A DNA stretch of 34,216 nucleotides from Thermodesulfobacteriota bacterium (lineage in GTDB: Bacteria; Desulfobacterota; BSN033; UBA1163), in contig JAOAHX010000027.1 of NCBI GenBank assembly GCA_026415035.1, forward strand, positions 1 through 34,216. Reading direction: 5' to 3'. The notes below the pieces were generated by a model. That model saw only the letters and a program-made list of their open reading frames with translations. It searched no databases and had not been told where the DNA came from. The translations under genes and the position numbers were made by a program. Shown piece after piece: positions 1-34,216 of the stretch. Each line of letters begins with the position of its first letter. Position 1 is the stretch's first letter.

Positions 1-1290
1 GGCCTGGAAGGCCCGGTTCAGGTCGCTCGTGAAGACGCCCGCCTGCAAGCCGAAGCGCGAGTCGTTCACGAGCGCGATCGCCTCCTCGAAGGTCTCGTAG
101 GGGCTGATCGTCACCACCGGCCCGAAGATCTCCTCCCGGGCGATTCGCCATTCGTTCTGAACGTTGCCGATGACGGTGGGCTCCATGAAGTAACCGAGGC
201 TGAGAGGCCCCTCCTTCGGTGGAAGGCCACCGGTGAGAAGCCTTGCGCCTTTCTGCCGGAGGCCGTCCTCCACGTAAGCGCAGACCTTTTCGAACTGAAT
301 CCGGTTGATCAGGGCACCGACATCGGTGGCCTCGTCCAGGGGATCGCCGATCTTCAGATTCTTCAGTTTCTTGATAAGTTTCTCGAGAAATGAATCGTAG
401 ATCGATTCGTGGAGAAAGAGGCGGGAGCCCGCGGTACAGGACTGCCCCTGTCTCGTAAAACGCATGGCCAGAAAGACGCCCTCCACAGTCTGGGGCTCAT
501 CGGCATCGGGAAAGACGATCTGGGGGCTCTTTCCCCCCAGCTCGAGGGTGATCGGAACGATCCGTTCGGCCGCTGCCTCCATGATCGTCCTACCGATCTC
601 ATGGGAACCCGTGAAGGTGAGCTTCCTCACCAACGGATGTCTGGCCAAGGGGATGCCGCACTCCGATCCGGTCCCCGTGACCACATTGAGAACGCCCTTC
701 GGAAGAAACCCCGCGCAGATCTCGGAAAGTTTCAGGACAGCCAGGGGCGCCTCGGAGGAGGGCTTGAGGACCAGCGTGTTTCCCGCGGTGATCGACATGG
801 CGATCTTGAGGGCGGCAAGGCCCACAGGCGAATTCCAGGGGACGATCCCTCCCACGACGCCGATGGGTTCCCTCCGGGAGTAACTGAGGAGGTTCTCGCC
901 GAGAGGGACGACCTCCCCCTTGATCTCGCTCGCTACACCGCCGAAATACCGAAAGATATCGGCCGTGAGCAGGGCCTCAGGCCGAGACTGGGTCCGGATG
1001 GCGTTTCCTGTCTCGAGGGCCGTGATGCGGGCGATCTCCTCTGCCCTCGCCTCGATCGCCTCGCCGATCCGGGTCATCACCTTTCCCCGCTCTCTCGGGG
1101 GAACCCGTTTCCACTCCTCAAAGGCCCGGGCTGCCGAACGCACCGCACGCTCTACATCAGCGGGTCCTCCCCGGGGGATTTCGCCGACGACCGTCCCCTT
1201 CCGAGCGGGATTTTCAACGGGAAGGTATTGGCCTGTGGTGGCCTCGACCCACTCTCCATCGATCAACATCCATCTCCGGCCGATCTCCAT
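1..1290 (-). CDS. NAD(P)-dependent aldehyde dehydrogenase (3' end outside window)
   Basis: An aldehyde dehydrogenase of the ALDH superfamily, oxidising an aldehyde to the acid with NAD(P)+. The reading frame is open from the ATG at 1290 to the window edge (430 codons), so the C-terminus is missing. The start has a strong AAGGAGG site just upstream. Visible family hallmarks are the PWN motif near residue 150, the general-base Glu250 in ELGGKSP and the catalytic Cys285 in RQGQSC. The usual family length is 480-500 residues, so about 50-60 residues lie outside. It follows glxR and hyi in the same direction, across a 187-base spacer with a long palindrome, so it may belong to the same glycolaldehyde/hydroxyacid pathway. 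The substrate cannot be told from sequence. Family assignment is secure; specificity is open. Confidence 0.93.
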   Translation of the reverse strand, partial: MEIGRRWMLIDGEWVEATTGQYLPVENPARKGTVVGEIPRGGPADVERAVRSAARAFEEWKRVPPRERGKVMTRIGEAIEARAEEIARITALETGNAIRTQSRPEALLTADIFRYFGGVASEIKGEVVPLGENLLSYSRREPIGVVGGIVPWNSPVGLAALKIAMSITAGNTLVLKPSSEAPLAVLKLSEICAGFLPKGVLNVVTGTGSECGIPLARHPLVRKLTFTGSHEIGRTIMEAAAERIVPITLELGGKSPQIVFPDADEPQTVEGVFLAMRFTRQGQSCTAGSRLFLHESIYDSFLEKLIKKLKNLKIGDPLDEATDVGALINRIQFEKVCAYVEDGLRQKGARLLTGGLPPKEGPLSLGYFMEPTVIGNVQNEWRIAREEIFGPVVTISPYETFEEAIALVNDSRFGLQAGVFTSDLNRAFQA

Positions 1291-1402
1291 GATCTTTACC
1301 TCCTTCCCTCTTTTCAACCCATCGGGGTCCGCTATTTCAACGCCCGATCACACAAAGCCCCCCAAAGAAGGTTCCTTGTCTTCACTCCGCCACGAGAGAC
1401 GC

Positions 1403-1428
1403 TCGATGCCGGCCCTGGCCGGCATCGA
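1403..1428. repeat. Perfect 12-bp inverted repeat between glxR and the aldehyde dehydrogenase
   Basis: Arms at 1403-1414 and 1417-1428 are exact reverse complements, starting TCGATGCCGG, with two bases between them; a folded RNA would open the centre to a 4-6 base loop. It lies in the 187-base spacer after the glxR stop. No T-run follows on the minus strand, so it is not a textbook intrinsic terminator for glxR. It could act as a processing or attenuation hairpin or a protein-binding palindrome. The rest of the spacer (1291-1402, 1429-1477) shows no gene and no convincing promoter. Confidence 0.6.
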
Positions 1429-1477
1429 AGTTTTGGAGCGGTCTTTTGGGTTCGCTTCGAAGGCAACGTTCTCGACG

Positions 1478-2362
1478 TCAGGCGATGCTGTGATTGGCCA
1501 GTTTTTCGAGGACGGTGACCATCGCGGAGTGGTCGAGATCGCTTCCTCCCTGTGCCGCAAGGGCATTGAAGAGCTCCTGGGCGATGGCCGTACCGGGAAG
1601 GCTCAACCCCATGCTCCGGGCCGACTGAAGGGCGATGTTGAGGTCTTTTTGATGGAGCCTGACACGGAACCCGGGATTGAAGGTCCGTTTGATCATCCTC
1701 TCGCCATGGATCTCGAGGATCCGGCTCTGGGCAAAGCCTCCGAGGAGTGCCGCCCGGACCTTCATGGGATCGGCGCCGGCCTTCGAAGCAAAGAGCAGGG
1801 CCTCGGCCACCGCCTCCAGCGTCAGGGCGACGACGATCTGGTTGGCCACCTTGCATGTTTGACCATCACCGTTTCCACCGATGTGGACGATATTCTTCCC
1901 CATCAATTCGAAGAAGGGCTTGACCCGGTGGAAGACCTCCTCCTTCCCTCCAACCATGATGGAGAGGGTGGCATTTTCAGCTCCGACCTGGCCGCCAGAG
2001 ACCGGCGCATCCAGCATCTCCACGCCCATCGCCGCCAGCCTCTTGGCGAATTCCTTCGTCGCGATGGGCGAGATCGAGCTCATGTCGACCACGATCTGCC
2101 CCGGCCTCAGCCCCTCGGCCAGGCCATCGGGTCCGAAGAGCACGGCCTCCACATCGGGCGTATCCGGAACCATGATGAAGATGATCTCAGACCTCTGGGC
2201 CACCTCCCGGCAGCAGGTGCATCCTTTGGCGCCCAGGCTGCAGAGAAACCTCACGGGCTCTTCCACCACATCGCAGACATGCACGGTGTGCCCTGCCTTG
2301 ACGAGATGGCTCGCCATCGGTTTTCCCATGATTCCGAGACCGACAAATCCCAGTTCTGACAT
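1478..2362 (-). CDS. glxR: 2-hydroxy-3-oxopropionate (tartronate semialdehyde) reductase
   Basis: Member of the beta-hydroxyacid dehydrogenase family, 294 residues, matching the usual 290-300. It reduces tartronate semialdehyde to D-glycerate with NAD(P)H. The Rossmann motif GFVGLGIMGKPMA is at residues 5-17, the substrate-binding DAPVSGG at 118-124, and the catalytic lysine is Lys171 in GQTCKVANQ, the position described for GarR. The start chosen is the ATG at 2362, preceded by AAAGGAGG; an upstream in-frame ATG would add 30 residues that do not fit the family. It lies 11 bases after hyi, whose product supplies its substrate. The gene pair strongly supports tartronate semialdehyde over other hydroxyacid substrates such as 3-hydroxyisobutyrate. 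Confidence 0.88.
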   Translation of the reverse strand: MSELGFVGLGIMGKPMASHLVKAGHTVHVCDVVEEPVRFLCSLGAKGCTCCREVAQRSEIIFIMVPDTPDVEAVLFGPDGLAEGLRPGQIVVDMSSISPIATKEFAKRLAAMGVEMLDAPVSGGQVGAENATLSIMVGGKEEVFHRVKPFFELMGKNIVHIGGNGDGQTCKVANQIVVALTLEAVAEALLFASKAGADPMKVRAALLGGFAQSRILEIHGERMIKRTFNPGFRVRLHQKDLNIALQSARSMGLSLPGTAIAQELFNALAAQGGSDLDHSAMVTVLEKLANHSIA

Positions 2363-2373
2363 AATCTCCTCCT

Positions 2374-3156
2374 TTAAGATTGAAGATAGGGTTCGATCCA
2401 CTTCAGCCCCTCTTCGGTGTTGCCGGAGGGGATATATTCGCAGCCCATCCATCCCTCATAGCCCGCCTCGTCGAGGAAGCGGAAGAGGTTTGGGAAGTTG
2501 ATCTCTCCGGTTCCGGGTTCGTGCCGGCCCGGGACGTCGGCCAACTGAATATGGCCGATCTTGGAGAGGTGGCCGGTGATCGTCTTCGTGAGATTCCCTT
2601 CCATGATCTGCATATGGTAGATATCGTACTGGAGGAAGAGATTGGGGTGTCCGACCTCCTCCATGAGCTGTAAGGCGTCCCTCGTGTGGACGAGGTAGAA
2701 TCCCGGAAGGTCCTGATCGTTGAGGGGCTCGATGAGCAATCGGATCCCCTCTCTTTCCAGGGCCCCCGCAGCAAAACGGAGGTTTTCGATTAAGGTCCGT
2801 CGCACCTTATCCGGAGCCATCCCCGAAGGCCTCTTTCCCACAAGACAGTTCAGGCGGGGACACCCCAATGTTTTGGCGTACTCGATGGCTTTGCCCACGC
2901 CATCCTGAAATTCCCCCTCCCTGCCCGGTAGGCAGGCGATCCCCCGCTCTCCCGCCTGCCAGTCTCCGGGGGGAAGATTGTGGAGGACCTGGACGAGACC
3001 GTAGCGATCCAACCTCTCCCTCAACTCCTCCTTCTTCCAGGCATAAGGGAAGAGGTATTCTACCCCTTTAAACCCGACCTTGGCCGCCTTTTCGAAGCGG
3101 TCAAGGAAATCGACCTCGTTAAAGAGCATGGTCAGATTGGCGCTGAATTTCGGCAT
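2374..3156 (-). CDS. hyi: Hydroxypyruvate isomerase
   Basis: TIM-barrel sugar isomerase of the Hyi/AP-endonuclease 2 family, 260 residues, interconverting hydroxypyruvate and tartronate semialdehyde in the cytosol. The N-terminus (MPKFSANLTMLF) is characteristic of the family, and the two metal-binding catalytic glutamates are Glu143 (LLIEPLN) and Glu240 (GCEYIPSG), matching the E. coli enzyme. The start is preceded by AGGGAGGA. It is first of a pair with glxR, eleven bases apart, giving hydroxypyruvate to tartronate semialdehyde to glycerate. Glyoxylate carboligase, which often accompanies these genes, is not in the window, so the source of the C3 acid may be hydroxypyruvate (for example from serine) or a gene elsewhere. 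Confidence 0.9.
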   Translation of the reverse strand: MPKFSANLTMLFNEVDFLDRFEKAAKVGFKGVEYLFPYAWKKEELRERLDRYGLVQVLHNLPPGDWQAGERGIACLPGREGEFQDGVGKAIEYAKTLGCPRLNCLVGKRPSGMAPDKVRRTLIENLRFAAGALEREGIRLLIEPLNDQDLPGFYLVHTRDALQLMEEVGHPNLFLQYDIYHMQIMEGNLTKTITGHLSKIGHIQLADVPGRHEPGTGEINFPNLFRFLDEAGYEGWMGCEYIPSGNTEEGLKWIEPYLQS

Positions 3157-3206
3157 GAGGCTCCTCCCTTCTGGAAATCGAATTTGACGGTCTACTCTCG
3201 AACGAC

Positions 3207-4556
3207 CTAACCCGACTTCTTGGTGGCGATATTCTTGAAGATCTCCCAGCTCTTGAGGAGTTCGAGGGCCCGTTCGAGCTGGGCGTCAGGAGGTCTTTTC
3301 TCCTTCTCCTTCGCCTCCGGCTTCGGTTTCTCCTTCTCCTGCCTTTCTTTCTCCTTCACGTCGATGAGGTGACGCTCCAGGTCTTTCTCCGAAGGCATCC
3401 TCGGGGGCGGCGTTGGGGCGGTCTTCTCCTCATCGGGCGGAGAAGGTTTGACGACGATATCCGGGACGATCCCCTTGGCCTGAATGGATCGGCCGTTGGG
3501 TGTGTAGTAGCGCGCGGTCGTCAACCTCAACCCGGAGCCGTCCTTCAGGGAGAAGATCGTTTGAACCGAACCCTTCCCGAAAGTCTGGGTCCCCAGAATG
3601 ATCCCCCGACCATGATCCTGAATGGCGCCGGCAACGATCTCGGCGCCGCTGGCGCTTCCCCCGTTGACCAGGACGACCAGAGGATAGCGGGCCAACGAAT
3701 CGTCTTGGGGCTGGGCATGGAACTTCATCTTCTGCTCCTCCCTCCGGCCCTCGATCGAGACGATCAGCCCCGATTCCAGGAAGCGGTCCGCCACCTTCAC
3801 GGCCTGATCCAACAGGCCTCCTGGATTGTTTCGGAGGTCGAGAATCAATCCCTTCAGGTTCCCCTTGGTCTCCTCCTCGATGGCCTTGATCGCCTTTTGA
3901 AACTCGGCGTCGGTCTTCTCCTGAAACTGGGAGAGGCGGATATAGCCATACTGCTTTTCGAGCACCTCATAACGGACGCTCCGGATCGGAATCACATCGC
4001 GGACCAAGGTGAACTCCCGCGGTTTCGGAAACCCCTCCCGCATGATGGTGAGGGTGACCTTTGTCCCCTTCGGGCCCCTCATCCGCTTGACCGCATCCAT
4101 CAGACTGAGATTTTTGGTCAGCTCTCCGTCTATCCGGAGGATCTGATCGCCCGCCTGAATGCCTGCTCGATGGGCTGGCGTATCCTCGATCGGTGAGACC
4201 ACGGTGAGCACGCCGTCCCGGATCGTGATCTCGATGCCCAGGCCCTCGAACCGACCTTTGGTCTCTTCCTGCATCTCCTTGAACATCGGAGGGGGTAAAA
4301 AGGCCGAATGGGGATCGAGCGTCTCGAGCATCCCCTTGATGGCCCCGTAGATGAGGTCTTTCGATTTGGTCTCCTCCACATACTCCTTCTGAAGCAGACT
4401 CAGGACATCGGCAAAGACCCTCAGATCTTCGTAGGTCGGATTGGAGAGGGCCGAGACCTTGTGAAAACGGCCCAATCCCACGGTCACGCCCAGGATAAAG
4501 AAAAGGCAGACCACGATGATGATCTTTGCATGCTTCATCCCTCTACCCTCAACCAT
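3207..4556 (-). CDS. ctp: S41A carboxy-terminal processing protease (CtpA/Prc type)
   Basis: Envelope serine protease that cleaves periplasmic proteins near their C-termini. Order: an N-terminal hydrophobic anchor/signal (about residues 12-29), a PDZ domain (about 105-175), the S41 catalytic domain, then a charged tail rich in Lys, Glu and Pro. Catalytic residues by family comparison are Ser303 in GGSASG, Lys328 in GTQTFGKGS and Gln332. Three starts are possible: 4577 (ATGA overlap with the upstream gene), 4556 and 4538. I chose 4556 because GGGAGGAG stands five bases before it; 4577 has a poorer site but would give translational coupling. It follows the EnvC-like gene, a common arrangement with ftsEX that links division, amidase activation and turnover of murein hydrolases. 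Confidence 0.92.
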   Translation of the reverse strand: MVEGRGMKHAKIIIVVCLFFILGVTVGLGRFHKVSALSNPTYEDLRVFADVLSLLQKEYVEETKSKDLIYGAIKGMLETLDPHSAFLPPPMFKEMQEETKGRFEGLGIEITIRDGVLTVVSPIEDTPAHRAGIQAGDQILRIDGELTKNLSLMDAVKRMRGPKGTKVTLTIMREGFPKPREFTLVRDVIPIRSVRYEVLEKQYGYIRLSQFQEKTDAEFQKAIKAIEEETKGNLKGLILDLRNNPGGLLDQAVKVADRFLESGLIVSIEGRREEQKMKFHAQPQDDSLARYPLVVLVNGGSASGAEIVAGAIQDHGRGIILGTQTFGKGSVQTIFSLKDGSGLRLTTARYYTPNGRSIQAKGIVPDIVVKPSPPDEEKTAPTPPPRMPSEKDLERHLIDVKEKERQEKEKPKPEAKEKEKRPPDAQLERALELLKSWEIFKNIATKKSG

Positions 4557-4573
4557 CTTCTCCTCCCTCTCGC

Positions 4574-5776
4574 TCATCGCCTTCTCGACTCCTCGCCCTC
4601 CCCTGCTGAAGCCAGTTTGTCGGGCTGGGAAATCCAGTCCATCGGATCCTGGGCCTTTCCCTGATGGCGGACCTCAAAATAGAGGGACGGTCCTTTGAGG
4701 GCCCCGGCGCCGCCCACCAGACCGATCGTCTCGCCTTGAGCCACGACATCACCCGCCTTCTTCACCAGCTGGGAACAGTATCCGGAGACCGTGAAGAGAT
4801 GATCTCCATGATCGATGATGACGAGATTTCCGAATCCTTTAAACCAATCGGCGAAGACGACCCTTCCGGGAAGGATCGCCTTGACCTCCGTCCCCATCTC
4901 CGCCTGGATCTCGATCCCGTTCTGTCCTCTCTCTCTGAAGAGGCTGATCACCTTCCCATGGACCGGCGGGGGGAGCCTCCCCTTGAACTGTTCGGGCCTC
5001 GTCTTCCCATAGGAGAGGAGGCTTTTTTCGCGCTCCAGTCGCTGAATGAGGGCCTGGAGGTTTCTCGCCCGCTCCTCCAGCTCCTCGAGCAACTTTTGAT
5101 AGACCACCTTCTGGCTCTGGATCGATCGAAGGAGGTTCTGCTTCTCCTTGTGGATCGTCTCGATCTCGGCCTTCTTCTTCTCCACCTCCAGGATGGCGCC
5201 TTCCCACGCCCGCTGGGCCGTGGCGAGTTCCTCCTGGTAATGCTCTTTCAGGGCCACTTGGGATCGAAAGGCCTCTACCAGGCGTGCATCCGATTGGAGC
5301 AATGCCTTCATATAGGAATCCATCTTCAGGAGGTCGGAAAAGGAGGGAGAAGCCAGGACGATCGACTCCGGGGAGGTCCTCTCCATCTTATAAAGGGCGG
5401 TCAACCTCGAGAGGAATTCCCTCCGGGTCCGCTCCAGCCCTTGATTGAGCTTCGATATCTGGTCCCGGGTCTGTTTTAACCTCTCCCGAATCCGGGCCAC
5501 CTCTCGCTCCATCGCTCTCAACTCTTTCGTCCTCTTGAAGAGTTCGGTTTCAAGCCTATTGAGGGTATCGAGAATCGACGTCTCCTGCCCACGGATCGCC
5601 TTTTCCTTCTTCCGGGCCGCCGAGATCTCTTTGCGGATATCGGTCAGGGTCCTCTTCTTCTCGGTGAGGTCTCTCTCGATCTGGTCCTTCCGGCTTCCCT
5701 CCACGGCAGGAAGGCCCAGGAGAAGGTTTGCGCAAGCCACCATCACCAGGATCGACCGTTTCTTGCCCCGGACCAT
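4574..5776 (-). CDS. envC: EnvC-like murein hydrolase activator (degenerate LytM/M23 domain)
   Basis: Periplasmic coiled-coil protein, 400 residues. It has a signal peptide (about 1-27), a long Lys/Glu/Arg-rich coiled coil (about 30-250) and a C-terminal LytM domain (about 280-385). The LytM domain lacks the zinc ligands: the usual HLHFE motif is SLYFEVRHQG here, as in EnvC (LYFE), and the first ligand region is NGIEIQ without His-x3-Asp. It should therefore not cut peptidoglycan itself but activate an amidase under control of FtsEX. It starts three bases after ftsX, and its TGA overlaps a possible ctp ATG. The neighbourhood makes the EnvC role much more likely than that of an active M23 endopeptidase. 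Confidence 0.9.
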   Translation of the reverse strand: MVRGKKRSILVMVACANLLLGLPAVEGSRKDQIERDLTEKKRTLTDIRKEISAARKKEKAIRGQETSILDTLNRLETELFKRTKELRAMEREVARIRERLKQTRDQISKLNQGLERTRREFLSRLTALYKMERTSPESIVLASPSFSDLLKMDSYMKALLQSDARLVEAFRSQVALKEHYQEELATAQRAWEGAILEVEKKKAEIETIHKEKQNLLRSIQSQKVVYQKLLEELEERARNLQALIQRLEREKSLLSYGKTRPEQFKGRLPPPVHGKVISLFRERGQNGIEIQAEMGTEVKAILPGRVVFADWFKGFGNLVIIDHGDHLFTVSGYCSQLVKKAGDVVAQGETIGLVGGAGALKGPSLYFEVRHQGKAQDPMDWISQPDKLASAGEGEESRRR

Positions 5777-5779
5777 CCC

Positions 5780-6685
5780 TCAACACCTTTTGTATCTGAT
5801 AAATTTCATCGTCGCCACCCAGCTTCCGAAAAGCCCCATCAGGGCTCCCCCAAGGAGGATCCACAGGACCGTCACCTCGGGAAGAAACGTTAGGGGGAGG
5901 TCGGCCAACCACCCCTTCCTGAAAGGGGCGAGGGCCAGGCGGACGACCTCATACAACAGGCGAAGAAACCCGATGGCCATCCCTGCTCCGAAGAGACCCT
6001 GGATCACCCCCTCGAGATAGAATGGGACCTGGATGTAAGCCGGGCTCGCCCCTGCCATCTGCATCGCTTCGATCTCCTCCTTGCGGGACGAGATGGTCAG
6101 CTGGAGCGTATTGGAGACGATGAAGAGGATCGCCGCCAGCAGCAGTCCACCCAGGATCCACTGGGTGAGCCGGACGATGTGGATGAGCACCGAGAAGGTC
6201 TCCATCCACTCCTGGCCGTAACGGATCTCCTCGATCGACGAGATCCTCTTCAGTTGACCCACCACCTCCTCCATCTTCGTCCTGCCCCAGTAGTCCTTCT
6301 TCAGTCGGATCTCGATGGAGGCGGGAAAGGTCGAGGGCTTGACGCCATCGAGGAGGTTCTTCTGGGGACCGAGCTTCGCCTCCATGAAGGCCATGGCATC
6401 GAAGGGCGAAAGGTAATTGACCTCCTCCACGCCCTCCAGCTCTCTGATCCTCTTCAGGAGTGCCTCCACCTCGGAAAGCGAGGTCTCGCCCCTGAGGTAG
6501 GCGATCACCTCGAACCTCTCCCCCCATTTTTCGAGGAGGGTGGTGAGGTTGAAGGCGATCAGGGAAAAGGAGAGGAAGATGAGGAGGGAGATGCCGATGA
6601 TCGTGACGGTGGCCAGGTTGGAGAAGAGGTTTCCCCTCATGTTTCGGAGGGCCCTTCTCATGGCATTGCCCAAGAAAGCGATCAT
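5780..6685 (-). CDS. ftsX: Cell division protein FtsX
   Basis: Permease-like partner of FtsE, 301 residues. It has a cytoplasmic N-terminus, a first membrane segment (about 25-47), a periplasmic loop of about 120 residues that would bind the EnvC-like coiled coil, and three further membrane segments from about residue 175 to the end. The conserved tail region includes SRKEEIEAMQMAGA, typical of FtsX. The ATG at 6685 overlaps the ftsE stop as ATGA and has GAGGG before it; a longer in-frame extension upstream is only the shadow of ftsE. FtsEX transmits ATP hydrolysis across the membrane to switch on septal murein hydrolysis. Confidence 0.94.
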   Translation of the reverse strand: MIAFLGNAMRRALRNMRGNLFSNLATVTIIGISLLIFLSFSLIAFNLTTLLEKWGERFEVIAYLRGETSLSEVEALLKRIRELEGVEEVNYLSPFDAMAFMEAKLGPQKNLLDGVKPSTFPASIEIRLKKDYWGRTKMEEVVGQLKRISSIEEIRYGQEWMETFSVLIHIVRLTQWILGGLLLAAILFIVSNTLQLTISSRKEEIEAMQMAGASPAYIQVPFYLEGVIQGLFGAGMAIGFLRLLYEVVRLALAPFRKGWLADLPLTFLPEVTVLWILLGGALMGLFGSWVATMKFIRYKRC

Positions 6686-7368
6686 CCCTCGACGATCACC
6701 CCTTCTTCTCCGTTTCCATCCCCGCTTTCCTCCGCCCCGAGAAAAATCCTTCGGTAGGGATATCGCTGGATCAGGTGGGCATCCTGGGTGGCCAGGAGGA
6801 TCGTCGTCCCTTCCTGGTGGAGTTCGGACAGGATGGCCATCACCTTTTCGGTCATCTCCTCGTCGAGAAGGCCCGTGGGTTCGTCGGCCAGGATCAAGGG
6901 AGGTTTTCGTACCACCGCCCTTGCGATGCTCACCCGCTGCTGTTCCCCCGCCGAGAGGGAAAAAATCGGATCCTCGGCCCTCTCCAACAGCCCGATCTGG
7001 CTCAACCTCTCCAACACCATCCTCTGGATGTCTCGATGGGGGCATCCGATGACTTCGAGGGTGAGGGCAACATTCTCTCTCACGTTCCGATCGGTCAGGA
7101 GTTTGAAATCCGGGGAGATGATCCCCATCCTTCTCCTCAGCTGATCCACCTTCTTGAACCCGGGTTGGGTGAGGCGAAGGCCATCGACGATCACCTCTCC
7201 CGAACTCGCCGGCTCCAAGCCGTAGAGGATGCGGAGGAGGCTGCTCTTTCCGGATCCGCTCGGACCGGAGATGAACACAAACTCCCCTGCCTCGACCTCC
7301 AGACTGAGGTTGGAGAGGGCGGTGATTCGATTCGGATAGGTCTTCGAGACGCCAGACAGGTGGATCAT
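6682..7368 (-). CDS. ftsE: Cell division ATP-binding protein FtsE
   Basis: ABC-type ATPase of about 228 residues. Walker A is GPSGSGKSS, the signature LSAGEQQR, and Walker B LILADEPTG, followed by an H-loop replacement (LLATQDAHL, with Gln-Asp where many FtsE have His-Asp). It pairs with FtsX through a four-base ATGA overlap. I chose the ATG at 7368 because the FtsE family begins with Met-Ile followed by the strand leading to VSKTYP. TTG codons at 7374, 7377 and 7404 are possible, and GAGGGGG lies about ten bases before the TTG at 7377. The 96-base spacer upstream shows no clear promoter, so transcription may begin near the preceding gene or within it. Confidence 0.93.
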   Translation of the reverse strand: MIHLSGVSKTYPNRITALSNLSLEVEAGEFVFISGPSGSGKSSLLRILYGLEPASSGEVIVDGLRLTQPGFKKVDQLRRRMGIISPDFKLLTDRNVRENVALTLEVIGCPHRDIQRMVLERLSQIGLLERAEDPIFSLSAGEQQRVSIARAVVRKPPLILADEPTGLLDEEMTEKVMAILSELHQEGTTILLATQDAHLIQRYPYRRIFLGAEESGDGNGEEGVIVEG

Positions 7369-7464
7369 CAAGTCCAAACTAACACGATCCCCCTCTTTTT
7401 GCAAGAAAGGGTCGGTGAGGCCGCGATCGCCCCTTGAGGCCTTTTCTCCTCGGGAAAGGGTTCT

Positions 7465-8253
7465 CTATTCGCCTTTGAAATCGGGCCTTCGCTTCTCGAC
7501 GAAGGCCCTGGCAGCCTCCTGATGATCCTGGGTCTCGGAAAGGAGCGCGAGCTGGGAGGAGATGTAGTCGAGGTGTGAGCGCAGGGTACTTGACTGGGCT
7601 TGGTAAATGGCCCGTTTCATCATGCGGACGGCAAGGGGGGGTCGGGAGGCGATCTTTTCGGCCAATCCCCGCGCCTCTTCCAGCAATCGATCATGGGGGA
7701 CGACGCGGTTGACCAAACCGATTCTCAAGGCCTCCTCCGGGGTGATCACCTCCCCGGTCAGCAACAGTTCCATGGCCTTTCCCAGGCCCACGAGCCTCGG
7801 CAGGAGATAGGCTCCTCCATCTCCGGGGACGAGCCCCAAAAGTATATAAGACTCGGAGAGCCTGGCCCGGTCGGAACAGATCCTCAGGTCACACATCATC
7901 GCCATGTCCAGGCCGGCGCCCATGGCCGCGCCGTTGATGGCTGCGATCACGGGTTTGTCCAGGTCCTCGAGCGTCAGGGCGATGCGATGGACGCCTTCCC
8001 ACAAAAACCGCTTCATCGCCCAAAGCCGGAGTTTCCCCTCGGCCATGTCCCGGATATCCCCACCGGAGCAGAAGGTATCCCCCTTGCCGGTGACGAGGAT
8101 GACCCGGATGCGGGCATCCTCTTTGGCCCGTTCGAGGAACTCCCTCCAGAGCCTGATCATCTCCTCGCTGAAGGTATTCTTCACCTCGGGTCGATTCAAG
8201 ATGATCCAGGCCAGTGGACCATCGACCTGATAGAGCACGTGGGGCTCTCCCAT
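7465..8253 (-). CDS. Enoyl-CoA hydratase/isomerase (crotonase) family protein
   Basis: Crotonase-fold acyl-CoA enzyme of 262 residues. The CoA/oxyanion-hole motifs are present (CSGGDI near 62-67 and NGAAMGAG near 107-114), as is the PGDGG-LPRLVG segment that follows. The two glutamates that act in classical enoyl-CoA hydratase align with Asp116 and Tyr136, so it is unlikely to be a standard hydratase. A dienoyl-CoA isomerase, a PaaG-like isomerase using an aspartate, or another crotonase reaction is possible. It lies between the S1 protein gene (13 bases upstream) and ftsE and has no beta-oxidation neighbours, so the pathway cannot be named. Confidence 0.85.
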   Translation of the reverse strand: MGEPHVLYQVDGPLAWIILNRPEVKNTFSEEMIRLWREFLERAKEDARIRVILVTGKGDTFCSGGDIRDMAEGKLRLWAMKRFLWEGVHRIALTLEDLDKPVIAAINGAAMGAGLDMAMMCDLRICSDRARLSESYILLGLVPGDGGAYLLPRLVGLGKAMELLLTGEVITPEEALRIGLVNRVVPHDRLLEEARGLAEKIASRPPLAVRMMKRAIYQAQSSTLRSHLDYISSQLALLSETQDHQEAARAFVEKRRPDFKGE

Positions 8254-8265
8254 CCTCCGCTCCCT

Positions 8266-9747
8266 TCAATCCTCCTTCAGATTTCCTGCTAACTTCCAGT
8301 CCACCTCTTTCAACACGTCCCCAAGGGTGCCGAGGGAGCCATCCTGCGCCGCCTTCTTCTTGTATCGATCGAACTCCTCCCGGTCCTCCCTCTCCTCCAG
8401 GGCCCTCTGGGAGAGCCTCACCCTCCCCTCCTCTTCGACGGAGAGGATGGCGACCTCGATTTCGCTCCCCCTTGGAAACCGCCTTTTTATATCCCCCTTC
8501 TCGGTGCTCCGAAGCTCCTCCAGGGGGAGAAATCCTTTCATCTTCGTCCCGAGCCGAGGAAGCCCAACAAAGATCCCATAAGGCTTAACCTCCTCCACGA
8601 TCCCCCTAAGGACCTGCCCCGGTTCGAGCCGCACCTCCGCGGCCCCCCCTTCCCTCTCCATCTTCTTTCTCAGCTCCGCCTCTTTGATCGACAGAGAGAT
8701 GCGCCTCGTCTCGTGATCGATGCCGAGGACGAGAACCTCGACAGACTCCCCTTCTTTCAAGACCTGTTTGGGATGGGTCACCCGCTCGTAGCGGATTTCG
8801 GAGATGTGGACCAGACCGTCGACCCCGGGGGCCACCTCGACGAAGGCCCCGAAGTCGGTCAATCGGGTCACCTTCCCTTGAATGATCTCTCCCTCCTCAA
8901 AACCGAGCCCCTTCTGCCAGGCGTCGGGTTCGAGGGCCTTGAGGGAGAGGGAAATCCTGGGCTTTCCCTCTTTTTCCGACTCCACCTTGAGCACCTTCAC
9001 CCGGACGGGCTGACCCACCTGAAGGACCTCGGAGGGGTGCTCGATCCTTCCGTGGGAGATCTCGGAGATGTGGATCATCCCTTCGAGGCCCCCGAGATCC
9101 ACGAAGGCGCCGAAGTGGGTTAATTTGGTTACCTTCCCTTCAAATTCGACGTCGGGCTGGAGTCTTGCAAGGGTCTCCTTGGCCAATCGCTCCTGTTCCT
9201 CCTCCAGGATCGCCCGCCGCGAGACGATGATGTTCTTGCCCCTCTCCCTGATCTCCGTGATGCGAAACCGGTATCTCGCTCCGAGATGGACCTCTGGTTT
9301 CTCTGTATAGATCAGATCGATCTGGCTCATCGGGCAAAAGGCCCGAAACCCTGAGAGGTCGATCTCAAACCCCCCTTTGATGACGGCGGAGACCCTTCCC
9401 TCGACAGGGAGGCGATTCTCCTTGGCATCGCGCAGTAGATCGAGGGTGTCCGCCCCCTGGATCTTCATCCCCCGGGTCAACCGGATCCCGTCTTTGAGAG
9501 AGGCCACCCGCATCTCGACCCGATCCCCCGGTTTGACGGTCAGGTGTCCCTGTTCGTCCAGAAACTCTCCGATATCGGCAACCCCCTCGCTCTTGCCTCC
9601 TAGATCGACGAAGACCGAATCCTTGCCGACCTTGGCAACCACCCCGGTGACCCTCTCTCCCGGCCTCACCCTCTGGCTGGGCCTCTCATAGCTCGCCTTT
9701 AAAAGTTCTTCAAAGCTGATTTCCCTCTCCTTCTCTTTGTCCGCCAT
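8266..9747 (-). CDS. rpsA: S1-domain RNA-binding protein (ribosomal protein S1-like)
   Basis: Protein of 493 residues built from five S1 (OB-fold) repeats at about 29-97, 113-180, 198-270, 285-355 and 375-450, with charged linkers. Repeats 3 and 4 carry the best consensus (THFGAFVDLGG-EGMIHISE and TDFGAFVEV-GVDGLVHISE). It should bind mRNA, either on the 30S subunit as a short S1 or as a translation or RNA-turnover factor. Classical S1 has six repeats and about 550 residues; this is shorter, so a second, longer S1 may exist elsewhere and the symbol is tentative. The start at 9747 has AAGGGG very close to the ATG. The spacer to the FKBP gene is 52 bases. Confidence 0.8.
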   Translation of the reverse strand: MADKEKEREISFEELLKASYERPSQRVRPGERVTGVVAKVGKDSVFVDLGGKSEGVADIGEFLDEQGHLTVKPGDRVEMRVASLKDGIRLTRGMKIQGADTLDLLRDAKENRLPVEGRVSAVIKGGFEIDLSGFRAFCPMSQIDLIYTEKPEVHLGARYRFRITEIRERGKNIIVSRRAILEEEQERLAKETLARLQPDVEFEGKVTKLTHFGAFVDLGGLEGMIHISEISHGRIEHPSEVLQVGQPVRVKVLKVESEKEGKPRISLSLKALEPDAWQKGLGFEEGEIIQGKVTRLTDFGAFVEVAPGVDGLVHISEIRYERVTHPKQVLKEGESVEVLVLGIDHETRRISLSIKEAELRKKMEREGGAAEVRLEPGQVLRGIVEEVKPYGIFVGLPRLGTKMKGFLPLEELRSTEKGDIKRRFPRGSEIEVAILSVEEEGRVRLSQRALEEREDREEFDRYKKKAAQDGSLGTLGDVLKEVDWKLAGNLKED

Positions 9748-9799
9748 TCCCCTTGCCTTTCATTGATTGAGTGGGTTCACCCTTGAAGCCAGCCTCCGG

Positions 9800-10498
9800 T
9801 TACTTCCTCTCCTCAACGGAGATCAGCTCCACCTCGAAGATGAGCGTAGCGTTGGGACCGATCTGGGGACCGGCGCCCCTCTCCCCATAGGCCAGATGGG
9901 GCGGGATGAAGAGCTGCCATTTGGCCCCCTCCTCCATCAGCTGGAGGGCCTCGGTCCATCCCGCGATGACGCCGCTGACCGGGAAGGTAGCGGGTTGGCC
10001 GCGGCGGTAGGAACTGTCGAATTCGGTCCCGTCGATCAGCGTGCCCCGGTAATGGGTGGTGACCGTATCGGACAGCTTCGGCCTCTTCCCGCTCCCCTTC
10101 TTTAACACCTTATACTGGAGGCCACTGGCCAACGTCACCACGCCTTCCTTCTTTCGGTTCTCCGCCAAAAAGGCCTCCCCTTCTTTCTTGTTCTTCTCCC
10201 CCATCTTTCTGGCGGCCTCCTCCTGTTTGGCCTGAAATTCCTTCTGAAAGGCCGCGATCGTCTCCTTCATCTCCTGGTCGGTCATGAGGGGTTTGTTGCC
10301 CGAGAGCGCGTCTTTGAGGCCTCGGAGGAGGAGGTCGGGGTTGATCTCGATCGACTGCCTCTTGAGGTTCGTCCCGATGTCCATCCCGATGACATAGCTC
10401 ACCCGGTCTTTCTGATCTTTCAAGACCGGCGTTGCCTGCCCATGGGCCTCCGCCCCGAAGAGCAAAAGCCCCAAAACGACGATCCAGCCGTGCTTCAT
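9800..10498 (-). CDS. FKBP-type peptidyl-prolyl cis-trans isomerase, exported
   Basis: Periplasmic or surface prolyl isomerase of the FkpA/Mip type, 232 residues. It has a signal peptide (about 1-22, ending near AHGQA), an alpha-helical dimerisation domain (about 28-125, with YVIGMDIG and a Lys/Glu-rich helix) and a C-terminal FKBP domain (about 130-230) with VTTHYRGTLIDGTEFDSS, the VIAGWTEALQLM helix and YGERGAG. The chosen ATG has AAAGGAGG upstream; an earlier in-frame ATG at 10570 adds 24 residues ahead of the signal peptide and was rejected. It is in line with, and 101 bases downstream of, nuoN. That spacer shows no good terminator, so read-through from the nuo operon is possible. Confidence 0.92.
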   Translation of the reverse strand: MKHGWIVVLGLLLFGAEAHGQATPVLKDQKDRVSYVIGMDIGTNLKRQSIEINPDLLLRGLKDALSGNKPLMTDQEMKETIAAFQKEFQAKQEEAARKMGEKNKKEGEAFLAENRKKEGVVTLASGLQYKVLKKGSGKRPKLSDTVTTHYRGTLIDGTEFDSSYRRGQPATFPVSGVIAGWTEALQLMEEGAKWQLFIPPHLAYGERGAGPQIGPNATLIFEVELISVEERK

Positions 10499-10599
10499 GC
10501 GGCCTCCTTTCTGGAGAAAGATTTCGGCAACGATAACTTTGATTGTAAAAGGATAGGCCCAGGGATGCAAAGAAAAAAGTGCCCGAGGGGATCTCTATC

Positions 10600-12051
10600 C
10601 TACATCAATCCGGCGATCGATCTCTGCGCAAAGGAGAGGACATTGGCAGGAAAGAGTCCCATGTAAAGGGTCCCGATCAGGGCCAAAATCAATGCGAGAA
10701 CCGGGGCCGGAAGAAAGGCAGGGAGGGAGATCTCTCGGGTGGCCTCCCTGAAATACATCAAGACCGTCACCCGGAGGTAGTAATAGACGGAGAGGGCGCT
10801 GTTGAGGACACCGATGACGGTCAACCAGTAAAACTTGGCCTCCACGGCCGCGCTGAAGACATAAAATTTGGCCATGAACCCGCCCAAAGGGGGGATGCCC
10901 GCCATCGAAAGGAGGAAGATCGTCAGGGAGGCGGCCAGAAGAGGATACTTAAATCCGATCCCCGCGTAGTCCGTGATCTGGGTATTCTCCTCCCCTTTCT
11001 TCCCGAGGAGGATGACGCAGGTAAAGGCCCCGAGGTTCATGAAGGCATAGGCCATGAGATAGAAGAGGATCCCCGCGGTCCCGGAGGGATTTCCAGCCAC
11101 GAAGGCGACCAGGATGTACCCGGCATGGGCGATGCTCGAGTAGGCCAGCATCCTTTTGATGTTGCTCTGGGAGATGGCCAGGAGATTTCCCACGGTCATG
11201 GTCAAGGCCGCCAGAAGCCACAGGATGGCCGTCCAGTCGGTCCGGAACTCCCCGAGGCCCGTGAAGAAGACCCGGAGGAGGGCCGAAAAACCGGCGGCCT
11301 TGACGCCGGTGGCCATGAAGGCGGTCACCGAAGTGGGCGCCCCCTCGTAGACATCGGGCGTCCACATGTGAAAGGGAACCGAGGCGATCTTGAAACCGAA
11401 GCCGATCGTCAGAAAGGCGAGGCTCATCAGGAGCAGGGGATGATCCAAGAGCCTCTTTTCAGCGATGAAGGAGGCGATCGCCTTCAGGGAAAGGGAGCCC
11501 GTGGCCCCGTAGAGGAAGGCGATCCCGTAGAGGAGAAACCCGGTGGCAAAGGCCCCTAACAGAAAATACTTGAAGGCGGACTCCACCGAACGATGGTCCT
11601 CCCTCATCATGCCGGCCAGGATGTAGACGGAGATGGACATCGTCTCCAGGCCGAGGAAGAGGACGATCAGGTGGGCTCCCGAGGCCATGAGCACCATCCC
11701 CAGCGTGGCAAAGAGGAGGAGGGCGTAATACTCCCCGAACCCCATCCCTTCCCGCGTGACGTAGCCCATCGAGGTCAGGAGGGTGAGAAAGGCGATCAGG
11801 AGGATGGTGATCTTGAAGAAGACGGCCAGCCCATCGGCGACAAACATCCCCTCGAACCCGGACTTTCCGGATCCGACCAGAGGAAGGGTGTAGAAGAAGG
11901 CAATGGCCACGCCGACGAGGCTGAGGAGCCCGAGAAACTCCTTCCTCTCCCTCTTCGGCCAAAAGACATCGATCAGGAGGACGAGGAACCCGAAAACCGC
12001 GAGGACGATTTCTGGGGCTATGAGATAGAGATCGATCTCTGGGAATTTCAT
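10600..12051 (-). CDS. nuoN: NADH-quinone oxidoreductase subunit N-like (complex I antiporter-type subunit)
   Basis: Polytopic membrane protein of 483 residues, about 14 helices, homologous to Mrp-type antiporters and one of three ion-pumping subunits of complex I. The conserved acidic residue of helix 5 is Glu136 in GLETMS, and the ion-channel region around FKIASVPFHMWTPDVYEGAP is intact. It is the last nuo gene, 94 bases after nuoM, and starts at an ATG preceded by GGAGGAG. It belongs to the membrane arm, farthest from neither end (between M and the K/J/A group). Length and motifs are normal for the family. Confidence 0.96.
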   Translation of the reverse strand: MKFPEIDLYLIAPEIVLAVFGFLVLLIDVFWPKRERKEFLGLLSLVGVAIAFFYTLPLVGSGKSGFEGMFVADGLAVFFKITILLIAFLTLLTSMGYVTREGMGFGEYYALLLFATLGMVLMASGAHLIVLFLGLETMSISVYILAGMMREDHRSVESAFKYFLLGAFATGFLLYGIAFLYGATGSLSLKAIASFIAEKRLLDHPLLLMSLAFLTIGFGFKIASVPFHMWTPDVYEGAPTSVTAFMATGVKAAGFSALLRVFFTGLGEFRTDWTAILWLLAALTMTVGNLLAISQSNIKRMLAYSSIAHAGYILVAFVAGNPSGTAGILFYLMAYAFMNLGAFTCVILLGKKGEENTQITDYAGIGFKYPLLAASLTIFLLSMAGIPPLGGFMAKFYVFSAAVEAKFYWLTVIGVLNSALSVYYYLRVTVLMYFREATREISLPAFLPAPVLALILALIGTLYMGLFPANVLSFAQRSIAGLM

Positions 12052-12145
12052 TCAGCTCCTCCGGTTGAAAAATCCGAAACCCGTTTAAGGCTCAAAGGTC
12101 CCGAGGATCCGACCATGGGGCCGATTCGACCCCCGGGACGTTACC

Positions 12146-13690
12146 CTACTTTTTGACCTCGGCCACGACCTTCGGCTCAGGCCGCTCCGCCTTCATCTCC
12201 ACCTTCGCCTTCACCTCGCTCAAAAACTTCTCCACGCTCGCCTCCATCCTGTCGAAGAAGACCTTTGGATAGACGCCCATCAGGAAGATCAGGGCGATCA
12301 TGGGAACGAGCGTGAGGACTTCCCGCACTTGGAGGTCCTTCAACCCCTCGTTTTCCGGATGGGTGATCTTGCCGAACATCACCCGCTGGAACATCCAAAG
12401 CATGTAGGCCGCCCCGAGGATGACCCCCGTGGCCGCCAGCACACCGTAGACCCGATTGGCCTGAAACGCCCCGAGGAGGATGAGAAATTCTCCCACGAAC
12501 CCGTTCGTGCCGGGCAACCCGATGGAGGAAAGGGTCACGATCATAAAACAGGCGGCCAAAACCGGCATCGCCTTCGAGATCCCGCCGAAATCGGCAATCA
12601 TCCGGGTATGCCGCCTTTCATAAAGCATTCCGACGATGAGGAAGAGGGAGCCCGTGCTGATCCCGTGATTGAGCATCTGATAGATCGACCCCTGAACCCC
12701 CTGGGGATTGAAGGCGAACATCCCGAGCATGACGTAGCCGAGATGGCTGACACTTGAGAAGGCGACGAGCCTTTTGAGGTCGGGCTGCATCATCGACACC
12801 AGCGCCCCGTAGAGGATCCCGATGAGGGCCAGGGTCGAGATGAGGGGCATGAGACCGAAGGCGGCATGGGGAAACAGGGGGATGGCAAACCGGATGAACC
12901 CGTAGGTTCCCATCTTGAGCAGGACGCCCGCGAGGATGACGCTCCCGGCGGTCGGCGCCTCGGTGTGCGCATCGGGTAACCACGTATGAAATGGAAACAT
13001 CGGCACCTTGATGGCAAAGGCGAGGGCAAAGGCCGAAAAGAGCCAGTACTGCGTGGAGACCGGGAGGTTCAACCGGTAGAGTTCGAGCAGGTCGAAGGTC
13101 CCCTTGCCCGCAGTGCTGGCCTGGTGAAAATAGAGGGCCAAGATGGCCACCAACATTAAGACGCTTCCGGCCATGGTGAAAAGGAAGAATTTGATCGCCG
13201 CATAGATCCGCCTTGCAGGATTGCCCCAGACGCCGATCAGGAGGTACATGGGGATGAGCATCGCCTCCCAGAAGACGTAAAAGAGGACGAGGTCCAGGGC
13301 GACCAGGGCGCCGACCATCCCGGTTTCGAGAAAGAGGAAGGAGAACAGATACTCCTTCACCCGGAAAGTGATGGCCGTCCACGAACAGAGGATACAGAGG
13401 ACGGTCAGAAAGGTCGTCAGCAGCACGAGGAGCAGGCTGATCCCGTCGATCCCGACCTTGTAACTGATCCCGTAAGCCTCCACCCACCACCAGTCCTCCA
13501 CGAACTGCATCGATCCGGTCGTGGGGTCGAACTTAAAAAACAGGGGAAGGGAGGCAAGGAATTCGATCAGGGCAATGACCAGGGTCGTCCACCGAAGGGT
13601 CTCCTCCTTCTTGAGGAAGAGAAGGAGAAAGGCCCCCGCGAGGGGGAAGAAGATCAGAAAGGATAGGATGGGGATGCCCAAGATGTCCAT
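12146..13690 (-). CDS. nuoM: NADH-quinone oxidoreductase subunit M-like (complex I antiporter-type subunit)
   Basis: Polytopic pumping subunit of 514 residues. The conserved Glu142 ([13 protein letters not shown]) and Lys228 ([18 protein letters not shown]) that form the proton path are both present. It starts with AAGGAG nine bases upstream and lies 45 bases after nuoL in the standard L-M-N order. The C-terminal 25 residues form a charged Lys/Glu-rich tail (ending VVAEVKK), a little longer than usual. Nothing suggests loss of pumping: this membrane arm should move ions when the hydrophilic arm exchanges electrons with quinone. Confidence 0.97.
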
Positions 13691-13735
13691 GAACCGCGCT
13701 CCTTCCGGTTTACCCGTCTCGCCTCATCGGGGCGT

Positions 13736-15679
13736 TCATCTGAGGAAGATCCCCCGGAGAAGGTAGTATCCTGCGAGGATCACTCCGCCGACGACCATCG
13801 AAAAGGCATAATGCTGAACCAGCCCGGTCTGAGCCCTTCTCATCACGCTGGAGATCCAGCCGATGAGATAGGCCAACCCGTTGACCGTCCCGTCGATCAC
13901 GAACTCATCAAACCCCTTCCAGAGCCCGCGGCCCAGACCCTTGATGGAGTCGACGAAGAGGATCTGGTAGAGCTCGTCTACATAATACTTGTTCGAGACC
14001 ACCCTGTAGACCCCCCTCCATCTTTCGGCCAACACCTTGGGGAGGTGGGGATGCTTCAGATAAAGCACGTAGGCGACCCCGATGCCCCCGAGGGCGATGG
14101 CCACGGAGAGGGCCATGAGGAAGAGCTCGAGCGCCGCGGAGTGTCCCCCGGTTCCACCCGCCGCCCCTGCCTCAGCCGTCCCCCCTCCACCCACCACCGG
14201 CGCCAAAAATTCGTGGAGGTGATTGGCCCCTCCCAGCACATGGGGCACGCCCACATATCCTCCCACGATCGAGAGAAGGGCCAGGAGCACGAGGGGAACG
14301 GTCATGATCTTCGGAGATTCGTGGACGTGATGTTCGATGTGGGGATCGACCCTCGAGGCCCCGAAGAAGGTCAGGAAGAGCGCCCGGAACATATAGAAGG
14401 CGGTCATGCCCGCGGCCACCGCGGCCACCAGCCAGATGAGGAAGTGGCCCCGTGGGCTGGAGAAGGCCATCCAGAGGATCTCGTCCTTGCTGAAGAAGCC
14501 GGACAGACCGGGAATCCCCGAGATCGCCAGCGTGGCGACGAAGAAGGTCCAGAAGGTGACGGGAATCTTCCTTCTCAGCCCTCCCATCCTCCGGATGTCG
14601 AGCTCTCCGCTCAGGGCGTGCATGACGCTGCCCGCGCCCAGGAAGAGGAGGCCTTTGAAGAAGGCATGGGTCATCAGGTGGAAGATGCCCGCGGCATAGG
14701 CCCCCACGCCCACGGCCACAAACATATAGCCGAGCTGGCTGATCGTGGAATAGGCCAAAATCTTCTTCAGGTCGTACTGGCAGAAGCCGATCGAGGCCGT
14801 GAAGATGGCCGTGGCCACCCCGACGATCGCCACCACCGCCATCGCCAAGGGCGCCATATTGTAGAGGACGCTGCAGCGGGCCACCATGTAGACGCCTGCC
14901 GTCACCATCGTGGCGGCATGGATCAAGGAGCTGACCGGCGTGGGGCCCTCCATCGCATCGGGAAGCCAGACGTAGAGGGGGATCTGGGCCGATTTCCCGC
15001 AGGCCCCCAAAAAGAGCAGGAGGCCGATCGCCGTGGCCGTCTCGGTCGTCAGACCGGACGCTTTCGCAAAGGCCTCGGTGAAGTCGAGGGTCCCGAGGTG
15101 GATAAAGATCAGAAACATGCCCAAGATGAAACCGAAATCGCCCACCCGGTTCACCACAAAGGCCTTCTTTCCCGCGTTGGCCGCCGAATCCTTCTCATAC
15201 CAGAAACCGATCAGGAGATAGGAGCAGAGGCCCACGCCTTCCCAGCCTACGAACATCAGGAGGAAGTTGTTGGCCAGGACGAGGTTGAGCATCATGAAGA
15301 CGAAGAGGTTGAGGTAGGTGAAGTAACGGGCATAACCCGGATCGTCGTGCATGTAGCCCACCGAGTAGATGTGGATGAGAAAGCTCACGCCGGTCACGAT
15401 CAGGGCCATGAGGATGGAAAGGGGGTCGATCTGATAACCGATCACCGTCCGAAAGCCCCCCGAGACGACCCAGTCGAAGAGCACCTTCTCGAAGAGCCGG
15501 TCCGCCGGAGGCCTCTGGATCAGGTCGAAGAAGACCAGGACCGAGGTGAAGAAGGAGAGGCCGATGGCCGAAGGGCCTACCCAGCTGACCGTGGCCTTTC
15601 CGAACCTTTTCCCCAAAAGGCCGTTGACCAGAAATCCGAGGAACGGAAAGAGGGGGATGAGCCACACATACTCGAGCAT
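13736..15679 (-). CDS. nuoL: NADH-quinone oxidoreductase subunit L-like (complex I distal pump)
   Basis: Distal antiporter-like subunit, 647 residues. Conserved features are Glu147 in GWEGVGLCSYLLIGFWYE, the PIDPLS-like QIDPLSILM near 83-91, and the HAATMVTAGVYM stretch. The C-terminal part carries the amphipathic lateral helix and final membrane helix (about 580-645) that clamp N and M. The loop at about 495-510, rich in Gly and Ala (VGGGGTAEAGAAGGTGG), is an insertion of low complexity before the lateral helix. The start has AAAGGAG upstream. The gene is 55 bases after nuoK. A 627-codon open frame on the opposite strand is a codon-bias shadow. Confidence 0.97.
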   Translation of the reverse strand: MLEYVWLIPLFPFLGFLVNGLLGKRFGKATVSWVGPSAIGLSFFTSVLVFFDLIQRPPADRLFEKVLFDWVVSGGFRTVIGYQIDPLSILMALIVTGVSFLIHIYSVGYMHDDPGYARYFTYLNLFVFMMLNLVLANNFLLMFVGWEGVGLCSYLLIGFWYEKDSAANAGKKAFVVNRVGDFGFILGMFLIFIHLGTLDFTEAFAKASGLTTETATAIGLLLFLGACGKSAQIPLYVWLPDAMEGPTPVSSLIHAATMVTAGVYMVARCSVLYNMAPLAMAVVAIVGVATAIFTASIGFCQYDLKKILAYSTISQLGYMFVAVGVGAYAAGIFHLMTHAFFKGLLFLGAGSVMHALSGELDIRRMGGLRRKIPVTFWTFFVATLAISGIPGLSGFFSKDEILWMAFSSPRGHFLIWLVAAVAAGMTAFYMFRALFLTFFGASRVDPHIEHHVHESPKIMTVPLVLLALLSIVGGYVGVPHVLGGANHLHEFLAPVVGGGGTAEAGAAGGTGGHSAALELFLMALSVAIALGGIGVAYVLYLKHPHLPKVLAERWRGVYRVVSNKYYVDELYQILFVDSIKGLGRGLWKGFDEFVIDGTVNGLAYLIGWISSVMRRAQTGLVQHYAFSMVVGGVILAGYYLLRGIFLR

Positions 15680-15734
15680 GAGAAACTCCTTTGATCCCCC
15701 CGATCCCTCTTCCGCGAGGGAGGGGACGGAGGGG

Positions 15735-16052
15735 TTACCATTTCAACAGTTGGACCTCATCGACGTTGATCGTCCCCTTGGACCGGTAGAGCATCACGAA
15801 GATGGCCAATCCCACGGCGGCCTCGGCTGCGGCCACGGCCATCACGAAGAAGGCGAAGATCACGCCGTCGATGGACTGGAGACAACGGGCAAAGGTGACG
15901 AACGTCAGATTGACGGCGTTGAGCATCAACTCGATCGAGATGAAGACGACGATGGCGTTCCGCCGGGTCAAGGCGCCGATGGCGCCGATGGTGAAGAGGG
16001 CGCCGCTCAAGACGAGGTAGAGGCTCGGAGGGATGCTCGGGATGGCCCACAT
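15735..16052 (-). CDS. nuoK: NADH-quinone oxidoreductase subunit K-like
   Basis: Small membrane subunit of 105 residues with three helices. The two buried glutamates of the family are present: Glu41 in [11 protein letters not shown] and Glu77 in [13 protein letters not shown]. These lie on the path coupling the quinone site to the pumping subunits. It starts at 16052, with AAGGAG eight bases upstream, twelve bases after nuoJ. Confidence 0.95.
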
Positions 16053-16064
16053 GGTCGTTTCTCC

Positions 16065-16592
16065 TTATCTCCTCTGCTTGCTTAAGATGACCGCCCCGAT
16101 CATGGCCGCCACGAGGAGGATCGAGACGATCTCGAAGGGAAAGAGATACGTGGTGAAGATGGCCTCTCCGACGGCCCTCACATCGGCCCCGACCTTTTCT
16201 GGGGCGTAGGAACCCGTCTGCCCGCTCGGGGCGCGGGCGGTAACCGCATACACGATGCCGATGAGAAAGAGAACGGAAAAGAGGCCTCCGAGGACCTTGG
16301 CATAGGCGATCTTCAACCGGGAGCGGAGCTCCGTCTCCAGATCGAGGAGCATGATGACGAAGACGATGAGCATGACGATGGCCCCGGCATAGACGATGAC
16401 CTGGATGATGGCGATGAAGGGGCTGTAGAGGAGGAGGTAAAGGACCGCCACACAGAGGAGGGTGAGCGCCATGAAGAGGGCGCTGTGGATCGGGTTTTTC
16501 CGTGTGATGACCATCAGGGAGGCGACGATCGAGACAAAGGCCACCCCCAGAAAGATGAGCCATTGAAAGAGGGTCCCAAGATGTTCAGCCAT
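16065..16592 (-). CDS. nuoJ: NADH-quinone oxidoreductase subunit J-like
   Basis: Membrane subunit of 175 residues with five predicted helices, within the normal range. The conserved third-helix segment (VIVYAGAIVMLIVFVIMLLD, residues about 64-83) is intact; this helix rotates and carries a pi-bulge in known structures. The loop after helix 4 is mostly hydrophilic (about 128-145). AGGAG precedes the start. Between it and nuoI lies a 112-base spacer with no gene, the largest gap inside this part of the operon, holding a 6-bp GC hairpin (16632-16656). Confidence 0.93.
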   Translation of the reverse strand: MAEHLGTLFQWLIFLGVAFVSIVASLMVITRKNPIHSALFMALTLLCVAVLYLLLYSPFIAIIQVIVYAGAIVMLIVFVIMLLDLETELRSRLKIAYAKVLGGLFSVLFLIGIVYAVTARAPSGQTGSYAPEKVGADVRAVGEAIFTTYLFPFEIVSILLVAAMIGAVILSKQRR

Positions 16593-16704
16593 GGTGTCTA
16601 CTCCTGATTCGGCCAGAGCTGTTTTTTGGCTCCCCTTCGTCTCGATCGAAAAGGGGCCTTCTGCTTCGTTTCGAATCCCGGGTTTCTGGCGTCGAGGCCT
16701 GGCT

Positions 16705-17118
16705 TCATAGGTTGTTCCTCTTCTCCTCCAGGAGCCTCTCCGTGTTCATCAGAAAGGGAGCCCTCGATCGCTCCACCCATTCATAGTTCTTGCCGACGAA
16801 GATGGCATTGACCGGACAGGCCTCCTCGCAATAGCCGCAGAAGATACACCTCAAGGCGTCGAGTTCATAGGAGAGGGGATATCGCCGCCCCTCCGGGTCC
16901 TCTGCGGTCACGATGGAGATGCACTGGGAGGGGCAGACCGCCATGCAGAGCCCGCAGGCCACACACTTCGGCCTCCCCTCCTCGTCTCGCTCGAAATATT
17001 GAATCCCCCTCCACCGTTTGGCCGGAGGCCGTTTCTCTTCGGGATACTGAATGGTGATGGGTCGGGAGAAGAACTGCTTCAGGGTGAAGGCCAGGCCTTT
17101 GAGCAAGGGAACGATCAT
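16705..17118 (-). CDS. nuoI: NADH-quinone oxidoreductase subunit I-like, two 4Fe-4S ferredoxin
   Basis: Peripheral iron-sulfur subunit, 137 residues, that carries clusters N6a and N6b between the input module and NuoB. Two complete motifs are visible: Cys52, 55, 58, 62 (CVACGLCMAVCP, with an extra Cys66) and Cys91, 94, 97, 101 (CIFCGYCEEACP). It is somewhat shorter than the roughly 160-180 residues of many homologues, mostly in the C-terminal tail. GGAGGGGG precedes the start, and it is 13 bases after nuoH. The presence of NuoI shows that electrons are expected to enter through a further module rather than directly at NuoB. Confidence 0.95.
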   Translation of the reverse strand: MIVPLLKGLAFTLKQFFSRPITIQYPEEKRPPAKRWRGIQYFERDEEGRPKCVACGLCMAVCPSQCISIVTAEDPEGRRYPLSYELDALRCIFCGYCEEACPVNAIFVGKNYEWVERSRAPFLMNTERLLEEKRNNL

Positions 17119-17131
17119 CAGAAACCCCCTC

Positions 17132-18151
17132 CTATCCTTTCAATGAAACGACCAGCGCCGTGACCAGGAGGTTGCCGAGGGCCAGGGGAAAAAGCACCTT
17201 CCAGCCGAATTTCATGATCTGATCGTAACGGAGCCTCGGGAACGTCCCCCTCTGCCAGATGAAGAAGAAGAGGAAGACGAAGAGCTTGGCGCAGAACCAG
17301 ACGACCCCCGGAATGAAATCGAGCTGGGGCAAGGGGGGCTGCCATCCTCCCCAGAACAGGGTCACAGCCAGGCCAGCCATGGCGATCATGTGGGCGTATT
17401 CGGCCATGAAAAAGAGGGCAAACTTCATGCTGCTGTATTCGATGTTGAAGCCACAGGCCAGTTCCGATTCGGACTCCGGCATATCGAAGGGCGTCCGGTT
17501 GATCTCGGCCAGGCCGCAGACGAGGTAGAGGAGGAAGGCCAGGGGTTGATACCAGACGTTCCAGTTCCAGAAGCCGCCGGCCTGCTGAAGGACGATCTCC
17601 GTGAGCCTCAGACTTCCCGACAGGAGGATGACGCCGGTGATCGAAAGGCCGAGGGCCACCTCGTAGCTGATCATCTGGGCAGCGGCCCGCAGCGAACCGG
17701 TCAGGCCATACTTGTTTCCCGAAGACCAGCCGCCCAGGACGATCCCGAACTCGCCCAGAGAGGCCACGCCGAAGAGGTAGAGCAGGGCGATGTCGATGTC
17801 GGCGATCCTCAATTTGACGACCCAGTCGGTGAAGGGAACCCGGAACTCGTGGCCGAAGGGGATGACCGCGAAGAGGGCGATGGCCGAGACGATGGAGATC
17901 ATGGGCGCCAGGACGAAGACCGGCTTGTCGGCGCCCGCTGGGATCAGATCCTCCTTGAAGAAGGCCTTGATGCCGTCGGAGAGGGGCTGGAGGAGTCCGA
18001 AGGGGCCACAGCGGTTCGGACCGTAACGGACCTGGAGGTGGCCCAGGACCTTCCGCTCCAGCCAGGTGAGATAGGCGACCGAGAGCATCAGGCAGGCGAA
18101 GACCACCACGCACTTCACGATGATCTCAATGAGAAGGTATAAGACCTGCAT
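17132..18151 (-). CDS. nuoH: NADH-quinone oxidoreductase subunit H-like
   Basis: Membrane subunit of 339 residues forming, with B and D, the quinone chamber. Conserved loops are present: TWLERKVLGHLQVRYGPNRCGPFGLLQPLSD near the N-terminus (segment about 29-60), the acidic loop with AEINRTPFDMPESESELACGF in the middle, and FVFLFFFIWQRGTFPRLRYDQ near the C-terminus. The acidic E-channel residues appear intact. The start at 18151 (MQVLYLL) has GGAAGGAG upstream; an in-frame ATG at 18187 would overlap the previous gene and adds 12 charged residues. There are 25 bases between it and the upstream flavoprotein gene. Confidence 0.96.
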   Translation of the reverse strand: MQVLYLLIEIIVKCVVVFACLMLSVAYLTWLERKVLGHLQVRYGPNRCGPFGLLQPLSDGIKAFFKEDLIPAGADKPVFVLAPMISIVSAIALFAVIPFGHEFRVPFTDWVVKLRIADIDIALLYLFGVASLGEFGIVLGGWSSGNKYGLTGSLRAAAQMISYEVALGLSITGVILLSGSLRLTEIVLQQAGGFWNWNVWYQPLAFLLYLVCGLAEINRTPFDMPESESELACGFNIEYSSMKFALFFMAEYAHMIAMAGLAVTLFWGGWQPPLPQLDFIPGVVWFCAKLFVFLFFFIWQRGTFPRLRYDQIMKFGWKVLFPLALGNLLVTALVVSLKG

Positions 18152-18176
18152 CCCGCTTCTCCTTCCACTCCCCTTT

Positions 18177-20129
18177 TCACACCGCAAACAGTCCGATTCG
18201 CACGCATCGGAGGCACCGTTCCGCCTCCTTCTGGGCTACGGGAATGGAGAACCCCTTCTCCACCTCGTCAAAGGTCCACTTCCTCGTCTCGGGAGGAAGC
18301 CTCTCGGGCATGGCCCGCCCCTTTCCGGCCGGATGGTCGATCCTCTCCTCCCGATCGTAAACCTTGATCCTCTCGAGGAGGGCCTCCATCCGCTCCTCCT
18401 CCGGTTCCTTCAACTCCCTTCCCTGGAGATAGGCATCGATCTGCTCGGCAGCCCTTCGGCCATGGGCCGCTGCCCGGACCAGGACGTCCGGTCCGAGGAC
18501 GCAATCTCCGCCCGCAAAGACCCCCGGCCGGCTCGTCAGAAAGGTCCCTTCTTCGATCGCCAGGGTCGACCGTTTCGTCGTATTGATCCCGTCCCTCTCG
18601 CCGAGAAAGGAGAGGTCGATCGCCTGACCGATCGCGGGGATGACGATATCGGCCTCGAGGAAGAACTCCGAACCCCTGATGGGGATGGGTCTTCGTCTGC
18701 CGCTCTCATCCGGTTCGCCCAGTTCCATGCGGATGCATTCCACGCCGATCACCCTGCCCTCTTTGGCCACGATTCGCACCGGATTGCAGAGGTAATGAAA
18801 GACCACCCCCTCCTCTTCGGCCTCGTGGATCTCGGCCCGGTCGGCGGGCATCTCCTTCTTGGTCCTCCGGTAGACGAGATGGACATCGGTCTTTCCGATC
18901 CGGAACGAAGAGCGGACGCAATCGATCGCCACATTGCCCCCGCCCACCACGACGACCCGCTTCCCCTCAGGATAAGGGTCCCGGCCGAGGTTGATCTCCT
19001 GGAGGTAGTAGACGCCCGGAATAAATCCTCTGTACCCCCTATCCTCTCCTTCCACGCCCATGGGCGTGTTGGTCTGGGCGCCGACCGCAATGTAGAGGGC
19101 CTTAAATCCCTCTTCGAGGATCTGGGAGATCGTGATCTCCTTTCCCACTTGGACGCGGTAACGAAATTCCACCCCTAACCTTTCAAGGAGGCCTGTCTCG
19201 TAGCGTACGATCTCCCTCGGAAGCCTGTAGTCGGGGATTCCATAGGTGGCCATGCCCCCGGCCTCTTCCATGCGTTCGAAGACCGTGACCCGGTAACCTT
19301 TGAGGGCAAGATAATAGGCGCAGGTCAGGCCCGAAGGTCCGGCGCCGATGATGGCCACCCTCTCGGTTCGGAGAGGGGCCTTCGCCATTTCAGGGAGGAT
19401 CCCCCTCTCCCGTTCAACATCGGCGACGAATCGCTTGAGCCATTTGATGGAGAGGCCCTCATCCACGTTCTGACGCCTGCAATGTTCTTCGCAGGGCCGG
19501 ATGCAGACCCTCCCCAGAATGCCCGCCATACAGGTGGCCTCCCGGATGGCGGCGAGCGATTCTCTGTACCGGCCCTCTTTGATCAATTCGATATATCGGG
19601 TGATGGGGAGACGGGAGGGACAGGCGTTTTCGCAAGGCGCGGTCACCTTCACCCGATACGCCTGCCGGGGGAGCTTTCGCTTCAACCGAATCGCCTCGGA
19701 AAAACGGTCCTGAAAGTGTTCGAGCCCATGGAGCAAGGGCCTGGGCCCGGTCTGGCCCAAGTTGCATTTCGAACTCTGAAGGATCATCTCCGCAAGTGTC
19801 CTCAGCCTCTGCAGGTCCTCAGGTCTCCCCTCGCCATCGGCAATGCGGTTCAGGATCGTCGAGAGAATCCGGGTGCCCACACGGCAAGGGGTACACTTCC
19901 CGCACGACTCCCTCTGAACGGCCTCGATGTAAGCCCGGAGCAGATCGACGGGATCGACCTCGGGGCTCCGGATCACGATGCCATCCCAGCCGATGAAGGC
20001 CTTGATCGGCCTTTCCCGGTCGAACTGAACCGGAAGGGTGAGATTGGGCAGGGGGCTCCATTCCGTCTCCGGCCTTCCACGGTTGTCGACCACCACGCCT
20101 CCCCAACTGCTGAACAGGATGCCGGCCAT
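18177..20129 (-). CDS. NuoF C-terminal fragment fused to GltD-like FAD/NADPH oxidoreductase
   Basis: A 650-residue fusion placed where nuoE/F/G normally sit. Residues about 40-145 match the end of NuoF: SLBB-like start, then the N3 4Fe-4S ligands Cys76, 79, 82 (ESCGKCTPCRVGT) and Cys122 (SSKCNLGQ). The NADH/FMN Rossmann part of NuoF is absent. Residues about 160-240 form a GltD/DPYD-type double-cluster domain (Cys166, 170, 200, 209, 213, 217). From about 257 on it is GltD-like: FAD motif IGAGPSG (261-267), second dinucleotide motif VVGGGNVA (394-401) with YRRTKKEMPA (420-429), where the arginines usually favour NADPH, and FAGGD (538-542). A CLRC pair (639-642) sits at the C-terminus. The start has AAGGGGA upstream, so the N-terminus is not simply truncated. 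Likely role: FAD-based NADP(H) module paired with the formate dehydrogenase; it resembles beta subunits of NADP-dependent formate dehydrogenases, from memory. Confidence 0.88.
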   Translation of the reverse strand: MAGILFSSWGGVVVDNRGRPETEWSPLPNLTLPVQFDRERPIKAFIGWDGIVIRSPEVDPVDLLRAYIEAVQRESCGKCTPCRVGTRILSTILNRIADGEGRPEDLQRLRTLAEMILQSSKCNLGQTGPRPLLHGLEHFQDRFSEAIRLKRKLPRQAYRVKVTAPCENACPSRLPITRYIELIKEGRYRESLAAIREATCMAGILGRVCIRPCEEHCRRQNVDEGLSIKWLKRFVADVERERGILPEMAKAPLRTERVAIIGAGPSGLTCAYYLALKGYRVTVFERMEEAGGMATYGIPDYRLPREIVRYETGLLERLGVEFRYRVQVGKEITISQILEEGFKALYIAVGAQTNTPMGVEGEDRGYRGFIPGVYYLQEINLGRDPYPEGKRVVVVGGGNVAIDCVRSSFRIGKTDVHLVYRRTKKEMPADRAEIHEAEEEGVVFHYLCNPVRIVAKEGRVIGVECIRMELGEPDESGRRRPIPIRGSEFFLEADIVIPAIGQAIDLSFLGERDGINTTKRSTLAIEEGTFLTSRPGVFAGGDCVLGPDVLVRAAAHGRRAAEQIDAYLQGRELKEPEEERMEALLERIKVYDREERIDHPAGKGRAMPERLPPETRKWTFDEVEKGFSIPVAQKEAERCLRCVRIGLFAV

Positions 20130-20190
20130 AGCTTCCCCTTGTTGGATAACGACCTGTGTTGAGTTTCGAACCTCGATTCTCGAAATGAAG

Positions 20191-21363
20191 TTATCGGTCG
20201 ATCTCTCCCAAAACGATATCGATGCTTCCGATGGTGGCGATCACATCGGCAATCAGGCTCCCTTCGATCATCCTTGGAAGGGCGCTCAGGTTAAGGAAGG
20301 AGGGTGGGCGAATCCTCACCCTCAAGGGCCGATTCGACCCGTCGCTCACCACATAGAACCCCAGTTCCCCTTTGGCCGCTTCCACGCTCGCATAGGCCTC
20401 TCCCTTCGGGACGTTGAATCCCTCGGAAGCGATCTTGAACTGGTGGATCAGGCTGGCGATGTCGGTGAGGACCTTCTCCTTGGGGGGCAGGACCACCTTT
20501 GGATCGTCGGCAAGAATGGGTCCCTTCGGCAGTCGCTCGAGGGCCTGTCTCACAATGGCATTCGACCACTCCATCTCCCTCAGCCGGACATAGTACCGGT
20601 CAAAGACATCGCCCGCCGAACCGACGGGGATGTCGAATTCAAACTCTTCGTAACTCGAATAAGGAAGGGCCTTCCGGACATCCCATTTCACGCCCGACCC
20701 CCGGAGGGTGGGACCCGTGACTCCCCAGTTGATCGCATCCTCTTTCGTGAGGACCCCCACGCCCTTGGTCCGTTTCAACCAGATCACGTTTCGGGTCAAG
20801 AGCTTCTCATACTCCTGGATGCGTTTTGGGAAGGCCTCCACAAAGGCCTTGATCTTCGCCTCGATCCCCTCCGGGAGGTCCTTGGCCACCCCGCCGATCC
20901 TCAGATATGTCGGGGTGAGCCTGCCTCCCGCCACCTCCTCGAAGATCCTCAGGACCTCCTCCCTCTCTCTGAAATTGTAGAAGAGCAGGGTCATGGCGCC
21001 GATGTCGAGGGCATGGGTTCCGAGCCAGATGAGGTGGGCGGCAATCCTCTGGAGCTCGGCCATCATCACCCTTAGGTATTGGGCCCTTTTCGGCACCTCG
21101 ATGCCGAGCAACTTCTCCACGGCCAGGACGTAGGCCAGGTTGTTCCCCATGGCATTGGTGTAGTCGAGCCGATCCGTGAGCGGGATGATCTGGTGGTAGG
21201 TCCTCGCCTCGGCCAGCTTCTCCACCCCCCTGTGGAGGTGCCCGATATGGGGGGTCGCCTTGACGACCACCTCACCCTCCAGCTCCAGCACGAGCCTCAG
21301 CACGCCGTGGGTGGCGGGATGCTGGGGACCCATGTTGATGGTCATCAACCGTCTCTCTGTCAT
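20191..21363 (-). CDS. nuoD: NADH-quinone oxidoreductase subunit D-like (49 kDa)
   Basis: Peripheral subunit of 390 residues that forms the quinone-reduction site with NuoB and descends from NiFe-hydrogenase large subunits. The headgroup ligands expected from known structures are His19 (GPQHPATHG) and Tyr68 (TDRLDY). The hydrogenase metal-binding cysteines are absent, which argues for a quinone-reactive complex rather than a membrane hydrogenase. The ATG at 21363 lies one base after the nuoC stop, with AGAGG before it; longer starts lie inside nuoC. Separate C and D genes, not fused. Confidence 0.96.
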   Translation of the reverse strand: MTERRLMTINMGPQHPATHGVLRLVLELEGEVVVKATPHIGHLHRGVEKLAEARTYHQIIPLTDRLDYTNAMGNNLAYVLAVEKLLGIEVPKRAQYLRVMMAELQRIAAHLIWLGTHALDIGAMTLLFYNFREREEVLRIFEEVAGGRLTPTYLRIGGVAKDLPEGIEAKIKAFVEAFPKRIQEYEKLLTRNVIWLKRTKGVGVLTKEDAINWGVTGPTLRGSGVKWDVRKALPYSSYEEFEFDIPVGSAGDVFDRYYVRLREMEWSNAIVRQALERLPKGPILADDPKVVLPPKEKVLTDIASLIHQFKIASEGFNVPKGEAYASVEAAKGELGFYVVSDGSNRPLRVRIRPPSFLNLSALPRMIEGSLIADVIATIGSIDIVLGEIDR

Positions 21364-21364
21364 G

Positions 21365-21847
21365 TCAGACCTCTGGGACATAAGGTTTGCCAAAGTCAGG
21401 CCCTTCGAGGGGGAAGTCTTTCCTCAGCGGGTGGCCTTCGAAGCCATCCCAGAGAAGGATCCTTCGGAGGTCGGGATGGTTATCGAAGGAGATCCCCAAA
21501 AGGTCGAAGACTTCCCTTTCGAGCCAGTTGGCCGCCTTCCAGATCGACTCGACGCTGGCAACGGATTGACCTTCTCCGACCCTCGTCTTCACCCTCAATC
21601 GATCGTTTCTCTTGAAGGAATGGAGGAAGTAGACGACCTCGAACCGGGGAACCGACGGGTAGTAATCGACCCCGCAAAGGTCGACGAGCATGTGGTACTG
21701 GAGGTCGGGATCGGCGTAGAGAAACCGGCAGATCTCGAAGAGATCCTCCTTCGGCACCGTCACGCTCACCTCGCCCCGAAAACTCGTCTCTTCGAAGACA
21801 GAACCGGAAAACCTCTCCCGTAACTTTTGGACCGCCGGATGACCCAT
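21365..21847 (-). CDS. nuoC: NADH-quinone oxidoreductase subunit C-like (30 kDa)
   Basis: Peripheral subunit of 160 residues. The family signature is seen in WLEREVFDLLGISFDNHPDL followed by RRILLWDGFEGHPLRKDFP. It binds NuoD and helps hold the hydrophilic arm. The start has GGGGGAACGAG upstream. It sits 20 bases after nuoB and one base before nuoD, implying translational coupling. Confidence 0.95.
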   Translation of the reverse strand: MGHPAVQKLRERFSGSVFEETSFRGEVSVTVPKEDLFEICRFLYADPDLQYHMLVDLCGVDYYPSVPRFEVVYFLHSFKRNDRLRVKTRVGEGQSVASVESIWKAANWLEREVFDLLGISFDNHPDLRRILLWDGFEGHPLRKDFPLEGPDFGKPYVPEV

Positions 21848-21867
21848 CTCGTTCCCCCCTGTTGGGC

Positions 21868-22377
21868 TTATCCCCTCGGATGAAGGGTGCTCCTGACATC
21901 TTTTCGGTCGGCTAAACTCTCCTTCTCGATCTTCCTCTGAAGCTCCAGGATCGCGGTGAGGAGCGACTCCGGCCTGGGTGGACAGCCCGGCACATAGACG
22001 TCGACCGGGATCATCTGATCCACGCCCTGGACCACGTTATAGGTCTTGAAGATCCCGCCCGAACAGGCGCAGGCCCCATAGGCGATCACCCACTTCGGCT
22101 CGGGCATCTGCTCGTAGATCCGTTTGACCATGGGAGCCATCTTTTTGGTCAGCGTTCCCGCCACGATCATCAGGTCGGCTTGCCGGGGCGAGGGCCTGAA
22201 GACCTCCGAGCCGAACCTCGAGATATCCCAGGTCCCAGAACTGGTGACCATCATTTCAAGGGCACAGCAGGCCAGTCCGAAGGTGACCGGCCAGATGGAG
22301 TATTTTCTGCCCCAGTTGACCACCTTGTCGAGGGTGGAGAGGTAGGGCGTCTTCTCAAGGTAGCTTTCTATTCCCAT
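21868..22377 (-). CDS. nuoB: NADH-quinone oxidoreductase subunit B-like (N2 cluster)
   Basis: Peripheral subunit of 169 residues binding the terminal 4Fe-4S cluster N2, which hands electrons to quinone. Ligands are Cys37 and Cys38 (ACCALEM), Cys103 (GACACSGG) and Cys132 (GCPPRPE). The ATG at 22377 lies inside the end of nuoA (ten-base overlap) with AAGGAG upstream; the longer upstream frame is only the nuoA shadow. All N2 ligands are present, so the quinone module should be functional. Confidence 0.96.
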
Positions 22378-22724
22378 TCGAGCGCTCCTTTTTTCCAGAG
22401 GTAGACATAGGCAAGGATCAGGATCCCGAGAAAGACCCCCATGGAGAGGAAACCGTAGATCTTCAATTCTTTGGAGACGACGGCCCAAGGATAGAGGAAG
22501 GCGATCTCGATGTCGAAGAGGAGGAAGAGCATGGCGACGAGATAGTACTTGACCGGGATCCTGTGAAACGGAGATCCGTAGGTGGGCATCCCGCATTCAT
22601 AGGGCGCCTCTTTGATGGGCGAGGGCTTTCTCTGTCCCAAAAGGTGGGAGGCGAGGACAGCGAAACAGGCAAAGAGGATCGCGATGCCCCCGAAAATGAG
22701 GATGGGAAGATAATCGATCAACAT
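22368..22724 (-). CDS. nuoA: NADH-quinone oxidoreductase subunit A-like
   Basis: Membrane subunit of 118 residues with three helices. The conserved loop KEAPYECGM (about 38-46) carries the cysteine that lies near the quinone cavity, and [13 protein letters not shown] is the second-helix signature. AAAGGAG precedes the start. It is 58 bases downstream of the formate dehydrogenase gene, on the same strand, with no terminator seen between them. Confidence 0.95.
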
Positions 22725-22782
22725 CGATGCTCCTTTTTAACCGTTTGCCGGCTCCGAGGCCGGGGATTCGGTTGGCTCCGGT

Positions 22783-25455
22783 CTAAGGATGGGCCTTCTC
22801 AATCCGGACCGTAGAGTATTTCAAATCCGGGATCTTCGATTCCGGATCGAGCACGGTGTTGGTGAGAAGGTTGACCGGCGCCTCCGAAAAATGGAATTTG
22901 GCAAAGGCCACGCCCTTGGCCACCCGCTTCGTGATCTTCACCTTTGAGGTAAACTCCCCTCTTCGGCTGATCACCCGAACCCAGTTTCCCTCGCCGATGC
23001 CCAGTCTCTCCGCATCCGAAGGATGGATCTCCACAAGGCTCTCCGGACACATCTCGTTGAGGAGTCTCACCTTCCGGGTCATGCTCCCAGCATGGTAGTG
23101 GTAATAATCCCTTCCGGTGCTCAGGATGAACGGATAATCCCGGTCCGGGATTTCGGGGGGTGGGGTGTAATCGACGGGCACAAACAATCCCTTCCCTCTT
23201 GCGATCTTTCCGCGGTGGAGGATCGGCGTCCCGGGATGGTTCACATCGGGACAGGGCCACTGGATGCCCCCGGATTCCAGCCGGGCATAGGTGATGCCCG
23301 CGTATTGGGGCGTGACCTTCCGGATCTCCTCGAAGATCTCCTCCGGGCCTCGATAAGACATGGGATATCCGAATCGGGAGGAGATCTCTGCGATGATCTC
23401 CCAGTCGGCCTTTGCGCCTTCGGGACCTTCGAGGGCCTTTCTCACCCGCTGAACCCTCCTCTCGGTGTTGACAAACGTGCCGTCCTTCTCGAGGAAGCTC
23501 AGGGTCGGAAAGACGACATGAGCCTGTTGGGCAGACTCGGTGAGGAAGATGTCCTGGACGACGAGGAGTTCCAGCTTGGCATAGGCCTTTTGAAGGTGAG
23601 AAAGATCAGGGTCGGTGACCATGGGATTCTCGCCCATGATGTAGATCGCCTTCACCTCTCCCCGGTAGGCCGCCTCGCCCATCTCCACGACGGTCAAACC
23701 GGGTTTGTCGGAGAGCGGGGCGTTCCAGAAGTTTTCGAACTTCTCCCGGTTCTCCCGGAGGGCCACCGGCTGATACCCAGGATAGACATTGGGCAGACCG
23801 CCCATGTCGCAGGCCCCCTGGACGTTGTTCTGCCCTCTTAAGGGATTGACGCCACTGCCCGGCTTCCCGATCTGTCCGCAGAGGAGCGCCAGATTGGAGA
23901 TGGCCTTCACCCCGTCCGTCCCTTTGGAGTGTTGCGTGATCCCCATGCAGTAGAGGATGGCCGCGTTCTTGGCCGTGCCGTACATCCTGGCCGCCTTGAT
24001 GAGATCCTCTTTCGGGATCCCGGTCACCTCCTCGACATATTCCGGCGTATATTGGCGGACTTTCTCCTTGAAGGCCTCGAAGCCTTCGGTATGGGCCTCG
24101 ATGAAGGCCCTGTTATAGAGACCCTCCTGGATGATGATGTGGGCCATCCCGTTCAGCCAGGCGATGTCATCCCCGGGTTTGGGCTGAAGGAAGAGGTCGG
24201 CCTCCTCGGTGAGGTCGATCCGCCTCGGATCGACGACGATGATCTTGGCCCCGTGGAAACGGGCCCGATGTCTGAGGAGCATCCCGATCACGGGATGGGT
24301 CTCGGTCGTGTTGCTTCCCGTCACCAGGAGGAGATCCGCCTCCTTGAAATCGGCGATGGAATTGGTCATGGCGCCCGAGCCCAAGGTCGTGGCCAGACCG
24401 ACCACGGTGCTGGAGTGTCAGAGACGGGCACAGTGGTCGACGTTGTTCGTTCCGATGGCCGCCCGAAGGAACTTCTGAAAGAGGTAGTTCTCCTCGCAGG
24501 TCACCCGTGCGGAGGCCAGGCCCGCGATGCTATTGGGCCCGTACTTGGCCTTGATCTCCCTGAGCTTGTTCGCGACGTAATTCAAGGCCTCCTCCCAGCC
24601 CGCTTCCCTGAACCTCCCGTTCTCTTTGATAAGGGGGGTCCGGAGTCTTTCAGGGCTGTGGACAAATTCGAATCCGAACCGTCCTTTGACGCAGAGAACC
24701 CCTTGATTCGTGCCGAGCCCTTCCCGCGTCGTCACCTTGATCACCCGGTTTTGGACCACGTTCACCTCGAGGGCACAGCCCACGCCGCAGTATCCGCAGA
24801 CGGTGGTCACCCTCTTGGCCTGCCACTTCCTCCCCTTGATCGCGCTGACGTTCTCCGTGAGCGCTCCCACTGGACAGGCAGAGAGACATTCTCCGCAGGA
24901 GATACACCGCTCTGGCCGGACCGGTTCGACCCGTGCTTCAAAGCCCGTTCCCTGGAGGTCAAGGACCTCCCGGCCGACGACCTCCCGGCAGGTTCGGATA
25001 CATCGACTACAGAGGATGCAGCGATTCGGATGGTATTTGATCGCGGGCGTGGCATAGGTCTTGGGCTCTTTGGCCGGGGCATCCACCCGGTACAGGGCCT
25101 GCGTGATGCCGTATTCATAAACATAATCCTGGAGGTCGCATTCCCCTCCCTTATCACAGACCGGACAGTCAAGAGGATGGTTCACCAGGAGGAACTGTAG
25201 GACCTCCTTGCGGATCTCGCGAACCCTTTCGGTCTCGGTCTCCACCACCATGCCGTCCTGGGCCATGGTGTTGCAGGCCGTCACAGGACTTTTAAGGCCC
25301 TGAACCTCCACCACGCACATCCGGCACATCCCCGTTGGAAGAAGGCTTTCCATGTGGCAGAGGGTCGGAATCCGGATGCCTCCTGTTTTGGCCATCTGGA
25401 GGAGGGTCTGTCCCTCTTCTCCTACAATTACCTTTCCATTGATCGTGATCTTCAT
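22783..25455 (-). CDS. fdhA: Selenocysteine formate dehydrogenase alpha subunit with NuoG-like N-terminus
   Basis: Mo/W-bis-MGD formate dehydrogenase of 890 residues when the TGA at 24418-24420 is read as selenocysteine 346 (context DHCARL-Sec-HSSTVVGLA, the usual active-site setting). N-terminal NuoG-like part: 2Fe-2S ligands Cys33, 44, 47, 61; a His93/Cys97/Cys100/Cys106 cluster; two 4Fe-4S ferredoxin motifs (Cys146, 149, 152, 156 and Cys184, 187, 190, 194). The catalytic part opens with Cys220, 223, 227 and 255 for another 4Fe-4S cluster and ends with a molybdopterin dinucleotide-binding domain. The start at 25455 (MKITINGK) fits the 2Fe-2S family. It heads the nuo operon and takes the place of NuoG. 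Size and domain order match alpha subunits of NAD(P)-dependent cytosolic formate dehydrogenases. A homologous reading as a CO2 reductase is equally possible. Confidence 0.93.
24388..24420 (-). promoter_or_regulatory. Selenocysteine codon and bacterial SECIS hairpin in fdhA
   Basis: The TGA (24420-24418) is followed after eleven bases by a 7-bp stem, CGTGGTC (24406-24400) with GGCCACG (24394-24388), closing a five-base GGTCT loop (24399-24395). The loop is the same as in the SelB-binding hairpin of E. coli fdhF, and the U opposite G in the stem could provide the bulged U of that element. Distance from the TGA fits bacterial SECIS elements, which recruit SelB with Sec-tRNA. The frame stays open on both sides with full family conservation, so this is recoding and not a broken gene. 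Confidence 0.88.
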
Positions 25456-25597
25456 TGCGATTCTCTCCCGGGGAGACCTATTCAATCCCGAGCAAGCCCA
25501 TCGATCGGCGAACCCTCTGAGATCAACGTCGAAAAAATTCGGGGGCCTTTCGTTTCGGAATCTCAAACGGCCCTGACCTTCCGAAACCTCCGGCTTT

Positions 25598-25612
25598 TTG
25601 TGAAATATTTAA
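25598..25612. promoter_or_regulatory. Possible Rex-like operator half-site at the fdhA-nuo transcription start
   Basis: TTGTGAAATATTTAA on the plus strand matches the left half and spacer of the Rex consensus (TTGTGAA-N4-TTCACAA), but the right half is poor. It lies just downstream of the predicted -10 of the fdhA-nuo promoter, where a repressor would block initiation. Rex senses NADH/NAD+ and commonly controls respiratory operons, but the match is partial and the site may be chance AT-rich sequence. Confidence 0.25.
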
Positions 25613-25623
25613 TTTGCCCCTAT

Positions 25624-25652
25624 TGAATAGAACAACCCATCGAAATTGTCAA
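25624..25652 (-). promoter_or_regulatory. Sigma70-like promoter of the fdhA-nuo operon
   Basis: Reading the minus strand, a perfect TTGACA (25652-25647) is followed after 17 bases by TATTCA (25629-25624). The start would be near 25617, leaving a leader of about 160 bases before fdhA. The leader has no open frame with a good ribosome binding site. The rest of the divergent region 25456-25747 holds only this promoter and a facing one for the flavoprotein gene. Confidence 0.6.
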
Positions 25653-25672
25653 GTTAAAAAGATTTCCAATCC

Positions 25673-25701
25673 TTGACGTTCCCCTCCTGCTCTGATAGGC
25701 T
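25673..25701 (+). promoter_or_regulatory. Putative promoter of the Old Yellow Enzyme-type gene
   Basis: TTGACG (25673-25678), a 17-base spacer and TAGGCT (25696-25701), about 45 bases upstream of the ATG. The -35 is good and the -10 weak. It points away from the fdhA-nuo promoter; the two -35 elements are about 20 bases apart, so regulators bound there could affect both. Confidence 0.4.
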
Positions 25702-25747
25702 TTTGAAGAGAGTGAGCTTGAGCCTTTTTTGAAACGGAGGTCCGTCC

Positions 25748-26854
25748 ATGAGGCACCTTTTCGAAACCACCTGGATCAAGGGACTGCAATTGCCCAACCG
25801 ATTCGTTCGCTCCGCCACCTGGGAGGGCATGGCCACACCCAAGGGAGCGGTCTCCCCAAAACTGGTGGAAACGATGATCCGCCTGGCCAGAGGCGGTGTC
25901 GGATTGATCATCACGGGGCATGCCTATGTCCGGCCGGAGGGACAGGCGAGCCCTTTTCAGCTCGGCATCCACCAGGACGATCTCGTCCATGGGCTTCAAG
26001 AAATGACCCAGGCGGTCCATGCTCAGGGTGGGAAGATCGTCCTCCAACTGTCTCACGCCGGAAGGTTCGCATGGAGGGAGGGAATCGGAAGACCTCCCCT
26101 GGTTGTCTCAGGAGATGGCTCGTCGTCTTCTCCGGTCGAAGAGCTCACCAAGCCGGCCATTCAGGAGCTGGTCCAGGCCTTTGCAGAGGCCGCCCGAAGG
26201 GCGAAGACCGCGGGTTTCGACGGGATTCAGATCCATTCTGCCCACGGTTACCTTCTCAACCAGTTCCTCTCTCCCGCCTTCAACAGGCGGCAGGACGAAT
26301 ACGGTGGGGACTTGCGCAACCGGGTCCGGGTCCATCTCGAGATCTGCGAGGCCCTCCGGAAGGTGGTGGGCGAAGACTATCCAATCCTGATCAAACTCAA
26401 CGGCAGAGACTTCATCGAAAACGGGTTGAGCCTTGAAGAGTCGGTCCAGATCGGAAAGATCCTGGCCCGGGGTGGAATCGATGCCATCGAGCTCAGCGGC
26501 GGCATGATCATCGCCGGCAAGTTCTCGCCCAGCCGCCAGGGGATCGACTCGAGGGAGAAGGAGGCCTATTTCCAGGAAGAGGCGAAGGTGATGAGAGGAG
26601 AGGTGGGAATCCCCTTGATCCTGGTCGGGGGCATCCGGTCCTTTGAGGTCGCAGAAAAGCTCCTCCAGGATGGCGTTGCCGATTACATCTCGATGAGCCG
26701 ACCCCTCATCCGGGACCCCGACCTGATCCTTCGCTGGAAAAGGGGCGAGCGTCACCGATCCGCCTGTCGCTCTGACAACCTCTGCTTCAAACCCGGAAGG
26801 GAGGGGGAGGGCGTCTATTGCGTGGTGAGGGCGAAGGAGGAGGGTGCGTCCTGA
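25748..26854 (+). CDS. NADH:flavin oxidoreductase, Old Yellow Enzyme family
   Basis: FMN-dependent TIM-barrel oxidoreductase of 368 residues. Family motifs: N-terminal LPNRFVRSATWEG, the substrate-binding pair His163/His166 with Tyr168 in IHSAHGYLLNQFLSP, the NRRQDEYGGDLRNR segment, and GGIRSFEVAEKLL with YISMSRPLIRDP for phosphate binding. The C-terminal cysteine group that binds 4Fe-4S in dienoyl-CoA-reductase relatives is only partly kept (a Cys-x5-Cys followed by one more Cys near the end), so a cluster is doubtful. GGAGG lies nine bases before the ATG. It probably reduces an activated C=C bond; the substrate is unknown. Its last 40 bases overlap the convergent radical SAM gene. Confidence 0.88.
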   Translation: MRHLFETTWIKGLQLPNRFVRSATWEGMATPKGAVSPKLVETMIRLARGGVGLIITGHAYVRPEGQASPFQLGIHQDDLVHGLQEMTQAVHAQGGKIVLQLSHAGRFAWREGIGRPPLVVSGDGSSSSPVEELTKPAIQELVQAFAEAARRAKTAGFDGIQIHSAHGYLLNQFLSPAFNRRQDEYGGDLRNRVRVHLEICEALRKVVGEDYPILIKLNGRDFIENGLSLEESVQIGKILARGGIDAIELSGGMIIAGKFSPSRQGIDSREKEAYFQEEAKVMRGEVGIPLILVGGIRSFEVAEKLLQDGVADYISMSRPLIRDPDLILRWKRGERHRSACRSDNLCFKPGREGEGVYCVVRAKEEGAS

Positions 26855-27906
26855 CCGAGGGCCGCCCAATCCTTCGAGACAACCCCCTCCGGAAGAAGAA
26901 GCCCCAGCCTCCCCCGTGGGAAATCTTCCCTCAGGTTGATGGAGATCTGGTCCAGTTTGAACCGCCCGGTCAACCTCCGAAGATTTTCGTCCCGTTGCCC
27001 CCTCAGGTTGGTAAGGTCTTTCGGATGGCAGAGAAAGACCGGAGAAGATCCTTTAAGATGGACCCTCAGGAGGTGCTCCGAGAGATCATAAAAGAGGGCC
27101 GATTCGACCAGCTGATGGAGGGCGGGGTGATAGGGGCCAGCCAGGAGATGGGCTTCCAGCTCCCGGGTCGGCTGCAGACCCATCCGGGCAAGGGGGAGGC
27201 CAGCCTTTCTTAGCCTCAAAAGGCCCTTCTTCAACCACTCGATTCCCTCCTCCAGGGAGAGGGGAACATATGCTCCCCTCTTGTAGAACGCTTCAAGGGG
27301 GGAGCCTCTCAGCACAAGCGTCGGATGGATCCTCACAAAATCGGGCTTCAATTCGATCACCCGGTCCAGGGATTGGAGAAAGCCCTCGCAGGTGTCGCCA
27401 GGAAGCCCGATCATCAAATGGACGCCCACCTCAAACCCCCGCTCCTTCAATTCCCGGATCGCAGCGATTGAATCCTCCACCGTGTGACCCCTTTGGGAAA
27501 GGGCCAAGACCTTTTCGGACAAGGACTGGACGCCCAGTTCAACCGTCTTCACCCCGTACTGTTCGAGACGATCCAGGGCATCTTGACCCAGGGCATCGGG
27601 CCGGGTTGAGAGGCGAATCGAATGGACCTGTCCAGAAAGGAGGAAAGGCTGGACCACCCGCAGATAGGCAAGTTGATCCTCCTTGTCCATCGCCGTGAAA
27701 CTCCCTCCATAGAAGGCCACTTGCTTCTCCCGTCCCTCCAAGAGAGACGAAGATCGGCCAAGAAAGGCCTCGATGAGGTCGCTGACCATCCCGGGAGGGA
27801 GGGGAGCTTCTGCCCATGCCTTTTGGTTGCAGAAGAGGCATCGATGAGGACATCCCCGGTGGGGAAGGAAGATGGGGAGGATAAGAGGCGTCAAAGAAAT
27901 TCTCAT
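26815..27906 (-). CDS. Elp3-like/B12-independent radical SAM protein
   Basis: Radical SAM enzyme of 363 residues. The cluster-binding cysteines are Cys19, 23 and 26 (RGCPHRCLFCNQ), followed by FYGGSFTAMD (about 65-74), the glycine-rich SAM region and GVQSLSEKVL-RGHT, typical of the Elp3/YhcC-like group. No acetyltransferase domain follows, so it is not full Elp3. Substrate unknown; tRNA or other RNA modification is a reasonable guess given mtaB and rnc in the same operon. The start overlaps the rnc stop by four bases (ATGA). Its 3' end overlaps the convergent flavoprotein gene by 40 bases. Confidence 0.85.
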   Translation of the reverse strand: MRISLTPLILPIFLPHRGCPHRCLFCNQKAWAEAPLPPGMVSDLIEAFLGRSSSLLEGREKQVAFYGGSFTAMDKEDQLAYLRVVQPFLLSGQVHSIRLSTRPDALGQDALDRLEQYGVKTVELGVQSLSEKVLALSQRGHTVEDSIAAIRELKERGFEVGVHLMIGLPGDTCEGFLQSLDRVIELKPDFVRIHPTLVLRGSPLEAFYKRGAYVPLSLEEGIEWLKKGLLRLRKAGLPLARMGLQPTRELEAHLLAGPYHPALHQLVESALFYDLSEHLLRVHLKGSSPVFLCHPKDLTNLRGQRDENLRRLTGRFKLDQISINLREDFPRGRLGLLLPEGVVSKDWAALGQDAPSSFALTTQ

Positions 27907-28628
27907 CCCTCCGTCTTCATCCGCTCGATCCTGAGCCTCCCCAGGGCGAACCGGGCCGCTTCCTGTTCGGCCTTCTTTTTGCTATTTCCCCATCCCGTCC
28001 CTTTGATCTCCTCCCCGATCATCACGGAGGCCTGAAATTCCCTTCGATGGTCTGGCCCGGCCTCCCTCAACACCCGATAACGGGGGATGACCCCCATCTC
28101 CTTCTGAACGAAGTTTTGAAGGAGGCTCTTATAATCCTGGGAAAGGGCCAAGCATCCCTCCATCCCTAAGTAGGGTTCGAAATGATTCCGGACAACCCTC
28201 AGCGCCTGGTCGTATCCCGAGTCCAGATAGACGGCCCCGATGAGGGCCTCAAAGGCATTGGCCAGGATCGAGGCCTTATTGGCCCCTCCGTCACGCTGCT
28301 CCCCTTTTCCGACGAGGAGGAAGTGATCCAGCCTGAGCTGTTTGGCGAAAAAGGCCAGGGAACTCCTCTTCACCAGATGGGACCGCCACATCGAGAGCAG
28401 GCCCTCATGGGCCTCGGGAAACCCCTCGATCAGGAGGTGGCTGACCGCCAAATTGAGCACGGCATCTCCGAGGTACTCCAGGACCTCGTTCGAAGACCGG
28501 CTCGGGGCCACGGTTTGGTGGACATAGGATTTGTGGGTGAGCGCCCGATCCAGCCACGCCTTCTCCCGGAATCGATATCCCAGCCGCTCTTCCAGCTCGC
28601 TTAGGGCCTTCAGGCGCTGTTCATCCAT
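27903..28628 (-). CDS. rnc: Ribonuclease III
   Basis: Double-strand-specific endoribonuclease, 241 residues. The catalytic domain has the signature NEVLEYLGDAVL (47-58, with Glu51 and Asp55) and ANAFEALIGAVYLDSGY further on; the residue aligned with E. coli Asp114 is Asn here, while the essential Glu that follows three residues later is kept. A dsRNA-binding domain is at about 160-238 (DYKSLLQNFVQK to GNSKKKAEQEAARFAL). Start at 28628 because GGAGGG lies just upstream and the family begins there; an upstream ATG adds 13 unfitting residues. It overlaps mtaB by eight bases. Roles: rRNA processing and mRNA turnover. Confidence 0.96.
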   Translation of the reverse strand: MDEQRLKALSELEERLGYRFREKAWLDRALTHKSYVHQTVAPSRSSNEVLEYLGDAVLNLAVSHLLIEGFPEAHEGLLSMWRSHLVKRSSLAFFAKQLRLDHFLLVGKGEQRDGGANKASILANAFEALIGAVYLDSGYDQALRVVRNHFEPYLGMEGCLALSQDYKSLLQNFVQKEMGVIPRYRVLREAGPDHRREFQASVMIGEEIKGTGWGNSKKKAEQEAARFALGRLRIERMKTEG

Positions 28629-29952
28629 CGTCGCCCTCCGTGAGATGGCCGACCACTCCCCGGTCATTCCATCCCGTGACGAAGACCTTTACCTCCCGGT
28701 TGGAAAGATCCCTCTCCCCGTCCACGGTGAGAAAGACAGGAAGATAGTTTCTTGAATGACCTTTCCATCTCGCCGGGCCTCTTCCCCCCATTTCCCGGCC
28801 TTCGACCAATACCTCGAGGGTGTGATGGAGAAACCGGCTATAAAAAGATCTCCTCTTCTCCCTTCCCAATTCCCTCATCCTCTTGGCCCTCCTCCGGATC
28901 TCCTCCGCGGGGACCTGTCGATCGAGATCTGCCGCGGGCGTTCCTTCCCTGCGCGAAAAAGGGAAGACGTGAAGATAGGAGACCGGAGCCGCTTGGATCC
29001 ACTGATAGGTCTTCTCGAATTTCTCCTCCGTCTCTCCGGGGAATCCGACGATCACATCGGCGCCGATGGAGATTCCCGAAATGGATTGGCTCAATCGTTC
29101 GAAGAGCTCAGAAAGGAACCTACGGTCGTAGTTTCGGTTCATCCGGCCCAAAATCTCATCCTCTGCGCTCTGGATGGGGATGTGGAGATGGGGGCAGACC
29201 TTGGACGATTTAGAAAGGAGGGAGATGAGATCGGGCGTCACATCGAGGGGGTCGATCGAGCTGAGTCGAATCCGGGCAGGGGTATCCTCCGATTCCAACC
29301 TTTCAACTAACTGGCCGAGGGAAGAGGGAGGGTGTAGATCGTGGCCGTAAGCGCCGAGATGGATCCCGGTGAGAACGACCTCCTGAAATCCCTCCCCTTT
29401 CAATTGAGCCAGATGCTCCATCACCCTCTGGGGAGAAAGGCTCCTCGAAGGCCCCCTCACGAGGGGGACGATGCAATAGGAGCATCGGTGATCGCACCCC
29501 TCCTGGATCTTGAGGGAGGCCCGGGTTCGACGGGAAAAGCGGTAAACCGGAAGGTCGACGAAGGTGCGCTCCCGATGGATGTCTCCCACCTGGATCTTCG
29601 GAAGCCCTCCCTTTTCCAATTGTGGGAGGAGGCTCGGGATGGAGAATTTTTCACGGTTGCCGAAGAGATATCGAACCCCTCCCATCTTCGCGAAGGTCTC
29701 TGGGTCTGCCTGGACATAACATCCCGTGACGATGACGATCGATCCAGGATGTCTCCGCAGGGCCCTCCTCACCATCTGTCTCGAATCGAAATCGGCCCGG
29801 TGGGTCACTGTGCAGGTATTGATGATCATCACGTCGGCTCCCGATTCGAAAGGGACCGGGCGATAGCCCAGCGCCCTCAGCTGCTCCAGAAGGGCTTCGG
29901 AGTCGAACTGATTCGCCTTGCAGCCGACCGTGGCAATCGAAACGGTCTTCAT
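28621..29952 (-). CDS. mtaB: tRNA t6A37 methylthiotransferase MtaB
   Basis: MiaB-family radical SAM methylthiotransferase of 443 residues, adding a methylthio group to t6A at position 37 of tRNAs reading ANN codons. Three UPF0004 cysteines, Cys11 (TVGCKANQ), Cys47 (NTCTVTH) and Cys78 (TGCYVQ), hold the second cluster; Cys153, 157 and 160 (CDHRCSYC) hold the radical SAM cluster. A TRAM-like RNA-binding region ends the protein (about 370-440). The TVGCKANQFDSE start is characteristic of MtaB rather than MiaB or RimO. It is four bases after the UPF0280 gene. Its ribosome binding site is weak, so translation may be coupled to that gene. Confidence 0.93.
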   Translation of the reverse strand: MKTVSIATVGCKANQFDSEALLEQLRALGYRPVPFESGADVMIINTCTVTHRADFDSRQMVRRALRRHPGSIVIVTGCYVQADPETFAKMGGVRYLFGNREKFSIPSLLPQLEKGGLPKIQVGDIHRERTFVDLPVYRFSRRTRASLKIQEGCDHRCSYCIVPLVRGPSRSLSPQRVMEHLAQLKGEGFQEVVLTGIHLGAYGHDLHPPSSLGQLVERLESEDTPARIRLSSIDPLDVTPDLISLLSKSSKVCPHLHIPIQSAEDEILGRMNRNYDRRFLSELFERLSQSISGISIGADVIVGFPGETEEKFEKTYQWIQAAPVSYLHVFPFSRREGTPAADLDRQVPAEEIRRRAKRMRELGREKRRSFYSRFLHHTLEVLVEGREMGGRGPARWKGHSRNYLPVFLTVDGERDLSNREVKVFVTGWNDRGVVGHLTEGDDG

Positions 29953-29956
29953 CGAA

Positions 29957-30679
29957 TCAAAGCCTGACCAATCGGATCTCTCCCCAGAGGCCCAACGTCT
30001 CGCCCACGACGATCAATACCCCCGAGATCCCCTCAATCTCTCTCCCCATTTCCAGACCCTTTTCGATATCCCTCTTTTCTTTGACGACGTTCCCGATGGC
30101 CGTGGCCGCTGCGTCGGCGAGGGCCCCGGATTTGGAAAGGACGCAGACCGCATCGGCCTTCCCAAAACTGAGGGAGTGGCCGACGGTTCCGGAAGAGGTG
30201 CAGATGCCAAGGGGGGTCATCCCGGCCTCGATCATGATCCCGATCCTTAAACTTAGTGGGGAGGACCCGGCATAAAGGCCGATGGTTCGATCTTTTTGGG
30301 AGACGAGGTAGATATCCCCTCCGTTTTCAACGATCACCTCGTCCGAATATGGGAGCAGGTCCCTTGAGACGAACTGGGCAATGGCCCCTGCCACCGAGGC
30401 CATCGGTCCGACGCCGGTCCGAACCGAGGCTTTGAGCATTTCTTTGATCATTTCAGGACAATGATCGGTTTCCCCAACTGGGATCAGACTCGTCCCGAAA
30501 GAAGGGTGCTGGGCAATATAGGTCTCGAGTTGGTGTCGATAAGCGAGCACGGAATCCCTGGCTTTCTTGAAGAGGTCCCTTTTGGCACGGATGAGCAGAT
30601 CGGTCTCTTTTACAACCACCTCGAACCGAACGAGGTCGTTCTGTGTGACCAGATTTCGGTAGGTCCTTCTCTCGTAAAT
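29957..30679 (-). CDS. UPF0280 family protein (ApbE-related), apparent ATT start
   Basis: Conserved protein of unknown function, 240 residues from the chosen start, normal for UPF0280. The family's opening (YERRTYRNLV then FEVVVKETDLLI) is fully encoded only if translation begins at the ATT at 30679. AAGGAG lies seven bases before it (30692-30687), and an in-frame TGA at 30694-30692 blocks longer products. No ATG, GTG or TTG exists before GTG 30619, which would cut off 20 conserved residues. Glycine-rich segments VGPMASVAGAIAQ and ENGGDIYL match the fold shared with ApbE flavin transferases, but the biochemical role is unproven. First gene of the UPF0280-mtaB-rnc-radical SAM operon. Confidence 0.88.
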   Translation of the reverse strand: MYERRTYRNLVTQNDLVRFEVVVKETDLLIRAKRDLFKKARDSVLAYRHQLETYIAQHPSFGTSLIPVGETDHCPEMIKEMLKASVRTGVGPMASVAGAIAQFVSRDLLPYSDEVIVENGGDIYLVSQKDRTIGLYAGSSPLSLRIGIMIEAGMTPLGICTSSGTVGHSLSFGKADAVCVLSKSGALADAAATAIGNVVKEKRDIEKGLEMGREIEGISGVLIVVGETLGLWGEIRLVRL

Positions 30680-30686
30680 CGGATCT

Positions 30687-30692
30687 CTCCTT
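30687..30692 (-). promoter_or_regulatory. Ribosome binding site placing the UPF0280 start at ATT
   Basis: AAGGAG on the minus strand, seven bases before the ATT at 30679. No other start-like codon is within 20 bases of it in the UPF0280 frame. An ATG at 30710 opens a different frame and lies upstream of this site. Confidence 0.7.
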
Positions 30693-30709
30693 CAAAAAAT
30701 CTATCTTCA

Positions 30710-30739
30710 TATATATAATTGATCAAGTTCTGGAGTCAA
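30710..30739 (-). promoter_or_regulatory. Promoter upstream of the UPF0280 gene
   Basis: On the minus strand, TTGACT (30739-30734) is followed by the AT stretch TATATATA; TATATA fits as -10 at 16-base (30717-30712) or 18-base (30715-30710) spacing. The start would be about 30703-30705, giving a short leader that reaches the AAGGAG site. This makes the upstream ATG at 30710 unlikely to be in the transcript. Confidence 0.55.
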
Positions 30740-31008
30740 CGACTTGGAGGAAAGGGGCCCCCGAAAACCCTAAATAAATGGTCTAAAGAAGCGGGCCCAT
30801 GATCCTCCCCTTCCTCCGGATCGAGGGATCCGATCCATAGCGAAACCGGAGGGGTTTCATCGTAGGCATTTCCTGAAGACCAAAGATTGGAAACAGACGA
30901 TTTAACAGCGGCCCAACGAATTGAATTTTTTTTAAAAATGAGTTAAAAAACTGCTTTTGCAACCACTGGGTCGGCCCCTTTTCCCCACTTAAAAACCTAA
31001 AATAGTTA
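30740..31008. other. Non-coding divergent region between the UPF0280 operon and the str operon
   Basis: No supportable gene. It contains two small hairpins: GGATCG/CGATCC (30818-30823 with 30831-30836) and GAAACC/GGTTTC (30842-30847 with 30853-30858). These are followed by an AT-rich stretch with an eight-T run near 30922-30932. Neither hairpin is followed by a U-run on either strand in terminator position. The AT-rich part probably acts as upstream element for the strong rpsL promoter. Confidence 0.4.
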
Positions 31009-31037
31009 TTGACAAATAAAACATTTTCAGATAATAT
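31009..31037 (+). promoter_or_regulatory. Strong sigma70-like promoter of the str operon
   Basis: TTGACA (31009-31014), a 17-base spacer and TAATAT (31032-31037), inside an AT-rich block that stands out from the GC-rich surroundings. Transcription would start near 31044, leaving a leader of about 75 bases before rpsL. The strength fits ribosomal protein and elongation factor genes. Confidence 0.75.
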
Positions 31038-31118
31038 TAAAAAGTTTTTTGTTTTAAACGGCGGGCAAGTTCATGGCCGAGTAACCTGTTGAATTTATTT
31101 TAGTTGAAGGGGATCGCG

Positions 31119-31490
31119 ATGCCAACGATCAATCAGCTTGTCCGAATCGGGAGAGCCAAGGTCAAGAGCAAAACCTCAGCGCCTGCCCTGACGGGCTCGC
31201 CCCAAAAGAGAGGGGTCTGCGTGAGGGTCTATACCACCACTCCCAAAAAACCAAATTCGGCACTCAGAAAAGTGGCCAGGGTGAGGCTGACCAACGGGAT
31301 TGAAGTGACGGCCTATATTCCCGGAATCGGCCACAACCTTCAGGAGCATTCCGTGGTCCTCATCCGTGGGGGTAGGGTGAAGGATTTGCCAGGGGTCCGC
31401 TACCATATCATTCGAGGGACCCTCGATGCCGTTGGCGTCCAGGACCGCAAACAGGGCCGTTCCCGTTACGGGGCCAAGAAACCCAAATAA
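31119..31490 (+). CDS. rpsL: 30S ribosomal protein S12
   Basis: Decoding-centre protein of 123 residues, normal length. [13 protein letters not shown] and [13 protein letters not shown] carry the lysines linked to streptomycin response, in wild-type form. The start is the ATG at 31119 (MPTINQLVR) with AAGGGGA upstream; a TTG 15 bases earlier was rejected. First gene of the str operon rpsL-rpsG-fusA-tuf. It is not directly preceded by rpoBC here; a UPF0280 operon lies divergently upstream. Confidence 0.98.
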
Positions 31491-31534
31491 GATCTTCTTT
31501 TCTTTTTGAATCGAGGCCCTGAGAAGGAGTCCAT

Positions 31535-32005
31535 ATGCCCAGGAAAGGGGAAGTCAAAAAGAGAGAAATTCTGCCCGACCCGAAATACCATGATGTTTTG
31601 GTGGCCAAATTCATCAATGGCATCATGCGCCGGGGGAAAAAGAGCGTGGCCGAACGCATCTTCTATCGGGCCCTCGATCTCATCCGCGAACGGACCCATT
31701 CCGATCCGATCAAAATTTTTTATCAGGCCATGGATCATGTGAAACCCCTCATCGAGGTCCGGCCCAGGAGGGTCGGCGGGGCCACCTATCAGGTCCCGGT
31801 GGAGGTGAGGCCTAACCGAAAAACCTCCTTGGCGATCCGTTGGATCATCGGATACGCCAAACAGCGATCCGAGAAGACGATGGAAGAGAAGCTCTGTGCC
31901 GAATTGATTGATGCGGCCAACAATCGAGGGGCCGCGGTGAAGAAAAGGGAAGATACCCATAAAATGGCCGAAGCGAACAAGGCCTTCGCACACTATCGAT
32001 GGTAG
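31535..32005 (+). CDS. rpsG: 30S ribosomal protein S7
   Basis: Primary 16S rRNA-binding protein of the 30S head, 156 residues. The family opening [18 protein letters not shown] and the conserved [16 protein letters not shown] segment are intact, and the tail ends AFAHYRW. AAGGAG precedes the ATG by six bases. It follows rpsL by 44 bases. Confidence 0.98.
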
Positions 32006-32051
32006 GAGAAACCGGAGGGCCCGGTATCGATCAAGAGGTCGAGGTTTGGAA

Positions 32052-34130
32052 GTGTCCAACGCCCTGAAAGAGAGAATCCGAAATATCGGGATCATGGCCC
32101 ATATCGATGCGGGAAAGACGACGACCACCGAAAGAATCCTCTATTACACGGGCGTCACCCATCGAATGGGGGAGGTCCACGAAGGTTCGGCCACGATGGA
32201 CTGGATGGAGCAGGAAAAGGAGAGGGGGATAACGATCACCTCCGCCGCCACGACCTGCTTCTGGAAAGACCACCGAATCAACATCATCGATACCCCAGGC
32301 CACGTGGACTTTACGATCGAGGTGGAGCGATCCCTGCGCGTCCTCGACGGCGCCGTGGCCGTCTTCTGCTCGGTCGGGGGTGTGGAACCCCAATCCGAAA
32401 CCGTATGGAAACAGGCCGATAAGTACGGGATCCCGAGGATCGCCTTCGTCAACAAGATGGATCGGGTGGGCGCCGATCTGGAGGGGTGTCTTCAAATGAT
32501 GGTCGATCGGTTAAAGACCGCTCCGCTGCTCCTCCAGATCCCCATCGGAAAGGAAGAGGAATTTCAAGGGGTCATCGACCTCATTTCGATGAAGGCACTC
32601 CTGTTCGACCCGGAAACCCTCGGCACTCGCATCGATGTGGTCGACATCCCCGAGGCCTACCAGCCTGAGGCCCGTAGACGCAGGGAGCTTCTGATCGAGA
32701 AGCTCTCCGAATTTAATGACTCGATCCTCGAACAGTTCGTCGAGGGGAAAGAAATTTCCCCTTCCGAGCTCCGAAGGGCCATCCGACAAGCCACCCTCAC
32801 CTTGCAAGGGACCCCCGTGCTTTGTGGATCCGCCTTTAAAAACAAGGGGATTCAACCCCTTCTCGATGCGATCGTCGACTACCTCCCCTCCCCTCTCGAT
32901 TTCCCATTGGTGAAGGGAACCGACCTGGAAGGAGGGGAAAAGACCTTCTCGGCCCACAACGGGCATCCCCTTTCCGCCCTCGCTTTTAAGATCATGAACG
33001 ACCCCTTCACCGGGCAGCTCACCTTCTTCCGGATCTACTCCGGATCGCTCAAGTCGGGCGATACGGTCTTCAACCCCACCAGAGGCAAAAGGGAACGCAT
33101 CGGTCGATTGCTGAAGATGCATGCCAATAAAAGGGAGGAGATCCAGGAGGTCTCGGCGGGAGATATCTTCGCCGCCATCGGCCTTAAATATACGATGACG
33201 GGGGATACGATCTGCACGGAAAAGGACCCCATCATCCTCGAATCGATGACCTTTCCGGAGCCGGTCATCTCTGTCGCCCTGGAGCCCAAGACCAAAGGAG
33301 ACGTGGACAAGTTAGGATCCGCCCTCCACAAATTGACTTTGGAAGACCCCTCTTTTCGAGTCAAAATGGATGAGGAGACCGGCCAAACGATCATTTCCGG
33401 GATGGGCGAGCTCCACCTCGAAATCATCGTCGACCGACTCCTCAGGGAGTTCAACGTAGAAGCCAACGTGGGAAGACCGCAGGTCGCCTACCGTGAGACC
33501 ATCACCCGGACGGTGAGGGCGGAGGGGAGGTTCGTCAGGCAGTCCGGCGGCAGGGGCCAATATGGCCATGTCTGGTTGATCCTCGAACCCAATCCTCCGG
33601 GTCAGGGCTTCGAATTTGTGAACCGGATCGTCGGCGGGACCATCCCCAAAGAGTATATCCCTTCCATCGAAAGAGGTGTGAGGGAGGCCATGGAAAAAGG
33701 GATCCTTGCGGGGTTCCCCATGGTGGATGTGAAGGTGACCCTCGTCGACGGATCCTACCACGAGGTGGACTCTTCGGAGATGGCCTTCAAGATCGCCGGT
33801 TCCTTAGGGTTCAAGGAGGGGGCCCGGATGGCCAATCCCATCCTCCTCGAACCGATGATGGCCATCGAGATCATCACCCCTGAGGAGTTTGTAGGCCAGG
33901 TCGTCAGCGATCTCAACGCCAGGAGAGGGAGGACGACCCGTCTCGAATATCGAAAGGGGACGAATGTGGTTGCGGGCGAGGTCCCCCTGGCCAATATGTT
34001 TGGTTATGTCACCGATCTTCGGTCACTCACGCAGGGAAGAGCGACCTTCACCTTACAATTCTCTCATTACCACCCGGTCCCTTCTTCGGTGAGCGAGAAG
34101 ATCCTCACGGAGTTGAAAAAGGTCGCCTGA
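32052..34130 (+). CDS. fusA: Elongation factor G
   Basis: Ribosomal translocase GTPase of 692 residues, the usual length. G-domain motifs: AHIDAGKTT (G1), RGITI (G2), DTPGH (G3), NKMD (G4) and SAFK (G5). Domains II to V follow in the normal order, including the domain [14 protein letters not shown] loop. I chose the GTG at 32052 (protein begins [13 protein letters not shown]) because GAGG lies seven bases upstream; a TTG two codons earlier is possible. It lies 46 bases after rpsG and 30 before tuf. Confidence 0.98.
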
Positions 34131-34160
34131 GAAACACCCGAACTCAAGGAGGGAGGAGCC

Positions 34161-34216
34161 ATGTCGAAGCCGAAGTTTGAGAGGACGAAGCCGCATGTGA
34201 ATGTGGGGACGATTGG
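34161..34216 (+). CDS. tuf: Elongation factor Tu (N-terminal fragment, continues beyond window)
   Basis: The first 18 codons encode MSKPKFERTKPHVNVGTI, the standard EF-Tu N-terminus leading to the G1 motif, and are cut by the window end. The ATG is preceded by AAGGAGGGAGGAG. The fragment prefers G-ending codons (tcg, aag, ccg, gtg) more than fusA does, though it is too short to weigh. Confidence 0.95.
   Translation, partial: MSKPKFERTKPHVNVGTI

Follow-up and report, generated by a model that had tools for sequence, protein, structure and literature searches.

What is a 650-residue protein that joins a fragment of NuoF to a GltD-type oxidoreductase doing in the middle of a complex I operon? 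Its gene lies in the 34,216-nt stretch of Thermodesulfobacteriota DNA analysed here (the window, meaning the whole of that stretch). A stop codon interrupts the same interval on the plus strand, leaving the 650-residue frame on the minus strand only. The gene and the main sites of its product are as follows.

18177..20129, minus strand: fusion subunit (SfrB/NuoF-N3 plus GltD type), 650 aa; ATG at 20129, stop at 18177-18179, coding 20129..18180
Residues Cys76/79/82/122 of the fusion: N3 cluster ligands
Residues Cys166/170/209/213/217, Cys639/642 and Lys232: predicted GltD cluster ligands
Residues 262-267: FAD motif GxGxxG
Residues ~394-430: putative NADP site

The frame is far beyond chance, because full-length orthologues (73-78% identity) were found in all 16 other family genomes tested and 83 of 395 genomes of the phylum gave matches with E 1e-175 or better. 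Named relatives place the protein in Thermodesulfobacteriota/Desulfobacterota. They come from a scan of genome contigs in which the matches listed were mostly distant GltD proteins but included L054 (Syntrophobacterales bacterium Delta_02, 57%) and L056. In the fusion tree, the end branch of the window's protein is 0.29 long, against 0.007-0.09 for its congeners.

Pfam placed PF10589 (NuoF 4Fe-4S domain) at residues 62-145 (E 1e-26), PF14691 (Fer4_20) at 163-243 (E 3e-20) and PF07992 (Pyr_redox_2) at 257-557 (E 5e-30), and gave no match in the fusion to PF01512, the FMN/NADH domain. The NuoF model TIGR01959 aligned with residues 31-146 through its C-terminal end only (positions 294-409 of 410). 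PDB matches divided in the same way, with NfnA/NfnABC (9n5u, 9bov), StnC (8oh5) and NfnL (4ylf, 5jca) for the GltD half and HydB/NuoF-type chains (7t2r, 9bov_B, 8a6t) for the N3 half. The AlphaFold model (pLDDT 90, pTM 0.88) superimposes on StnC with Z 50 and 1.7 A over 472 residues (aligned range 48-649). The protein is the N3 domain of NuoF and a complete GltD/NfnB-type FAD-NADP(H) module in one chain. An earlier sequence-only reading had proposed this junction, with residues 40-145 as the NuoF-like part, the loss of the NADH/FMN Rossmann part, and a change of electron entry from FMN/NADH to FAD and probably NADPH; all of this is borne out, with the choice of NADP coming from homology only. 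Of the two outcomes named there as refuting it, a failure of residues 40-145 to align with NuoF or HoxF and a loss of the NADPH-site arginines in close homologues, neither was seen.

Across 19 aligned relatives, C76, C79 and C122 of the N3 set are invariant and C82 is nearly so, while C166, C170, C209, C213, C217, C639, C642 and K232 of the GltD module are invariant throughout. The six middle-domain cysteines counted earlier are thereby reduced to five, C199 not being invariant. The absence of a leading Cys-x2-Cys, with a CLRC pair at the extreme C-terminus instead, had been taken as unusual, but as a rule fused GltD modules are built in this way. A profile made from the C-terminal tail matches the Cys element with which GltD/NfnB proteins that stand alone begin (L098, 23-53, i-E 4e-9; L133, 15-45; L006, from the window's own genome, 41-71), as well as a C-terminal copy in most fused GltDs. 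From these matches, the leading pair of GltD is judged to have moved to the C-terminus, and CLRC very probably completes the cluster domain, as had been suggested. The seven cysteines and K232 add up to eight, the number expected for a pair of 4Fe-4S clusters provided that a residue other than Cys serves the proximal one, as K170 does in StnC (PMC10482914). In our own mapping of the alignment, K232 corresponds to StnC K170, and R302, invariant among the relatives, to StnC R239/NfnB R201. The NADPH-type motif at 420-430 (YRR....EMPAD) has Y420, R421, R422 and E426-D430 invariant in the 19 relatives and suggests NADP rather than NAD as the nucleotide.

Two features that the sequence-only reading did not contain are the complex I operon around the fusion gene and the partner FdhA in NuoG's place. 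The genes run on the minus strand from 25455 to 10600 in the order fdhA(Sec)-nuoABCD-fusion-nuoHIJKLMN:

22783..25455, minus strand: fdhA, selenocysteine (Sec) formate dehydrogenase alpha; TIGR01591 870 bits, with Sec read-through
24418..24420, minus strand: in-frame TGA (Sec) of fdhA; context DHCARL-U-H, identical in congeners
24365..24423, minus strand: SECIS-like element; Rfam SECIS_3, 23 bits, below the gathering score
22368..22724, minus strand: nuoA (PF00507)
21868..22377, minus strand: nuoB (PF01058), N2 ligands present
21365..21847, minus strand: nuoC (PF00329)
20191..21393, minus strand: nuoD (PF00346); the start is that of the ORF, and the true start may be downstream
17132..18151, minus strand: nuoH (PF00146)
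16705..17118, minus strand: nuoI, two 4Fe-4S
16065..16592, minus strand: nuoJ
15735..16052, minus strand: nuoK
13736..15679, minus strand: nuoL
12146..13690, minus strand: nuoM
10600..12051, minus strand: nuoN, the last of the complex I set

The fusion fills the nuoE-F-G slot between nuoD and nuoH, with flanking gaps of only ~61 and ~25 nt that leave no room for nuoE; neither nuoE nor a full nuoF nor a classical nuoG was found in the operon, which has no space for any of the three. The Q module is present as NuoBCDI, with the N2 ligands and the quinone-site motifs (GPQHPATH and DRLDY in NuoD), and NuoD cannot carry a NiFe site since it contains no cysteine at all. The membrane arm NuoAHJKLMN is complete. 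The NADH/FMN module (NuoE and full NuoF) is missing, and the N1b, N4 and N5 clusters of NuoG, with the N5 His, are provided by the N-terminus of FdhA, a formate dehydrogenase and not a classical NuoG. The operon is thus a complex I variant rather than a canonical NADH dehydrogenase, because the fusion has no PF01512 and nuoE has no space. It is the only complex I operon of the genome (3.06 Mb, 97% complete), which has a single nuoD. Upstream of fdhA, the minus strand carries two further frames (window 25649-26869), for which neither Pfam nor NCBIfam gave a match.

Five FMN-type NuoF-like genes occur in the genome, all on other contigs and HydB-like, with frames of 605-662 codons. On one contig (G000:C9; L158:4671-12016), EtfBA and an acyl-CoA dehydrogenase come after a NuoF-like and a dead NuoG-like gene, of which the NuoG-like one is conserved in sister genera. 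We considered the NuoF/NuoG-like genes of this contig as an N-module acting in trans that would supply the missing NuoG, and rejected them because the family also occurs in sister genera beside their dead NuoG and because of its EtfBA and acyl-CoA dehydrogenase neighbours.

FdhA scores well above the TIGR01591 cut-off of 666 bits with the U-H pair kept, and a comparison with the PDB gives formate dehydrogenase alpha chains as its best matches. It combines a full NuoG-type N-terminus (N1b, N5, N4 and a bridging 4Fe-4S) with the FDH 4Fe-4S, and all 20 of its 20 cluster ligands are present. SelB and tRNA-Sec are encoded in the genome, and the window-genus sequences of the tree retain the Sec, the His after it and every FDH cluster ligand. 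The complex-I-like N5 His is found in 44 of 44 nuo-linked sequences, whereas 7 of 14 have it where the stretch read contains no nuo genes; as the sequences are related to one another, we regard the contrast as suggestive only.

Our preferred reading, to which we assign a probability of roughly two in three, is that the fusion plays the part of NuoF in a respiratory complex I variant fed through an SfrB/FdhA-type module. In it a catalytic FdhA would stand in NuoG's place, and the enzyme would couple formate, NADP(H) and quinone. We infer the assembly of the complex, its NADP specificity and formate activity, quinone as the acceptor and the direction of flow; the enzyme would probably be a proton-pumping, reversible formate/NADPH:quinone oxidoreductase. 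NADP(H) would react at the FAD of the GltD part, from which electrons would pass through the two 4Fe-4S clusters of that part to the retained N3, on to the NuoG-type N-terminus of FdhA (N1b-N4-N5), and then via NuoI and N2 in NuoB to quinone. Formate/CO2 would be turned over at the Sec-Mo/W site, which the FDH 4Fe-4S and the bridging ferredoxin-like cluster would link to the common chain. N7 is an isolated cluster in classical complex I; FdhA has every ligand of the bridging cluster, which would give formate electrons a path. The NuoHJKLMN arm would move the protons, pumped in the forward direction as formate and NADPH reduce quinone; in reverse, the proton gradient would be used to make formate or NADPH from quinol. 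Given potentials of about -420 mV for formate, -380 mV for NADPH and -74 mV for menaquinone (PMC9304861), either forward pumping or gradient-driven formate synthesis is allowed.

The genes of quinone biosynthesis weigh somewhat against this reading. No match to PF02621 (MqnA/D) was found in the genome and MenD appears only below the cut-off, although an MqnP-like prenyltransferase (UbiA) is present, with a UbiD-like and a binding-protein-like ORF as neighbours (L241:12-3258, C17). The lineage may make menaquinone by a route whose early step escapes recognition, or it may use a different quinone.

The order nuoABCD-fusion-[NuoG/FdhA-like]-nuoHIJKLMN recurs in many families of Thermodesulfobacteriota/Desulfobacterota. 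In 14 rows of the tree the FDH motif of the in-slot gene (DHCAR.[Sec/Cys]H) is intact; L226, which is split in two and was left out of the tree, makes a fifteenth. In about 22 of the tree set, counting the ambiguous L213 (G091:C79), the gene is catalytically inert. Both classes retain all five sets of cluster ligands, C155 varying in three inert members. The in-slot protein of L213 has kept the Cys, with Leu for the active-site His, and may be a recently inactivated copy.

When a dead NuoG from a sister genus served as query, orthologues (54-100%), none with a Sec codon, turned up in eight genomes of sister genera or the class (G010-G015, G017, G018), and a partial 62% match in a ninth (G019). 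The same search found no orthologue in the window's genus, whose 10 genomes all have the Sec-FdhA, at 45-47% to the query. In the eight of these for which the region upstream of nuoA was read (the window and seven congeners), FdhA is directly upstream of nuoA and the fusion adjoins nuoH. The fusion tree places the window's genus among the dead-NuoG operons of its own family, with support of 100/99 for the genus and 99/92 for the set with g3/g4. In the FdhA tree, built by a quick method, its sister is a NuoG-slot Cys-FdhA of another family (L204; SH-aLRT 100), and the next neighbours are further NuoG-slot FdhAs. Since the fusion groups with the dead-NuoG operons of its family while the closest FdhA belongs to a different one, we read the two trees as suggesting that in the window's genus the dead NuoG was replaced by a catalytic one from another such complex. 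The Sec-FdhA found upstream of nuoA in sister genera (L035, L170, L172) was considered separately and set aside: by alignment, it is a different protein without the NuoG N-terminus, and in L166 it has Cys-rich Hdr-like ORFs beside it.

The strongest competing explanation is that fusion and FdhA together make up a soluble formate dehydrogenase of the NADP-dependent Moorella/SfrAB type, merely co-transcribed with a ferredoxin-fed, 11-subunit complex I. Complexes I of 11 subunits without an N-module are common (PMC11238625), and the same two proteins are paired without nuo genes in the stretch read at several loci (Desulfacinum L056, L044, L220-L222, L224), so that the pair can probably stand alone. 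A shared operon is not the same as co-assembly, and the fdhA of the window's genus lies upstream of nuoA, outside the slot. However, the fusion occupies the nuoD-nuoH interval, where in most relatives a NuoG-type protein, often dead, comes next to it, an arrangement that would be senseless for a soluble formate dehydrogenase; the loss of the dead NuoG in the window's genus, where FdhA is closest to the NuoG-slot FdhAs, argues the same way. We consider a soluble enzyme rather unlikely.

Alternatively, the complex would be an NADPH:quinone complex I whose FdhA serves purely as a structural NuoG, with no formate turnover. The NADPH arm alone must be useful, given that many relatives have a dead NuoG in the complex. 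However, the window-genus sequences of the tree have kept the active-site residues and FDH ligands of FdhA, the window's FdhA scores 870 bits on TIGR01591 against a cut-off of 666, the Sec machinery is retained, and Sec is costly enough that its loss would be expected if it were unused; a purely structural role is therefore quite improbable. Least probable is the earlier proposal of flavin-based bifurcation or confurcation at the fusion FAD, which would couple formate and NADPH with a third carrier. In its favour, the domain is similar to the bifurcating NfnB, and the invariant Arg302 aligns with NfnB R201. Against it, there is no FMN domain, no Bfu-type NuoE and no NfnA gene in the operon; by alignment the C209-C213 loop is two residues shorter than in NfnB, with Lys232 instead of the Glu ligand of NfnB's proximal cluster; and the FAD site with Lys232 resembles that of StnC, whose FAD was shown not to bifurcate (PMC10482914).

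The formate/NADPH-linked complex I that we favour can be set beside several known systems. It shares complete NuoABCD and NuoHIJKLMN sets, quinone-site motifs and N2 ligands with canonical complex I (NuoA-N), and differs in having neither NuoE nor the FMN domain and in the replacement of NuoG by an intact FDH. In contrast to complexes I without NuoEFG proper, a dedicated replacement input module is encoded. We take SfrB proteins to have the domain order NuoF N3 followed by GltD with a Cys tail, and the fusion has exactly this make-up, C-terminal Cys pair included. Its likeness to the beta subunits of NADP-dependent formate dehydrogenases, already remarked on from the sequence, is supported, the Moorella subunit being SfrB2 (PMC13040438). 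SfrB of Moorella (SfrB2) and Geobacter (SfrAB) also shares the partner type, an SfrA/FdhA with NuoG-like N-terminus; those enzymes are described as soluble, whereas the window's fusion gene is a member of a complex I operon. In Nuo-Bfu, a 14-subunit Nuo with BfuABC found for example in Geobacter, NuoEFG is likewise replaced by a different electron-input unit (PMC9304861). Nuo-Bfu keeps the FMN/NADH subunit BfuB and the NuoE-like BfuC, whereas the window operon has neither and would use an FAD/NADP(H) and FDH input. The best structural matches (Z 47-52) are the StnABC/NfnABC transhydrogenases (8oh5, 9bov, 9n5u), in which a GltD-type NADPH module with C-terminal Cys pair also feeds NuoG-type clusters; there, GltD is fused to NuoG with an FMN NuoF partner, whereas here it is fused to a NuoF stump with no FMN module. 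The SfrB-like fusion itself is therefore already known, as is the replacement of NuoEFG in a nuo operon (Nuo-Bfu). In the open-access literature, to which our search was confined (subscription papers being outside its scope), we found no description of an SfrB/FdhA-type complex I or of an operon like that of the window.

The broader proposition, which we hold at even odds, is that a complex I widespread in Thermodesulfobacteriota has two catalytic inputs in a single peripheral arm, one for formate through a Sec/Cys-FDH at NuoG's position and one for NADPH through FAD-GltD on a NuoF N3 stump, that its NuoG position has switched between dead and live more than once, and that in anaerobic syntrophs it could run backwards, from quinol to formate at the expense of the proton gradient. 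NuoG is generally read as the dead descendant of a formate dehydrogenase-like enzyme. A seemingly living FDH in its place, with dead and live operons side by side, opens the origin of the N-module to direct testing. If real, a proton pump linked to formate and NADPH would also qualify as a candidate route by which syntrophic bacteria carry out reverse electron transport to formate, and it would alter the energy bookkeeping of many uncultured Thermodesulfobacteriota.

Related modules were also seen in other settings. In family f41 (L205:39-8984, L203, L208, L211), the fusion occurs without nuo genes or FdhA nearby, close to ORFs that, judged by eye, are small and Cys-rich and, in L205, also Etf-like ones. 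At another locus (L166:265-6089; G011:C44), residues 396-1034 of a 1038-aa protein match the fusion and are preceded by ~400 residues of NuoF size; a Sec-FdhA follows directly. The 1038-aa protein looks like a full NuoF-GltD fusion and is possibly an intermediate form. Finally, in Chloroflexi bacterium RBG_16_72_14 (L102:4320-19110), a nuo operon of the order ABCDHI..JKLMN has a NuoF-type gene and a Stn/NfnABC-like GltD-NuoG fusion between nuoI and nuoJ, which may represent a second, different NADPH-type input on complex I.
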